64,000 nucleotides of DNA, from positions 62,001 through 126,000 of the forward strand of contig NZ_JALHQD010000011.1 in assembly GCF_022842145.1 (NCBI RefSeq), written 5' to 3'. This DNA comes from Tabrizicola sp. GTDB taxonomy: Bacteria; Pseudomonadota; Alphaproteobacteria; Rhodobacterales; Rhodobacteraceae. The position numbers and the translations under genes are program-made. Under the pieces are notes generated by a model. The model was given only the letters and a program-made list of their open reading frames with translations. It was not told the DNA's origin and did no database searches. Below, in pieces: positions 1 to 64,000 of this stretch; position 1 is the stretch's first letter, and every line of letters starts with the position of its first letter.

Positions 1-265
1 CGGCCACCGTGGCGCGGGTGTTGGGTTCCTGCCGCCCGCCGCTGCGCAGTTCGACCAGCGCGTTCGGCTCCTCGGACCCGGCAGAGATCGGCCCGCGGGG
101 GCGGTGATACTTGAAGCTGCGGCCCATCAGCTTGACGCCGTTCGCCAGAAGCGCCGAGGCCAGCGTGTCGCCGGGATGGCCCTGGTACGGGATGCCGTCG
201 AAGGTAAAGCGGAGCGTCTTGGTGCGGTCGATCTGGCCGCCGGTGATCCGATTTGATTGGGTCAT
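1..265 (-). CDS. soxA: Sarcosine oxidase alpha subunit, N-terminal part (runs off left edge)
   Basis: Reverse complement reads MTQSNRITGGQIDRTKTLRFTFDGIPYQGHPGDTLASALLANGVKLMGRSFKYHRPRG..., typical SoxA N-terminus; ATGA overlap with soxD. Confidence 0.85.
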   Translation of the reverse strand, partial: MTQSNRITGGQIDRTKTLRFTFDGIPYQGHPGDTLASALLANGVKLMGRSFKYHRPRGPISAGSEEPNALVELRSGGRQEPNTRATVA

Positions 266-546
266 TTGCTGCGTCCCCGGCTGCGGGCCACATCGCGGGC
301 GAGTTCGACCTTGGTGATCTCGTGCGTCACGGTATTGCGGGTGATCACCAGCCAGGAGCGGTCTCCCTGTTCGTGGTACCACAGCTCCTGGTGCTCACCC
401 GCCGGGTTGGTCCGCTGATAAAGATATTCGTGGAAGACCTCGACCCCAGCGGTCATGCCGTCGGGGCGGTCGATCAGATTGGCATCGCCGAGATAGACGA
501 ATTCCTGCGCGTCACGGGGGCCGAGGATCGGATGGTGAATGATCAT
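262..546 (-). CDS. soxD: Sarcosine oxidase delta subunit
   Basis: 94-aa ORF (MIIHHPILGPRDAQEFVYLGDANLIDRP...) with SoxD hallmark residues, between soxB and soxA. Confidence 0.9.
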   Translation of the reverse strand: MIIHHPILGPRDAQEFVYLGDANLIDRPDGMTAGVEVFHEYLYQRTNPAGEHQELWYHEQGDRSWLVITRNTVTHEITKVELARDVARSRGRSK

Positions 547-559
547 TCGCGAATTTCCG

Positions 560-1810
560 TCAATGCAGGTTCGGCTGGGCGCCCTGGCCCTTTTCGTCGA
601 TCATCAGTCCCTTGTGGAACCGGTCGAAACGGTAGGCCGTGGCGGTCTTATGGGGTTCATCCTTGGCCAAGAGGTGCGCGAAGGCCCAGCCCGAGGCCGG
701 GGTGGCCTTGAAGCCGCCGTAGCACCAGCCGCCGTTGAAATACAGGCCCTCGACATGGGTCTTGTCGATGATGGGCGAGCCGTCCATCGACATGTCCATG
801 ATCCCGCCCCAGCTGCGCAGCAGGCGGACACGGCCGATGGCGGGCATCAGCGCCATACCGCCCTCGGCAACGTCCTCGATCACCGGCAGGTTGCCGCGTT
901 GGGCGTAGGAGTTGTAGCCGTCGATGTCGCCGCCGAAGACTAGGCCGCCCTTGTCGGACTGGCTGACGTAGAAGTGGCCAGCGCCGAAGGTCATCACGCC
1001 GTCGATCAGGGGTTTCAGGCCCTCGGAGACGAAGGCTTGCAGCACGTGGGATTCAATGGGCAGGCGCATTCCGGCATGGGCCATGACCTTCGAGGACGAT
1101 CCCGCCACCGCCACGCCGACCTTCTTCGCGCCGATGAAGCCCCGCGTCGTTTCGACCCCCCGGATGCGGCCGTTCTCGATCCGCATGCCGGTGACTTCGC
1201 AGTTCTGGATCAGATCGACCCCGCGCCGGTCGGCGCCCCGCGCATAGCCCCAGGCCACCGCGTCATGCCGCACCGTGCCGCCGCGCGGCTGCATCAGGGC
1301 GCCCTTGATCGGGAAGCGGGCGTTGTCGAAGTTCAGCCAGGGGTACATCTGGCGGACGTCTTCACGCGACAAAAGCCGCGCATCCGCGCCGTGCATCATC
1401 ATCGCATTGCCGCGCCGGGTGGCCGCGTCGCGCTGCGCGTCGGTGTGGATCAGGTTGATGATCCCGCGCTGGCTTACCATGGCGTTGTAGTTGAAGTCCT
1501 GCTCCAGCCCCTCCCAGAGCTTCAGCGAGAATTCGTAGAACGGTTCGTTTCCGTCCAGAAGGTAGTTCGACCTGATGATCGTGGTGTTGCGGCCCACGTT
1601 ACCGCCGCCGAGGTAGCCTTTTTCCAGCACCGCGATGCGGGCCTGGCCGAATTCCTTGGCAAGGTAATAGGCCGTGGCAAGCCCGTGGCCGCCACCGCCG
1701 ATGATGATGTAGTCGTATTCGGCTTGGGGTGTGGGGTCGCGCCAGACGGGTTTCCAGCCTTTATGGCCGGTCAGTGCCTCGGCGATCACGCGAAATCCGG
1801 AATAGCGCAC
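560..1810 (-). CDS. soxB: Sarcosine oxidase beta subunit
   Basis: FAD Rossmann motif YDYIIIGGGGHGLATAYYLA and SoxB-like length; GTG start at 1810 preceded by AGGAG. Confidence 0.93.
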   Translation of the reverse strand: MRYSGFRVIAEALTGHKGWKPVWRDPTPQAEYDYIIIGGGGHGLATAYYLAKEFGQARIAVLEKGYLGGGNVGRNTTIIRSNYLLDGNEPFYEFSLKLWEGLEQDFNYNAMVSQRGIINLIHTDAQRDAATRRGNAMMMHGADARLLSREDVRQMYPWLNFDNARFPIKGALMQPRGGTVRHDAVAWGYARGADRRGVDLIQNCEVTGMRIENGRIRGVETTRGFIGAKKVGVAVAGSSSKVMAHAGMRLPIESHVLQAFVSEGLKPLIDGVMTFGAGHFYVSQSDKGGLVFGGDIDGYNSYAQRGNLPVIEDVAEGGMALMPAIGRVRLLRSWGGIMDMSMDGSPIIDKTHVEGLYFNGGWCYGGFKATPASGWAFAHLLAKDEPHKTATAYRFDRFHKGLMIDEKGQGAQPNLH

Positions 1811-1916
1811 GTCGGTTCTCCTGCTTCCCACGGTTCTAGGCCCGTCGGGTCACAGGAAGCCATCGCTTTTCGCCACCTCCACCGCCGTTTTCGCCACGGC
1901 GCGTGATCGTGAGGGG

Positions 1917-2039
1917 TCAGGGGGCGACGGCAGCCTCAACCGCGGCGAAGGGCGACCAGCCGACGGGGATAGCGGAGACTTGCTCCTGCGCCCAAGCAAA
2001 CAGGACAAGGATCGTGGTGGTGGAGAGAAGCAACTGCAT
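1917..2039 (-). CDS. Possible 40-aa small membrane/secreted protein
   Basis: ORF MQLLLSTTTILVLFAWAQEQVSAIPVGWSPFAAVEAAVAP with hydrophobic N-terminus; weak RBS; upstream of soxB. Confidence 0.25.
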   Translation of the reverse strand: MQLLLSTTTILVLFAWAQEQVSAIPVGWSPFAAVEAAVAP

Positions 2040-2192
2040 GGCGGACCTCGGGACGGTGTGTTCACGTCCTGTTCTGCCTGATTCTGCCTACCAACCAGTT
2101 AACCATGCGCCCGCGTCGGACTTTACAATTTGGTAGGGAATGCCCATCATCCTTCGCATTCGGTAGTGACTATCTTTCAGGGTCCTCACCTT

Positions 2193-2227
2193 GAAAACGA
2201 CCCGGCGAAGGTGCAACTCCGCCGGGT
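2193..2227 (-). terminator. Probable intrinsic terminator downstream of smc/small ORF
   Basis: Inverted repeat acccggcg...cgccgggt; on the minus strand followed by CGTTTTC. Confidence 0.55.
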
Positions 2228-2243
2228 CTCCTTCATTTCAGGG

Positions 2244-2306
2244 TCAGGCCCAGATCAGAAGGCGGATGATGCCGATCAACAGCGTTGCCGCCGCGATCCA
2301 CACCAT
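2244..2306 (-). CDS. Possible 20-aa transmembrane peptide
   Basis: MVWIAAATLLIGIIRLLIWA; upstream codons continue in frame (HYRKW) to a TAG; see finding. Confidence 0.3.
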   Translation of the reverse strand: MVWIAAATLLIGIIRLLIWA

Positions 2307-2419
2307 CCACTTTCGATAGTGCTATTCCTCCAGTTTCCTCACCTCCGTTCACCGCAAGGGTTTGCGGCGGGACCAGGGGTAAGGCTGGATGGTTAACCAA
2401 CCTATACCGTGTCGGCTCC

Positions 2420-5400
2420 TTAAGCGACCAGCGCCTCGGCCTTCTTCAGGTCGACGGAGACCAGCTGCGAAACCCCCTGTTCCTGCATCGTCACGCCGAA
2501 CAACCGGTCCATCCGGGCCATCGTCACGGCGTGGTGGGTGATGATCAGGAAGCGCGTTTCGGTGCGGCGGGTCATCTCGTCCAGAAGGTCGCAGAAGCGG
2601 GTCACGTTGGCGTCGTCCAGGGGCGCGTCGACCTCGTCCAGCACGCAGATGGGGGCGGGGTTGGCCAGGAAGACGCCGAAGATCAGCGCCAGCGCGGTCA
2701 GGGTCTGCTCGCCGCCCGACAGAAGACTGAGCGTTGCCAGTTTTTTCCCCGGCGGCTGGCAAAGGATCTCCAGACCGGCTTCCAGTGGATCGTCGGATTC
2801 GACCAGCACCAGACGCGCTTCTCCGCCACCGAAAAGGTGGGTGAAGAGGGTCGAGAAGTTCGCATTCACCTGCTCGAAGGCGGTCAGCAGGCGCTCGCGG
2901 CCCTCCTTGTTCAGGCCCGCGATCCCGGCGCGGAGCTTCTTGACCGCTTCTTCCAGGTCCGCCTTCTCCCCCGCCAGCGCGTCATATTCCGCCTCGACGG
3001 TCTTGGCGTCCTCTTCAGCCCGCAGGTTCACCGCGCCCAAAGCCTCCCGCTGGCGCTTCAGGCGGCCGACGTCCTGGTCCAGCGTCTCGGCATCGGGCAT
3101 CTTGTCGGGGTCGGTGCGCAGGCTGGCCAGAAGCTCGTCGGGAGTGCGGTCGTCCTCCTCGGCGATGCGTTCCGCGGCCAGGGCGACACCCTCACGCGCG
3201 GCATCCAGCCGGGCCTCGGCCCGTGCGCGGGTTTCGCGAGCCTCACCGGCCTGCCGTTCGGCCTCGCGCTCGGCCATCGATGCGTCACGCAGGGCCCCTT
3301 CGGCGTCGGCCAGCGCATCGGCGGCCTTGCGGCGGCGGTCCTCGGCATCGGCGATGGCATCGACCAGCTCGTCGCGCTTGGCGGCGATCTCTTCGGGGGC
3401 CAGCATCGCTTCGGCCAGTTCCTCTTGGGTTTCGGCACGGCGTTCGGTCAGCTCTTCCGTCCGCTTCGAAGCCGTCTCCAGCCGGTGCTTCCAGCCTGAC
3501 AGTTCCTTAACCGCTTCCTGCCGCCGCCGGACGCGGGCCTCGCCCTCGCGCCGCACTTCGTCCTGGGACGAACGCCGGGTCATCATGGTGATCCGCGCCG
3601 CCTCGACGGTTATCTTCGCAGCCTCGACCGCCCCCCGCGCGGAATCCAGATCGCCAAGCTCGGCCACCGCCGCCTCGGCCTCTTTCAGCCGGGCGCGGGC
3701 CCCCATTGCCTCGTCCTCGAACCGGCTGACCGCCAGCCTTGCGGCTTCCAGCTTGCCCCCGGTGATGGAGCGGTCGGCTTCGGCGCGGGCAAGCGCACGG
3801 TTCGCTTCGGCCAGCCGCGCATCCGCCGCGCGCCGCGCATCCCGGGCCCGCTGGTCTGCCGTTGCCAGTTCCGCCAGCCGCGCCTGCAGCGCCTCATGCG
3901 CCTGACGGGCACCCTCGGCCCGGGCCGCCACGTCCTCCAGGTCCCGCTTCAGCTGCACCAGGCGGTTCAACTGCTGAAGCCGCAACGCCGCCGCAGAGGG
4001 GGCGTCCTCGGCCCCCGCGCGGAACCCGTCCCAGCGCCAGAGATCGCCCTCGATACTGACCAGCCGCTGACCGGGCCGCAGGCCGGATTGCAAGGCGAAG
4101 CCCTGTTCGCGGGTGACAAACCCGATCTGCGACAAGCGCCGCGCAAGGACTGCCGGAGCGGTCACATGCGCCGCCAAGGGCTTGGCCCCGGCTGGCAAAG
4201 GCTGCGTATCGCCATAGGGCGCCAGCACCGCCCAGCCGGACCGGGCCCCGGCATCGACCTCGGGCGCGCGGAGGTCGTCGGCCAGTGCCGCGCCAATTGC
4301 CTTCTCGAAGCCGGACTCCACCTCCAGCCGGTCCAGAAGCTGATGCCCGGCCTGCGATTCCCGTTCCACCAGACGCGCCAGGGCGGCCACTTCGGCCCGC
4401 AGGGCATTGGCCTCGCCCTCGGCCGAGGACCGCGCCGCCCGTGCCTCGGCCTCGCGGCCCTGCGTTTCGCCCCGCGCAACTTCGGCCGCTTCCAGCGCTG
4501 CTTCGGTCGCCTCGCCCTCGGCCAGCGCGGCTTCCTGCGCTTCTTCGGCGGCCTCGAAGGCCTCTCCGGCGGCTTCCAGCGCACCGGCCGCAGAGGCCAC
4601 GGCCTCGCGCGCCGTGGCGGCCTGATCCTCGGCCCGATCCAGCACCGACCGGGTATCCGCCAGCATCCGCTGCGTCGACTGGTGCCGGGCGGCAAGGCGT
4701 GCGGCATCTTCGGTCACTTCGGACAGCGAGGCCTCGCGTTCCGCCAGCACCGCGCCCGCTTCCCGCGCGGCTTCCACCGCCTCGGCCAGCTTTTCCTCGT
4801 GCCCGTCGTGGGCGCGGGCCAGCTGCTCGATCTCCCACTCCAGCCGCTCGATCACCTCACCGGCGTCGCGGTTCAGGCCCGCCTCGCGCTCCATGTCGCG
4901 GGTCAGCTGGTCGATCCGGCCGCGCAAGGCGTCGATCTGCGCCAGCGCGCGGGCCTCCTGGTCGCCCAGCGCGTCGCGTTGCAGGACAAGACGCTGCAGG
5001 ATGGCCGCCGCGATGGCCTCCTCCTCGCGCTTCGGCGGCAGCGCGTCCTCGGCAGTCTCGCGCGCCTTTCCGGCCCCGCGGGACGCCGCCTCGGCCTGAC
5101 TTTGGGCGATCAGACGTTCGCGCAGCGCAGCTTCCGCCTGCGACCGCGCCTCATCCGCCTCGCGCCAGCGCCGCCACAGAAGCATCCCCTCGGACTTCCG
5201 CAGTTCCTCGGAAATCTCGCGATACCGCGCCGCCTGCTTGGCTTGCCGGGTCAGGACCGACAACTGCTGCGCCAGGTTCTCCAGCACGTCATCGACGCGC
5301 AGAAGGTTCTGCTCTGTGCCGGCCAGCTTCAGTTCCGCCTCATGCCGCCGCGCGTAAAGCCCGCTGATCCCGGCGGCTTCTTCCAGCACCCGGCGGCGGG

Positions 5401-5875
5401 CCTTGGGCTTGGCGTTGATCAGTTCCGAAATCTGCCCCTGCCGCACCAAAGCCGGGCTGTGCGAGCCGGTGGAGGCGTCGGCGAACAGCATCTGCACGTC
5501 GCGGGCGCGGATGTCCTTGGCGTTGCAACGATAGGCCGAGCCCGCGTCCCGGGTGATGCGGCGGACAATCTCGATCTGGTCGGCGTCGTTGAAGCCCGAG
5601 GGGGCCAGCCGGTCCTGGTTGTCCATCACCAGCGCGACCTCGGCAAAGTGCCGGGCCCCCCGCGTCGCGGCCCCGTTGAAGATCACGTCCTCCATCCCGC
5701 CACCGCGCATCGCGCTGGGACGGTTCTCGCCCATGACCCAGCGCAGGGCTTCCAGAAGGTTGGACTTGCCGCAGCCATTCGGGCCAACCACGCCGGTCAG
5801 CCCCTCGTGGATCACCAGATCCGTGGGGTCGACAAAGCTTTTGAAGCCGTTGAGACGCAGTTTGGTCAGGCGCAC
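2420..5875 (-). CDS. smc: Chromosome segregation protein SMC
   Basis: 1151 aa; Walker A GPNGCGKSNLLEALRWVMGE, coiled coils, signature LLSGGEQTLTALALIF, Walker B VLDEVDAPLDDANV. Confidence 0.97.
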   Translation of the reverse strand: MRLTKLRLNGFKSFVDPTDLVIHEGLTGVVGPNGCGKSNLLEALRWVMGENRPSAMRGGGMEDVIFNGAATRGARHFAEVALVMDNQDRLAPSGFNDADQIEIVRRITRDAGSAYRCNAKDIRARDVQMLFADASTGSHSPALVRQGQISELINAKPKARRRVLEEAAGISGLYARRHEAELKLAGTEQNLLRVDDVLENLAQQLSVLTRQAKQAARYREISEELRKSEGMLLWRRWREADEARSQAEAALRERLIAQSQAEAASRGAGKARETAEDALPPKREEEAIAAAILQRLVLQRDALGDQEARALAQIDALRGRIDQLTRDMEREAGLNRDAGEVIERLEWEIEQLARAHDGHEEKLAEAVEAAREAGAVLAEREASLSEVTEDAARLAARHQSTQRMLADTRSVLDRAEDQAATAREAVASAAGALEAAGEAFEAAEEAQEAALAEGEATEAALEAAEVARGETQGREAEARAARSSAEGEANALRAEVAALARLVERESQAGHQLLDRLEVESGFEKAIGAALADDLRAPEVDAGARSGWAVLAPYGDTQPLPAGAKPLAAHVTAPAVLARRLSQIGFVTREQGFALQSGLRPGQRLVSIEGDLWRWDGFRAGAEDAPSAAALRLQQLNRLVQLKRDLEDVAARAEGARQAHEALQARLAELATADQRARDARRAADARLAEANRALARAEADRSITGGKLEAARLAVSRFEDEAMGARARLKEAEAAVAELGDLDSARGAVEAAKITVEAARITMMTRRSSQDEVRREGEARVRRRQEAVKELSGWKHRLETASKRTEELTERRAETQEELAEAMLAPEEIAAKRDELVDAIADAEDRRRKAADALADAEGALRDASMAEREAERQAGEARETRARAEARLDAAREGVALAAERIAEEDDRTPDELLASLRTDPDKMPDAETLDQDVGRLKRQREALGAVNLRAEEDAKTVEAEYDALAGEKADLEEAVKKLRAGIAGLNKEGRERLLTAFEQVNANFSTLFTHLFGGGEARLVLVESDDPLEAGLEILCQPPGKKLATLSLLSGGEQTLTALALIFGVFLANPAPICVLDEVDAPLDDANVTRFCDLLDEMTRRTETRFLIITHHAVTMARMDRLFGVTMQEQGVSQLVSVDLKKAEALVA

Positions 5876-6015
5876 GGGGACACTTCCGAGTCGGGTGCGG
5901 GATGTTCCCGCCGGGACCGGCAGGAGTCAACCCGGACCCCCCGCATATGGGCGGTCCTTGCCCCGTTATCCCCAAGATGTTGCGGTTCCTTCTGTCCCGC
6001 GGATGCGCCGTTGGC

Positions 6016-6032
6016 GGGGCCTCGATGGCCCC
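6016..6032 (-). terminator. GC-rich hairpin after dnaE2
   Basis: ggggcc-tcgat-ggcccc directly downstream of the dnaE2 stop; no strong U-tract. Confidence 0.3.
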
Positions 6033-6049
6033 GACGACGGCTCCCCCGT

Positions 6050-8890
6050 TCAGGCAGCGTCCAGCCAGGGTCGCAGCAGCGCCATCGGATGGGCGCGCAG
6101 GGTCAGGCGCATGGCAACGTAATCCTCCACCACCGCCTCGCCCGTGGTCATCTCGCGGAAGCGGACGGCGGGTTCAACGATCCCCTCGCCCTCGATGTCG
6201 TTGGCAAACAGAGGGAGCGGGGAGTCCTTGGCCAGCGCCGCCGAAGCCCAAAGCGCATCGCGGCGGCCAAGGCCCAGCGCGGCGAAGACATCGGCCTCGG
6301 CCAGTCGGCTTAGCGTCGCGGGGCCGACCCCGGCCCGGCGCCAGACATCCTCGACCGTCAGGTAGCCGTTCCCGCGCGCCCCGGTGATCCAGCGGGCCTC
6401 CTCCTCGGCGATGCCCTTGATCTGCCGGAAGCCAAGGCGCAGCGCCAGTTCCGGGGCCTTGCCGGCGCGGTTCAGCCATTCCATCCGGTTGTCCCAATGG
6501 CTGGACTGGATGCAGGGCGGCAGGACGGTGACGCCATGTTCCCGTGCGTCGCGGACGATCTGGGCCGGGGCGTAGAAGCCCATCGGCTGGGAATTCAGCA
6601 GCGCACAGGCAAAGATGCCGGGATGATGCCGCTTGATCCAGGCCGAGGCATAGACCAGCAGCGCAAAGCTGGCGGCGTGGCTTTCGGGGAAGCCGTAGCT
6701 GCCGAACCCTTCGATCTGCGCGAAACAGCGCCGGGCAAAGTCCTCGTCATAGCCCTTGGCCAGCATCCCCCCGATGAACCGGTCGCTGAATTCGCTGACG
6801 TTGCCATGCTTCTTGAACGTAGCCAAAGACCGCCGCAGCCGGTCCGCCTCGTCGGGGCTGAACCCCGCGCCGACGATGGCGATCTGCATCGCCTGTTCCT
6901 GGAACAGGGGCACCCCCAACGTCTTGCCCAGCACCTTTCCCAGCTCGTCCGAGGGGAAGCTGACCTGCTCCTGCCCATTCCGCCGCCGCAGGAACGGGTG
7001 CACCATATCCCCTTGGATCGGCCCCGGCCGGATGATCGCCACCTGGATCACCAGGTCATAAAAGCACTTCGGCTTCATCCGCGGCAGAAAGTTCATCTGC
7101 GCCCGGCTTTCCACCTGGAACACGCCAAGGCTATCGGCCCGGCAAAGCATCCGGTAGGTCTCGGCATCCTCGGGCGGAAGGGTGGCAAGCGAGAACCGCT
7201 GGTGGTGGTGCTTGTCCAGAAGGTCGAAGGCCTTGCGGATGCAGGACAGCATTCCCAGCGCCAGGATATCCACCTTCAGGATCTTCAGCGTGTCGATGTC
7301 GTCCTTGTCCCAGGGGATGACCGTCCGGTCCTCCATCGTGGCGTTTTCCACCGGGCACAACTCATCCAGCCGGCCCTCGGTGATGATGAACCCGCCGACG
7401 TGCTGCGACAGATGCCGGGGAAAGCCCTGGATCTCGTCGATCAGCTGCATGGTCTGGGTCAGCCGGTGGTCGGTCGGGTCCAGCCCGATCTCCTTCAGCC
7501 GCGTCTCGGTCACCGCCCCAGGCCCGCCCCAGCCCCAGATCTGGCTGGACATGGCGGCCAGCGTATCCTCCGACAGGCCCATCGCCCGCCCCACCTCGCG
7601 CACCGCGCGCTTGCCGCGATAGTGGATCACCGTGGCGCACAGCCCCGCCCGGTGGCGGCCGTAGCGTTCGTAGATGTGCTGGATCACCTCTTCCCGCCGC
7701 TCATGCTCGAAATCGACGTCGATGTCCGGCGGCTCATTCCGCGCTTCCGAAATGAACCGCTCGAACACCATCGTCCCGATTTCCGGCGACACCGAGGTCA
7801 CGCCCAGCGCGTAGCACACGACCGAATTCGCCGCCGAGCCCCGCCCCTGACACAGGATGCCGCGCTGGCGGGCGAAGGCCACGATGTCGTGGACGGTCAG
7901 GAAATAAGGCTCGTACCGCAGCTTGCCGATCAGCGCCAATTCATGCGCCATCTGCGCCCGCGCCCGGTCCGGGGGGCCTTCGGGATAGCGCCACTCCAGC
8001 CCCGCCTCGGCCAGCCGCGCCAATCGCTCAGCCGCGGTTTCGCCCCCCGAAACCTCGGACGGATATTCATACTGCAACTCGTCCAGCGAGAACGCCGCCC
8101 GCGCCGCCACCTCCCCCGCGCGCAAAACCGCCGCCTCGTGCCCGGCAAACAACCGCAGCATCTCGGCCTCCGACCGCAAGCGCCCCTCGTTGTTCGGCAA
8201 GGCCTTGCGGCCCAGCTTGTCCACCGGCACCCCCAGCCGGATCGCCGTCAGCACATCCGCCAACCGCCGCCGCCGCCCGTGGTGCAAGGACGGAAGCGCC
8301 GTCGCCACCACCGGCACGCCCAGCGCCCCCGCCGCCTTCGTCAACCGCTGGAACCGTCCCTGATCCTGCCCGTCATAGCGCGGCGCCATCCCCAGGCTCA
8401 CCTGCCCCGGAAACCGCGCCGCCAGCCGGACGACATGGGCGCGCCAAAGCCGCGCCTCCATCGCCTCGCCCACCGCCGCCAGAGTCAACCGCTGGTCGGG
8501 GGGCAGGACCAGAAGCTCCATCCCGTCGCCCCACTCCAGGAGGTCCGCCAGTTCCAGCCGACACTCCCCCTTCACCACCCGCAACCGGCCCCGGCTCAGA
8601 AGCCGCGACAGCCGCCCCCACCCGGCCCGGTCGCGCGGGAGACACGTCACCTGGAACCCGTCCTCCAGCACCACCCGCGCCGCCGGGATCAGCCGCACCT
8701 TCGGCCCGCCATCCCGCGCCAGTTCCCGCGATTTGGTATGCGCCCGCACGATCCCGGCGACCGAGTTCACATCGGCCACCGCAATCGCCTCCATCCCCAT
8801 CTCGGCAGCACGCAGGATCATCTCCTCGGGGTGCGAGGCCCCGGTGAGGAAGGTGAAATTCGTCAGGGCAGACAACTCGACGAAGGGCAT
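6050..8890 (-). CDS. dnaE2: Error-prone DNA polymerase III alpha subunit DnaE2 (ImuC), C-terminally truncated
   Basis: MPFVELSALTNFTFLTGASHPEEMI start, PDIDVDFEHERREEVIQHIYERYGR, RPGPIQGDMVHPFLRRRNG; ends at LRAHPMALLRPWLDAA*. Confidence 0.9.
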   Translation of the reverse strand: MPFVELSALTNFTFLTGASHPEEMILRAAEMGMEAIAVADVNSVAGIVRAHTKSRELARDGGPKVRLIPAARVVLEDGFQVTCLPRDRAGWGRLSRLLSRGRLRVVKGECRLELADLLEWGDGMELLVLPPDQRLTLAAVGEAMEARLWRAHVVRLAARFPGQVSLGMAPRYDGQDQGRFQRLTKAAGALGVPVVATALPSLHHGRRRRLADVLTAIRLGVPVDKLGRKALPNNEGRLRSEAEMLRLFAGHEAAVLRAGEVAARAAFSLDELQYEYPSEVSGGETAAERLARLAEAGLEWRYPEGPPDRARAQMAHELALIGKLRYEPYFLTVHDIVAFARQRGILCQGRGSAANSVVCYALGVTSVSPEIGTMVFERFISEARNEPPDIDVDFEHERREEVIQHIYERYGRHRAGLCATVIHYRGKRAVREVGRAMGLSEDTLAAMSSQIWGWGGPGAVTETRLKEIGLDPTDHRLTQTMQLIDEIQGFPRHLSQHVGGFIITEGRLDELCPVENATMEDRTVIPWDKDDIDTLKILKVDILALGMLSCIRKAFDLLDKHHHQRFSLATLPPEDAETYRMLCRADSLGVFQVESRAQMNFLPRMKPKCFYDLVIQVAIIRPGPIQGDMVHPFLRRRNGQEQVSFPSDELGKVLGKTLGVPLFQEQAMQIAIVGAGFSPDEADRLRRSLATFKKHGNVSEFSDRFIGGMLAKGYDEDFARRCFAQIEGFGSYGFPESHAASFALLVYASAWIKRHHPGIFACALLNSQPMGFYAPAQIVRDAREHGVTVLPPCIQSSHWDNRMEWLNRAGKAPELALRLGFRQIKGIAEEEARWITGARGNGYLTVEDVWRRAGVGPATLSRLAEADVFAALGLGRRDALWASAALAKDSPLPLFANDIEGEGIVEPAVRFREMTTGEAVVEDYVAMRLTLRAHPMALLRPWLDAA

Positions 8891-8945
8891 TGGCGGCGAC
8901 TCAGGGCATGAACAAAGGCAGAACATACTGCCACGTTCCGCCCGG

Positions 8946-9995
8946 TCAAACCAGCCGCTTCACCGCTTCGGCCACTTGGGCGGCGATCTCCGGCAAAGCC
9001 TCGGGCCGCAGGTCAGGGGCTGCAACTTCGGTCAGCGGCACTGCCATCCGGTCACGGTGCTTGCCGTAACGCGGGTCGTAATGGCGTTCCATCAGCCCGT
9101 CGGCCAGGGTGGCAAACTGCCCCGAGGCTGCCAGAGCCAACCACGCGTCGATCACCTCCGCCGGATGCGAGGGGCGCAACAAACCCACCGTTGCCGCCAA
9201 CCGCCCCGCGTCACAGGTGAGGTCGGCATAGGCCCGCGCCAGATACTCCGCCCGCACCAGACGGGGTGCGGCAATCGCCACGCGCGGGGCGGCGACCATT
9301 GCCTTCCAGATTTCCGGAGGCAGGCGGCAGTTGCCGATCTTGGAGCTTTCCGCTTCGACCACCACGGGCCGCGAGGGGTCCAGTCCGGCCAAGGCCAGAG
9401 CCAAAGCCCCTTCGAAGGCCTTCTGCGACGGCTGCGGACCGATTGATCCGAACAGCGAACCCCGATGCCGCGCAAGGCCCTCAAGGTCGATCACCTGCAG
9501 CCCGAAACCGGGCAGCAGGTTCAGGACGTCGGTCTTGGCCGACCCGGTATTGCCGTCCAGCACCACGACCGGCGCCCTCACGGGAGTGTCATAAACCTCG
9601 TGCACCACGAGGCCGCGCCAGGTCTTGTAGCCGCCGACCAAAGTCTCCACCCGCCAGCCGATCTGGCCAAGGATCGTCGCGAACGACCCCGAACGTTGCC
9701 CGCCCCGCCAGCAATACACCAGCGGCCGCCAGCCCCCCGGCTTGTCGGCCAAGGGTCCCAGCAGATGAATGGAGGCGTTCTTCGCGACCAGGGCTGCACC
9801 GATCTTGCGGGCGGAAAAGGGGGAAACCTGTTTGTAGATCGTGCCGACTTGCGCCCGCTCCTCGTCGTCCAGAACGGGCAGCGACATCGCGCCCGGCAGG
9901 TGATCCTCGGCAAATTCGGCCGGTGCGCGCACGTCGATGATGTCATCGAAACCATGCGTCGCCAAATCGGCCAGGGAGGTGAGGGTGATTGCCAT
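8946..9995 (-). CDS. mnmH: tRNA 2-selenouridine synthase
   Basis: Rhodanese domain (IIDVRAPAEFAEDHLPGA, YCWRGGQRSGS) plus P-loop VLDGNTGSAKTDVL. Confidence 0.92.
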   Translation of the reverse strand: MAITLTSLADLATHGFDDIIDVRAPAEFAEDHLPGAMSLPVLDDEERAQVGTIYKQVSPFSARKIGAALVAKNASIHLLGPLADKPGGWRPLVYCWRGGQRSGSFATILGQIGWRVETLVGGYKTWRGLVVHEVYDTPVRAPVVVLDGNTGSAKTDVLNLLPGFGLQVIDLEGLARHRGSLFGSIGPQPSQKAFEGALALALAGLDPSRPVVVEAESSKIGNCRLPPEIWKAMVAAPRVAIAAPRLVRAEYLARAYADLTCDAGRLAATVGLLRPSHPAEVIDAWLALAASGQFATLADGLMERHYDPRYGKHRDRMAVPLTEVAAPDLRPEALPEIAAQVAEAVKRLV

Positions 9996-10083
9996 CACGG
10001 AACTCTTACCGGCCCCGGCGGAAAGGTGCCAGCCCATCCCGATCACGGGAAATCCGGACTACCCACGGACGCGTGAACAGGGC

Positions 10084-10701
10084 ATGATTCGTCCCATGCG
10101 TTCCTTGGCCCTTATCCTGTCCATTGCGCTTGCCGCCCCGGCCTTTGCGGGGTCGGAACCTTCGCGCCTGACCGCCGCCGCGCGGGACCAAGTGGGCGTG
10201 ACCGTGACCTATGACCCGGCCTATGTCGCGCTGGAGTTTCCGGGCGGCGACCTGCCCCGCGACCGGGGCGTTTGCACCGACGTGGTGATCCGCGCCCTGC
10301 GGGACGGTTGGGGGGTTGACCTGCAGCTTGCGGTGAACCGGGACATGAAGACGGACTTCGCGGCCTATCCCGCACTCTGGGGCCTGACCCATCCCGACCG
10401 CAACATCGACCACCGCCGGGTACCAAACCTGCAAACGCTCTTCGCCCGCATCGGGGCCGAGGTGCCGCTGGAGGAGGGGCCTGCCCCCTACCTGCCCGGC
10501 GACATCATCAGCTGGAAACTGCCCGGCAACCTGGACCACATCGGCATCGTCTCGGACCGTCGGACGGATGCGGGCGTGCCGCTGATCCTGCACAACATCG
10601 GCGCGGGGGCGAAGGAAGAGGATATCCTCTTCGCCTACCCGATGACCGGCCACTACCGCATCGGCAAGGCCGAGGCTGATCGGCTGAAGGCGCTGCAGTA
10701 G
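10084..10701 (+). CDS. DUF1287 domain-containing secreted protein
   Basis: Signal peptide; QVGVTVTYDPAYVALEFPGGDLPRDRGVCTDVVIRALR and HIGIVSDRR motifs. Confidence 0.88.
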   Translation: MIRPMRSLALILSIALAAPAFAGSEPSRLTAAARDQVGVTVTYDPAYVALEFPGGDLPRDRGVCTDVVIRALRDGWGVDLQLAVNRDMKTDFAAYPALWGLTHPDRNIDHRRVPNLQTLFARIGAEVPLEEGPAPYLPGDIISWKLPGNLDHIGIVSDRRTDAGVPLILHNIGAGAKEEDILFAYPMTGHYRIGKAEADRLKALQ

Positions 10702-10735
10702 GTCGGGCTTCAGACCGACTCTCCCTCATGGCATG

Positions 10736-10757
10736 AAAAAGGGGGCCACCGGCCCCC
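10736..10757 (-). terminator. Intrinsic terminator of fasciclin gene
   Basis: aaaaa-gggggcc-acc-ggccccc; minus strand reads stem-loop then TTTTT. Confidence 0.75.
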
Positions 10758-10785
10758 AGCACTCGCAACTCCGCCGACCCTTGGG

Positions 10786-11196
10786 TCAGGCGGGCATCAT
10801 CACGGTGTCGATCACGTGGATCACCCCGTTCGATGCATCCACGTCAGCCGAGCTGACCTTGGCTGCGCCAACATGTACGGCACCGTCCTTGCCGGTGATG
10901 GTGACTTTCTCGCCGCCAAGGGTGGCCACGTCAGCGGTCTTGTCGGTGAAGTCCGCCGCCATGTGCTTGCCCGAGACGACATGCAGTTTCAGGATCGCAA
11001 CCAGCTTGTCCTTGTTGGCCGGCAGGACAAGGTCCTCGACGGTGCCAGCAGGCAGCTTGGCGAAGGCGTCATTCGACGGGGCGAAGACGGTGAAGGGGCC
11101 GGTGCCGCCCAAAGCAGAGGTCAGGTCGGCCGCAGTCAGGGCGGTAACAAGCGTCGAGAAAGCCGGGTTACCGGCAGCCGTTTCAACAATGTTCAT
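10786..11196 (-). CDS. Fasciclin domain protein
   Basis: NIVETAAGNPAFSTLVTALTAADLTSALGGTGPFTVFAPSNDAFAKLPAGTVEDLV... classic FAS1. Confidence 0.93.
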   Translation of the reverse strand: MNIVETAAGNPAFSTLVTALTAADLTSALGGTGPFTVFAPSNDAFAKLPAGTVEDLVLPANKDKLVAILKLHVVSGKHMAADFTDKTADVATLGGEKVTITGKDGAVHVGAAKVSSADVDASNGVIHVIDTVMMPA

Positions 11197-11301
11197 GAAA
11201 GTCCTTTGTGCGGACGGATAGCCCGCTTCCATACATATGGGGCGGTGCCGACGGATTGACAGGTGCGGGGCGGCCTTATCTGCTGCATCGCAGAAAACGC
11301 G

Positions 11302-11327
11302 GCGCTTTCACGCCCGAACGAAAGCGC
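11302..11327 (-). terminator. Probable terminator downstream of argE
   Basis: Perfect 8-bp inverted repeat gcgctttc...gaaagcgc; minus strand followed by CGCGTTTTC. Confidence 0.45.
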
Positions 11328-11435
11328 GTGCGGGGCCAATTACCGGAAAGATCACGGTTGATAAAGGCCTAACGTCCGCATCCAACCCATTGATTTCAAT
11401 CGTCGTTCAACTCACGCCACGCGTGGGCACCCCAG

Positions 11436-12584
11436 TCAGATGCCCGCCTCCAGCCGGCCCACCAGCGCCGCCAGCATCGCCCGGCACCGCTCGACCTGCT
11501 CGACCGAGACGAATTCGTCCGGTTTGTGACCCTGGGCCATCGACCCCGGCCCGCAGATCACCGTCGGAATGCCCAGACGGGCATCGAAGAGCCCCCCTTC
11601 CGTCCCAAAGGCCACCTTGATCGTCCCATTCGCCCCCGTCAGCCCCTTGACGAACCGCACCACCTCGGCGTCCGCAGGGGTACCGAGGCCGGGATAGTCC
11701 CACAGCCTCTCCACCCGGATCGCCGCCTCGGGAAACTCCCCCCGAAACGGCGCGATGATCGCCTCCGCCTCGACCTCCAGCCGCCGGATCAGGCCTGCCA
11801 CATCCTCGCCCGCCAGTGACCGGATCTCGAAATCCAGGGTGGCATGGTTCGGCACGATGTTGACCTGCACGCCCCCCTGCATCTTTCCCACGTGCAGCGT
11901 CGTGTAGGGCACGTCGTAGTCCGCATCCTGCAACCCCGTCGCCGCAACCTCGGCCTGCAATCGCCGCGCCGCCGTCAGGAAATCCCCCGCCAGATGCAGG
12001 GCGTTCAGCGCCAGCGGGGCCAGGGCGGAGTGCCCTTCCCGTCCGATGCAGGTTGCCCGCAGCGCCACCTTGCCCTTGTGACCCGTGGCGACCTGCATCC
12101 CCGTCGGCTCGCCCACGATGCAGAAGCGGGCCTTCACCGGGGCCTTTTCCAGCATGTCGATCAGCGACCGCACGCCCATGCAGCCGATCTCCTCGTCATA
12201 GGACAGCGCCAGGTGCAGCGGCACCTTCAACGGACGGCCTGCCGCCAGCAGCATCGCCTCGATAGCGCAGGCGACGAAGCCCTTCATGTCCGCGGCCCCG
12301 CGCCCATAGTAGCGGCCGTCCGCTTCGGTCAGCGCGAAGGGAGGCTTGGTCCAGACCTGCCCCTCGACCGGCACCACGTCGGTATGGCCGGACAGCATGA
12401 CGCCCCCGCCAGCCTCTGGCCCGGTCGAGGCAAAGAGGTTCGCCTTGCCTCCCGCGGGGTCCGGCACCAGCGTGACGCGCAACCCCGCGCCCTGAAGCAG
12501 GCTGCGGACATAGTCCATCAACGCCATGTTGGGCTTGGAGCTGACGGTGTCGAAGGCCAGAAGCCGGTCCAGGATATCGCGCAT
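11436..12584 (-). CDS. argE: Acetylornithine deacetylase (M20 family)
   Basis: 382 aa; LSGHTDVVPVEGQVW, YGRGAADMKGFVA, YDEEIGCMGVRSLI. Confidence 0.9.
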   Translation of the reverse strand: MRDILDRLLAFDTVSSKPNMALMDYVRSLLQGAGLRVTLVPDPAGGKANLFASTGPEAGGGVMLSGHTDVVPVEGQVWTKPPFALTEADGRYYGRGAADMKGFVACAIEAMLLAAGRPLKVPLHLALSYDEEIGCMGVRSLIDMLEKAPVKARFCIVGEPTGMQVATGHKGKVALRATCIGREGHSALAPLALNALHLAGDFLTAARRLQAEVAATGLQDADYDVPYTTLHVGKMQGGVQVNIVPNHATLDFEIRSLAGEDVAGLIRRLEVEAEAIIAPFRGEFPEAAIRVERLWDYPGLGTPADAEVVRFVKGLTGANGTIKVAFGTEGGLFDARLGIPTVICGPGSMAQGHKPDEFVSVEQVERCRAMLAALVGRLEAGI

Positions 12585-12695
12585 GGGTCACCTCTCTGGC
12601 TTCTGCTAACGCGAAACCGGTGGGGCGGAAAGCTTTCCGGTCTTGTCCCTGGCCCGCAGCTTTGCCAGACTCGCGGTCAATCACAAGAAAGCCCG

Positions 12696-13376
12696 ATGCG
12701 CCTCCCCTTCCTTTTCACAGTCATTATCCTTGTCCTCAGCCTCTTCGCGCGGGCTGAGGCCCCGAACCTTGCGCCGGACCCAAAGGGTGTGCCGGGTGCG
12801 GCGGCACGGCTGGTCCTGGCCCAGCAGACTTATGAAAGCGCGCTGCGGACCGGCGATCCGGTGGTGCTTATCACTGCCATCCGCCTGGCCCGCGACGTGA
12901 CCCTGCGCCCGCCGGCAGCCTGGACCCGAACGACGGAAGGTCCGCCCGTCCCGGACCAACCCGACGGGCGATCCGGCGCGCCGAATCCGGCGGGACCGGA
13001 GGCCATCGCCATCGCGCAGGGTCTGGCGGGGGACGATCCCGATCTGCAGGACCTGGTCTATGATCTGGACGCCCAGTTGCCGCACGGTCGCCGCGCGACC
13101 GCGATCGATGCCGCAGCGACGCTGGACGGCGGGCAGGCCGACGACTGGCGGCTGGTGCTGGCGGGGCAGACGGAAGCCGAACTGGGCCTGATCGGCGACG
13201 GTGACAGCGCGCTGAGCCTGACCGTTGCCGATGACAGCGGAAACGTGGTTTGCGCGGTCCCGGCAGGCGTCGCATCGGCATTGTGCCGCTTCACCCCGGC
13301 CCGCAACGGCTTTTTCACCGTGAGGGTGAAGAACAGCGGCACCATCCGGAACAGCTATCGGCTGGTCGGGAACTGA
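12696..13376 (+). CDS. Secreted protein of unknown function, paralog of next gene
   Basis: Signal peptide; C-terminal GDGDSALSLTVADDSGNVVCAV...FFTVRVKNSG-NSYRL resembles a PPC-like beta domain. Confidence 0.75.
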   Translation: MRLPFLFTVIILVLSLFARAEAPNLAPDPKGVPGAAARLVLAQQTYESALRTGDPVVLITAIRLARDVTLRPPAAWTRTTEGPPVPDQPDGRSGAPNPAGPEAIAIAQGLAGDDPDLQDLVYDLDAQLPHGRRATAIDAAATLDGGQADDWRLVLAGQTEAELGLIGDGDSALSLTVADDSGNVVCAVPAGVASALCRFTPARNGFFTVRVKNSGTIRNSYRLVGN

Positions 13377-13485
13377 TGCAGATGACGGAATTTGTCATGG
13401 ATACCTGCCTTCTCAAGCAGGGGGACGCCTGCCAGTATCTCTGCATTCCGTCCCCTGGCAGGACGGCCAACGTATAAAGGCCGAC

Positions 13486-14310
13486 ATGATGCTTAAAGGA
13501 ATTTCACTTGCCCTTGCCACCACGGCGCTGGTCGCCGTAGCCCTGCCCTCTGTTGCCCAAGACAAGTCCGGCCCCAATGTCGGTGCCGCAGCCGCGGGTG
13601 CGACCCCGGGAGGCGCTTCGACGTTGGGGCTGGCACAAGAGCTTTATGCCGTGGGTATGGCCCAGGGCGATGCGGTCACGGTGCTCGCCGCAGCAAAGCT
13701 TGCCGCGTCGGTCGAGGTGACGTCGGCCGAGGCGGCAGCATTGGACCCCGTAATCATCGAGGTCGGTCCCGACCAGACCACCTTCGCCAAGCGGAAGGCG
13801 GCGCCCGCACCGGTCCCAGCCGCTCCGGCACCGATGATGAACGAAGGCGAACCCCGCCCGGCCGCAAAGGCCACCTTCTTCACCGCCGCGAACGAAGACG
13901 AAGGCGCAGCCGACAGTCCGGTGACCGCCGAGGCGATGTTCGCCAGGGCCCGCGAATTGGCGGCCGATGACGAGGCGCTGCTGGGCCTGGTCGACGACGC
14001 GCTGGCCGAAGGCTCGCGCGGGCGGATCGGTGGCGCAGTCGAGTGGGTGTCGCGGTTGCCATCGGGCCAGACCGACGTCTGGGAGATCCCCTATTACGGC
14101 AACTCCTACGCCGAGATTGCGGTGGTCGGCGACGGGGACGCAAACTTGGATGTGGCCGTGACGGACGAAAACGGCAACGTCATCTGCTACGATGTCAGTT
14201 GGTCCGACAAGCTGTACTGCGACTGGACCCCGGCCTGGGACGGCTACTTCTACGTCACCGTGCAGAATCTGGGCGGGTCGCGGAACAGCTACTATCTGCT
14301 GACCAACTGA
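13486..14310 (+). CDS. Secreted protein of unknown function, paralog of previous gene
   Basis: Signal peptide; GDGDANLDVAVTDENGNVICYD...YFYVTVQNLGGSRNSYYLLTN. Confidence 0.8.
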   Translation: MMLKGISLALATTALVAVALPSVAQDKSGPNVGAAAAGATPGGASTLGLAQELYAVGMAQGDAVTVLAAAKLAASVEVTSAEAAALDPVIIEVGPDQTTFAKRKAAPAPVPAAPAPMMNEGEPRPAAKATFFTAANEDEGAADSPVTAEAMFARARELAADDEALLGLVDDALAEGSRGRIGGAVEWVSRLPSGQTDVWEIPYYGNSYAEIAVVGDGDANLDVAVTDENGNVICYDVSWSDKLYCDWTPAWDGYFYVTVQNLGGSRNSYYLLTN

Positions 14311-14315
14311 CAGCC

Positions 14316-14351
14316 CGAAAAAGATGGGCCGGAGGCTAAGGCTACCGGCCC
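14316..14351. terminator. Bidirectional terminator between convergent genes
   Basis: gaaaaagat-gggccgg...ccggccc hairpin between 14310 (+) and 14365 (-). Confidence 0.5.
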
Positions 14352-14364
14352 CCGAGCATGTGCG

Positions 14365-16167
14365 TCAGTGTCCTGGAACGAACAGATCCGTCACCGCGAA
14401 TTGGGTGACGTCGATGAGCCCCTTGTCCGAGATACGCAGTTCGGGGATCACCACCAGCGCCAGCAAGGAATGCTGCATGTAGGCGTTGTTCAAGGTGCAG
14501 CCGCAGTCGGCCATCGCGGCGACCAGGGCCTGCGCCTTGTCGGCCACCTCCCGCGCGGGGCGGTCGGACATCAGGCCGGCAATGGGCATCGGGACCAATG
14601 CCAGTTCTTCCCCGTCGCGCCAAAGGGTCGCGCCGCCGCCGATCTGTGCCAGACGGTTCGCGGCCAGCGCCATCTGGTCGCGGTCGGTGCCGACGATGAT
14701 CATGTGGTGGCTGTCATGGGCCACCGTCGAGGCAAGCGCCATCCGCCCCGTGTAGCCGAAGCCCGAGACGAAGGCATTGACCACCTGTCCGGTCGCCTGA
14801 TGCCGCTCGACCAGGGCGATCTGGGCCACGTCATCCTGCGCTTCGACCCTGCCGCCTGTCACCGCGAGATCGGCGGTCAGGGCGCGGGTCGGGGCCTGGT
14901 TCTCGACCACGCCGATCACCCGCGCCGTAACGCGGGCCGCCCCGGACGGAGCCGCAATCGCGAAGTCGTCCGCCGTCTTCGCCCGGCCCAGGCGCACTGT
15001 TGCCCGCACCTCCTTTGGCCAGTCGTAGTGCGGACAAGTCGCGGTCAGGCGCCCGCCTTCTGCCACCTGGATGCCGCGCGCAAAGACCGCCTCGATCGGC
15101 AGGTCGCGCAGATCCGAGGTCAGGATCACATCCGCGCGGCGCCCGGGGGCGATGGAGCCCAACTCGCGCTCCAGCCCGAAATGGGTGGCGGTGTTGATCG
15201 TCGCCATCTGCAGCGCGATCAGCGGATCGCAGCCGCAGGCGATCGCATGGCGGACGGCGCGGTTCATGTGGCCGTCATGCACCAGGGTGCCGGAATGGCA
15301 ATCATCGGTGCACAGAATGAAGTTGCGCGGATCAAGGCCCTTTTCCGTGATCGCGGTGATCTGGCTTTCGATGTCGTACCAGGCCGAACCCAGCCGCAGC
15401 ATCGACCGCATCCCCTGCCGGACGCGGTCGATTGCATCGGACTCTCGCGTGCCCTCGTGGTCATCCGACGGACCGCCCGCCACATAGGCATGGAAGGCAA
15501 TGCCCCGGTCTGGGCTGGCGTAATGGCCGCCGACTGTCTTGCCCGCGCGCATCGTGGCCGCGATTTCCTCCAGCATCTGCTGGCTGCCGTTGATCACGCC
15601 GGGGTAGTTCATCATTTCGCCCAGACCGATGATGCCGGGCCAGCGCATCGCCTCGGCCACATCGTCGGGACCGATCTCGTAGCCCGTCGTCTCCAGCCCC
15701 GGGGCCGAGGGCGCGCAGGAGGGCATCTGAGTGAAGATGTTGATCGGCTGCAAAAGCGCCTCGTCATGCATCATCCGCACACCGAGGAGACCCAGCACAT
15801 TCGCGATTTCATGCGGATCATGGAAGATCGTCGTGGTGCCGTGCGGGATCACCGCCGCCGCGAACTCGGCCGGGGTCAGCATGCCGGATTCGATATGCAT
15901 GTGCCCGTCGCAAAGGCCGGGGATCAGGAACTGACCGGTGGCATCGACGATCCTGGTCCGTGGTCCGATGCAGTGCGACGCATCCGGCCCGACATAGGCG
16001 AACCGCCCCTCGGCCACCGCGACCTGCCAGCCGGGCAAGAGTTCGCGGCTTTGGACGTTCACAAGCGTGCCGCCCCGGATGACCAGATCGGCCGCGGCCC
16101 GACCGGCTGCGACGGCGACAAGGCGGGCGGCACAATCGGCCCAGGAAAGGATGGGAGCACTGTTCAT
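14365..16167 (-). CDS. ade: Adenine deaminase
   Basis: LIPGLCDGHMHIESGMLTPAEFAAAVIPHGTTTIFHDPHEIANVLG, CTDDCHSGTLVHDGHMNRAV, DSHHMIIVGTD. Confidence 0.95.
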   Translation of the reverse strand: MNSAPILSWADCAARLVAVAAGRAAADLVIRGGTLVNVQSRELLPGWQVAVAEGRFAYVGPDASHCIGPRTRIVDATGQFLIPGLCDGHMHIESGMLTPAEFAAAVIPHGTTTIFHDPHEIANVLGLLGVRMMHDEALLQPINIFTQMPSCAPSAPGLETTGYEIGPDDVAEAMRWPGIIGLGEMMNYPGVINGSQQMLEEIAATMRAGKTVGGHYASPDRGIAFHAYVAGGPSDDHEGTRESDAIDRVRQGMRSMLRLGSAWYDIESQITAITEKGLDPRNFILCTDDCHSGTLVHDGHMNRAVRHAIACGCDPLIALQMATINTATHFGLERELGSIAPGRRADVILTSDLRDLPIEAVFARGIQVAEGGRLTATCPHYDWPKEVRATVRLGRAKTADDFAIAAPSGAARVTARVIGVVENQAPTRALTADLAVTGGRVEAQDDVAQIALVERHQATGQVVNAFVSGFGYTGRMALASTVAHDSHHMIIVGTDRDQMALAANRLAQIGGGATLWRDGEELALVPMPIAGLMSDRPAREVADKAQALVAAMADCGCTLNNAYMQHSLLALVVIPELRISDKGLIDVTQFAVTDLFVPGH

Positions 16168-16525
16168 TGCCGCAGTTGACCCTGCCAATAGGCCGTATTC
16201 AAGCAACAACTGTATCCGGGCAGTCTGGTCCGGGAAGTCGGACATGGCGCAAAGCGGCTAGCGGCCGGGAGAATTTTCGCGCGCCAAAGGATCGCGAGAC
16301 TCAAAGAGCCAAAGCTGGCGCGCAACTGCCCAGTAAGTGAGCGCAAAGCGGTCGACAAACAGCGCGCAATGCGAAATCCCGGCCCAGGGAACACGCAGCA
16401 GGTCGGAAAGCACCCGTTAACCCTTTGTTTACCACTTTATGCAGGGTTGCCTGAATTTACCGGCGCGGTATGGTCGTCCGCGGGCTTGGCCTGCAGAAGG
16501 CATTCTCGTTCAGGGCGATTGATCA

Positions 16526-17359
16526 ATGGTACAAAGCGGTTCCGAAGGCGACATCCTGCACCCGCTTGAGGTGGCAGAATGGCACCTTTGGGTTCTGCGC
16601 ATCTCGAAGATCATTGCCCGGGCCTGGACCGACGAAACCTTCAAGCAGGAACTTCTCGCTGATCCCGCGGCCGCATTGCGGGCCGTGGGGCTTGCCGTGC
16701 CGACCGGTGCGGAAGTCGTCGTCGAGGAGGGTGGGACAAGCTGGTCGATGAGCGGCTCGTCCTTGACGCGGATGGACCGCCTGACCCTGCCGCTGCCGCC
16801 AAAGCCCACGGCCGATGCCTTGCTGACTGCCTGGGCGGCGGGGGAGACCGGCCATCCGCCCATCCTGTCCGATCAGGGCACGGTAGCCTTCTCCGGGCTG
16901 CCCGCACATGCGGACGGCGCCGCGCCGTGGCGGGCTGCCGATGGTCGACGCGTCTTCGGAGACGCCGGTCTTCCAGCGGACGCAGCCGCGCGACGGGTCG
17001 GGGCCGCGCGTCGCATTGTCGACGACAGCGACTTTTCAAGTGCGGAGTCCGTGGCACGTCGCACGGCCGAAGCGCGGCGGATCATCGATGACGAAGATCC
17101 GATGGCCCTGGACGCCGAGGCCCGTCGCACGACCGAAGCGCGCCGGATTGTGGATGAGAACGGCCCGGAAGCCGCTGATGCCGCTGGACGCCGGACGTCC
17201 GACGCCCGGCGGGTCGGAGATGACGAGGGTCCGACGGCTGCCGATGCAGCGGGCCGTCGCGTGGCGGGTGGGCGCAGGGCCACCGAAGACGGCGATGGAC
17301 CACGTCCGCCGAAGCGGCCGGTAAAGCCCGGCCAGAAGCCCGCAAAGCGCAAGAAGTGA
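16526..17359 (+). CDS. Candidate RiPP precursor: nitrile-hydratase-like leader peptide (NHLP) followed by Arg-rich tandem repeats
   Basis: IIARAWTDETFKQELLADPAAALRAVGLAVPTGAEVVVEEGGT matches NHLP leader pattern; C-terminal 22-aa RRxxxARR repeats; same locus as ycaO/tfuA. Confidence 0.75.
   Translation: MVQSGSEGDILHPLEVAEWHLWVLRISKIIARAWTDETFKQELLADPAAALRAVGLAVPTGAEVVVEEGGTSWSMSGSSLTRMDRLTLPLPPKPTADALLTAWAAGETGHPPILSDQGTVAFSGLPAHADGAAPWRAADGRRVFGDAGLPADAAARRVGAARRIVDDSDFSSAESVARRTAEARRIIDDEDPMALDAEARRTTEARRIVDENGPEAADAAGRRTSDARRVGDDEGPTAADAAGRRVAGGRRATEDGDGPRPPKRPVKPGQKPAKRKK
16928..17278 (+). repeat. Coding tandem repeats, 66-bp/22-aa units
   Basis: Units RRVGAARRIVDDSDFSSAESVA / RRTAEARRIIDDEDPMALDAEA / RRTTEARRIVDENGPEAADAAG / RRTSDARRVGDDEGPTAADAAG, with degenerate flanking units. 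Confidence 0.9.
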
Positions 17360-17431
17360 CGGGCCGACGCGCAGACACCGAATGAGGAACTGAGCGTCTG
17401 GCCCCGGACCGTTCGGAACTATGGAGGGTGT

Positions 17432-20400
17432 TTGACCGTCAAGCCTGACCTGCAATCGCTGAACCGCCACCGTGAGCAGGCCGTTGCACGCCCGCTCTGC
17501 CCAGAATTCATTTTGAATCACCATCGGGCGGGGCGGACTGACGGCGTGATTGACGCCTGCGCGATCGACATCGACATTTCCGGCTTTTCGCGTGTGACCG
17601 ACGCCTTAAGCCTGCGCGGTCCCGAGGGCGCGGAGCTTCTGGCAGATATCATCCGCGCCATATTCGAGCCGCTTACCTCCTGCGTGCATGAATATGGGGG
17701 CTTTGTTGCAAGCTATGTGGGCGACGGATTTCTGGCCCTGTTCCCGCAGGGGCCGGGCCTGGATGATGCAGTGCGGCGCGGTCTGGCGGCCGGATGGGAA
17801 ATGCGCCAGACGATCCGGTCGCGCCACAAGTTCCGCACTCCGTTCGGCACGTTCGACATCAAGGCCCGTATCGGCATCGCAGAGGGGCAGGTGCGCTGGC
17901 GCATCTTCGGTGATCCTCGTCGCCGCCGTCACGTCTACTACTTCGACGGGACCCCGATCGTGGAGGTTGCGAAAGTTCGCCAGCTTGCCGGTCTGGGAGA
18001 TCTGTTTGCGACCCTGAGCGCCGCTGCCAAATTCGCCGACGCCGCCACGACGACGGCCACCGGGGACGCAGCCGCGCGCAACGTCGAGAATGTGGATAAC
18101 CTGCCGCTTCCCTCGATGCTTGAACCCGCGCGCGTCACGGTCGATCCCCTGGTCCTGGATTTCGTCCCGGAGAGTATCGCCACGGCCAGCGGCACCGGGG
18201 AATTCCGCCAGACAACGAACCTGTTTCTGAAACTGGAGTTTCCCCAGCGCGATCTTGACCGGTTCGTCCAGGCGATATTCGAGGCGCAGGACCGTTTCGG
18301 TGGCTGCGTGAACGGGCTGACGGACGGCGACAAGGGTTGTACGGCGATGATCTTCTGGGGCGCACCGATTGCCACCGAAGACGACATCGGGCGCGCGCTG
18401 GAGTTTTGCAGTCATGTCATGGCCCGGCTCGATCTGACGATCAGCGCCGGATTGACCTGCGGGCTCGCGCATGCGGGCTTTTCGGGATCGACGCGCCAGG
18501 CGGTCTATACCTGCTCAAGCCGCCATGTGAACCTTGCGGCCCGGTTCATGTCGGCGGCACGGCCCGGCACGCTTTATCTGGACAAGGCTGCACGCGATCA
18601 CGCGCTGGAGCGTTTCGAGACTGAGTTCGTAGGCAATCTGGAACTGAAGGGATTTTCCGAGCCCCAGCCGGTCTATGCCCTGGGCAAACGCAAAGACAGC
18701 CAGTCCAGGCTTGCCACGTCGGGCGGGATCGTCGAACGCGAGCAGGAGATTTCCGAACTGCTTGGTGCGGTGGATCATGTCTTTCAGACGGGCAGAGCCG
18801 GGGCCGCGGCCGTCGTCGGAAGTGCCGGTTCGGGCAAGACCGCAGTGCTGACTGCGCTGGAAGAGCATATCCTTGCGGCGGGGACAAAAGGCCATGCGCC
18901 AGCGGCCGAGATCATCCAGTTGACCGCCGAGACAGGTCTGGGACGACCGTTCGGCCCGTTCCGCAAAGTGCTGGAGGATTTGCTGGGCCTGGTTGGCGTA
19001 GCGGCAGGCAATGAACGGCGCACCGTGTTCGATGCTGCGTTCGACCGCCTGCAGACAGGCACGGACAGCGCCGTTCTGAAGGAAGAGCTTGGTTTTGTGC
19101 GTTCGTTCCTTGCCGCTCTTCTGGATGTGAACCTGGCCGGTTCGACCTTTTCACAGGTCCCGGAACTGCGGACCAGCAACACCGCGCAGGCGATGATCGT
19201 GGCGCTGCAGGCCCTTGCAGGTTCGCGGAGGCTGATCGTCATCGCCGACGATCTACATGCGTTCGATGCGGAATCGCGGGAAAGCCTCCATCTGATGACG
19301 GATCAGAGCGCAGTGCCGGTCGCGGTGATTGCCAGCAGCAGGCTTGACGACAGCGGCGAAATCCCCGGGCTTCCCTTTGCGCCGGAACGATTGCTGACCC
19401 TGGTTTCCCTGCGCGCGCTGGGACCGGATGCCGTTCGCGCGGTTGCGGAAACGGCCCTTGGCGCGCCGGTCTCCACCCGCCTGGTGGATTACCTTTTGGA
19501 GAAGACTGCGGGAAACCCGCTTTACCTGGAACAGCTTATACTGACGCTGAACACTTCAGGCGGTTTTGTACGTCTTGGGACAGGTCAGACCGCGCGCGTC
19601 GAGCTGGCCCCCGATGCCTCGGCCCATATTCCGCAGGGTCTGAGCGGGGTCCTCGTGGCCCGCATTGACCGCCTGCCGGCGCGGCTGAAGTCGGTCATCC
19701 AGGTTGCCGCCGTGCTGGGCTACGAGTTCGAGGTTCCGTTGCTGGCGGCGATGCTCGGCGACGACGGCATGGTGGCGGCCGCGCTTGAGGCCGGTCAGGC
19801 CCAGCAGATCTGGGAGGAGCAGTCCCCGGGACGCTTCCGCTTTCGACATGCGATGCTGCGCGATTCCGTCTATGACATGCAGCTTGTCGTCGTGCGGCGA
19901 AATCTGCACCGGCAGGCGGCGCAGGCCCTGGAACAGCTGGCGGGCAAGCCCGACCTTTTGCGGCTGGGTGCGCTGGCCTACCACTTCGAGCACGCCGAAA
20001 TGCCCGAGATGGCGCGGCGCTACCTGCTCATGGCGGGCGACATGGCGCATGACAGCTATGATGTGCCTAACGCAGTGCGCTACTACCGGATGTTGCTGAA
20101 ATCCGAGATCGAAACGAGCTTGCAGGTCCGCCTGTCCGCACGGCTTGGGGCCTTGCTGGTTCTGACCGGCGACTGGGAAGAGGCGCTTGCGACGCTGGAC
20201 AGCGGGCTTTCGGCGATCCTCGGTGCCGACGATCCCGCGCAGGAGATCGAGATCCTGATTGCCATGGGCGATGTGCTGCGCCAGTCGGGTGATTTCGCCC
20301 GGGCCCGCGAGCGACTGGAACTTGCCCGCGCCATCGCCCGCCGATCAGGCAATGAACTGATGCTGTGCAAGGCGCTTGGCATCCTGGCCGGGACGTACAA

Positions 20401-21388
20401 GTACAGCGGCGACTATGCCCGCGCGCTGGTGATCTATCAGGAGGCGCTGGTCGTGGCCGAGCGCGAGCAGGAAGACAACATCGTCGGGGTGTCGCTGGCT
20501 GGCATCGCCTCGATTCACGGGTTGCTTGGCGCCTACGAGAAGGCCATCGAATACAACAGACGGGCCATCCCCATCCTGGAGCGGATCGGCAACCGGAATG
20601 AGCTGGTCTATCCGATCGCAAATCTTGGCATCGACCTCTTCACCATCGGCAAGCACGAAGAGGCGCTGGAGATCTTCGAACGGGCCTTGCTTGAATCCAG
20701 CGCAATCGGAGATCGGGCAGGGATCTGGTTCACCTATCATTTCATTGGGCGCCTGCACCATGAAACCGGCGCGTTTCACCGCGCAATTCAGGCTTATGAA
20801 CGGGCAATGATGGAACGTCGCGCCTTGGGGGGCGACAGCATACCGTTCAACACCCTGCCGCATCTGGCATCGGCGAAAGCGGCATTGGGTCAGGACGCCG
20901 CCGCCATTGCCGCACTTTCAGCCCATCTTGATGTGCTCGAAGGAGGCGAACCGGATCACGAGCACGGATTGACCTATCTGGAGGTTGCGGGGCTTCTGGG
21001 CCGTCGCAGCAGCCTGTCTGCGGACCTGCAAACCGCGCTTGACGCTCTGGCCGCCCGGGGTTTTGGCGACGACCCGCTGGCATGGCTGCAGGCGGCGGAA
21101 AAAAGCGCCCGCACCGGTGAATCAATGGGGATGAACAGCCGCGTCAGAATTCTGGTCGCCTGCGCAGCGCACTGGTTTGCACAAGGCGGGATATCGGCCC
21201 AGGTAGTTGGCTGCCTTGCCGCCGCAGAACGTCTTGCGACCGCCTTCGCCATGGCCCGAGAGGCCGGGTTCGTGCGCGACCGCGCCCGGGAAATGGGGAT
21301 CAGCGCAGAGGCGCTTGGCCGCGCCGAGCCGCTCTATCAGCCCTTTGCGCCCCACGGCGTCAGGCAGGCGGTTTTACAAACACCATAA
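17432..21388 (+). CDS. Tandem class III nucleotidyl cyclase-homology / P-loop ATPase / TPR protein (1318 aa)
   Basis: DIDISGFSRVTDAL...YVGDGFLALFP; second cyclase-like LTCGLAHAGFSGSTRQAVYT...VNLAARFM; P-loop VVGSAGSGKTAVL; C-terminal TPRs. Confidence 0.88.
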   Translation: MTVKPDLQSLNRHREQAVARPLCPEFILNHHRAGRTDGVIDACAIDIDISGFSRVTDALSLRGPEGAELLADIIRAIFEPLTSCVHEYGGFVASYVGDGFLALFPQGPGLDDAVRRGLAAGWEMRQTIRSRHKFRTPFGTFDIKARIGIAEGQVRWRIFGDPRRRRHVYYFDGTPIVEVAKVRQLAGLGDLFATLSAAAKFADAATTTATGDAAARNVENVDNLPLPSMLEPARVTVDPLVLDFVPESIATASGTGEFRQTTNLFLKLEFPQRDLDRFVQAIFEAQDRFGGCVNGLTDGDKGCTAMIFWGAPIATEDDIGRALEFCSHVMARLDLTISAGLTCGLAHAGFSGSTRQAVYTCSSRHVNLAARFMSAARPGTLYLDKAARDHALERFETEFVGNLELKGFSEPQPVYALGKRKDSQSRLATSGGIVEREQEISELLGAVDHVFQTGRAGAAAVVGSAGSGKTAVLTALEEHILAAGTKGHAPAAEIIQLTAETGLGRPFGPFRKVLEDLLGLVGVAAGNERRTVFDAAFDRLQTGTDSAVLKEELGFVRSFLAALLDVNLAGSTFSQVPELRTSNTAQAMIVALQALAGSRRLIVIADDLHAFDAESRESLHLMTDQSAVPVAVIASSRLDDSGEIPGLPFAPERLLTLVSLRALGPDAVRAVAETALGAPVSTRLVDYLLEKTAGNPLYLEQLILTLNTSGGFVRLGTGQTARVELAPDASAHIPQGLSGVLVARIDRLPARLKSVIQVAAVLGYEFEVPLLAAMLGDDGMVAAALEAGQAQQIWEEQSPGRFRFRHAMLRDSVYDMQLVVVRRNLHRQAAQALEQLAGKPDLLRLGALAYHFEHAEMPEMARRYLLMAGDMAHDSYDVPNAVRYYRMLLKSEIETSLQVRLSARLGALLVLTGDWEEALATLDSGLSAILGADDPAQEIEILIAMGDVLRQSGDFARARERLELARAIARRSGNELMLCKALGILAGTYKYSGDYARALVIYQEALVVAEREQEDNIVGVSLAGIASIHGLLGAYEKAIEYNRRAIPILERIGNRNELVYPIANLGIDLFTIGKHEEALEIFERALLESSAIGDRAGIWFTYHFIGRLHHETGAFHRAIQAYERAMMERRALGGDSIPFNTLPHLASAKAALGQDAAAIAALSAHLDVLEGGEPDHEHGLTYLEVAGLLGRRSSLSADLQTALDALAARGFGDDPLAWLQAAEKSARTGESMGMNSRVRILVACAAHWFAQGGISAQVVGCLAAAERLATAFAMAREAGFVRDRAREMGISAEALGRAEPLYQPFAPHGVRQAVLQTP

Positions 21389-22220
21389 GCTGCATCGCCA
21401 GGGGAATGACGACCTGGTCTTCACCGTGGCTTTCGAAAAGGCGCTGGACTGCGTGCCGCACCTTCTGCCTGCCGACCTCCCGCAACCTGCGCATCAGGTA
21501 TTCGCCTTCGAGGAACGTGAGGTATTCGCTGACCGACATCCGCATCAAAAGCTCAAAGGACTGGGGCGCGCGATGCGGGATCATGCCGGTCTGCACATGA
21601 ACCAGATGGGCCAATACGGCGGGGTCCGAGATATCATGATCGCTGGCGAGACCCTTCAGAAGCTGCGGTTGTTCTGCGGCCACGGCTTCCCGCAGGATCT
21701 GAATGTAAATCTTGTCGATCGAGCCTTCCTTGGGCGGCCCGTCCACGACAACCGCCATCCGACCGCCGGTCCGCAAGACGCGCCCGACCTCCTTCAGGGT
21801 CGCGTCGACCGGAATCATGACCGCAAGTCCCATGTGGTTCAGCACGCAGTCGATGCTGCCGTCCTCCAACGGCAAGTCCTGCGATTGCGCCAGAAACAGC
21901 CGCACCGGTGCCGGATTCAGGCGCTGTCTGGTCCTTTCGATCTGCTCGGCAACAAAATCGACGCCAATCAGGTTTTGAGGTGGCAGGCCGCGTTGCAACA
22001 GGACCTCGGACAGGCGACCCGAGCCGCAACCCAGATCAAGCACCACCGGCGCCGCCCCGTTCTGCGCCAGCGCTTCCGCCTCGGCTGCCAGCAAGGCATA
22101 GCTGCTAGGACCCAGTGTGGTTTCGACGTCCGGGAAAGAGCCGTCGAAGGTTGTGTGAAAGCGCTGCACGAAATCCGCGTCAAACCTGTGGTCTTCTGGC
22201 CCGTGCGGATGTTCGGCCAT
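21360..22220 (-). CDS. SAM-dependent class I methyltransferase in RiPP operon
   Basis: VVLDLGCGSGRLSEVLLQRG SAM motif; ATGA overlap with tfuA stop. Confidence 0.85.
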   Translation of the reverse strand: MAEHPHGPEDHRFDADFVQRFHTTFDGSFPDVETTLGPSSYALLAAEAEALAQNGAAPVVLDLGCGSGRLSEVLLQRGLPPQNLIGVDFVAEQIERTRQRLNPAPVRLFLAQSQDLPLEDGSIDCVLNHMGLAVMIPVDATLKEVGRVLRTGGRMAVVVDGPPKEGSIDKIYIQILREAVAAEQPQLLKGLASDHDISDPAVLAHLVHVQTGMIPHRAPQSFELLMRMSVSEYLTFLEGEYLMRRLREVGRQKVRHAVQRLFESHGEDQVVIPLAMQLMVFVKPPA

Positions 22221-23314
22221 CAGGCGCTCACCTTTACCGGTGAAAACCGGTGCAACCGTTCGAGAAAGCGGTCCGGGTCCGCGAAACCAACGGCTGCGGC
22301 CAGTTCCGCCAGTCTGCGCGCAGGGTCCAGTCCTGCCCGCTGACAATAGCGCGTCACGACCGCACTGTCGGGACCTTCGCAGGGGCGCAGGCCGTCGCTT
22401 TGGTCGCAGGCAACCGCTTCCTGCAGCACGGTCTCGTAGATCCCTTCGTCCCGCAAGGCCGCGATGACCCGGGGTAACGGAGCGCGGGCGCGGGCACGGG
22501 CAAGCGACACCGAGCCCTCGGCCAGACGGTAGCCTTCCAGCAGATAGAAATCGATCAGCGCACCGGTGGTGATCCGACCGTCACCAACTCGGGCAAGGCA
22601 GGTGTCGCGGTCGGCAAGGCGTTCGAACTTCGTGGTCCTGTTGAAGCGGAAATCCGGTCGCCCGACGCGCTGCCAGGCATTGCCGGCCAGCAGGTCCAGC
22701 ATCTCCAAAGCGTCAAGGCGCTTCTGATCGACCCGCTGGGCGACGGACAAAGCGTCGACCTCCGCCCGCGGCAGGCCCAGTCGGGCGGCATCCGCCACCA
22801 GACGCTGATGGCTGCGCTGCCAATAGGGCGTGGCGGCGCAGACACTCAGCAGCGCTTGGGCGCTTTCCAGCGACAGGGTTCCCGCCCGCACCGCAAGATC
22901 CAGCGTCGCGCGGATATTGACCATCGCCTCGCTCAGGGGACGGTGGCCGATGGCATGCGGGGCGTGGATCACCGCGACTTCATCGTCGGCTTCAAGGAAG
23001 CCGCTGCGGTACCACTGGTAAATGCGCCCGACGCCGACCATGCCGAACGCATCCAGTTCCGCCGCCCGCAAGGCGCCCATGCTGGCCGCACCGAAAACGG
23101 GGATGCCACAATCCAGCGCGTGCAGGATCTCCTTGTGCCAGACGGCCGGCACAAGCTGGAAATAGCCGTCGATGATCCCGATGGCGTCCGGCTTTTCGGC
23201 GACGAGCGACAGGATATCACCCTGGGAAACCGGCGGCAGGTAGCGCGCCGCCAGCCGGTCCTGCGCCTCGGCCCGGTCCAGCGTCGGACCCAGGAAGACG
23301 ACGACGCCGCTCAT
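22220..23314 (-). CDS. tfuA: TfuA-like protein
   Basis: VVFLGPTLDRAEAQDRL...YLPPVSQGDILSL...IGIIDGYFQLVPAVWHKEILHALDCGIPVFGAASMGALRAAEL. Confidence 0.93.
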   Translation of the reverse strand: MSGVVVFLGPTLDRAEAQDRLAARYLPPVSQGDILSLVAEKPDAIGIIDGYFQLVPAVWHKEILHALDCGIPVFGAASMGALRAAELDAFGMVGVGRIYQWYRSGFLEADDEVAVIHAPHAIGHRPLSEAMVNIRATLDLAVRAGTLSLESAQALLSVCAATPYWQRSHQRLVADAARLGLPRAEVDALSVAQRVDQKRLDALEMLDLLAGNAWQRVGRPDFRFNRTTKFERLADRDTCLARVGDGRITTGALIDFYLLEGYRLAEGSVSLARARARAPLPRVIAALRDEGIYETVLQEAVACDQSDGLRPCEGPDSAVVTRYCQRAGLDPARRLAELAAAVGFADPDRFLERLHRFSPVKVSA

Positions 23315-24618
23315 GCCACCGCACCTCTGCGCCGGGCACCGACACGGACCGGTGTCGTCCAGCTTGCGAGAAATCCGTCGATCCGAGCACCCGGCGCTGC
23401 CTTGTTGTCGATGCCGGGTTCGACGAGGCCGGGCACGACAACCTTCACGACAGGGATGCCGATGTCCGCGATGCTGAGATCGACCACCACCACCTGACCG
23501 AAACCGTGCCGGACCAGCAGGTCCAGGATCCCACCAAGATCGACCGCGACATCATCGCTGGCCCAGCCACCGACGTCGCGAAAGTCGGTTGCCACGGTGC
23601 CACGTTCCAGCCAGGCCAACCAGCCGCGCCGGTTTCGGACAGTCTGGATGCTGGCGTAGTCATCGCGAAACAGATCGTCGCGCGCGCCAGAGATGTAGGT
23701 CAATCGCGATTGCACCGCCTCGGTTATCGCGCGCGAGAGGGCCACGCCTGGGTCGGGATGACAGCCATAGCCCTGAAAGGTGCCGATGGGCGCCCCGAGG
23801 ATCCGGCTTCCGGGTCGATCGGAAATCGAGCACCCAAAGGACGGCACGCCCAGATCGCTGTATTGCGCCCAGACGTGCAGGTCGATCTCTGCCGCCTCGA
23901 TCCGGTCCATCAGCCAAAGGCACAACGGGTCATCGATCGTCGTCAGGTCGATCAGCGCCGGCTCGTACCCGACCCTTGCCGAAAGAGCCTGATGCAGGCA
24001 AGTCGCATCGCGCTCGATCACTTCGCAGACAGCGTGGAGGATGGCCTCCTCGCGGGTGTTGCCGGCGCCAAGCCCGTTGGAACTGGTCAGAAACACTCCG
24101 TCACTGGGGGCGTCCAGACGCAGGTCGCAAGCGACAACGTCGCGCGGCACCCTGACGGGGCCACCAGCAATCAGGTCAAGGCCGCGCACCCAGTGAAGCG
24201 GTCGATGCACAAGGTTGCTCTGCTGTCCCGACAACAGCGAAAGACGGCCGGGATCCACCCCATGTGCAGCCCCCAGCCTTGCGTAGCTTGCTTTCTCGAC
24301 ATCCCGGAAACTGCGTTCGGCGTGGAAAAGCTCAATCGCTTCCATCGCAGCGGAAACGCGCGCGTGGGCCAGCGTCACTCCTTTGCCTTGGGATACCGAA
24401 AGCGAGCGTGCATTCGGACGGATTGCATTGCAGACCGGAATACCGATGCCATCCAGTCCGGTCACATCAGCGATCCGCGTTATTCCCACATCAGGAAGGA
24501 TCGGGGCGATCCGCGCCCAGGTCTCGGTGGGATCGGCTGTCCGGTGCGTTCCGGAAAAGAAACGCTTTTTCGTGGCACTGGCTGCACGGGTTACATCCAT
24601 GAAGGAACACTGGCGCAT
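23311..24618 (-). CDS. ycaO: YcaO-domain protein (TfuA-partner type)
   Basis: IPVCNAIRPNARSLSVSQGKGVTLAHARVSAAMEAIELFHAE, HAVCEVIERDATCL; ATGA overlap with tfuA start. Confidence 0.94.
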   Translation of the reverse strand: MRQCSFMDVTRAASATKKRFFSGTHRTADPTETWARIAPILPDVGITRIADVTGLDGIGIPVCNAIRPNARSLSVSQGKGVTLAHARVSAAMEAIELFHAERSFRDVEKASYARLGAAHGVDPGRLSLLSGQQSNLVHRPLHWVRGLDLIAGGPVRVPRDVVACDLRLDAPSDGVFLTSSNGLGAGNTREEAILHAVCEVIERDATCLHQALSARVGYEPALIDLTTIDDPLCLWLMDRIEAAEIDLHVWAQYSDLGVPSFGCSISDRPGSRILGAPIGTFQGYGCHPDPGVALSRAITEAVQSRLTYISGARDDLFRDDYASIQTVRNRRGWLAWLERGTVATDFRDVGGWASDDVAVDLGGILDLLVRHGFGQVVVVDLSIADIGIPVVKVVVPGLVEPGIDNKAAPGARIDGFLASWTTPVRVGARRRGAVA

Positions 24619-24907
24619 TATCCCCGCATTGGGAAGTCGCAGAGTGTTTCGGGTGGCCTTAGCCGCAAATGGACCTCCAATGAAGACGCAGTTGAAGGCG
24701 GACGGGACTTAAGGAAGTAGGGCGCGGAATTTAGCGCAAAGCGGCACGGTTGCCAAATTGAACTCCAGGCACAATCCGGTCAACGGTCGCGAGCACGGTG
24801 CGCCAACTAGGTGTCGACATCGGTGCTGCCTTGACGCTGTCGGAGGGGATCGACCGTCCCGAGGGGCGCGCCCTGCGCCGGTAGGGCCTTAGCGGACGGT
24901 CGGCACG

Positions 24908-24997
24908 ATGACTGCATTGTCAAAGCCTGACGTTCGGGATCCGGCAGCCCCGAATGTCGGTGGGGATGGGCCTCCCATCGACCCGATCTACCTGTAA
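24908..24997 (+). CDS. Possible 29-aa peptide divergent from ycaO
   Basis: ATG..TAA: MTALSKPDVRDPAAPNVGGDGPPIDPIYL; weak RBS. Confidence 0.25.
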   Translation: MTALSKPDVRDPAAPNVGGDGPPIDPIYL

Positions 24998-25006
24998 GCT
25001 GCCGAA

Positions 25007-25102
25007 ATGATTGAAGCGGTCCTTGATCTGACTGCCATGCTTATTCAAGAGGTTTTGGCCATGCCTGACAGCTGGAACCGAATGTTAATCATTGATGGCT
25101 GA
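25007..25102 (+). CDS. Possible 31-aa peptide, same frame as preceding small ORF
   Basis: MIEAVLDLTAMLIQEVLAMPDSWNRMLIIDG. Confidence 0.25.
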   Translation: MIEAVLDLTAMLIQEVLAMPDSWNRMLIIDG

Positions 25103-25206
25103 TCATGTCTTGCAAGATCATGATGCGGCGGGAAGGAACCGTCGGGCCTTCTGAAAGGTCGGCGAAGCGCCCAACCCAAGGAAAGTTCAGGTCCTTCCAT
25201 CGTCCT

Positions 25207-26574
25207 CTAGTTCGCTGCCAATCGTTCAAGAAGCTTGCAATAAGCGATCTGGCCGGTGCGGAAGTTCGACAAACGGAAGAACTCGTTTGGCGCATGCAGG
25301 TTCTCGTCATTCATGCCGAAGGCGAAGACGGTGGCGTGAACGCCAAGTTCGTTCAAAAGCATGGTCATCACCGGGATCGATCCTCCGGTCCGGGTGATAT
25401 AGGGTGCCTTTCCGTAGACCTCAGTCAGAACCTGGGCGGCGGACGCGCTGGCGTTGTGGCCCGGGGGGACAAGGAAGGGGTCGGCGCTTCCTGCCAGGCG
25501 CTTTACGGTCACGCGGAGACCCTTGGGGCAGTTGCCCTCGGTGTGCGCGCGGAGGAGGTCGAAGATCGCGTCGGGCTTCTGGTTCGCCACGAGGCGGCAG
25601 GTAATCTTGGCATGCGCCTCGGCGGGCAGGACGGTCTTGATCCCGCTTCCCTGCCAGCCGCCCCAGATGCCATTCAACTCGAACGTTGGGCGGCCCCATA
25701 GCCGTTCGCGGGTGGTGTAGCCTTCCTCGCCGAAGACATCGGGGACGCCGAGGCCGTCGATATACGCGGCTTCATCGAAGGGGATGCGGGCGAAGGCTTC
25801 GCGGTCTTCGACGGTCAGGTCTACGACATCGTCATAAAAGCCGGGGACGGTGATCTTGCCGTTGGTGCCTTTCATCGAGGCGATGATCTGTGCGAGGCCC
25901 TGGATCGGGTTGGCGATGCCGCCGCCCTGCTGGCCGGAGTGCTGGTCGCCCTTCGCGCCCGAGACGGTGATCTCGGCGGCGACGAGGCCTTTCAGCCCGG
26001 TGATCAGGTTCGGCTGATCCTCGCCCCACTGACTGCCGTCAGCGGAAAAGATCATGTCGGCCTTCAGCATCGCGCCATTCGCCTTGATGAAATCGGGGAG
26101 ATGGGGGGAGCCGATCTCCTCTTGCCCTTCGAAGAACAGCTTCACGTTGACGGGGAGGCGACCCGTGGTCTTCAGCATCGCCTCGACCGACAGGATCGGG
26201 ATCAGCATCCCGCCCTTGTCGTCCGAGGCCCCCCGGCCCCAGACCTTGTTGTCACGCACTTCCGGCTCGAAGGGGGGGGTCTGCCAGAGGTCGAAGGGCT
26301 CGGCCGGCTGGACGTCGAAATGGCCATAGATGAGGATCGTGGGCTTGCCGGGGGCGTGGAGCCAGTCGGCATAGACGACCGGGTGGCCTTCGGTCGGCAG
26401 CATGCGGACGTTTTCCATCCCCGCCGCCTTGAGACGGTCTACGACCCAGTTGCCCGCCGTCACCACGTCGGCGACATGGGCCGGGGCGGCCGAGACTGAG
26501 GGGATGCGGACGAAGTCGACGAGTTCATCCACGAAGCGCGGCTGGTGCGCGTCGAGGTATTCGGACCAGTTCAT
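25207..26574 (-). CDS. M20 family dipeptidase
   Basis: ILIYGHFDVQPAEPFDLWQTPPFEP, WGRGASDDKGGM, FEGQEEIGSPHLP. Confidence 0.92.
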   Translation of the reverse strand: MNWSEYLDAHQPRFVDELVDFVRIPSVSAAPAHVADVVTAGNWVVDRLKAAGMENVRMLPTEGHPVVYADWLHAPGKPTILIYGHFDVQPAEPFDLWQTPPFEPEVRDNKVWGRGASDDKGGMLIPILSVEAMLKTTGRLPVNVKLFFEGQEEIGSPHLPDFIKANGAMLKADMIFSADGSQWGEDQPNLITGLKGLVAAEITVSGAKGDQHSGQQGGGIANPIQGLAQIIASMKGTNGKITVPGFYDDVVDLTVEDREAFARIPFDEAAYIDGLGVPDVFGEEGYTTRERLWGRPTFELNGIWGGWQGSGIKTVLPAEAHAKITCRLVANQKPDAIFDLLRAHTEGNCPKGLRVTVKRLAGSADPFLVPPGHNASASAAQVLTEVYGKAPYITRTGGSIPVMTMLLNELGVHATVFAFGMNDENLHAPNEFFRLSNFRTGQIAYCKLLERLAAN

Positions 26575-26599
26575 GGGGCTTCCTTTCAGGCCGTATTTG

Positions 26600-27772
26600 T
26601 CAGGCGGCGGGCATGCGGGTTTCGACAAGCTCGGCCCAGTAGGAGGCGCCGAAGGGGATCGCTTCGTCGTTGAAGTTGTAGGCCGGATGGTGCACCTCGG
26701 CGGTGTCGCCGTTGCCAACCTGGATATAGGCGCCGGGAACGACCTCAAGCATGTAGGCGAAATCCTCGCCGCCCATGATGGCGGGGCAGTTGGTGTCGAC
26801 GGCCCCCGCGCCACCGATCTTTTCGGCGACCTTGGCTGCGAAGTCGGTTTCCCGTTCGGCGTTGACCATCGCGGGGTAGCCCGGACGCCAGTCGATCTCG
26901 ACCGATCCGCCGAAGCCTGCGACGGTGCCTTCGACCAGCGCGCGGAAACGATCTTCGGCCAGTTTGCGGATGCCGGCGTCGAAGGTGCGGACGGTGCCGC
27001 GGAGTTCGACGCGTTCGGGGATGACGTTCCAGGCCTCGGATTCCGTCTTCATCGAGGTGACGGAGACGACGATGGACTCCAGCGGGTCCGAATTGCGCGA
27101 GACGATGGTCTGCAGCGCCATGACGGTCTGGCAGGCCATCACGGTGGTATCGACGGTGCGGTGCGGGTAGGCCGCGTGGCCGCCCTTGCCGCGCAGATGG
27201 ACGGTGAAGTTGTCTGTGGCGGCGTAGAAGGGGCCGGGCTTGATGGAAAACTGGCCGACGGGAAGGCCGGGGGAGTTGTGCATCCCGTAGACCTCCTTGA
27301 TGCCGAAGCGGGTGATCAGGCCGTCCTTGACCATCGCCTCGCCCCCCGCGCCGCCTTCCTCGGCGGGCTGGAAGATCACGGCGACCTTGCCGTCGAAGTT
27401 GCGGGTCTCACAGAGGTATTTCGCGGCACCCAGCAACATGGCGGTGTGCCCGTCATGGCCGCAGGCGTGCATCTTGCCGGGGACCTTCGAGGCATAGGGA
27501 AGGTTGGTGGCCTCCAGGATCGGCAGGGCGTCCATGTCGGCGCGCAGGCCCACGACATGGCCGCGGCCGTCGGTCTTGCCCTTGATGACGCCCACGACCC
27601 CGGTGCGGCCGATGCCGGTCACGACCTCGTCACAGCCAAACTCGCGCAGGCGGTCGGCGACCGTCGCGGCGGTGCGGTGGACGTCGTACATGAGTTCCGG
27701 GTTTTCGTGCAGGTCACGGCGCCAGGCGGTGATCTCGGCCTGCATCTCGGCCAGACGGTTCTTGATCGGCAT
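26600..27772 (-). CDS. M20 family amidohydrolase (hippurate hydrolase-like)
   Basis: LRADMDALPI, GKMHACGHDGHTAMLLGAA, QPAEEGGAGGEAMV. Confidence 0.93.
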   Translation of the reverse strand: MPIKNRLAEMQAEITAWRRDLHENPELMYDVHRTAATVADRLREFGCDEVVTGIGRTGVVGVIKGKTDGRGHVVGLRADMDALPILEATNLPYASKVPGKMHACGHDGHTAMLLGAAKYLCETRNFDGKVAVIFQPAEEGGAGGEAMVKDGLITRFGIKEVYGMHNSPGLPVGQFSIKPGPFYAATDNFTVHLRGKGGHAAYPHRTVDTTVMACQTVMALQTIVSRNSDPLESIVVSVTSMKTESEAWNVIPERVELRGTVRTFDAGIRKLAEDRFRALVEGTVAGFGGSVEIDWRPGYPAMVNAERETDFAAKVAEKIGGAGAVDTNCPAIMGGEDFAYMLEVVPGAYIQVGNGDTAEVHHPAYNFNDEAIPFGASYWAELVETRMPAA

Positions 27773-27782
27773 GGTTTCCTCC

Positions 27783-29594
27783 CTAGTCTTTCAGGACGAA
27801 ATGGCCGGGGGCCACTTCGGTATAGGTCGATGGGGCGGCTTGGTGCCCCAACGGAAAGATCGGCGATTTGATCGGCTTGAACGACAGGTCATCGATAAAG
27901 CGGCGCTTCGACGGGTCGGCGATAGGCACGGCGGACAGAAGCTGGCGGGTGTAGCTGTGCGCGGGGCTTTCGAAGACGGCGGCGCGGGGGCCGATTTCGA
28001 CGATACGGCCCAGATACATCACACCCACCTGATGCGCGACGCGCTCCACGACGGCCATGTCGTGGCTGATGAAAAGGTAGGACAGGCCCAGGTCTTCCTG
28101 CAGTTCCATCATCAGGTTCAGGACCTGTGCCTGGACCGAGACGTCAAGGGCCGAGACCGCCTCGTCCGCGACGATGAGCTTGGGGTTCACCGCCAAGGCG
28201 CGGGCGATGGCGACGCGCTGGCGCTGGCCGCCGGACAGTTCGTGCGGGAAGCGATTCATGAACGCGCGCGGCAAGTGGACGCGATCGAAAAGCTGTTCGA
28301 CCCGCGCTTTCAATTCGTCGCCCTTTGCAAGGCCGAAGTTGACGATAGGTTCGGCCACCTGGTCCTTCAAACGGCGGTAGGGGTTCAGGCTGGCGAAGGG
28401 GTCCTGGAAGACCATCTGCATGTCGGCCCGCGCGCGCCTCAGGTCATGGTGATGGAGCGCACCGATATCGCGGCCGCCGATCCAGACCTCGCCGCTGGTG
28501 GGCTGCACCAAGCGCAGGATCGACCGGCCGCAGCTGGACTTGCCGCAGCCAGATTCGCCGACGAGGGCCAGGGTTTCGCCGACGTTGAGGGTGAAGCTGA
28601 CATCTTCGACCGCATGGACCTGCGCCACGGTGCGGCGCAGGATACCTCCCTTGACCGGGAAGCGGGTGGTGAGGTGCCGGACGTCGAGGAGGACTTCCTT
28701 CTTCCGCGCCACGGGCGCAATTCGGGCGGCCCGAGCGGCTTCATCCCCGATCAGGCGCATCCGTTCGGGGGCGGGCTTGCCCTTCATCTCGCCCAGTTTC
28801 GGGACGGCGGCGAGAAGGGCCTTGGTGTAGTCTTCCTTCGGCGCGGTGAAAATCTGGTCGACCGTGCCCGTCTCGACAATCTTGCCGCGATACATGACGA
28901 CCACCCTGTCGGCCATTTGCGCCACGACCGCCATGTCGTGGGTGATGAACAGGACCGCCATCCCGTTCTCGCGCTTCAGCCGGTTGATAAGCGCGAGGAT
29001 TTCCGCCTGGATCGTCACGTCGAGGGCCGTCGTGGGTTCGTCCGCGATCAGAAGCTTCGGCTCGCAGGCCATCGCCATCGCGATCACGACGCGCTGGCGC
29101 ATGCCGCCGGACAGTTCGTGCGGGTATTGCTCCAACCGGCGCTCGGGTTCGGGGATGCGGACGCCTTTCAGAAGCTCCAAAGCGCGGGCGGAGGCTTGCG
29201 CTTGCGACAGGTCCTTGTGCAGCATCAGGCCGTCGGTCAGTTGGCGCTCGATGGTGAAGACCGGGTTCAGGGCGGTCATCGGCTCCTGAAAGATCATCCC
29301 GATCTCGTTGCCGCGGACCTCGCCCATCACGGACGGAGAGGCGGCGGCGACGTCAAGCTCGGTGCCGTCGGCGCGGCGGAAGCGAAGCGCTCCTGAGGCG
29401 ATCGTGCCGCCGCCGAATTCCACCAGTCGCATGAGGGAGAGGGAGGTCACGGACTTCCCCGACCCGCTTTCACCGACGACGCAGACGGTTTCGCCTGGCG
29501 CGATGGTGAAGGACACGTCCTCGACCCCGACCACGGGGCCGCTGTCGGTGGCGAACTCGACGCGGAGGTGATCGACTGAAACGATATCTTTCAT
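27783..29594 (-). CDS. Oligopeptide/dipeptide ABC transporter ATP-binding protein, fused two-NBD type
   Basis: Two Walker A motifs (GESGSGKSVTSLS, GESGCGKSSCGRS) and two LSGGxRQR signatures. Confidence 0.95.
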   Translation of the reverse strand: MKDIVSVDHLRVEFATDSGPVVGVEDVSFTIAPGETVCVVGESGSGKSVTSLSLMRLVEFGGGTIASGALRFRRADGTELDVAAASPSVMGEVRGNEIGMIFQEPMTALNPVFTIERQLTDGLMLHKDLSQAQASARALELLKGVRIPEPERRLEQYPHELSGGMRQRVVIAMAMACEPKLLIADEPTTALDVTIQAEILALINRLKRENGMAVLFITHDMAVVAQMADRVVVMYRGKIVETGTVDQIFTAPKEDYTKALLAAVPKLGEMKGKPAPERMRLIGDEAARAARIAPVARKKEVLLDVRHLTTRFPVKGGILRRTVAQVHAVEDVSFTLNVGETLALVGESGCGKSSCGRSILRLVQPTSGEVWIGGRDIGALHHHDLRRARADMQMVFQDPFASLNPYRRLKDQVAEPIVNFGLAKGDELKARVEQLFDRVHLPRAFMNRFPHELSGGQRQRVAIARALAVNPKLIVADEAVSALDVSVQAQVLNLMMELQEDLGLSYLFISHDMAVVERVAHQVGVMYLGRIVEIGPRAAVFESPAHSYTRQLLSAVPIADPSKRRFIDDLSFKPIKSPIFPLGHQAAPSTYTEVAPGHFVLKD

Positions 29595-29603
29595 CGCCGC
29601 CTC

Positions 29604-30428
29604 CTATTTCGATTTCGGGTCGAGGATGTCGCGCAGGACGTCCCCGAACATGTTCAGGCCAAGCACGGTCAGCGCCACCGCCGCGCCCGGCACAAGCGCG
29701 GTCCAGGGGGCCACGTCCAGCTGGTCGCGCGATGCCTGGATCATCAGCCCCCAACTCGCCGCCGGGGGTTGCGTTCCAAGTCCAAGAAAGGACAGCCCGG
29801 CCTCGGCCAGGATGGCGAAGGCGAGGGAGATGGTGGCCTGCACGATCACCGCCGGCATGATGTTCGGCAGGACGTGGCGCAGCATGATCATCCCGTTGGT
29901 GGTGCCCGAGGAGCGCGCGGCCTCGACATAGGGCATCTGGGCGACCTTCAGCGCCTCGCCCCGGATGATGCGGGCAAGGTAAGGGGTGAAGGCGATGCCG
30001 ATGGCGATGATGGTGTTCTGCACGTTCGGGCCAAGGACCGCACTGATGGTGAGCGCCAGCAGAAGGGCGGGAAAGGCGAGAAGCGTGTCGACGAGCCGCA
30101 TCAGGACGTTGTCGATCCAGCCGCCGAAGTAGCCGGAGATCAGGCCGAGTGGCAGGCCAAGGACGATGCTCATCACCACGGCCGAGACCGCGATTTCCAG
30201 CGAGGTGCGGGCACCGAGGATGACGCGGAACAGCATGTCGCGGCCCAGCTGGTCGGTGCCGAGGAGGTGGGTCCAGGTCGGCGGCGAGCGGCGGGCCAGC
30301 ATGTCCATCTTGGTCGCTGCATCCGGCGGAACGACCATCGGCCCGACGATGGCAACCAGCGCGATCAGCGTCAGAAGCACGATTCCGATCAGGCCCTTGG
30401 TGGTCTTGAAGCGCTTCATCCCTCTCAT
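29604..30428 (-). CDS. Peptide ABC transporter permease (DppC-like)
   Basis: HLLGTDQLGRDMLFRVILGARTSLEI; EAARSSGTTNGMIMLRHVLPN EAA loop; ATGA overlap with upstream permease. Confidence 0.93.
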   Translation of the reverse strand: MRGMKRFKTTKGLIGIVLLTLIALVAIVGPMVVPPDAATKMDMLARRSPPTWTHLLGTDQLGRDMLFRVILGARTSLEIAVSAVVMSIVLGLPLGLISGYFGGWIDNVLMRLVDTLLAFPALLLALTISAVLGPNVQNTIIAIGIAFTPYLARIIRGEALKVAQMPYVEAARSSGTTNGMIMLRHVLPNIMPAVIVQATISLAFAILAEAGLSFLGLGTQPPAASWGLMIQASRDQLDVAPWTALVPGAAVALTVLGLNMFGDVLRDILDPKSK

Positions 30429-31366
30429 CCCAGTTTCACGCGCGGGTCGATCAGGACGTAGAGGAGGTCGACGAGCAGGTTGGTGATCATCACCACGGCA
30501 GCGATCACGAAGACCGTGGCCTGGATCAGCGGCAGGTCGCGGTTCAGAAGCGCCTGATAGGTCAGCCAGCCCATGCCGGTATAGCCGAAGAGGCTTTCCA
30601 TCACGATGATCGACCCGAAGAGGTAGCCAATCTGCAACCCCGCGATGGTAATCACCGGGCCGATGGCATTGGCCAGCGCATAGCGCCAGATGACGGTGCT
30701 TTCGCGCAGCCCTTTGGCGCGGGCGACGCGAATGAACTCTTGCCCCAGGATGCCGGTCATCGTGGACCGCGTCATCCGCGTCAGATGCGCCATCAGGCCA
30801 AGGCCAAGCGCCAAAGAGGGCAGGAAGGCATAGTGCAGCGATCCCAGGAAATCCTCGGACGGCTCGACGATGCCCGAGGAGGGGAACCAGCCCAGCCAGC
30901 GCGCGAAGACGAGGATCATCACGATCCCCCAGAAGAAATCGGGCAAGGATACGCCCATCAGCGAGGCCGAAGAGCTGACAGTGTCCTGCCACTTGTCGCG
31001 GTGGACAGCGGCCCAGACGCCCAAGGGCACGGCCAGCGCCAGTGCGATGGTCATCGACATCACGACGATGATCCCCGAGGCGACGGCTTTCTGTGCCAGA
31101 AGCTCGGCAATGGGTTTCTTGAAGATCAGCGAGGTGCCCCAATCCCCGGTCAGAAGCCCGCCGATCCAGTTGCCGTATTGTACAAGCAGGGGTTCGTTCA
31201 GCCCAAGCGACTGGCGCAGGCCCTCCAGCGCTTCGGGATTCGACTGGGTGCCCATGATCATCATCGCCACGTCGCCGGGCAGGATGTTGGTGACGGCGAA
31301 GGTCACCAGCGTGATCAGAAACAGCGTCAGGATCACCGACAGAAGCCGGTTCAGCACATAGGTCAT
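30425..31366 (-). CDS. Peptide ABC transporter permease (DppB-like)
   Basis: MTYVLNRLLSVILTLFLITLVTFAVTNILPGDVA; RVARAKGLRESTVIWRYALANA. Confidence 0.93.
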   Translation of the reverse strand: MTYVLNRLLSVILTLFLITLVTFAVTNILPGDVAMMIMGTQSNPEALEGLRQSLGLNEPLLVQYGNWIGGLLTGDWGTSLIFKKPIAELLAQKAVASGIIVVMSMTIALALAVPLGVWAAVHRDKWQDTVSSSASLMGVSLPDFFWGIVMILVFARWLGWFPSSGIVEPSEDFLGSLHYAFLPSLALGLGLMAHLTRMTRSTMTGILGQEFIRVARAKGLRESTVIWRYALANAIGPVITIAGLQIGYLFGSIIVMESLFGYTGMGWLTYQALLNRDLPLIQATVFVIAAVVMITNLLVDLLYVLIDPRVKLG

Positions 31367-31420
31367 GACAGGAAGCCCCGGGGGAACCGGCGGGCCAGGG
31401 GTGGCCCGCCGGAGGATACG

Positions 31421-32965
31421 TCAGGCTTTCAGCCAGACCTTGTGGAAGTTGAGGTTGGACCCGTTCGGGTGAACGACGGTATCCAGCCCCATGACCGAGG
31501 GCTGCGCGCCGATGGTGCCATTGCGGAACCACAACACGACGTCATGCGCCTCGTCCCAGATCTGCTTCTGCACGGCCTTGTAGACATCGGCCCGGGCGGC
31601 ATCATCGACCGTGACGCGGGCCTTTTCGGTCAGCTCGTCAATGATCGGGTCGCTGATGTTGCGGTAGTTGAACGCGCCCTTCGAGTTCCAGACCGAGTAA
31701 TACAGGAAGTCGCTTTCCCAGAGCGTGAAGAAGTTCATCATCGTCATCTGGTAGTCCTTGTCGACCCAGCACTGGGACAGCCAGTCGGCCCAGGTCAGCT
31801 GTTCGATGGTCAGGTTGACGCCCGCCATCTTGAACCATTCGACAAGGATTTGTGCGGTTTCGATGTGGTAGGGGTAGTTGGTGGTGGCCTTGAAGACGAT
31901 GTTCAGGCTGCCCTCGGGGTAGCCCGCCTCGGCCAGCATCGCCTTGGCGCCTTCGATATCCTGCGGGCGGGGGGCGATGTCCTTGTTGTAGGCGGCATCG
32001 GTCGGGAAGCTGGGCGAGGCGGTGGTGGCGCCCTGACCCCAGAGCGCGCCCTGCATCAGCGCTTCCTTGTCGATGATCATGTCGAAGGCGACGCGGACGC
32101 GCTTGTCTTTGAACGGCTCGAAGGTGTGGTTCATGTTGATGAAGTCGAAGTTCAGCGGGAACCACTTCTTCACCTGAAGCCCGGGGTCGCCTTCGATTTC
32201 ACCCACGCGGTCCAGCGGAATGTCGTTGATCATATGCAACTCGCCGGTCCGCAGGCCGGTGAGGCGCGTGGTGGGTTCGGTGATCTCGCGGGCTTCCACG
32301 GCGTCCAGGAAGGCCGGGCCTTCCCAATAGTCGTCAAAGCGCGACATCTTCACGACGGTGCCGACCTCGTAGCTGTCGAACTTGAAGGGACCGGCGCCCA
32401 TCGGGTTGGTGCCTTGGGTCGGGCCGCTGTCCACCGGCATGATGACGCCCGCGCCGTTTTCCGAAAGGCGCGACAGGAAGGGCGCGTTGACGGCGCTCAT
32501 CTTGATGATGACGGTCAGGTCATCGGGGGTCTCGATGGCGGCGACGTTGTTGAAGACCTCGAAGTTCACCGCGCCGGTGGCGGGGTCCTTGCAGCGCTCG
32601 AAGCTGTATTTCACATCGGCCGAGGTCATCGTCGCGCCGTTGTGGAACTTGACGTTCGGGCGCAGTTTGAAGGTGTAGGTCAGCCCGTCCGGGGCCACCT
32701 CGAAGCTTTCGGCAAGGCCTGGGATGACCTTCAGGTTAGCGTCCACCGTGACGATGGACGAATGGATGTTCTGCAGCACCCGACCGGATGAGGCGGTGCC
32801 GGTCTGGTGCATGTCCAGGTTCTGCGTGGTCTCGGAGTGGCCCCAGATCAGCGTGCCACCGGACACCGGCGCATCCTGCGCCAGCGCGGGCAGGGCAAAG
32901 CTGCCCATCAGCACGCTGCCGCCCATCACTGCGGTCGAGTTCAGAAGAAAGTCTCTGCGCTTCAT
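31421..32965 (-). CDS. Peptide ABC transporter substrate-binding protein (family 5)
   Basis: Tat-like MKRRDFLLNSTAVMGGSVLMG; LAESFEVAPDGLTYTFKLRPNVKFHNG. Confidence 0.94.
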   Translation of the reverse strand: MKRRDFLLNSTAVMGGSVLMGSFALPALAQDAPVSGGTLIWGHSETTQNLDMHQTGTASSGRVLQNIHSSIVTVDANLKVIPGLAESFEVAPDGLTYTFKLRPNVKFHNGATMTSADVKYSFERCKDPATGAVNFEVFNNVAAIETPDDLTVIIKMSAVNAPFLSRLSENGAGVIMPVDSGPTQGTNPMGAGPFKFDSYEVGTVVKMSRFDDYWEGPAFLDAVEAREITEPTTRLTGLRTGELHMINDIPLDRVGEIEGDPGLQVKKWFPLNFDFINMNHTFEPFKDKRVRVAFDMIIDKEALMQGALWGQGATTASPSFPTDAAYNKDIAPRPQDIEGAKAMLAEAGYPEGSLNIVFKATTNYPYHIETAQILVEWFKMAGVNLTIEQLTWADWLSQCWVDKDYQMTMMNFFTLWESDFLYYSVWNSKGAFNYRNISDPIIDELTEKARVTVDDAARADVYKAVQKQIWDEAHDVVLWFRNGTIGAQPSVMGLDTVVHPNGSNLNFHKVWLKA

Positions 32966-33066
32966 GTCGTTTTCCCTGTTGATTGGCCGCGATTGCGGAC
33001 TTTGTTGGAAGGCCGGCAAAGCGGCCCGTTATCGTCTGCCCGCATTGGCTGCGGGTCCGTTCTCGC

Positions 33067-34713
33067 TTACGTCGGAAATCCGGGCCGTTTGCCCGCCACG
33101 TCCAACGCCGTCTCCAGCGCCATGCCCAGCCGCAGGATCGGCCCCTCGTCGAAAAGCCTTCCCCAGAGCGAGATGCCCTGCGGCACGGTGTAGGTCTTGC
33201 CCTCTGCCGCCTCACCCGTGGTCAGCTTGCCAGAAGCAAGCGAGGCGGGGCTGCGGGTGCCCAGGTCCTCGAAGCCAGCCCGCAGATGCAGACAGGGGTG
33301 TCCGGTGAAGTTCGAGGCGATCAGCATCGGTCCGGTCATGAAGGGGCCGATCACCACGTCGGCCTTCCCGAAAAGGTCGTCCAGCGCCTGCATCACAAGA
33401 TAACGCAGCCGATCAAGCTGGACGTGGTCCACCGCCGACAGGAAGCGCGCCTTGCGCATCGCGTTGGGCCAGGCGGCGGCGTCCTGCCAGGTGAGGGTGT
33501 CGTCCTGGCTCGTAAGTGTCAGGTCCTCGAAACTGGCGGCGGCCTCGGCAAAAAGGATGTTCATCAGCGCGCCATAGGGCAGGTCGGGGAGGCTGGCCTC
33601 GACCACCTTCACGCCCAGCTTTCGCATGGCCGCCAGTGCCGCATGGTCCACCGCCGTCGCGCCTTCGCCGAAGGCTTCGGGCAGGTAGCCGACGGTCAGG
33701 CGGCTGTAGTCAGCCCCTGCGTCGAAGACGAAGGGGGCGGCGATGGTCGATCGGTCAGCCGGATCCGCTCCGTTCAGAGCGGCAAGGACGATGGCTGTAT
33801 CCTCGACCGATCGGCAGATCGGGCCGACCTTGTCCAGGCTGTTGCAGAGCGCCATGCCCCCCGCCCGGCTGACCCGCCCGAAGGTCGGGCGCAGGCCCGT
33901 CGTCCCGCAGCGCTGGCTGGGCGAGGTGATGGACCCCAAAGTCTCGGTCCCGATGGCGAAAGCGCAAAGCCCCGCCGCCGTGGCACTGGCCGACCCGGCG
34001 GACGACCCGCTGGAGCCTTCGTTCAGGTTCCACGGATTGCGGGTGACGCCACCATACCAGATGTCGTTGTAGGCCAGCGCACCTACGGTGGTCTTGCCAA
34101 GAAGCACCGCCCCCGCGGCACGGAGTTTCTTCACAATGGTCGCGTCGGCCTCGGCGATGCGGTCTCGGAACGGTTCCGCACCCCAGCCGGTGATCGTGCC
34201 ATTGGCGTCGAAGAGGTCCTTCAATCCGTAAGGGATGCCGTGCAGCGGTCCAAGGTTCACCCCGCCGCGCGTCAAGGCGTCCGCCGCATCCGCCTCTGCC
34301 AGGGCAAGGTCGGGCGTGACCTGCGCCCAGCATTCCAGCCTCGGCCCCAAGGTCGCGATACGGTCAAGGTAGATCTGGGTCAGCCGCCGGCTGGTCAGGG
34401 CACCGGCCTTGATCCAGACGGCCAGATGCGTGATCGGGGCAAAGGCGATGTCCTCGTCGTCTTTCGGAAGCATCGCCGTCACGGAAGAAAGCTTCAGCGC
34501 GTCCGTTCCGTGCGGCATTGCGAAATCGGCCAAGCGCGGGTCGAAGCGCATCGCCATCGGCACGTGGTTCGGCATCGCCACCGCGCGCCGCTGCAGGGCC
34601 GAGGCGATCTGGCCCTCAAGGTTGTCCAGCATCAGTTGGCGTTCTTCCGGGGTGTATTCCACGCCCATGATCTCTTCGGCCGCCGCGATCGTCTTTAGGG
34701 TGATGCCGGTCAC
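33067..34713 (-). CDS. Amidase (amidase signature family)
   Basis: GIPYGLKDLFDANG, NLNEGSSGSSAGSASATAAGLCAFAIGTETLGSITSP. Confidence 0.94.
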   Translation of the reverse strand: MTGITLKTIAAAEEIMGVEYTPEERQLMLDNLEGQIASALQRRAVAMPNHVPMAMRFDPRLADFAMPHGTDALKLSSVTAMLPKDDEDIAFAPITHLAVWIKAGALTSRRLTQIYLDRIATLGPRLECWAQVTPDLALAEADAADALTRGGVNLGPLHGIPYGLKDLFDANGTITGWGAEPFRDRIAEADATIVKKLRAAGAVLLGKTTVGALAYNDIWYGGVTRNPWNLNEGSSGSSAGSASATAAGLCAFAIGTETLGSITSPSQRCGTTGLRPTFGRVSRAGGMALCNSLDKVGPICRSVEDTAIVLAALNGADPADRSTIAAPFVFDAGADYSRLTVGYLPEAFGEGATAVDHAALAAMRKLGVKVVEASLPDLPYGALMNILFAEAAASFEDLTLTSQDDTLTWQDAAAWPNAMRKARFLSAVDHVQLDRLRYLVMQALDDLFGKADVVIGPFMTGPMLIASNFTGHPCLHLRAGFEDLGTRSPASLASGKLTTGEAAEGKTYTVPQGISLWGRLFDEGPILRLGMALETALDVAGKRPGFPT

Positions 34714-34714
34714 T

Positions 34715-35428
34715 TCAGCCTCCGTCCGGGGTAAGAATGCGCTTCAGGTTGTCGGCCAACGTTGTCAGGTGCTTGCGCATCGCCGCTTCGGCCCCCGGCC
34801 CGTCACCAGCCTCGATGCGATTGATGATCTCGACATGCTCGGCGTTCCGGTCCTGCAGCGACCGCATCGAGCGCGCCTTTTGCCGGACCCCACGCCAATC
34901 CTGGTTGCCGCGGATTTCGTCGATCATCGAGAAGGCGGTCAGCAGCGGCTTGTTCTTCGCCGTCCGCGCGATCAGCCGGTGCAGCGCGCCGTCCCAAAGC
35001 TCGATGGAATCGGAATCGCCCGCCTGCACGATCCGCTGTGCCAAGTTGCGCATCCGGTCGATGTCTTCAGGCAGGGCATGGCGCGCCGCCATCGCGGCCA
35101 GAACGGGCTCGACGCAAAGCCGCGCCTCCATCACCTCGACGACATTGGTCTCCCCCACGATCTCGGCCGCCAAAAGCTGCGTCTTGTCTGGAGGTTGACC
35201 GGCGAAGGTCCCCTTGCCCTGCTTGCGCCAGATTAGTCCCTCAGCCAGCAAGCTTTCCAGCGCACTGCGCACCGCCCGTCGGCCGATGTGCATGCTATCG
35301 GAAAGCTCCCTCTCGGTCGGGAGCCTCCCATCCGCAGGAAGGGCATCTCCCTCGATCATGGCCAGAAGGCGCGCCCGCACGACATTTGCGCTGTCTGTCA
35401 CAGTGGGATTGCGGTGGGATGTTGGCAT
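34715..35428 (-). CDS. GntR/FadR-type transcriptional regulator
   Basis: GRLPTERELSDSMHIGRRAVRSALESLLAEGLIWRKQGKGTF winged HTH plus FCD-like domain. Confidence 0.92.
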   Translation of the reverse strand: MPTSHRNPTVTDSANVVRARLLAMIEGDALPADGRLPTERELSDSMHIGRRAVRSALESLLAEGLIWRKQGKGTFAGQPPDKTQLLAAEIVGETNVVEVMEARLCVEPVLAAMAARHALPEDIDRMRNLAQRIVQAGDSDSIELWDGALHRLIARTAKNKPLLTAFSMIDEIRGNQDWRGVRQKARSMRSLQDRNAEHVEIINRIEAGDGPGAEAAMRKHLTTLADNLKRILTPDGG

Positions 35429-35432
35429 GAGC

Positions 35433-35453
35433 GAACCAATCTAAACTTGGTTC
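35433..35453. promoter_or_regulatory. Candidate operator upstream of GntR gene
   Basis: Perfect inverted repeat GAACCAA-tctaaac-TTGGTTC, 5 nt upstream of the GntR start codon. Confidence 0.5.
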
Positions 35454-35938
35454 ATAGATCAGGGTTTTCGGACATGATTCTGTCAACTGGATTCTGCTGA
35501 AGCCAGGGACCCACGAATGAAGATTTTGCAGATATAACTGGTCCTGCCGGGAAAGCAGGCATCACTGGGACGTCCTGGGCTTCGCCCAACGCTTTCTAGG
35601 CTCGCGGACCAAATACTGATTGATAAGCCCAGGCGTCCTGTCCTGCACGCTTTAACCACTCCAAAGTTCGCCGGCCCAGCCGCACGCAGTGCCGAACCGC
35701 CTTTCCACGCGTGTCAAAGGCTCGCCGCCTTGGCTGGGGCTGCCCAGCTTCACACCACGCGCCTGCGAACTCCAATACCGCCTTGGTCTTTCTGGCGCTG
35801 GCCTCGCGCTCGGCTTTGTCAGAGAGCACCAGGGCAAACGCGTATCGGCCTTGACCAACGACTGCTCGGCGCTTGCTTGTTTCGCTGCGGCCCGCGATCT
35901 TATCATTTAGACAACGACGCGCCGAAGAGGACCAATCC

Positions 35939-36541
35939 ATGACTGAAGACCTTCACGTTGTTCCTGCTCGACGTGGCCGTGCGGTGCGGCTGGCTAAAGG
36001 TCAGGCGATCCAGATCATCAATACGCATGGTCAGCAGGTCGTGGACACCTGGTGCTACAATGCCGATGACCTGTCGGAATTCATGTCGATGGAGCACTTG
36101 CACGCCACACTGCAGGGGATCTTCCCGGCAAGGGGCGATGGTCTCACGACGAACCGGCGGCGGCCGATCTTGATACTGGAAGAAGACACGTCACCCGGTC
36201 GCCATGACACGATCATCGCAGCCTGCGATGTTCATCGCTATGCGGCACTGGGATGCCGCGAATACCACGACAACTGCACCGACAATCTGCATGGGGCGCT
36301 GCGTCAGATCGACCTGCGCGCGGGCGACTGTCCTGCTCCGCTGAACTTGTGGATGAACATTCCCGTCGACAGCGATGGAAGGATCAGTTGGGGTGAGCCG
36401 CTGAGCCAGCCCGGCGATTACGTGATCTTGCGCGCCATGATCGACTGCATCGTCGTCATGTCTACCTGCCCACAGGACATGATCCCGATCAACGGTGCCA
36501 ACTGCACGCCCACCGAGGTCCACTACCGCATTCTGGACTGA
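35939..36541 (+). CDS. DUF1989 (urea carboxylase-associated) family protein
   Basis: INTHGQQVVDTWCYNADDLSEFMSMEHLHATL, GCREYHDNCTDNLH. Confidence 0.88.
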   Translation: MTEDLHVVPARRGRAVRLAKGQAIQIINTHGQQVVDTWCYNADDLSEFMSMEHLHATLQGIFPARGDGLTTNRRRPILILEEDTSPGRHDTIIAACDVHRYAALGCREYHDNCTDNLHGALRQIDLRAGDCPAPLNLWMNIPVDSDGRISWGEPLSQPGDYVILRAMIDCIVVMSTCPQDMIPINGANCTPTEVHYRILD

Positions 36542-36660
36542 CCAAAGCCAACTGCGCTCGGAGAAATTGCACCTTCACGGGTGACGATCGGGTTGGGGTT
36601 CTGCATTCTAGCTAGTCCGATGCACCTGGCCTCGTTCTTCCAAGGACCATGACCGCGCAT

Positions 36661-36792
36661 CTAAGGGTCGCATCCAAGATCAAGGCCCCATTCCGCCTCC
36701 TGCGCCGCTGCCGGAGTGGCCAGTGCAAGAGCGATGGCGGTTGTCAGGACAAGCCCCCGTCGTGCGGGTCGGTGCGGCGTGGCAATGGTCAT
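36661..36792 (-). pseudogene. Truncated N-terminus of a secreted protein
   Basis: 43-aa ORF MTIATPHRPARRGLVLTTAIALALATPAAAQEAEWGLDLGCDP*: signal peptide then abrupt stop. Confidence 0.4.
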
Positions 36793-36918
36793 CCCTTCGG
36801 ATCGTCTGCGGAAGGGCTGGCCTTGCGACGGGGCGCGAGCTGGTAGCAGAAGATATGCGGGCGCGATCTGTTAGAATCGGCTTCTAATGAAGCTTTTACG
36901 GAACGCGGGACGACGCCC

Positions 36919-37110
36919 ATCGTGGCTCACCCGGATAGGATGATCCCCTGGACGGGGCGGCTGGGTGACGGGCTCGGCGCGGCGCTTGTGGTCCTGGCGG
37001 ACCTCATCGCGCGCAGCCCGGCGCGCCGGCGGAACTCGAGATCGGAATCCTCACGGCTGATTGGTGCGTCTGTGTTTCTGTCGATGCTCGTCCAGCGCGG
37101 CGCGCGGGGG
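36919..37110 (+). pseudogene. hmuU: Heme/iron ABC permease (FecCD/HmuU family) C-terminal remnant
   Basis: PWTGRLGDGLGAALVVLADLIARSPAR then +1 shift PAELEIGILTA then IGASVFLSMLVQRG. Confidence 0.6.
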
Positions 37111-37264
37111 CGGTGGAATGCTGGAACCGAACGACGTTTCGGGACAGCTTGGCTGGCGACGGGTGCTTGAAAAAGCCTCGCTGAGGGCGCGCGGGTGAAC
37201 TGCTGCGATCTGCGGAGCGAATGGGGCGGGAAGGAGCACCCTTCTGAAGGCCATCCTAGACGAG

Positions 37265-37780
37265 TTGCCGGCCACTGGGACCGTCCGCCTCTACGGTCTC
37301 AACGTGGCGCAGTCCCGACCCGCTACCCTCGCGCGCCTCCGGGTTGTGTTGCCAGAGGACTGTGAAGTGCCCTTCAACTTCACCCTGGAAGAGGGCATAG
37401 GCATGGGTCGCGAACCTGGGGACTTCGTCTTGCGGCCTGAAGTGGACGCCGTGGTTCTCGCACAGTGGGCCTGCCAGGGATGCGAGCGCTATGACACCGC
37501 AGCCTGTCGGGCGGCGAACGCCAGCGCGGCCACCTCGCCCGCGCGCAGAGGTCCAGTTCTGGGAGCCGGTCGGTCCGCTGGGCCGGTGCTGGCTGATGCT
37601 GGGCGAGCTTGTGGTCGACCTCGACCGTGGCCACCAACTGCAGGTGATGCGTCGTACCCGCGCCTATGCCGACGCGGGTGGCGGCGTTGTCGCAATCATG
37701 CACGAACTGAATCTGTCGGCTATGTTCGCCTCTGGGTGCGGTGGAAAGATCGCATGCTCGCTCTTGGCGAGATAGGCGGC
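37265..37780 (+). pseudogene. hmuV: Heme ABC transporter ATP-binding protein remnant, frameshifted
   Basis: GTVRLYGLNVAQSRPATLARLRVVLPEDCEVPFNFTLEEGIGMGR in one frame; LDRGHQLQVMRRTRAYADAGGGVVAIMHELNLSAMFA in another. Confidence 0.75.
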
Positions 37781-37884
37781 CTTGCCGTCGATGAGGCGGG
37801 CCAGGGCCGCGGAGGGTAATGGCGCGGGCTTCTAGAGCAGGAGGACCAAATTTCGCACGCGTAATACACTGTACACAAGGACGC

Positions 37885-38293
37885 GCGTCAAACCTCCCGG
37901 GCTGCAGGATAAGCTCCTGGTCCTCGAATTCCGGATTGCTGCGATCAATGCGGAACTTGCCGGCCCTGCCCCAACGCCAATGCGTCTGAACCCGGACCTG
38001 TCGGAGTTCCACTGACGCAAGGTCAGGGAGCTTGCCATCACGCCTGCGGATTCTGCGACTGCCTCGCCCGCGCGAGAGAGGTGCGACACCTGATCGAGAA
38101 GGTCTCCGTACGATGGAAGGAGGGCAAGCCGGTCGTCGTATTCGACGGCGCGCTGACTGCTTTGATCGGGCTGGCCCAGAATGCAAAAAGCCCCGCGTTG
38201 GCGGGGCGTCTAGGTATCGAGTTAAGTTCGGTTAAGGTGGTTGCGGGGACAGGCAACCGCCGTAACTTGCCAGAGCTGCACTGCTTTGTCTGA
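37885..38293 (+). pseudogene. Large serine site-specific recombinase, C-terminal remnant
   Basis: LQDKLLVLEFRIAAINAELAGPAPTPMRLNPDLSEFH*RKVRELA then LIEKVSVRWKEG...ALTALIGLAQNAKSPA...VKVVAGTGNRRNLPELHCFV*; frameshift and internal stop. Confidence 0.75.
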
Positions 38294-38429
38294 CTTTGCC
38301 TGAGAGCAACCGATCCACCGCTGCGCCCTTATCGGAGTGGAACAGCGTGGTCGCAGCTGGCGCCAAGGACGACGAAAGGTTCATCCCTGTTACATCCTCC
38401 ACACGGGCCACGGGCTGGAAGCATCTACG

Positions 38430-38770
38430 CCCTCCGCGTAGCAGTCGCAGACTTGTTCGTCGGGCCCGCGTCTTTTGCCCTGCCCAGGGACATGGTGAGT
38501 GCAATGCTGGGAGGAGCGGATACGCAATATGCTACGGCGGGACGTGCGCGGGGCTATGTCGACGACCCCAGGGCCGTCGGTCTTAGCCTGCCCGAACGTC
38601 CGTCGAAACACGATCTGCGAGACATTGATCGGGCGGCGGCTGACCGTCGCGGCGCTAGGAGAAGCGCTGGGGGCAGTAACGTCCTGCGGGTCGACTCGAT
38701 CGAACTTGCGGACTGCTCACCCAGCTCAGCTGCCGCGAGGCCGCGGAATAACGGGGATTGTCCGTCCGTC
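38430..38770 (+). pseudogene. Assimilatory nitrate reductase (NasA-like) C-terminal [2Fe-2S]/BFD-like remnant
   Basis: LFVGPASFALPRDMVSAMLGG in one frame; NVRRNTICETLIGRRLTVAALGEALGAVTSCGS in another, with most expected Cys lost. Confidence 0.55.
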
Positions 38771-38927
38771 ACGGCCAGTGTCGGGACGGACTTGGTATGC
38801 TGGATGCGTTTCGCCGGGCACGCGTCGTCCTGTGCGCGGCAGAATCGACGATTCCATCCGTCCTGCACGGAAGTTGGGGAGGTGCACGATCACGCACGAA
38901 ATGGTGGGCATCTCACAGCATCGCATG

Positions 38928-38941
38928 TTGTCGCAGGACAA
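38928..38941. promoter_or_regulatory. NNR/FNR-type binding site upstream of nirK
   Basis: TTGTCGCAGGACAA matches TTGTC-N4-GACAA, about 62 nt upstream of the nirK ATG. Confidence 0.75.
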
Positions 38942-39003
38942 CGATGGCGTTCCCGCAAAGGGCTAAAATTCCCTCAACTGACACACGAATGAGGGAAAGC
39001 ACG

Positions 39004-40152
39004 ATGTTCACGCGACGCACTGCATTGATCGGAGCGGCGATGATTGCCGCTGCTCCTTTTGTCGTCAAGACTGCTGGGGCGGAAGAGGTGATGGACACCT
39101 CGGCCGCAGCGCCGGTCGATCTGTCCAGCTTGCCCCGTCGCAAGGTCAAGCTGCTCAAGCCGCCCTTCGTTCACCCGCACAAGCAGGTTGCCACGGGCGG
39201 GCCCGCGGTGATCGAGTTCGAGATGAAGATCATGGAGAAAGAGATCCAGGTGGACGAAGACGCCTGGCTGCAGGCCATGACGTTCAACGGCTCGGTCCCC
39301 GGCCCGATGATGGTGGTGCATGAGGGCGACTATGTCGAACTGACCCTGTTCAACCCGCCTGAAAACATGATGCAGCACAACATCGACTTCCACGCGGCCA
39401 CCGGCGCTTTGGGTGGGGGTTCACTGACGCTGGTCAACCCCGGCGAGAAGGCGGTGCTGCGGTTCAAGGCGACGCGGCCGGGGGTGTTCGTCTACCACTG
39501 CGCTCCGGGCGGTCCGATGATCCCCTGGCATGTTGTGTCGGGCATGTCGGGCTGCATCATGGTACTGCCGCGCGATGGGTTGAAGGATCATCTGGGCAAT
39601 CCGGTGTCTTATGACCGGGTCTACTACATCGGCGAGAATGACTTCTACATTCCGCGCGGTCCGGATGGCGCCTACATGCGCTTTGCCGATGCCGGCGAAA
39701 GCTATGCGGACACGCTGGCGGTGATGAACGGTCTGATCCCGTCCCACGTCGTGTTCAACGGTCGGGTGGGTGCATTGACGGGCGACCAGGCTCTTGAGGC
39801 CGAGCAGGGCGAGAACGTGCTGTTCGTCCACAGTCAGGCTAACCGCGACAGTCGCCCGCACCTGATCGGCGGGCATGGCGATCTGGTTTGGGAAAGCGGC
39901 AAGTTCAACAACCTGCCGGAACGCGATCTGGAGACCTGGTTCATCCGGGGCGGATCGGCGGGGGCGGCGCTTTACACCTTCCTGCAGCCGGGCGTCTACG
40001 CCTACGTCAACCACAACCTGATCGAGGCAGTGAACCTTGGCGCCACGGCGCACGTGATCGTCGGGGGCACCTGGAACAACGATCTGATGGAACAGGTCGT
40101 CGCCCCGGTCGAATACGACGTCCTGCATGAAGGACGGACCGCGCTGCCGTAA
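39004..40152 (+). CDS. nirK: Copper-containing nitrite reductase
   Basis: [46 protein letters not shown] type I/II Cu ligands. Confidence 0.98.
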
Positions 40153-40220
40153 TGGCTGTCGCGTCCTGGCGGGGTGGCCTGTCGTCCCGGGCCGCCCCGC
40201 CGTTTTGTCTGGAGGCTGAA

Positions 40221-41027
40221 ATGAAACGTCGGCTGGCATTGGGGCTACTGGCTGGGGTCGTCATCGGCGCGGCAGGGGTGATCCTTGTCGCGTCGATGCA
40301 GCGACCGGCCCCCGCCCCGCCGCAGACCGTGCGCATTCCCGCAGGTCCGCAGGACTATCGCCCGGCCGGTGAGTTCCGCCAGGGCACGCGCATCATCGAC
40401 GCTCCCTTGCAGCGGGTCAATGTGGCGACCCTGAAGATCATGACCAATCAAGTTTCGGAGGCCGACTACGCCCGCTGTGTCGCGGCAGATGCCTGTGCCG
40501 CAGCACCTGTCGGTGGGGTTGCAGGTGCGGCCCAGACCAATGTCAACCATGCCGACGCCACGGCCTATGCTGCCTGGCTTTCCGACCAGACCGGACAGCA
40601 ATGGCGCCTGCCGACCGATGCCGAATGGCTGAGGGCCGCGGCAGAGCGTGGCTTCGACGACGGTTTCGGGGAAGATGCCAACGGGGCCGACCCCTCACGG
40701 CGCTGGATCGCAAGCTACCGGCGCGAGGTCGAATTGCGCGGCGAGGCTGACCTGGAGCTGCACCCGATGGGCCATTTCGGTGTGAACTCGATGGGAGTGG
40801 CCGACATATCCGGCAACGTCTGGGAATGGACCGAGACCTGCTTTCAGAACGGTACGCTGACCCCGGATGCCACAGAGATCGCCACCAGCTCGGACTACTG
40901 CGGGGTCCGGGCGGTGCAGGGAAAGCATCGCGCCTTCGTCGTCGACTTCATCCGCGACGCCCGTTCGGGCGGGTGCGCGGCGGGGGTGCCGCCGGATTAT
41001 CTGGGGTTCCGGCTGGTGCTGGACTAG
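40221..41027 (+). CDS. nirV: NirV, formylglycine-generating-enzyme-like protein
   Basis: FGE/sulfatase-modifying-factor fold motifs (WRLPTDAEWLRAAAERG, GNVWEWTE) directly downstream of nirK. Confidence 0.88.
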   Translation: MKRRLALGLLAGVVIGAAGVILVASMQRPAPAPPQTVRIPAGPQDYRPAGEFRQGTRIIDAPLQRVNVATLKIMTNQVSEADYARCVAADACAAAPVGGVAGAAQTNVNHADATAYAAWLSDQTGQQWRLPTDAEWLRAAAERGFDDGFGEDANGADPSRRWIASYRREVELRGEADLELHPMGHFGVNSMGVADISGNVWEWTETCFQNGTLTPDATEIATSSDYCGVRAVQGKHRAFVVDFIRDARSGGCAAGVPPDYLGFRLVLD

Positions 41028-41053
41028 GCGCTGGTCACCGGCAGGCAAAGGAA

Positions 41054-41077
41054 AAGGCGGCCCGTCACGGCCGCCTT
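41054..41077. terminator. Bidirectional terminator between nirV and pseudoazurin
   Basis: aaggcggcc-cgtcac-ggccgcctt hairpin between convergent genes. Confidence 0.65.
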
Positions 41078-41097
41078 CTTGTCGGTGTGGCGTCAGG

Positions 41098-41532
41098 TCA
41101 CTTTGCCACTTGCGTGAACAGCGGCTCGAACCGGGCCTTGGACTTGCCCTTCTGCGTCACGGCGGCGGCGGCATCCAGATTGACCGGGGCGCCTGCCTGG
41201 ATCAGCGCAACCATACCCATGCCGTAGTGGGGCGTGCACTTCACGCCATAGAGCCCTTCCCCGGTCAGTGTCAGGACATAGTCATCCCCCATCCCGCTTT
41301 TGAACGCCTCCACGCCCTCGGGAAGCATCCCTTCGATGCCCTCGACGTTGTGGCCCTTGTCGGTCGAGAGGAAGGTGATGGTGTCGCCCACGGCGGCCGT
41401 CACGAAGGCGGGCTCGAAGACCATTGCCCCGTCGGCTCCCCTGTTCAGCATCTTCACGTCGAAGTTTTCGGCCTGGGCGGCCGCGGTCAGCACAAAGGCT
41501 GCAACGGTTGCAGTCATCAGTTTCGAGAACAT
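41098..41532 (-). CDS. Pseudoazurin
   Basis: FDVKMLNRGADGAMVFEPAFVTAAVGDTITFLSTDKGHNVEG...GVKCTPHYGMGMVALIQ. Confidence 0.95.
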   Translation of the reverse strand: MFSKLMTATVAAFVLTAAAQAENFDVKMLNRGADGAMVFEPAFVTAAVGDTITFLSTDKGHNVEGIEGMLPEGVEAFKSGMGDDYVLTLTGEGLYGVKCTPHYGMGMVALIQAGAPVNLDAAAAVTQKGKSKARFEPLFTQVAK

Positions 41533-41590
41533 GTCCGGTCCTTTCAGGTTATCTTGCCCCTTCTTATAGGCTAAGGTCGCCCCTGGTTCG

Positions 41591-41604
41591 TTGTGCTGCC
41601 ACAA
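41591..41604. promoter_or_regulatory. NNR/FNR-type binding site between pseudoazurin and nnrR
   Basis: TTGTGCTGCCACAA, perfect TTGTG-N4-CACAA palindrome. Confidence 0.75.
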
Positions 41605-41619
41605 CATCGGAGGCATCGT

Positions 41620-42315
41620 TTGCACAAACTTGACGAAAGTCTTCTGGCCACCGTCCCCCCCTTCCGCAGGCTGTCCCGGCCCCAGATCCGCGAGATCTTG
41701 GATGCCGCCACAGCGCTGCGGTTCGACGCGGGCGTTGCCATCTTCAGCGAGGGCCTGCCGGTCGAACGGTTCTTTCTACTCTTGGACGGCCATATCCGGG
41801 TTATCCGGACCACTTCCGGCGGCGACCAGATCATTGCGCTGCACATCGCGCCGGGGCAACTGTTCGGGATCGGGGCGGCCATCGGGCGCACGACCTATCC
41901 GGCGACGGCGATGACGGCGGATGATTGCGTGACCCTGGCCTGGCCAAACCGGCTGTGGCAGGTCTTCGTGGATAGCTATGACGGCTTTGCCACCGAAACC
42001 TACAAGGCCGTGGGCGAGCGGGTGGGCGAGATGAACAACCGCATCGTCGAGATGGCGACGCAGGCCGTCGAGCAGCGCATTGCCTGTGCGATCCTTCGGC
42101 TGGTCACCCAGGCCGGGCGCAAGGTCGATGGCGGGATCGAGATCGGGATGCCCATCACCCGGCAGAACCTGTCGGACATGACCGGCACCACCTTGCACAC
42201 TGTGAGCCGCCTTCTGAGCGGTTGGGAACGCGACGGAATCGTGCTGTCGGAACGGCGCAAGATCACGGTGACCGCGCCGCACCGGCTGGTGATGCTCAGC
42301 GGGGCTGCGGGTTAG
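41620..42315 (+). CDS. nnrR: Crp/Fnr-family regulator (NnrR/DNR-like)
   Basis: cNMP-binding fold, HTH MPITRQNLSDMTGTTLHTVSRLLSGWERDGIV; TTG start with GGAGG RBS. Confidence 0.85.
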   Translation: MHKLDESLLATVPPFRRLSRPQIREILDAATALRFDAGVAIFSEGLPVERFFLLLDGHIRVIRTTSGGDQIIALHIAPGQLFGIGAAIGRTTYPATAMTADDCVTLAWPNRLWQVFVDSYDGFATETYKAVGERVGEMNNRIVEMATQAVEQRIACAILRLVTQAGRKVDGGIEIGMPITRQNLSDMTGTTLHTVSRLLSGWERDGIVLSERRKITVTAPHRLVMLSGAAG

Positions 42316-43477
42316 GCACGCGGCGGGCGGGGTTCGACCGGGTCAGGATCGGGGCAAGCCGGGCGGCGAAGATGGCGAATCCGACGGTCCACAGGGCGGC
42401 CGCCGTCCACAGTCCCGGCTCGGAATGCACGGCAACGCGTGTCAGGGCGGCCAGCGCCACGCAGGCAAAGGCCAGACCCAGCGCGGGGCCTGCCCGCAGC
42501 TCACGCCCGGTGTGGCCCAGCGAGGCGCGCATCATCACCGACAGCGTCATGCCGCCGATGGCGCCGATGCCCAGCAGGTGCAGGCCCACCAGGGCCGGAA
42601 ATATGCCCAGCACCGCAAGGCCAAGGGCCACCAGACCCGCCGGGATGAAGGCATAGGCCAGATGCAGGATCAACAGGATGGCTGACCGCCAGACCCTCCA
42701 GCCACGCCAGCGCGCGAGGCGGAGCGCCTGGATCGCGCCGACCAGGATCAGCGCGAACCCCGTCAACCGCGTCTCGGGCAGCGCGACCCAGGCCAGAAGC
42801 GCGCCCAGCGTCAGCACCAGACTCGCCGCGTCGAACCGCCCGAACGGCTCGGGCATCGGTCCGGGACCCTGCTTCGCCAGCCAGTTCCGGGTGAAGCTGG
42901 GAATGATCCGCCCGCCGATCAGGCCGATGAGAAGAACGACCATCGCGAACCCCAGGCGGCGGCCGTAGTCGGCTGTTCCAAGTTGCATGGCCTCGATATG
43001 GAAGGTGATGTTGGCGGCAAGATACATGAGCACGGGGACGACCACGCGCAGGTTGCTCCAGTTCCGGCCCGCCACGATCTCGACCGTGATCATCGCGCAG
43101 ATGGCCAGAAGAAAGGCGCAATCCAGCGCCATCACGGCCACCGGCCCCAGGCCAGGGCCCCCGGCGACCGCCAGCCGCCCGGCAATCCAGAGCACGGCCA
43201 AGGCCATCAGTGGCCAGCCCCGGGTCGGCATCCGTCCGGTCCAGTTCGGAATCGCGGTGAACAGGAACCCCGCCAGCACAGCCGAGGTATAACCGAAGAG
43301 CAGCTCGTGGATGTGCCAGTCGGTCGGAGCGAACGGCCCGCCCATGGTGACGCGCCCGGTCCAGACCGCCATCCATAATGGAATCACCAGCGCCGCAAAG
43401 CTGCCCGCCAGTAGGAACAGAGGGCGGAAGCCGTAGCTGAACAGGGCGGGGCCTGTGTAGGCTTGATGTGGCCGCAT
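42296..43477 (-). CDS. nnrS: NnrS family heme-copper membrane protein
   Basis: PALFSYGFRPLFLLAGSFAAL, DWHIHELLFGYTSAVLAGFLFTAIPNWTGR, GRIIPSFTRNW. Confidence 0.95.
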   Translation of the reverse strand: MRPHQAYTGPALFSYGFRPLFLLAGSFAALVIPLWMAVWTGRVTMGGPFAPTDWHIHELLFGYTSAVLAGFLFTAIPNWTGRMPTRGWPLMALAVLWIAGRLAVAGGPGLGPVAVMALDCAFLLAICAMITVEIVAGRNWSNLRVVVPVLMYLAANITFHIEAMQLGTADYGRRLGFAMVVLLIGLIGGRIIPSFTRNWLAKQGPGPMPEPFGRFDAASLVLTLGALLAWVALPETRLTGFALILVGAIQALRLARWRGWRVWRSAILLILHLAYAFIPAGLVALGLAVLGIFPALVGLHLLGIGAIGGMTLSVMMRASLGHTGRELRAGPALGLAFACVALAALTRVAVHSEPGLWTAAALWTVGFAIFAARLAPILTRSNPARRVPNPQPR

Positions 43478-43491
43478 GTCGGCTCCTTGGA

Positions 43492-43701
43492 TCAGAGCGC
43501 CGCTGCTGCCTGCAGCGCGGCGCGAAAGGCGATCTCGTCCAGCCCGTATTCGGCGCAGGCGTCGATCACCGTGTGAAACGGCGCGATGGGGCAGCCGAAA
43601 CAGACCATCCCCTGCGCCCGGAAGATGTTTGCCACCTCGGGCCAATGTTCGAAGACCAGCCGAAGCGGCAGATCGGGGTCGTCCAGTCTGGGGCCGCGCA
43701 T
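43492..43701 (-). CDS. DUF1858 domain protein
   Basis: LVFEHWPEVANIFRAQGMVCFGCPIAPFHTVIDACAEYGLD; 69 aa. Confidence 0.88.
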   Translation of the reverse strand: MRGPRLDDPDLPLRLVFEHWPEVANIFRAQGMVCFGCPIAPFHTVIDACAEYGLDEIAFRAALQAAAAL

Positions 43702-43763
43702 GGTGCCTCCCCCCTGTCAGTCGTGCCATCCACCCACTTTCTGCACGCCAAGGGCCTTCGTCG

Positions 43764-43777
43764 TTGTTCTGGCACAA
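43764..43777. promoter_or_regulatory. NNR/FNR-type binding site between nnrS operon and norC
   Basis: TTGTTCTGGCACAA, about midway between divergent start codons 43701 (-) and 43841 (+). Confidence 0.7.
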
Positions 43778-43840
43778 CGTCCGGCGGTGCGGCGGGCTGT
43801 AAATCCGGGCCCATCAGCAACAATCGCCAGGACCGACCCG

Positions 43841-44293
43841 ATGTCAGAGATCCTTACGAAGTCACGGGCCAGAAACATCTTCTACGGGGGCTCGCTGTTC
43901 TTCGTCGTGGTGTTCGTGGCCATGACGATCCATTCCCACCGCTATGTCGTGAACGTCTCTACCGCCGGCATGCCGCTTTCGCCCGAAGTGCGTCTGGGCA
44001 AGCATGTGTGGGAGCGTCACAGCTGCATCAACTGCCACACCCTGCACGGTGAAGGCGCCTATTTCGCGCCTGAACTGGGCAACGTGATGACCCGCTGGGG
44101 CGTGCAGGACGACCCGCAGGCCGCCTATGAAGTGCTGGATGGCTGGATGGCCGCGCAGCCCAGCGGAGTTGAGGGGCGCCGCCAGATGCCCCATTTCGCC
44201 ATCACCCCCGAAGAAATGCGCGCCCTGTCGGAATTCCTGCGGTGGGCGGATCAGACCGACACGCAAGGCTGGCCGCCCACGGACGCGGGCTAG
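43841..44293 (+). CDS. norC: Nitric oxide reductase cytochrome c subunit
   Basis: CINCHTLHGEGAYFAPELGNV. Confidence 0.97.
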   Translation: MSEILTKSRARNIFYGGSLFFVVVFVAMTIHSHRYVVNVSTAGMPLSPEVRLGKHVWERHSCINCHTLHGEGAYFAPELGNVMTRWGVQDDPQAAYEVLDGWMAAQPSGVEGRRQMPHFAITPEEMRALSEFLRWADQTDTQGWPPTDAG

Positions 44294-44302
44294 GAGAAAG
44301 AC

Positions 44303-45655
44303 ATGAAATATCAATCGCAAAAAGTGGCCTACGCCTACTTCATGGTAGCCATGGGCCTGTTCGGCATCCAGGTCCTTGGCGGTCTTCTGGCGGGCTGGAT
44401 CTACGTCTCGCCTAACACCCTGTCGACGGTGCTGCCCTTCAACATCATCCGCATGATCCACACCAACGCGCTGATCGTCTGGCTGCTGCTGGGCTTCTTC
44501 GGTGCGGCCTACTTCCTGGTGCCCGAGGAATCAGAGCGTGAGATCTGGTCGGTCAAGCTGGCCTACCTGCAGCTGATCATCCTGGTGGTCGGCACGCTTG
44601 GCGCGGTCGGCAGTTACCTTGTCGGCATCCACGGCGGGCGCGAGTTTTTGGAACAGCCGCTCTGGGTCAAATTCGGAATCCTGGTCGCCGCGGTGATCTT
44701 CCTGGTCAACATCTCGATGACCGTGCTTGCAGGCCGCAAGACCGCGATCACGGGCGTGTTGCTGACCGGCCTGTGGCTCTTGTCGCTTCTCTGGGTCTTT
44801 GCCTTCATCAACCCGGACAACCTGAGCCTCGACAAGATGTACTGGTGGTTCGTCGTCCACCTTTGGGTCGAAGGCACGTGGGAGCTGGTGATGGCCGCGA
44901 TCCTGGCCTTCCTGATGCTGAAGCTGACCGGCGTTGACCGCGAGGTCGTGGAGAAATGGCTCTATGTCATCGTCGCCACCGCGCTCTTCTCGGGCATTCT
45001 TGGCACGGGCCACCACTTCTACTGGATCGGTCTGCCGGAGTACTGGCAGTGGACCGGGTCCATCTTCTCGGCCTTCGAGGTGGTGCCGTTCTTCGCGATG
45101 ATGTCCTTTGCCTTCATCATGGTGTGGAAGGGTCGTCGTAACCATCCGAACAAGGCGGCGCTTCTCTGGGCACTTGGCTCGGCCACGGTAGCGTTCTTCG
45201 GCGCAGGTGTCTGGGGGTTCCTGCACACCTTCCACGGCGTGAACTTCTACACCCACGGCACGCAGATCACCGCAGCGCATGGCCACCTGGCCTTCTACGG
45301 CGCCTATGTCGCGATGAATCTGGCGATCATTACCTACGCTATGCCGCTCTTGCGGGGCCGTGCGCCCTATAACCAGGTGCTGAACATGGTCTCGTTCTGG
45401 CTGATGACCGGGGGCATGGCGTTCATGACCTTCGTCCTGACCTTCGCCGGCACGATCCAGACCCACATGCAGCGCATCGTCGGCGACTATTACATGGACG
45501 TGCAGGACCAGCTTGGCCTGTTCTACATGATGCGCTTCGGGGCCGGGATTGCCGTGGTGCTTGGCGCGATCCTGTTCATCTACGCCCAGGTCGTCGTCCG
45601 GCGAGAAGTCATCACTCCCGGTCCCGTCGCCCTGCCGGAAGGAGAAGCGCTGTGA
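44303..45655 (+). CDS. norB: Nitric oxide reductase subunit B
   Basis: His-rich heme-copper motifs (RMIHTNALIVWLLLGFFGAAYFLVPEE, HLWVEGTWELVM, AAHGHLAFYGAYVAMNLA). Confidence 0.98.
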   Translation: MKYQSQKVAYAYFMVAMGLFGIQVLGGLLAGWIYVSPNTLSTVLPFNIIRMIHTNALIVWLLLGFFGAAYFLVPEESEREIWSVKLAYLQLIILVVGTLGAVGSYLVGIHGGREFLEQPLWVKFGILVAAVIFLVNISMTVLAGRKTAITGVLLTGLWLLSLLWVFAFINPDNLSLDKMYWWFVVHLWVEGTWELVMAAILAFLMLKLTGVDREVVEKWLYVIVATALFSGILGTGHHFYWIGLPEYWQWTGSIFSAFEVVPFFAMMSFAFIMVWKGRRNHPNKAALLWALGSATVAFFGAGVWGFLHTFHGVNFYTHGTQITAAHGHLAFYGAYVAMNLAIITYAMPLLRGRAPYNQVLNMVSFWLMTGGMAFMTFVLTFAGTIQTHMQRIVGDYYMDVQDQLGLFYMMRFGAGIAVVLGAILFIYAQVVVRREVITPGPVALPEGEAL

Positions 45656-46461
45656 ACGCAGTTTCCCCAAGTATGGCCCCCAACCACACTGCCCCGTTCT
45701 ACCGCCCCGTGGCGCAGGAAGTGGCCCTGTTCGAAGCCGCTCACGTCAAAGGTCTACCCCTTCTTCTGAAGGGGCCGACCGGCTGCGGCAAGACGCGGTT
45801 CGTGGAACACATGGCTGCCCGCCTGGGACTCCCGCTTTACACCGTCGCCTGCCATGATGACCTCTCCGCCGCCGACCTGATCGGCCGCTATCTTCTGCGC
45901 GGCGGCGCGACCGAATGGGTCGACGGCCCCCTGACCCGCGCCGTGCGGGAAGGCGCGATCTGCTACCTCGACGAGGTTATCGAGGCCCGCAAGGATGTGA
46001 CGGTGGTCCTTCATCCTTTGACCGACAATCGCCGCACCCTGATGATCGACCGCACGGGCGAAGAACTGGTGGCTCCGCCCGGCTTCATGCTGGTGGCCAG
46101 CTACAACCCCGGCTACCAGAACATCCTGAAGCGGCTGAAACCCTCGACCCGGCAGCGGTTCCTGGCGATCACTTTCGGCTTTCCCGACCCCACGACCGAA
46201 ACCGCCGTGGTCGCCAGAGAAAGCGGTCTGGACCCCGCCCGTGTCGCGCCGTTGGTGCGCCTCGCCGGTCACATCCGCGCGCTGTCGGGGATGGACCTGG
46301 AGGAAGGCGTCTCGACCCGCCTTCTGATCTACGCTGCCAGCCTGATCGCCGGGGGGATGCCGATCGAGCGCGCCTTGCAGGCCGCAGTCGTAGAACCCCT
46401 GACCGATGAGCCGGACGTGGCGCAAGCCCTGCGCGACGTCATCGCAAGCGTCTACGGGTAA
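45652..46461 (+). CDS. norQ: NorQ, MoxR-type AAA ATPase
   Basis: LLKGPTGCGKTRFVEHMAARL, CYLDEVIEARKDVTVVLHPLTDNRR. Confidence 0.96.
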   Translation: MNAVSPSMAPNHTAPFYRPVAQEVALFEAAHVKGLPLLLKGPTGCGKTRFVEHMAARLGLPLYTVACHDDLSAADLIGRYLLRGGATEWVDGPLTRAVREGAICYLDEVIEARKDVTVVLHPLTDNRRTLMIDRTGEELVAPPGFMLVASYNPGYQNILKRLKPSTRQRFLAITFGFPDPTTETAVVARESGLDPARVAPLVRLAGHIRALSGMDLEEGVSTRLLIYAASLIAGGMPIERALQAAVVEPLTDEPDVAQALRDVIASVYG

Positions 46462-46464
46462 GAC

Positions 46465-48345
46465 ATGGCCCTGCACCCGATGGACCTGATGGAGCCGGAA
46501 GAGACGATGGGCAACCTCTGGCACGGGGTTGCCCAGCGGCTGGCCCCGGTCGCGGGCTACCCCGCGCACGCTGTGGCGCTGGAGGCGGTCCGCCCCAGCC
46601 TCACGCTCCTCTTTCGCGCGCTTGGCGGCAAACCGGGGGTAGAGATTGCCGGCAGCCCTGCCACAGCCTCGCGCCATCGGCGGAGTGCGGGGGCGCAACT
46701 TGCCGAAGCCAGGGTGCTGGAGCATGTCGCCACCTTCGACGGCGAAGTCCTGCGCCTGCCCCCGGTGATCGATGCCTTCCCGACGGCCGAACTGAACCGT
46801 GCGGCCTACCTGTGGCTGGCGGCCCTTGCCGCATCTTGCCGGCCCATCACCTTGCCAAATGACCCCTTCGCCGCCGACCTTTCCCGGCTTGAGACGATGG
46901 AACAGGCGACAACGGCGACGTTGGCGCAGTGCCCCGGACTGAAAGTCGCACATACCGCCCTGCGCGAGCATCTTCTGGCGATGTATCCCGACTTCTCCAC
47001 CTCGGCGGCGGAACAGAAGGTCGCCGCCCGCGCCCGCCTGTTGCTGGCCGGTGGCACCCTACCACCGATCGACCCCACACCTGCCCCCCGCGGTTACGCC
47101 CGGCTTCCGCCGCAGCCGATCTGGCTCCGCCTCGACCATGTCACACGCAGCAACGCCGCCTCCCCTGCCGAGGACGTGATCAGCACGCCCCCCGGCCTTG
47201 CCAGCCCGACCCGCAAACAGGGCAAGCGCGAGGATAACGAACAAGCCAACCGCACCGACAGTTTCATCATGCACCGGTTCGAATCCATCTTCTCCTGGGT
47301 CGAAAGCATGGGCCTGAACCGCGCGACGGATGACGACGATCTGGAAAACGCCCAGAAGGCGGCCGAGGATCAGGACCACATCACGCTGACCAAACACCAC
47401 AAACGCGCTGCCACCCGCCTGCGCCTGCACCTCGACCTCGCACCCCAGGACGCCGAGCATGAGCGTCTGTCCGACATCTTCACTTACCCCGAATGGAACC
47501 ACCGCGCCCGCAGCTATATGCCCGACCACACCCGCGTGCTGGAGGCAGAAGCCACGCCAGGCGACCGCTTTGCCCCCGATCCGCGCCTACTGGCCCGCGT
47601 GCGAAAGCAGTTCGAGGCGCTGCACCCCCGCCGCATCCTGCTTCCCCGGCAGGTGGACGGTGCTGAACTCGACCTTGACGCGCTGATCACCGCCCAAGTC
47701 GCGATCCGGGCCACCGGGCAAGGCAGCGACCGCATCTTTCGCGACCTGCGGCATGTGGAACGCGATCTGTCGGTGGCGATTCTGATGGACTGCTCCCGTT
47801 CCACGGAGTCGGTGGTCGGCAGTCGCAGCATCATCGACACCACGCGTGAGGCATTGGCGGCGTTGGCCGGCGGCATCGACGCGGCGGGGGATCGGCTGGC
47901 GATCTGGGGGTTCTCCTCGCTGCGCCGCGACCGGGTATTCCTTACCCGCTGCAAGGGCTTTGACGGCCGCGTGACCCCCGAGGTCACCGCCCGCATCGGT
48001 GGTCTGCACCCCGGCCATTACACCCGCCTTGGGGCAGCGATCCGCCATGTCACAGCACAGCTTGGCCATGAACCCTCGGCCCGCAAGCTGTTGCTGGTGC
48101 TGACCGACGGCAAGCCCAACGACCTTGACCACTACGAAGGCACCCACGGGATCGAGGACAGCCATATGGCCGTCCGCGAGGCCCGTCGTATAGGGCAAGC
48201 CGTGCATGGCGTTATCGTCGATGCTGACGGGCAGGACTGGTTCGCCCGCATCTTCGGCCGCGCCGGTTTCACCCTTCTGCCCGACCCAGCCCGCCTTGGC
48301 CGCGCGCTTCCCGACATCTACCGATCCCTCACGCAGGAGACCTGA
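46465..48345 (+). CDS. norD: NorD, VWA-domain protein
   Basis: AILMDCSRSTESVVGSRSIIDTTREAL, LLVLTDGKPNDLDHYEG; adjacent to norQ. Confidence 0.95.
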   Translation: MALHPMDLMEPEETMGNLWHGVAQRLAPVAGYPAHAVALEAVRPSLTLLFRALGGKPGVEIAGSPATASRHRRSAGAQLAEARVLEHVATFDGEVLRLPPVIDAFPTAELNRAAYLWLAALAASCRPITLPNDPFAADLSRLETMEQATTATLAQCPGLKVAHTALREHLLAMYPDFSTSAAEQKVAARARLLLAGGTLPPIDPTPAPRGYARLPPQPIWLRLDHVTRSNAASPAEDVISTPPGLASPTRKQGKREDNEQANRTDSFIMHRFESIFSWVESMGLNRATDDDDLENAQKAAEDQDHITLTKHHKRAATRLRLHLDLAPQDAEHERLSDIFTYPEWNHRARSYMPDHTRVLEAEATPGDRFAPDPRLLARVRKQFEALHPRRILLPRQVDGAELDLDALITAQVAIRATGQGSDRIFRDLRHVERDLSVAILMDCSRSTESVVGSRSIIDTTREALAALAGGIDAAGDRLAIWGFSSLRRDRVFLTRCKGFDGRVTPEVTARIGGLHPGHYTRLGAAIRHVTAQLGHEPSARKLLLVLTDGKPNDLDHYEGTHGIEDSHMAVREARRIGQAVHGVIVDADGQDWFARIFGRAGFTLLPDPARLGRALPDIYRSLTQET

Positions 48346-48346
48346 C

Positions 48347-48523
48347 ATGCGCCGTATTCTTTGCCTTGCGCCCTTCCTCGTCCCCACCGCCGCCTTGGCC
48401 GAGGCGTTCCAGCGCCCCATCCCCCAGCCCCAGACCGCCGAGGCTGAACTGGCGTACCTCACAGCCTCGCTGATCTTCCTTGCCGCGCTGATCGCCGTGC
48501 AATGGCTGGTCAGCCGCAGATGA
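48347..48523 (+). CDS. Small membrane protein in nor operon
   Basis: 58 aa: signal/TM N-terminus and second TM; immediately after norD. Confidence 0.7.
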   Translation: MRRILCLAPFLVPTAALAEAFQRPIPQPQTAEAELAYLTASLIFLAALIAVQWLVSRR

Positions 48524-48738
48524 GCCTGTGGCGCCTGACGCTGATCCTCTACCCGTTCGGGGCCGGGGCGATGGCGGTGAACCTGTTCTTCACCTCGCTG
48601 ATCTGGTCCTGGGTCGGCTGGCCGGTGCTGACGCCAATCCAATCGCTGGCGGGTGGCCTGGTCCTGGGCCTGCCCGCGACAGCGGCGTTTGCCCGTCACA
48701 TCCGCGCGCTGATGGCGAAGGCGGACGAAAAACCGTGA
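48520..48738 (+). CDS. Small membrane protein in nor operon (NorF-like position)
   Basis: 72 aa, two TM segments, ATGA overlap with preceding gene. Confidence 0.7.
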   Translation: MSLWRLTLILYPFGAGAMAVNLFFTSLIWSWVGWPVLTPIQSLAGGLVLGLPATAAFARHIRALMAKADEKP

Positions 48739-49115
48739 CGTCGCGAACTTTTACAGTTTCGCGCGGTCACCTAACGACGACCATGAGGATGATGCCGGCT
48801 CCTTCTTCTGACTCGACGCCTGCCAAAACAATCTCCGCCGGAGCGAGCAGCTTTTGGTTGCATGACCTTGGCTGCATTCGCGCCGATCTATAAAGGGTCT
48901 TTGTATCGCCCTTTCCGCCAAGACCTCGTGTCTACTCCCGAGGCCCTAACCCCTAGGGATTTTGATGGTGTGGTACGCTTTCGGTCTTGGCTATTCTCGC
49001 CGTCTTGTCCCCGAGGCTGCTTTCGGCCCATAGCCGTCCTTCAGCGAGATTCGCTCCGGTTTCCAAAGCGGTCATTCACCACGTGCGCCGAGACGATATT
49101 GATCACGAAGGTTGT

Positions 49116-50375
49116 TCAGCCGGGCGTCGTAGCGGCGTGGTATGTGTTAAGCACCGCTTCTACTGATTGCCGAAGAAGGCCGTCGATGTCTGCCGGTCCA
49201 GCATCGACGGAGGTAGGCAGATATTGTTGGCGGACGGGAGCCGGAATTCGCCGACCTGAAAGACGCGCCTTCAGTTTTTCGACTGCTGAATGAGCGACTA
49301 CGTCGGGCCAGTAATAGCGGATCCTGTCCGAATAGCTGAAATGACGCTGGACCCAGAGGTCCGTGTCGGACCCATGGTAATATTTTGCCCAGTTCGCTGG
49401 AGAGGTCTGCATCACGGATTCCATCGTCCGCATCAATCCGTTCTGTGGAGCCGTGCCATCCAAAACGTCCGCAATCGCGTCAAGTCCGTAAAGCGCTTCG
49501 CGCAAGGCAAAGGTCAGCCAAGGACCTACCTTCAGGATCGAGAAGCCATCGCCAACCATCTGCCGCAGGCCAGCGTCGGTCTGATAGTCGGTCGAATGCG
49601 CTTCGAAGACGACAGTCGGCAAATCCGAAAGGACGGCGGATAGGGCGCGGGCCTTTTCCGGTGCGTAGTGGATCACGTCGTCATGACCGAACTCCACGCC
49701 CGGCTGCACGACGAGTGCAATTACGCGGGAAAATGCGTCGGACTGTCCCGCCGCGTCGAAGGCACTGCGATGGACTTCGTAGGTCGTGGCAACGGAAGCG
49801 GGTTCGGTGATCTGGAGGTGATCGAGACCGTCCACCGCGCCGCCCGGGACGGGGACTTCGGTGCCGATGACATAGACCGGTGCGTGGGAGCCCTTGTGGT
49901 GCGCTTCCGCCATCGCTGCCAGACGGGCGGCGCGTTCGGCGGTCTTGGCATCTGCAAGTGCCACGGGTTCACCGAAGCAGCCCATCGAGGTGTCGAGGTG
50001 CAGTTTGGTGAAGCCTGCGGCGGCGAAGGCTGCGATCATCTCTTCGGCTTTCGCCATCGCCTGATCGGCGGGCAAATGTTTCCACGGGTTGGGGCCAAGG
50101 TGATCACCGCCAAGGATGATCCGGTCCTTCGGGTAACCCACACGGTCCGCCATGGTGAAAACGAGATCGCGGAAATCGGCGGGTGTCATTCCGGTGTAGC
50201 CGCCGTCCTGATTGACCTGATTGCATGTCGCTTCGATCACCACGGGCAGGCCGGTTTTCGAACCGTGGCGGAGCGTGGCTTCGATGACCGTCGGATGGGC
50301 AGAGCAAACCGAGGTGATTCCGGGTTTCATTCCGGCACGATAGTCGGCCGCGAGTGTCAGGAGGGGATGGGACAT
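49116..50375 (-). CDS. GatZ/KbaZ family protein (tagatose-bisphosphate aldolase non-catalytic subunit or tagatose-6-P 4-epimerase)
   Basis: ITSVCSAHPTVIEATLRHG, IEATCNQVNQDGGYTGMTPADFRD, ILGGDHLGPNPW. Confidence 0.92.
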   Translation of the reverse strand: MSHPLLTLAADYRAGMKPGITSVCSAHPTVIEATLRHGSKTGLPVVIEATCNQVNQDGGYTGMTPADFRDLVFTMADRVGYPKDRIILGGDHLGPNPWKHLPADQAMAKAEEMIAAFAAAGFTKLHLDTSMGCFGEPVALADAKTAERAARLAAMAEAHHKGSHAPVYVIGTEVPVPGGAVDGLDHLQITEPASVATTYEVHRSAFDAAGQSDAFSRVIALVVQPGVEFGHDDVIHYAPEKARALSAVLSDLPTVVFEAHSTDYQTDAGLRQMVGDGFSILKVGPWLTFALREALYGLDAIADVLDGTAPQNGLMRTMESVMQTSPANWAKYYHGSDTDLWVQRHFSYSDRIRYYWPDVVAHSAVEKLKARLSGRRIPAPVRQQYLPTSVDAGPADIDGLLRQSVEAVLNTYHAATTPG

Positions 50376-51322
50376 CAGACAAAACGTCCTTGTGAAGCCG
50401 CGAAGGCGCGGATGTTGTCAAGGGTTGCCGCGCCTTCCATCGGACCGCGTTCGGTCACGGCCAAGGCTCCGGCGGCGGCGGCAAGGGTCAGGGCGCGGTC
50501 GATGTCTTCCCCGCGGAGCCAGAGCGCGGTGAATGCTCCGCCAAAGCAGTCGCCCGCGCCGGTGGGATCGACTTCCTGAACCTTGAATGCGGGAACGAAG
50601 CGGCGGCCGGCGGCGTCGTGATAGGCGACGCCGGTCGAGCCCTGTTTGTGAACGATGGCGCGGATGCCGCGCGCGAGGAGTTCCGCAACGGCCCCGGCTT
50701 CGTCCTTGGCCTTGGTCAGGAGCGTGATCTCGTCCCCGCTGGGCAGGAAGATGTCGGTGGCAGACAGGATCGCCTGCATCGCTTCGCCCATGCCCGGCGC
50801 ATCAAGGATTTCCTTGCGCAGGTTCGGGTCGAAGGAAACGGTGCCGCCCTTTGCGCAGATCGCGCGGGCTGCGTCGATGTTGAAGGCGATGATCTCGGGG
50901 CTGGATAAGGATGAGCCCATCACATGCAGATGGTGCGCTGAGGCTAGGAGGGCATCCACGGTATCGCTTTTGGGCAAAGTCCCACAGGCGCTGTGCCGGA
51001 TGTTGAATACGAAATCGCGCGATCCATCGGCGCGGTAGCGGACAAAGGCGCTGCCTGTCGGGCGCTCGTGGTCAATGCAGATAGCTGAGATGTCAACGCC
51101 GTCTGCGGCCAGACGTTCCGTGTTCATGCGACCGAAGTCGTCGTTGCCGACCATCGAGATGATCCCGCAGGGCTGGCCCATCCGCGCCACCTGATCGATG
51201 AAAATCGCAGGAGCGCCGGAAGGATATGGGCCGGTCAGCGCGAGGGGCGCGCGGAAGCCGTTGCCTGCGGTATCGGCCATGATTTCCACCAGGATCTCCC
51301 CGGCAACGACGATCTTCTTCAC
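50375..51322 (-). CDS. PfkB family carbohydrate kinase
   Basis: KKIVVAGEILVEIMAD; EVDPTGAGDCFGGAFTALWL; GTG start. Confidence 0.92.
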   Translation of the reverse strand: MKKIVVAGEILVEIMADTAGNGFRAPLALTGPYPSGAPAIFIDQVARMGQPCGIISMVGNDDFGRMNTERLAADGVDISAICIDHERPTGSAFVRYRADGSRDFVFNIRHSACGTLPKSDTVDALLASAHHLHVMGSSLSSPEIIAFNIDAARAICAKGGTVSFDPNLRKEILDAPGMGEAMQAILSATDIFLPSGDEITLLTKAKDEAGAVAELLARGIRAIVHKQGSTGVAYHDAAGRRFVPAFKVQEVDPTGAGDCFGGAFTALWLRGEDIDRALTLAAAAGALAVTERGPMEGAATLDNIRAFAASQGRFV

Positions 51323-51420
51323 GGAAAGCCTCGATCTTTGGCGTGGCCATGTCGCGGACCATGCACACGTAGCATTTGCTTGACCCGTGCCATTTGGGGT
51401 GCTTAGTGTCAACCAATAAC

Positions 51421-51434
51421 TTTACGCGCGATAA
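51421..51434. promoter_or_regulatory. Candidate LacI-type operator
   Basis: TTTACGCGCGATAA, near-palindrome; same core as 52572..52585. Confidence 0.5.
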
Positions 51435-51532
51435 TTTTTCGCCAAATATAGCCTGCCGATGGGTGTTGCGCGCGCTTCCCTGGGCGGCTTAAGGCTGGAA
51501 TCGGCAGAGTTCGCGAGCCCGAAGGTGCAGGG

Positions 51533-52555
51533 ATGGAAGACCAGAAGATCCGGAATATGGAAGAATTTTCCGCTGTGAGCGGAATTTCCCGCCCCACGGT
51601 GTCGAAGTATTTCAACGATCCGACCAGTGTCAGGCGCTCGACCCGTGACCGGATCGAGCATGCGCTAAAGCAATACGATTTCCGGCCGAACCTGTTCGCG
51701 ATCAATCAGAATCGTAAGTCGACCAAGAACATCGGTATCGTTGTGCCGCATATCGTCGACCCGTTCTTTGCCGAGATCGTCCGCCTGATCGAGCAACGCT
51801 GTATTGAAGCGGGATATTGGGCGATCGTGCTCAGCTCGCATGGCGAGGCGGAGCTCGAGGCGAATGCGCTGGACCTGCTTCGGTCGATGAAGTTGGCGGG
51901 GGCGGTCATCGCGCCGCTGGGCGAGCGGTCGGATCGAGCGCGGATGATGCAATTCGCTTCGGAAATTCCAACGGTTATCTTCGACAGCCCGCTTGGTTCC
52001 GGCGAAGCCTTTGTAGGGACTGACAATTTTCATAGCATCGGGCTGATCGTCGACTATCTTTGCCGCACCGGTGAGCCGCCTTGCTTCCTCGAGATGCCGG
52101 CCGTGAACGAGAACGCGTTGGAGCGGAAGAACGCATACATCGGGGCGATGGAACGTCAGGGATTGACGCCCGAGGTGGTGCCTGTGGCCGAAAGTGACTG
52201 GGGTTTCGAACAGATCGGCTATGAGCAGGGGCTTCGCCTTCTCTCTCGCTGGAGCTTCCCCACATCAACGGTTCTCTGTGCGAATGACCGGATCGCGATC
52301 GGCCTCCTGGCGGCGGCCTATGAGCGTGGCTTGCGGATCGGTCGGGGGCCAGGTTCCGCCATGCGGATCGCGGGGCATGATGACCATCCATTGTCCCGAT
52401 TCACCTGCCCGCCGCTAACGACCGTGGCGCAGGACCATGCGGCCATCGCGGACAAGAGCGTGAGCGCACTTTTCGATATGATCGAAGACGGCGGTCCGCA
52501 GGATCGCGCACCTGTGAAACTTGAAGGAAAGCTCATCATGCGTCTTTCCGCATAG
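51533..52555 (+). CDS. LacI family transcriptional regulator
   Basis: RNMEEFSAVSGISRPTVSKYFNDPTSVRRSTRDRIEHAL HTH. Confidence 0.94.
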   Translation: MEDQKIRNMEEFSAVSGISRPTVSKYFNDPTSVRRSTRDRIEHALKQYDFRPNLFAINQNRKSTKNIGIVVPHIVDPFFAEIVRLIEQRCIEAGYWAIVLSSHGEAELEANALDLLRSMKLAGAVIAPLGERSDRARMMQFASEIPTVIFDSPLGSGEAFVGTDNFHSIGLIVDYLCRTGEPPCFLEMPAVNENALERKNAYIGAMERQGLTPEVVPVAESDWGFEQIGYEQGLRLLSRWSFPTSTVLCANDRIAIGLLAAAYERGLRIGRGPGSAMRIAGHDDHPLSRFTCPPLTTVAQDHAAIADKSVSALFDMIEDGGPQDRAPVKLEGKLIMRLSA

Positions 52556-52571
52556 CGCGATCAAAGTAAAA

Positions 52572-52585
52572 TTGGCGCGCGTAAA
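52572..52585. promoter_or_regulatory. Candidate LacI-type operator upstream of polyol ABC operon
   Basis: TTGGCGCGCGTAAA, shares TTnnCGCGCGnnAA with 51421..51434. Confidence 0.5.
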
Positions 52586-52661
52586 AAATTAGATTGACTC
52601 TTGCGTTGGATCGCCACTAGCTTCTCTCCACGACATCAGGGGAACCAAGGGAGGAAATCCG

Positions 52662-53984
52662 ATGAAGATGAAGAACTTCCTGCTTACGGCAGGGACCATG
52701 GCTATGATGGTCGGCGCTGGCTTTGCGTCGGCTGAAGAGATTACCGTCGCGACGGTCAACAATAACGACATGATCGTGATGCAGGAACTCGCTCCGAAGT
52801 GGGAAGAGGCGACCGGCAACAAGATCAACTGGGTCGTTCTGGAAGAGAACGTGCTGCGCCAGCGCACTACCCAGGATATTTCGACGAACGGTGGTTCCTT
52901 CGACATAATGTTCATCGGTGCTTATGAAACGCCGATCTGGGGCAAGAACGGCTGGCTGGCTCCGCTCGACGATTTTGCGAATGACGCGAACTATGATCTG
53001 GAAGACATCTTCCCGCTTGTCCGCAGCAGCCTCTCGGCAGACAACCACCTTTACGCCGTTCCGCTCTACTCGGAAACGTCGTTCACCTATTACCGCACGG
53101 ACCTGTTCGAGAAGGCAGGCGTCGCCAAGCCGACCTCGCAGATCACCTATGACGAATTCCGTGACATCGTCGCAAAGGTTCACGATCCCGAAAACGGCAT
53201 CTACGGCACCTGCCAGCGCGGTAAGGCCGGCTGGGGTGAGAACATGGCGTTCGTCGGCACGCTGGCAAATGCCTTCGGCGCGCGCTGGTTCGACGAGCAG
53301 TGGCAGCCGCAGTTGAACTCACCCGAGTGGAACGCAGCGATCACCTACTACGTCGACCTGATGACCAAATACGGTCCGCCCGGTGCGACCGCCAACGGTC
53401 ACAACGAGAACCGCGCCCTTTTCAAGGATGGCAAATGCGCCACCTGGATCGACGCCACCTCGGCCGCGAACGATGTGAAGAACCCGGCCAACTCGAAGGT
53501 CGCGGACATTACCGACTTCTTCCAGGCCCCGAAGCAGGCGACCGACAAGGGCACCGGCTGGTTCTGGTCCTGGGCGCTCGCCATCCCAGCCAGCTCGCAG
53601 AAGCAGGATGTAGCCAAGGACTTCCTAAAGTGGGCGACCTCGAAGGAATACTTCCAGATGGTCGGCGAAACCAAGGGCTGGGTTGCGGTTCCGAGCGGCA
53701 CGCGCGCCTCGATCCACGAAGATCCGCGCCTGCTGGAAGCGGCACCCTTCGCGGCAACCATCAAGGACGCGATCTTCTCGGTTGACCCGTCGAACCCGAC
53801 CCGTGATCCGGTTCCCTACACCGGCGTCCAGTTCGTCGCGATCCCGGAATTCCAGGGTATCGGCAACTTCGTCGGCCAGCAGGTCGCAGCGGCTCTGGCC
53901 GGTGACGTGACGGTCGAAGAAGCACTGGCCGCAAGCCAGGACTTCGCGACCCGCGAAATGACCAAGGCTGGTTACATCAAGTAA
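52662..53984 (+). CDS. Polyol/sugar ABC transporter substrate-binding protein (SmoE-like)
   Basis: Signal peptide; EITVATVNNNDMIVMQELAPKWEEATGNKINWV. Confidence 0.93.
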   Translation: MKMKNFLLTAGTMAMMVGAGFASAEEITVATVNNNDMIVMQELAPKWEEATGNKINWVVLEENVLRQRTTQDISTNGGSFDIMFIGAYETPIWGKNGWLAPLDDFANDANYDLEDIFPLVRSSLSADNHLYAVPLYSETSFTYYRTDLFEKAGVAKPTSQITYDEFRDIVAKVHDPENGIYGTCQRGKAGWGENMAFVGTLANAFGARWFDEQWQPQLNSPEWNAAITYYVDLMTKYGPPGATANGHNENRALFKDGKCATWIDATSAANDVKNPANSKVADITDFFQAPKQATDKGTGWFWSWALAIPASSQKQDVAKDFLKWATSKEYFQMVGETKGWVAVPSGTRASIHEDPRLLEAAPFAATIKDAIFSVDPSNPTRDPVPYTGVQFVAIPEFQGIGNFVGQQVAAALAGDVTVEEALAASQDFATREMTKAGYIK

Positions 53985-54126
53985 GCATCCTCCACGGGCG
54001 GGTCGTTCCTCATGGATCGGCCCGCCTCTTTCTTCCAGACCACCGCATGTCTCGCGTAGCTGTGTAGCAAGGGCCCCGCCGGGGTCTTTCCTTCAACGCT
54101 GCTGACCAATCGAACGGGAGAACTAT

Positions 54127-54999
54127 ATGGCGACCAAAGCATCCCGCACGGCTGCAAGGCTGATGATTTCACCGGCTGTCATCCTGTTGTTCGCCTGGAT
54201 GATCGTCCCGCTGGTCCTGACGCTCTACTTCTCGTTCCTGCGTTACAACCTGCTCACGCCGAGCGGTAATCCCTTTGTCGGTTTCGAGAACTATTATTGG
54301 TTCCTGACCGATCCGAGCTTCACGGCTGCGGCCGTCAACACCTTGCTTCTGGTCGGGGGCGTCCTGCTCATCACCGTTATCGGGGGCATCCTTTTCGCGC
54401 TTCTTCTCGACCGCCCGATGTTCGGGCAGGGGATCATCCGGATCATGGTGATCGCGCCCTTCTTCGTGATGCCCACTGTTTCGGCGCTGGTCTGGAAGAA
54501 CATGTTCATGAACCCAGTGAACGGGATTTTCGGGCGCATCGCGACGGGGCTCGGGTTCGAACCGATCGACTTCTTCGGCAACATGCCACTTGGAGCCATC
54601 ACGATCATCGTTGCTTGGCAATGGCTGCCCTTTGCCACGCTGATCCTTCTGACGGCACTGCAATCGCTGGATCAAGAACAGCTCGAGGCGTCGGAAATGG
54701 ACGGGGCGAACTGGCTAAACCGCTTCTGGTATATCATGCTGCCCCACCTCGCGCGGGCGATCACCGTGGTGATCTTGATCCAGACGATCTTCCTGCTGTC
54801 CGTCTTTGCCGAAATCCTCGTCACCACCAACGGCGGTCCGGGCACGGCTTCGACCACGCTCACCTACCTCGTCTATGTCGCATCGCTTCTGCAATACGAC
54901 GTGGGCATGGGCAGTGCGGGGGGCGTCGTTGCGGTCGTCCTCGCCAATATCGTCGCGATCTTCCTGATGCGGATGATCGGCAAGAACCTCGACGCGTAA
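54127..54999 (+). CDS. Polyol ABC transporter permease (SmoF-like)
   Basis: MISPAVILLFAWMIVPLVLTLYFSFLRYN; EASEMDGANWLNRFWYIMLPHL EAA motif. Confidence 0.93.
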   Translation: MATKASRTAARLMISPAVILLFAWMIVPLVLTLYFSFLRYNLLTPSGNPFVGFENYYWFLTDPSFTAAAVNTLLLVGGVLLITVIGGILFALLLDRPMFGQGIIRIMVIAPFFVMPTVSALVWKNMFMNPVNGIFGRIATGLGFEPIDFFGNMPLGAITIIVAWQWLPFATLILLTALQSLDQEQLEASEMDGANWLNRFWYIMLPHLARAITVVILIQTIFLLSVFAEILVTTNGGPGTASTTLTYLVYVASLLQYDVGMGSAGGVVAVVLANIVAIFLMRMIGKNLDA

Positions 55000-55010
55000 G
55001 GGGACAATCC

Positions 55011-55844
55011 ATGGCTCGCGCAGTTTCGACCCGGACCAAGGTCCTCAACACCGCCATTGCAGGAACGCTGGGGTTCCTGATGTTCTTCCCGATCCTTTGG
55101 ATCATCATCCTGTCTTTCAAGACAGAAGAAGACGCGATCCGTGCGCCGTTGGAGGTCCTGTTTCAATCGGGCTGGACCATAGAGAACTTCCTGACCGTTC
55201 AGGCGCGGTCGGACTACTTCAAGCACTTCTCGAATTCGGTCATCATCTCGCTGGGTTCGACCCTGCTTGGGTTGATCATCGCCATACCTGCTGCCTGGGC
55301 GATGGCCTTCGTGCCTGCGAAGCGCACCAAGGATGTGCTGATGTGGATGCTGTCCACCAAGATGATGCCGCCGGTTGGTGTGCTCGTCCCGATTTACCTG
55401 ATCTTCCGCGATACCGGCCTTCTGGACAGCCTCATCGGCCTGACTGTGGTTCTCATGCTGATCAACCTGCCGATCATCATCTGGATGCTCTACACTTACT
55501 TCCGCGAAATTCCGGGCGAGATCCTTGAAGCAGCTCGGATGGACGGCGCGACGCTGAAGAAAGAGATTCTTTACGTCCTGGCCCCGATGGCTTTGCCGGG
55601 CATCGCTTCGACAATCCTTTTGAACATCATCCTCGCTTGGAACGAGGCGTTCTGGACACTCAACCTGACAGCGGCCAACGCGGCACCGCTGACGGCCTTC
55701 ATCGCCAGCTATTCCAGCCCCGAGGGTCTGTTCTTCGCGAAGCTTTCGGCGGCCTCTCTCATGGCCATTGCGCCGATCCTAATCATGGGCTGGTTCAGCC
55801 AGAAACAACTTGTCCGCGGCCTGACCTTCGGCGCGGTGAAGTGA
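55011..55844 (+). CDS. Polyol ABC transporter permease (SmoG-like)
   Basis: [48 protein letters not shown]. Confidence 0.93.
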
Positions 55845-55851
55845 GGACGAT

Positions 55852-56850
55852 ATGGGCAAGATTACTCTCAAGAACGTCAAGAAAGCCTTCGGGGATGTGT
55901 CGGTGATTCCGGACATCAACCTGCAGATCGAGAACGGGGAATTCGTCGTTTTCGTCGGGCCGTCAGGTTGCGGGAAGTCGACCCTGCTGCGATTGATCGC
56001 GGGGCTCGAGGATGTGACTTCTGGCTTGATCGAGATCGACGGAAAGGACGCCACGCATCTGCCGCCAGCAAAGCGTGGCCTGGCGATGGTTTTCCAGAGC
56101 TATGCACTGTATCCGCACATGTCGGTCCGTAAGAACATCGCGTTCCCGCTCAAGATGGCTGGAATGTCCGAGGCCGAGCAGACCTCCCGGGTCGAGCGGG
56201 CTGCAAAGGTGCTTAACCTTACCAACTATCTGGATCGTCGTCCCGGCCAGTTGTCCGGCGGCCAGCGTCAGCGGGTCGCCATCGGGCGCGCCATCGTCCG
56301 TGAGCCTGCGGCGTTTTTGTTCGACGAGCCACTTTCGAACCTCGACGCAGCGCTGCGGGTCGGGATGCGACAGGAAATCACCGAACTCCACCAGACCCTC
56401 AAAACGACGATGATCTATGTGACCCACGATCAGGTCGAAGCCATGACCATGGCCGACAAGATCGTCGTGCTCAATGCGGGGAACATCGAACAAGTTGGAT
56501 CGCCTTTGGAGCTTTATCGCTCGCCCGTGAACCTGTTCGTCGCCGGTTTCATCGGCAGCCCGAAAATGAATTTTGTCGAAGGGACCGAGGCTGCAAAGCA
56601 TGGCGGGGCCACCATCGGCATCCGGCCCGAGCATATCGACATCGTCGAGGGCGGGCCTTGGACGGGGACGGTCGGGCTTTCCGAGCATCTCGGGTCGGAC
56701 ACTTTTCTCAAGGTGCAGGTCGATGGCATCGGCACCCTGAACGTCCGCGCAAGCGGCGAGGTGGGCCGCCACCACGGCGACCGTGTGTCGCTGGCCCCTC
56801 AAGCCGACAAGTTCCATCGCTTCAATAAAGACGGAAGGTCCATGAAATGA
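55852..56850 (+). CDS. Polyol ABC transporter ATP-binding protein (SmoK/UgpC-like)
   Basis: [50 protein letters not shown]. Confidence 0.96.
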
Positions 56851-57617
56851 GACTGCAAGGTAAAACTGCACTGATCACCGGCGCTGCGCGCGGGATCGGG
56901 CTGGAATTCGCACGGGCCTATATCGCCGAGGGCGCAACCGTTGCGCTGGCGGATATCAACGCCGATGCCGTGCAGAAGGCCGCAGAAAGCCTTGGCCCGA
57001 AGGCGATGGCGATACAGATGGACGTGATGAGGCAGGACAGCATCGACGCGGGCTTCGCCTCCGTCGTGTCGAAATTGGGTAAGCTCGACATACTGATCAA
57101 CAACGCGGCGCTCTTCACTGCCGCGCCGATCGTCGAGATCACCCGTCAAGATTATGACCGTGTCTTCGCGGTGAATACCGCAGGCACCTTCTTCTGCATG
57201 CAGGCCGCTGCCAAGCAGATGATCGCACAAGGCACCGGCGGCAAGATCATCAACATGGCCTCGCAGGCGGGACGTCGCGGTGAAAGCCTCGTTGCGGTCT
57301 ATTGCGCCACCAAGGCAGCCGTTATCAGCATGACGCAGTCTGCGGGTCTGAACCTGATCAAGCACGGCATCAACGTGAACGCCATCGCCCCCGGCGTGGT
57401 GGACGGTGAACACTGGGACGCCGTCGACGCGCATTTCGCGAAATACGAAGGCCGCGCACCGGGCGAGAAGAAGAAGATCGTCTTCGAAAGCGTGCCGATC
57501 GGCCGTGGCGCTGTCGCGTCGGATTTGACCGGCATGGCAATCTTCCTTGCCACAGCCGAGGCCGACTACGTGGTCGCCCAGACTTTCGGCGTCGACGGCG
57601 GCAACTGGCTGGCCTGA
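56847..57617 (+). CDS. SDR family polyol (sorbitol/galactitol-type) dehydrogenase
   Basis: [46 protein letters not shown] overlap with ABC ATPase. Confidence 0.92.
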
Positions 57618-57643
57618 CGCAATTCCCACACAAGGAGTCCGAC

Positions 57644-59083
57644 ATGGTCCAATCCGCGACCCTTCCAGCCTATGACCGCACGCGCCTTACTCCCGGGATC
57701 GTGCATGTTGGGTTGGGAAATTTCCACCGCGCCCATATGGCCGTCTATTTGGACGACCTCTTTGCGCAGGGAAGGGATCTGGATTGGGCCATTGTCGGCG
57801 CAGGTGTGCGACCCGCCGATGCAGCGATGCGCGATGCGCTAAAGGCGCAGGATTGTCTGTCGACGGTGATCGAGCTTGATCCCAAGGGTAAGACGGCGCG
57901 GCGCATCGGGTCGATGATCGAGTTCCTGCCTGTCGCGTCGGCCAATGGTCCGTTGATCCTTGCGATGGCGAAGCCTGAAATCCGTATCGTGTCGCTGACG
58001 GTGACCGAGGGTGGCTACTTCGTGAACCCTGCCACGGGAGCCTTCGATCCGACCGCGCCCGAGATTGTTGCCGATGCCCGTGATCCTGCCTATCCGGCCA
58101 CGGCATTCGGTGCGATCGTCGCCGCACTGAAACTACGTAAGGCTGCACGGATCAAGCCCTTTACCGTCATGTCCTGCGACAACCTGCCAGGCAATGGCCA
58201 TGTGACACGGGCGGCAGTAGTCGGCCTCGCGCGGCTTTCCGATCCGGCTTTGGGCGATTGGATCGAGGACAACGTTGCCTTCCCCAATGGCATGGTTGAT
58301 CGCATCACACCTGCCACCGGCCCGCGGGAGCGCGCGATGGCCGGGACCTTCGGGCTGGGCAACGATCCGGTTCCGGTGACCTGCGAGCCGTTCCGGCAAT
58401 GGGTGCTTGAAGACAATTTCCCCGCCGGACGTCCGGCTTGGGAAAAGGTCGGTGTAACCTTTACCAATCATGTCCATGCCTTCGAGACCATGAAGATCCG
58501 CATCCTCAACGGTGGTCATGCGATCATTGCATATCCGGGCGGGATCAAAGGTATTGAATTCGTTCACGAGGCGATGGCCGACCAGACGATCAGTGTATTT
58601 CTGGACAAGATCGAGACAACCGAAATCCTGCCAATCATCCCTCCGGTTCCGGGGCAGGATTTGAACGACTACAAGACGCTGATTATCGAGCGTTTCTCGA
58701 ACCCCGAAGTGGCCGACACCGAACGTCGGCTTTGCTTCGACGGATCCAACCGCCAACCGAAGTTCATCATTCCCTCGATCTGGGACAATCTCGCACGCGG
58801 AGTGATGCCGCGCGGGTTGATCCTGTCCAGCGCCATGTGGTGCCGGTATTGCCATGGCACAGACGAAAACGGGCAAGACATCGCACCGAATGATCCGAAC
58901 TGGGATGCCCTGAAGGCAGCGGCAAAGCGGGCGAAGGCGGAGCCCGTCGAGTGGCTGAAGCAACGCGAGATCTATGGCGACCTGAGCGCGAACCGCTCGT
59001 TCGTCGAAGCTTTCGCCGATGCGCTGAACCTTGTCTGGTCGCAGGGTGCAGAAGCTGCCATGCGCGCCTATTTGTCGGACTGA
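57644..59083 (+). CDS. mtlK: Mannitol 2-dehydrogenase family protein
   Basis: GIVHVGLGNFHRAHMAVYLDDLFAQG; FTVMSCDNLPGNGHVTRAAV; KIRILNGGHAIIAYPG. Confidence 0.95.
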   Translation: MVQSATLPAYDRTRLTPGIVHVGLGNFHRAHMAVYLDDLFAQGRDLDWAIVGAGVRPADAAMRDALKAQDCLSTVIELDPKGKTARRIGSMIEFLPVASANGPLILAMAKPEIRIVSLTVTEGGYFVNPATGAFDPTAPEIVADARDPAYPATAFGAIVAALKLRKAARIKPFTVMSCDNLPGNGHVTRAAVVGLARLSDPALGDWIEDNVAFPNGMVDRITPATGPRERAMAGTFGLGNDPVPVTCEPFRQWVLEDNFPAGRPAWEKVGVTFTNHVHAFETMKIRILNGGHAIIAYPGGIKGIEFVHEAMADQTISVFLDKIETTEILPIIPPVPGQDLNDYKTLIIERFSNPEVADTERRLCFDGSNRQPKFIIPSIWDNLARGVMPRGLILSSAMWCRYCHGTDENGQDIAPNDPNWDALKAAAKRAKAEPVEWLKQREIYGDLSANRSFVEAFADALNLVWSQGAEAAMRAYLSD

Positions 59084-59499
59084 TGGCAATGTCTGCCGGA
59101 CCAGAGTCGCTTGAAAATATCTACGAAGGATACCTTGACTGTCTCAACCGGAAGGACTGGCAGAACCTCAGTCAATTCGTCGCCGTCGATGTTCGACACA
59201 ACGGTCGACCGTTCGGCCTGTCCGGATACCGGGAGATGCTGGAAGGAGATTTCCGCGCCATTCCAGACCTGCGGTTTCATGCAGAGTTGGTGGTTGCCAA
59301 TCCGCCAATGCTCGGCTGCCGGTTGGTCTTTGACTGCACGCCAGTGGGGGAATTGTTCGGCCGTCCGGTTAACCGGCGAAGGGTGCGCTTCGATGAGCAT
59401 GTCTTTTACCATTTCGAAAACGGCCTGATCGCCGAGGTCTGGTCGATTATTGATCAGGCCGCCATCGGGCGGCAGCTTTCCGGACCAGAGCCGGCCTGA
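59083..59499 (+). CDS. SnoaL-like/ester cyclase family protein
   Basis: FVAVDVRHNGRPFGLSGYREMLEGDFRAIPDLRFHAELVVA; TGATG coupling to mtlK. Confidence 0.85.
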   Translation: MAMSAGPESLENIYEGYLDCLNRKDWQNLSQFVAVDVRHNGRPFGLSGYREMLEGDFRAIPDLRFHAELVVANPPMLGCRLVFDCTPVGELFGRPVNRRRVRFDEHVFYHFENGLIAEVWSIIDQAAIGRQLSGPEPA

Positions 59500-59517
59500 C
59501 AAAAAGAAAGGCACAAC

Positions 59518-60510
59518 ATGCAAGCAATCGTCTTCCGTGAGGATCGCAAGGTCACCCTCGAGCATCTGCCCGATCCTGAACCAGGGCCCGGCGAGGTTGT
59601 GATCGCCGTCAAGGCAAGCGGAATCTGTCACACCGATATTGAAATCCTGCGAGGGAATTACGGAAGTTCCGCCTTCCCTCTGGTTCCCGGGCATGAATTC
59701 GCGGGCGAGGTCGTGGCCGTTGGGCGTGATGTATCTGGCATTGGTGTCGGTGATCGTGTTGTCGTGGACCCGAACCTTGGCTGCGGGACTTGTTCGGCGT
59801 GCCTGCGCGGCAGGATCAATCTGTGCGAAAACCTCGGTGCCTATGGCGTTACCCGAAACGGAGGGTTCGCAGAATTTTGCGTCGTGGCGGCGGACCATGT
59901 TCATCCTATCGGTGACATGGATTGGCATGTCGCGGCCCTTTCCGAACCGCTGGGTTGCGTCTTGAACGGTCTGTCGACTCTGCAAGGGCAGGCCTGCGAG
60001 TCAGCGATGCTGTTCGGTGCGGGACCGATCGGCCTTCTCATGGCGCTTGCTTTGAAATGGCGCGGAGCGAAGGAGGTGACGGTCGTCGATCTTTCTGAGG
60101 AACGACTGCGTCTTGCGGAAAGCTTCGGCCTACTGCCGGTCGCGCCAGGATCCGATGCTCTTCTCGGGATGGGTCGCAGCCAGGATTTCGTCGCGGATGC
60201 CACAGGGGTCCCCCCAGTGGCTGAAGCGATGAGCGGATATCTGCGCGATGGCGGCGCAGCACTGTTCTTCGGCGTCTGCCCGCAGCCCGCGCGGATCCAG
60301 ATCTCGCCTTTCGAAATGTTCCGTCGGCAGCTTTCATTATTCGGGACCCACTCGCTGAATGCGAACATTCCGGAGACCTTGCCGCTTCTGCGAACCCACG
60401 GGGCCGATGCTGCCCGTCTGGTGAGCCATCGGGTGGCTATCGAAGAGATCGAGGCCGCGTTCAAGGGCGGAGTTCCAAATGGGGCGCTTAAGGTTCAGCT
60501 CGGAATGTGA
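59518..60510 (+). CDS. Zinc-dependent alcohol/polyol dehydrogenase (MDR family)
   Basis: GICHTDIEILRGNYGSSAFPLVPGHEFAGEVVAVG; structural Zn cysteines CGTCSACLRGRINLC. Confidence 0.94.
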   Translation: MQAIVFREDRKVTLEHLPDPEPGPGEVVIAVKASGICHTDIEILRGNYGSSAFPLVPGHEFAGEVVAVGRDVSGIGVGDRVVVDPNLGCGTCSACLRGRINLCENLGAYGVTRNGGFAEFCVVAADHVHPIGDMDWHVAALSEPLGCVLNGLSTLQGQACESAMLFGAGPIGLLMALALKWRGAKEVTVVDLSEERLRLAESFGLLPVAPGSDALLGMGRSQDFVADATGVPPVAEAMSGYLRDGGAALFFGVCPQPARIQISPFEMFRRQLSLFGTHSLNANIPETLPLLRTHGADAARLVSHRVAIEEIEAAFKGGVPNGALKVQLGM

Positions 60511-60703
60511 AGTGACAATCAGCGAACAGATAACCGTCTCCTGACATGTCTATCGAATGGCCGCTTTACCGTTGGGTGTGTTTAGCTCCTGCGGCATCCG
60601 GCCGTCCGCTTTCCGCCCAAAGTGACCTAGCGATCGCTCTCGGCCCAAAGCAGACGGCAAACATGCGTTGGATACTGCAAGACGGCTTTCCTGAAGCTGC
60701 CTT

Positions 60704-60850
60704 TCAACCGAGGTGCAGCATTTCGACACCGTTAGGATCATAGACCAAGCAAGCGCGTGGATTGCTAAAACCGATCCGGTCAACGAGGATCAAGATGAAG
60801 ACACTTGGCACGCACACTTCCGTTGAGCAGATCTCCAACACATGGAAGCG
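60704..60850 (-). pseudogene. Possible VOC/glyoxalase C-terminal remnant
   Basis: Minus strand ...VFILILVDRIGFSNPRACLVYDPNGVEMLHLG*; DPNGVEMLHL is VOC-like, no plausible intact upstream part. Confidence 0.3.
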
Positions 60851-60917
60851 CATCAATCTACGACGTGGCGGAATTGAGCACCTAGCCCGGCCCGGCCCGC
60901 TGGCGTAGGTTGACAGA

Positions 60918-62009
60918 ATGGATCGTGAAGAGACATGGCCTAGAGTGTCGGGCGGGCGGTCGGCGACGTTGAAGGACGTTGCCGGGGCTGCGGGCGTTAC
61001 GACCACGACCGTCGCCCGTGTGCTGAAGGAAAGTGGGTACGTCGCAGAGTCCACAAAGGCACGGGTGCTGGAAGCCGTTGCCACCACCGGATACCGGCCG
61101 AACTCGCTTGCCCGCAGTCTGAGGCAAAGCCGCAGCCATGTTATCGGGCACCTGCTCAAATCCACCGTTCCGAATCCGTTCTACGTGGAGGTCGCACGCG
61201 GGGCCGAGGAAGAGGCGCGAACGCGGGGTTACACGATACTGACCGCGAACGTTCAGCACGACGCCGAGACCGAGCGTCGGGCGGTCGAGACTTTCCTGGG
61301 CTGGCGGGCGGACGGGCTGGTGTTCTCGACCCCGTCCGATCCGGCGAACGTGGAATATGCGCAGTCGCTGGGGGTGCCCACGGCCCAGGTCGAACGGCCG
61401 CGTAGTCTGGTCGGGCATCGGCTGGTGGTGCGCAACTATCCGTCCGCCGTGGCGGCGATGCGCCATCTGGTAGAGTTCGGCCACCGCCGCATCGCCTATG
61501 TCGGCGCCGAGCTTTTGCCCGAAGACGGCCCGGCGGCGCTGTTCGGCTATGTCGAGCGCGAACGCTTCGGTGCCTGGCGCGACGTGATACGCGACATCGG
61601 TGCCGCGACCGAAGGGCTGGCCCGGTTCGGCGAGGCCTATACCATCGACCAGCCCACGGCGCAGGGGCACGGCTACCGGGCGACACAGGCGCTTTTGCAG
61701 GCAGCCGACCGACCGACGGCGATCTTTGCCTCTAACGACATCCTGGCTGCGGGCGCGCTGCAGGCGATACACGAAGCCGGTCTGCGCTGCCCCGACGACA
61801 TCTCGGTCGTGGGGTTCGATGACACGCTGGCGGGTTTCCTGACCCCGCTTCTGACCAGCGTGAGGCTGCCGGCCCGCCGTCTGGGGGCCACCGCCGTGCG
61901 CTTGGTGATCGACGAGATCGAAGGAAAAGGCGCGCCCGACCAGCACCTTGCGCTGGATGCGGAACTGGTGCTCCGCCGGTCCACCGCCACCGCTCCGACC
62001 CGGCGCTGA
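60918..62009 (+). CDS. LacI family transcriptional regulator
   Basis: ATLKDVAGAAGVTTTTVARVLKESGYVAESTKARVLEAVATTGYRPNSLARSLRQ. Confidence 0.95.
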   Translation: MDREETWPRVSGGRSATLKDVAGAAGVTTTTVARVLKESGYVAESTKARVLEAVATTGYRPNSLARSLRQSRSHVIGHLLKSTVPNPFYVEVARGAEEEARTRGYTILTANVQHDAETERRAVETFLGWRADGLVFSTPSDPANVEYAQSLGVPTAQVERPRSLVGHRLVVRNYPSAVAAMRHLVEFGHRRIAYVGAELLPEDGPAALFGYVERERFGAWRDVIRDIGAATEGLARFGEAYTIDQPTAQGHGYRATQALLQAADRPTAIFASNDILAAGALQAIHEAGLRCPDDISVVGFDDTLAGFLTPLLTSVRLPARRLGATAVRLVIDEIEGKGAPDQHLALDAELVLRRSTATAPTRR

Positions 62010-62034
62010 CCCCACCCGACCGCCCTGTGGAATC

Positions 62035-62066
62035 GTTGACATATGGGCGTTTCTCGCCATATGTTA
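62035..62066 (+). promoter_or_regulatory. Promoter with overlapping operator upstream of sugar-binding-protein gene
   Basis: TTGACA then acatatgggcg...cgccatatgt inverted repeat (62039..62064) covering the spacer and a TATGTT -10-like box. Confidence 0.55.
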
Positions 62067-62127
62067 TCGTTGACACATGCCGGAATGGCGGGTCTGCAAC
62101 GACGGCGCTGCCGTCATGGGAGGATTC

Positions 62128-63363
62128 ATGAGACACTTTGGAAACCCCGCTGCTGCGGGCATGCTAAGCTGTGTTCTGGCGTTGGCCGCGGCCAGTGCAT
62201 GGGCGCAGGACAAGGTCACCCTTCGCGTCTGGGACAGCTTCACCGAGAACACGGACGGCATGGATGCCATGATCGCCGCGTTCGAGGCGGCGAACCCGAC
62301 AATCGACGTCGAGCGTGACGTCCAGGCGACCGAGGACATGCGCGCCGTCATCCAGACCGCGCTGAACTCGGGCACGGGACCGGATGTGTTCCAGTACGAT
62401 ACCGGACCGGGCTTTGCGGGTGTGCTGGCCAAGGCCGGGCTGATCAAGCCCCTAGACGAGCTTTACGCCGGGCCGCTGGCGAAGGTCCTGCCCTGGACGA
62501 AAGAGCGGGTGACCTTCGACGGCAAGACCTACGGGGTCGGCAACCAGCTGGAGTTCATCGCGGTCTACTACAACAAGGATCTCTTCGCTGCGAACAACAT
62601 CGCCGTGCCGAAGACCTTTGCCGAGTTCCAGGCCGCCTGCACGACGCTGAAGGACGCAGGCGTCACGCCGATCGCCTTTGGCAACGCTGCAGGCTGGCCC
62701 GCCTTCCACGTCTTCTCGGCCTATGCCAACAACATGGTGCCGCAGGACCAGCTGATGGCGATGATTCGGGGCGAGGCCTCGTGGGACGATCCGGCCGTGA
62801 CCTCGGCGATCCAGGCGGCTTTCACCGACAACGAGGCGAACGGCTGCTTCAACGCCTCGGTCAACGCGGTGGGATACGACGACGCGAACGCGCTGTTCTC
62901 GGGCGGACAGGCGGGGATGACGATCACCGGAGGCTGGATGATCAACGGCTTCAAGGACAATCCGTTTGCCACCGGCTTCTTCTTCCTGCCCGCACCGGAC
63001 GGCATGGCGACGATGCCCCCCGCAGGCCTTGGCGGCGGCTACTTCGTCAACGCCTCGACCACCCAAGGCGAGGCGGCCAACACCTTCCTGGCGTTCCTCT
63101 TCGATCCGGCCAATGCCGCACTTTGGGTCGAAGGCATGTCGGTGATCCCGTCCTATTCGCTGGAAGGCGCCGGGGTCGAGATGTCGCCGCTTCTGGCCGA
63201 GGCCGCCGCCGCGCTTTCCGCCGGGGCGATGGGGGTCAACATCGACGTGCTGACGCCCGAGGCCTTCAACACCGTGATGCTTGACGGCTTCCAGGCCGTG
63301 CTTGGTGGCGAACGCACGGCGGCCGAGCAGGCAGCAGCGCTTCAGGCTGCCGTCGCGAAATGA
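62128..63363 (+). CDS. Sugar ABC transporter substrate-binding protein (family 1)
   Basis: Signal peptide; DKVTLRVWDSFTENTDGMDAMIAAFEAANPTIDVERD. Confidence 0.94.
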   Translation: MRHFGNPAAAGMLSCVLALAAASAWAQDKVTLRVWDSFTENTDGMDAMIAAFEAANPTIDVERDVQATEDMRAVIQTALNSGTGPDVFQYDTGPGFAGVLAKAGLIKPLDELYAGPLAKVLPWTKERVTFDGKTYGVGNQLEFIAVYYNKDLFAANNIAVPKTFAEFQAACTTLKDAGVTPIAFGNAAGWPAFHVFSAYANNMVPQDQLMAMIRGEASWDDPAVTSAIQAAFTDNEANGCFNASVNAVGYDDANALFSGGQAGMTITGGWMINGFKDNPFATGFFFLPAPDGMATMPPAGLGGGYFVNASTTQGEAANTFLAFLFDPANAALWVEGMSVIPSYSLEGAGVEMSPLLAEAAAALSAGAMGVNIDVLTPEAFNTVMLDGFQAVLGGERTAAEQAAALQAAVAK

Positions 63364-64000
63364 CCGCAACCCCCCGCACCGAGGCGCCGCGCGCCCCCGG
63401 TGCAGGGGCAAGAACCGGCCGCCGCCGTTCCCGAACGGCGGCGCGCCAGATGGCCGGGCTCTGGTTTGTCCTGCCTGCGCTTGTCGTCTACTTCATGTTC
63501 TTCGGCCTGCCGTTCCTGGCCACGATCGGGCTGTCCTTTACCGACTGGAACGGCCTTGGCTGGCCCGATTTCACCGGCATCGCCAACTATGCCCGGCTGG
63601 CAGTCGACGGAGCCATGTGGTCGGCGCTGGCCAACAACCTGATCTGGGTCGTGCTTGGCACCGTCGTGCCCGTGGTGGTGGGATTGATCCTGGCGGTCAT
63701 GCTCTGGTCGGACGCCCGCGGGTCGGTTGCCTACCGGACGATCTTCTTCCTGCCCGTGATCCTGTCGCCCGTCGTGATCGGCGTCATCTGGGGGTGGATC
63801 TACAACCCGCTCTTCGGGCTTCTGAACACCGGCCTGCGCGAGATCGGCCTTGGTCGCTGGGCGACGGGGTGGCTTGGGGAATCCGAAACCGCGCTGTACG
63901 CGGTCCTCCTTACCGCGATCTGGTCATACTTCGGGTTCTGCATCGTCGTCCTCTTTGCCGGTCTGCAGAAGGTGAACCCCGAACTCGTCGAAGCTGCCCG
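63360..64000 (+). CDS. Sugar ABC transporter permease, N-terminal part (runs off right edge)
   Basis: GLWFVLPALVVYFMFFGLPFLATIGLSFTDWNGLG; ATGA overlap with SBP stop. Confidence 0.92.
   Translation, partial: MTATPRTEAPRAPGAGARTGRRRSRTAARQMAGLWFVLPALVVYFMFFGLPFLATIGLSFTDWNGLGWPDFTGIANYARLAVDGAMWSALANNLIWVVLGTVVPVVVGLILAVMLWSDARGSVAYRTIFFLPVILSPVVIGVIWGWIYNPLFGLLNTGLREIGLGRWATGWLGESETALYAVLLTAIWSYFGFCIVVLFAGLQKVNPELVEAA

Follow-up and report, generated by a model that had tools for sequence, protein, structure and literature searches.

The question raised by this locus is what becomes of a protein that joins a nitrile hydratase-like (NHLP) leader to Arg-rich repeats and is encoded opposite a ycaO-tfuA pair. 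The window, i.e. the whole 64,000-nucleotide stretch of Tabrizicola sp. DNA analyzed here, contains five genes that in our view probably form a horizontally spread RiPP-like cassette, in which thioamidation of the repeats would be guided by the leader and followed by methylation, with a protein resembling soluble adenylyl cyclase (sAC) as regulator or reporter. Such a cassette would tie backbone thioamidation to cyclic-nucleotide signalling, and its precursor would serve as a small YcaO-TfuA substrate open to testing, in which Arg-containing sites recur many times in nearly identical form.

Two of the genes lie on the forward strand. The first (16526..17359), identified from its ORF and profile matches, encodes the 277-aa candidate precursor, which consists of the leader, Arg-rich repeats and a Pro/Lys-rich tail. 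After a gap of 72 bp, an ORF at 17432..21388 encodes a 1318-aa sAC-like protein with two cyclase domains (C1 and C2), an AAA_16 ATPase domain and TPRs. Convergent to this pair are three reverse-strand genes, which encode YcaO (435 aa, 23311..24618), TfuA (364 aa, 22220..23314) and a class I SAM methyltransferase (286 aa, 21360..22220; PF08241, 3.6e-18). This arrangement agrees with a preliminary description of the DNA, which had also reported ATGA overlaps throughout the reverse-strand group. The YcaO/TfuA junction is indeed ATGA; however, the TfuA/methyltransferase junction is TGATG, where the methyltransferase ATG at 22220 overlaps the tfuA stop codon. We preferred this start to the upstream TTG of the listed 328-aa ORF.

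Judging from profile and fold matches, the N-terminus of the window precursor is probably a divergent NHLP leader, as had been proposed. The NHLP leader model TIGR03793 matched residues 27–69 only (16604..16732, +; E = 6e-11), with 42 bits against a curated cut-off of 50.9, and PF02979 (NHase_alpha) matched above the Pfam cut-off (E = 6e-7). The NHLP-Burk precursor model TIGR03795 scored 31.3 bits, below its cut-off of 41. NHLP homology was found in the leaders of all three known precursor copies (the other two are from Ruegeria, see below), and the NCBIfam matches of the Ruegeria copies were similar to those of the window. An AF2 model, built from three sequences only, predicted a helical/beta leader domain at residues 12–104 (pLDDT ~60–92) with helices at 13–35, 37–45 and 47–53, strands at 63–90 and a helix at 96–104. 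The top Foldseek match to this model was 8tb1, a solved proteusin precursor (probability 0.97, E = 0.046), and many nitrile hydratase alpha chains appeared among the lower-ranked matches.

The probable modified region lies at approximately residues 136–253 (16931..17284, +), where paired [AG]RR hexapeptides are arranged in the 22-residue units already noted in the preliminary description; AF2 modeled this region with low confidence. The window precursor contains 11 [AG]RR motifs with a 22-residue period. Each Ruegeria copy has 16, and its hexamers, of the type [AG]RRVx[ED] (ARRVxE), follow one another in tandem. The repeat number thus varies while the leader is conserved among the three precursors.

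In our favored reading, the NHLP-type leader would be bound by YcaO and/or TfuA. That NHLPs can be recognized by a YcaO cyclodehydratase via protein–protein contacts (PMC12455567) speaks for this; that no RRE-containing partner was recognized speaks against it. YcaO would activate backbone amides with ATP, TfuA would draw on a thiocarboxylated ThiS-type protein of the host to supply sulfide, and thioamides would be installed within or beside the [AG]RR motifs. The product would then be methylated by the methyltransferase. The sAC-like protein, with its composite C1/C2 site, ATPase and TPR sensor region, would produce a cyclic nucleotide and thereby control the pathway or report on its product. 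Points against this reading are the NHLP score below the curated threshold, the low model confidence of the repeats, the small number of known members (three), and the findings on proteases, exporters, double-Gly sites and CRP/FNR boxes given below.

The main rival holds that the thioamidated (and methylated) repeat protein stays in the cell uncut and unexported and works together with the cyclase protein, McrA and uL16 being known cases of such in-place modification. We regard this as possible, although rather unlikely. In its favor, no protease or exporter gene was found within the five-gene cassette, and no C39 peptidase (PF03412) in the host genome (99.99% complete), compared with 8 positives among 14 control genomes. 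A double-Gly cleavage site after the leader is absent from all three precursors; one is present in the NHLPs of another locus (L209). The precursor is also split in charge, with an acidic leader and a basic repeat tail (pI 8.3–10.2). The closely spaced cyclase gene is always part of the cassette, and YcaO and TfuA are nearest to archaeal enzymes that act on a housekeeping protein. However, RiPP maturation could rely on host proteases and exporters encoded outside the cassette, as in thiovarsolin (PMC6511847), and a leader followed by repeats is the typical layout of multi-core RiPP precursors.

YcaO (PF02624, 1.4e-78) had MJ1094 as its closest solved relative (6pe3, 1.4e-40); TfuA (PF07812, 4.5e-46), which consists of an archaeal-type core (residues 4–210) and a C-terminal extension, was closest to 6xp8 (1.2e-48). 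The best curated matches of the two proteins were the McrA thioamidation models TIGR03266 and NF033432, both under cut-off. The pair is of the thioamidation type, matching the solved archaeal pair. In habitats that are not rich in sulfide, YcaOs that form thioamides generally rely on a ThiS homologue and TfuA (PMC13063428), and the host genome contains two ThiS-family sulfur-carrier matches. Because the nearest relatives of YcaO and TfuA are thioamidation enzymes and ThiS-family proteins are available, thioamidation appears far likelier than azoline formation, and we infer that the repeat region is most likely its target.

The preliminary description had left the choice between thioamidation and azoline chemistry open, and we favor the former. 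Azolines are unlikely at the window precursor because it contains no Cys and because YcaO scored 111 bits with the SagD (TOMM) model, for which the cut-off is 219. A TOMM-like pathway, in which YcaO would form azolines, azoles or amidines and no thioamides, is suggested by the NHLP and TOMM_kin_cyc homologies, which point to TOMM clusters. We nevertheless consider it very unlikely: in addition to the missing Cys and the low SagD score, Ser and Thr are scarce in the window repeats, the cassette contains neither a cyclodehydratase C-protein nor a dehydrogenase, an NCBIfam search gave no match of YcaO to TIGR03882 (fused cyclodehydratase/docking), and TfuA is present.

Two Ruegeria genomes (L026 and L027; L025 denotes the L027 locus again) carry all five genes in an identical order and convergent orientation, and the association of the repeat protein with ycaO and tfuA is therefore kept in related genomes. 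As a single-sequence query against genome contigs, the precursor found nothing; the Ruegeria loci were recovered with a two-sequence precursor alignment. When the precursor was searched for in the family (298 genomes) and in the genus (32 genomes), one further true precursor was found, and a scan of approximately 85,000 species yielded two true loci, both from Ruegeria. The cassette is present in 1 of the 32 genomes of the genus; it is rare, with three known members. Other hits were not counted: locus L003 and most plasmid matches were nitrile hydratase alpha genes, most other weak matches across the family covered the same short stretch only, and locus L028 from an uncultured alphaproteobacterium offered a 30-aa match and no cassette.

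Protein identities between the window and Ruegeria were ~58–72%, with the methyltransferase at ~50%. Between the Ruegeria copies, dN/dS ranged from 0.10 to 0.18 across the five genes (0.11 for the precursor); between the window and Ruegeria it ranged from 0.09 to 0.24, with dS near saturation. These ratios indicate that all five genes, the precursor included, are under purifying selection. The window cassette is flanked by genes for adenine deaminase and an M20 peptidase, and the Ruegeria cassettes by those for an FAD oxidase and a caspase-like/SEL1 protein (the Ruegeria names were read from sequence). Because the flanks differ, the five genes seem to be transferred together as one block, in keeping with horizontal spread. 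A search of the genus for an empty integration site found one relative with both flanking genes, on separate contigs, and the cassette is unremarkable in its GC content. That the convergent groups are unrelated neighbors and the repeat protein a degenerate nitrile hydratase fragment would suit the weak NHLP score and the lack of a shared promoter, but this explanation is largely refuted, and the least probable of all, given that the five genes travel together in differing genomic settings and that the precursor is under strong purifying selection with its repeats conserved.

We compared the cyclase protein with known cyclases and found that the best PDB match of residues 1–423 was human soluble adenylyl cyclase ADCY10, with an alignment spanning both catalytic domains. 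C1 (residues 39–192; 17546..18007, +) retains Asp48 and Asp98, which align with D47 and D99 of ADCY10, residues that we take to be metal binding, and has lost the Asn and Arg. C2 (residues 254–417; 18191..18682, +) retains Thr360, Asn367 and Arg371, corresponding to T405, N412 and R416, and has lost the metal Asp residues. Each domain thus lacks what the other keeps, and the pattern is common to the three homologues. These complementary half-sites predict one composite C1/C2 active site, as in sAC, and the protein is built like that enzyme. The position of Lys334, presumably the adenine-binding and adenine-selecting Lys of sAC, is occupied by Gly in all three homologues, so base specificity may differ from that of sAC.

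The AAA_16 domain (residues 434–633; 18731..19330, +; PF13191, 6e-14) is followed by a TPR region at approximately residues 929–1169 (20216..20938, +; PF13424, 1e-25, in three stretches). The AF2 model of the N-terminus had a mean pLDDT of 37. The match to TIGR03903 (TOMM_kin_cyc), a protein that belongs to NHLP-Burk clusters, was partial at 121 bits against a cut-off of 705.75, and the kinase domain is absent. A comparison with Pycsar defence gave weak local similarity of C1 to PycC (2e-8) and no match of an effector model to any cassette protein, and a defence role is not favored. The regulatory role that had been assigned to the cyclase protein is plausible; however, no CRP/FNR-like boxes were found upstream of or near the cassette genes, and because such sites are absent the regulatory link is unsupported at the DNA level.

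We further analyzed 34 other YcaO-TfuA neighborhoods from Alphaproteobacteria, which were collected with a TfuA alignment; YcaO was detected in 33 of them. A relative of the window cyclase was found at 12 of the 34 loci, whereas 40 control regions taken from this genome set contained none (Fisher, 2.5e-5). A second sample gave a cyclase/ATPase/TPR neighbor at 14 of 35 loci, and the pooled counts were 26/69 versus 0/40 (Fisher, 9.5e-7), although the second-sample loci are phylogenetically non-independent, many being from one genus, and the controls were drawn from first-sample genomes. When cyclase presence was mapped onto the YcaO tree, 8 changes were required, at least 4 of them forced by well-supported branches, which indicates repeated gain or loss of the association. 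Two of the survey cyclase proteins matched TIGR03903 at 418–453 bits with the kinase part absent, and CRP-type regulators adjoin several survey clusters. These results suggest that, in Alphaproteobacteria, YcaO-TfuA pairs are recurrently accompanied by a cyclase/ATPase/TPR protein.

The leader HMM matched none of the 34 other neighborhoods, so the ARR-type precursor is seemingly confined to the window/Ruegeria clade. NHLP precursors adjoin YcaO-TfuA in an alphaproteobacterial lanthipeptide-like locus. At several survey loci, we found other repeat-tailed ORFs on the ycaO-tfuA strand, with tails of SGAKV (L065, L066), SGARV (L067, L068), SRAVMA (L087), GRSDLV (L085), AGRWA[IV][ST]P (L077), DDSQRHAANFIGTTP (L080) and GGKQRFA (L094, L095), or with Ala/Pro-rich repeats (L093, L191, L193, L195). 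Pfam and NCBIfam searches of the tested ORFs gave no convincing family; the repeats alone produced pentapeptide-repeat matches, which were weak or marginal. A repeat score of at least 18 was reached at 10 of 34 loci and in 3 of 40 controls, one of which was a masked stretch; the score separates loci from controls less well than cyclase neighbors do, and only a few of the 35 second-sample loci scored high. The repeat theme, which was noticed after data inspection, is frequent among YcaO-TfuA loci and not universal. The tails suggest that short repeats with a basic residue recur among the candidate substrates of these loci. Neither this pattern nor the recurrent cyclase partner was found described in the open-access papers searched.

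A broader proposal, which we consider unlikely and put forward tentatively, is that there is a family of bacterial systems in which YcaO-TfuA thioamidates a repeat-tailed protein without its release, and a dedicated sAC-like ATPase/TPR protein senses the result. It is equally doubtful that the window represents the NHLP/ARRVxE version of such a system and that loci with SGARV, SGAKV, SRAVMA and GRSDLV tails represent others. If this were true, the thioamide would be part of a cyclic-nucleotide signalling device and not of a secreted peptide.

The preliminary description had not recognized the combination as a described RiPP class. That it is unlike anything described is not supported, since NHLP-Burk clusters, actinobacterial NHase precursors with TfuA-YcaO, the NHLP precursors of the lanthipeptide-like locus and thiovarsolin repeats are precedents. 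In thiovarsolin, a YcaO-TfuA pair forms a thioamide at a Pro-Arg bond of a repeated core; ycaO and tfuA are adjacent, and the precursor is likewise a leader followed by imperfect Arg-containing repeats (PMC6511847). The window differs in its NHLP-type 130-aa leader and in units of ARRVxE ([AG]RR[VIT]) instead of APR, and its cassette contains a methyltransferase and a cyclase protein, whereas the varO heme oxygenase, amidinotransferase and ATP-grasp genes are missing. NHLP-Burk TOMM clusters combine an NHLP-type precursor with a YcaO enzyme (PMC2887384), and they (TIGR03795, TIGR03882 and TIGR03903) resemble the window also in a large TIGR03903-related cyclase/ATPase/TPR protein; the window, however, lacks the fused cyclodehydratase-docking protein, the kinase domain on the cyclase protein and a C-terminal Cys, and has TfuA and Arg repeats. 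NHase-domain precursors occur beside TfuA-YcaO in Actinobacteria (RiPPER Network 7, PMC6511847) and share the leader type; the available part of that source mentions neither Arg repeats nor a cyclase.

The YcaO and TfuA that thioamidate a glycine of methanogen McrA are the nearest curated and solved relatives of both window enzymes, which nevertheless score under the curated cut-offs, would have another substrate and include a C-terminal extension on TfuA. ADCY10 shares the order of tandem C1-C2 cyclase and P-loop NTPase domains and the division of metal Asp (C1) and Asn/Arg/Thr (C2) residues, whereas the window cyclase is bacterial, with Gly at the K334 position and a TPR region. Proteusins and NHLP lanthipeptides probably share the leader fold and sequence clan, but the window has no double-Gly site, LanM, radical SAM protein or PCAT exporter. 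A global TfuA survey reports Nif11-like precursors in Ruegeria, among others, and its main text makes no mention of cyclases; we likewise found no description of YcaO-TfuA with a cyclase/ATPase/TPR protein in the open-access papers searched. Every ingredient of the cassette has a precedent; it is the assembly that is new, and it does not constitute a new class.

Among the alphaproteobacterial YcaO-TfuA neighbourhoods sampled for comparison with the window, L065-L068 each encode an unannotated protein (6822-7565 (-), 12284-13165 (+), 9496-10014 (+) and 7607-8110 (-), respectively, in each locus's own coordinates) whose C-terminal end consists of approximately 7-11 tandem pentapeptides, SGAKV or SGARV. 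These genes are located downstream of ycaO-tfuA, and the intervening gene encodes an HExxH protein of approximately 430 aa, which gave nothing more than a weak hit to M36 peptidase. Repeat-tailed ORFs were also observed in L087 (SRAVMA, ~12 copies; 11719-12594 (+)) and L085 (GRSDLV, ~4 copies; 12380-12982 (+)), where they are accompanied by YcaO, TfuA, an HExxH-type protein and a cyclase protein resembling TIGR03903. Upstream of the repeats, a short motif resembling R-x-x-D-x-x-L-[YF]-x-[VI] is common to the SRAVMA ORF, itself a candidate precursor, and the candidate precursors of L076 (11821-12057), L077 (11800-12753), L080 (11928-12344), L094 (11651-12088) and L095 (11462-11869), and is possibly a docking hairpin for YcaO/TfuA.

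In the window itself, two neighbouring ORFs with signal-peptide-like starts (12690-13376 (+) and 13486-14310 (+)) have similar C-terminal ends (GDGD..., R-NSY); the latter had no match in Pfam or NCBIfam.

CRP-type (cNMP-binding) regulator genes adjoin YcaO-TfuA in L069, L070, L071, L076, L077, L080, L081 and L082, and in several of these eight loci a cyclase gene lies in the same cluster, which suggests local cyclic-nucleotide control.

Several NHLP precursors are encoded in the lanthipeptide-like neighbourhood L209 (13441-19217), and two or more of them carry double-Gly sites. They lie close to a YcaO-TfuA pair and a 1015-aa ORF that we guess to be LanM-like, and this locus may specify a thioamidated lanthipeptide.
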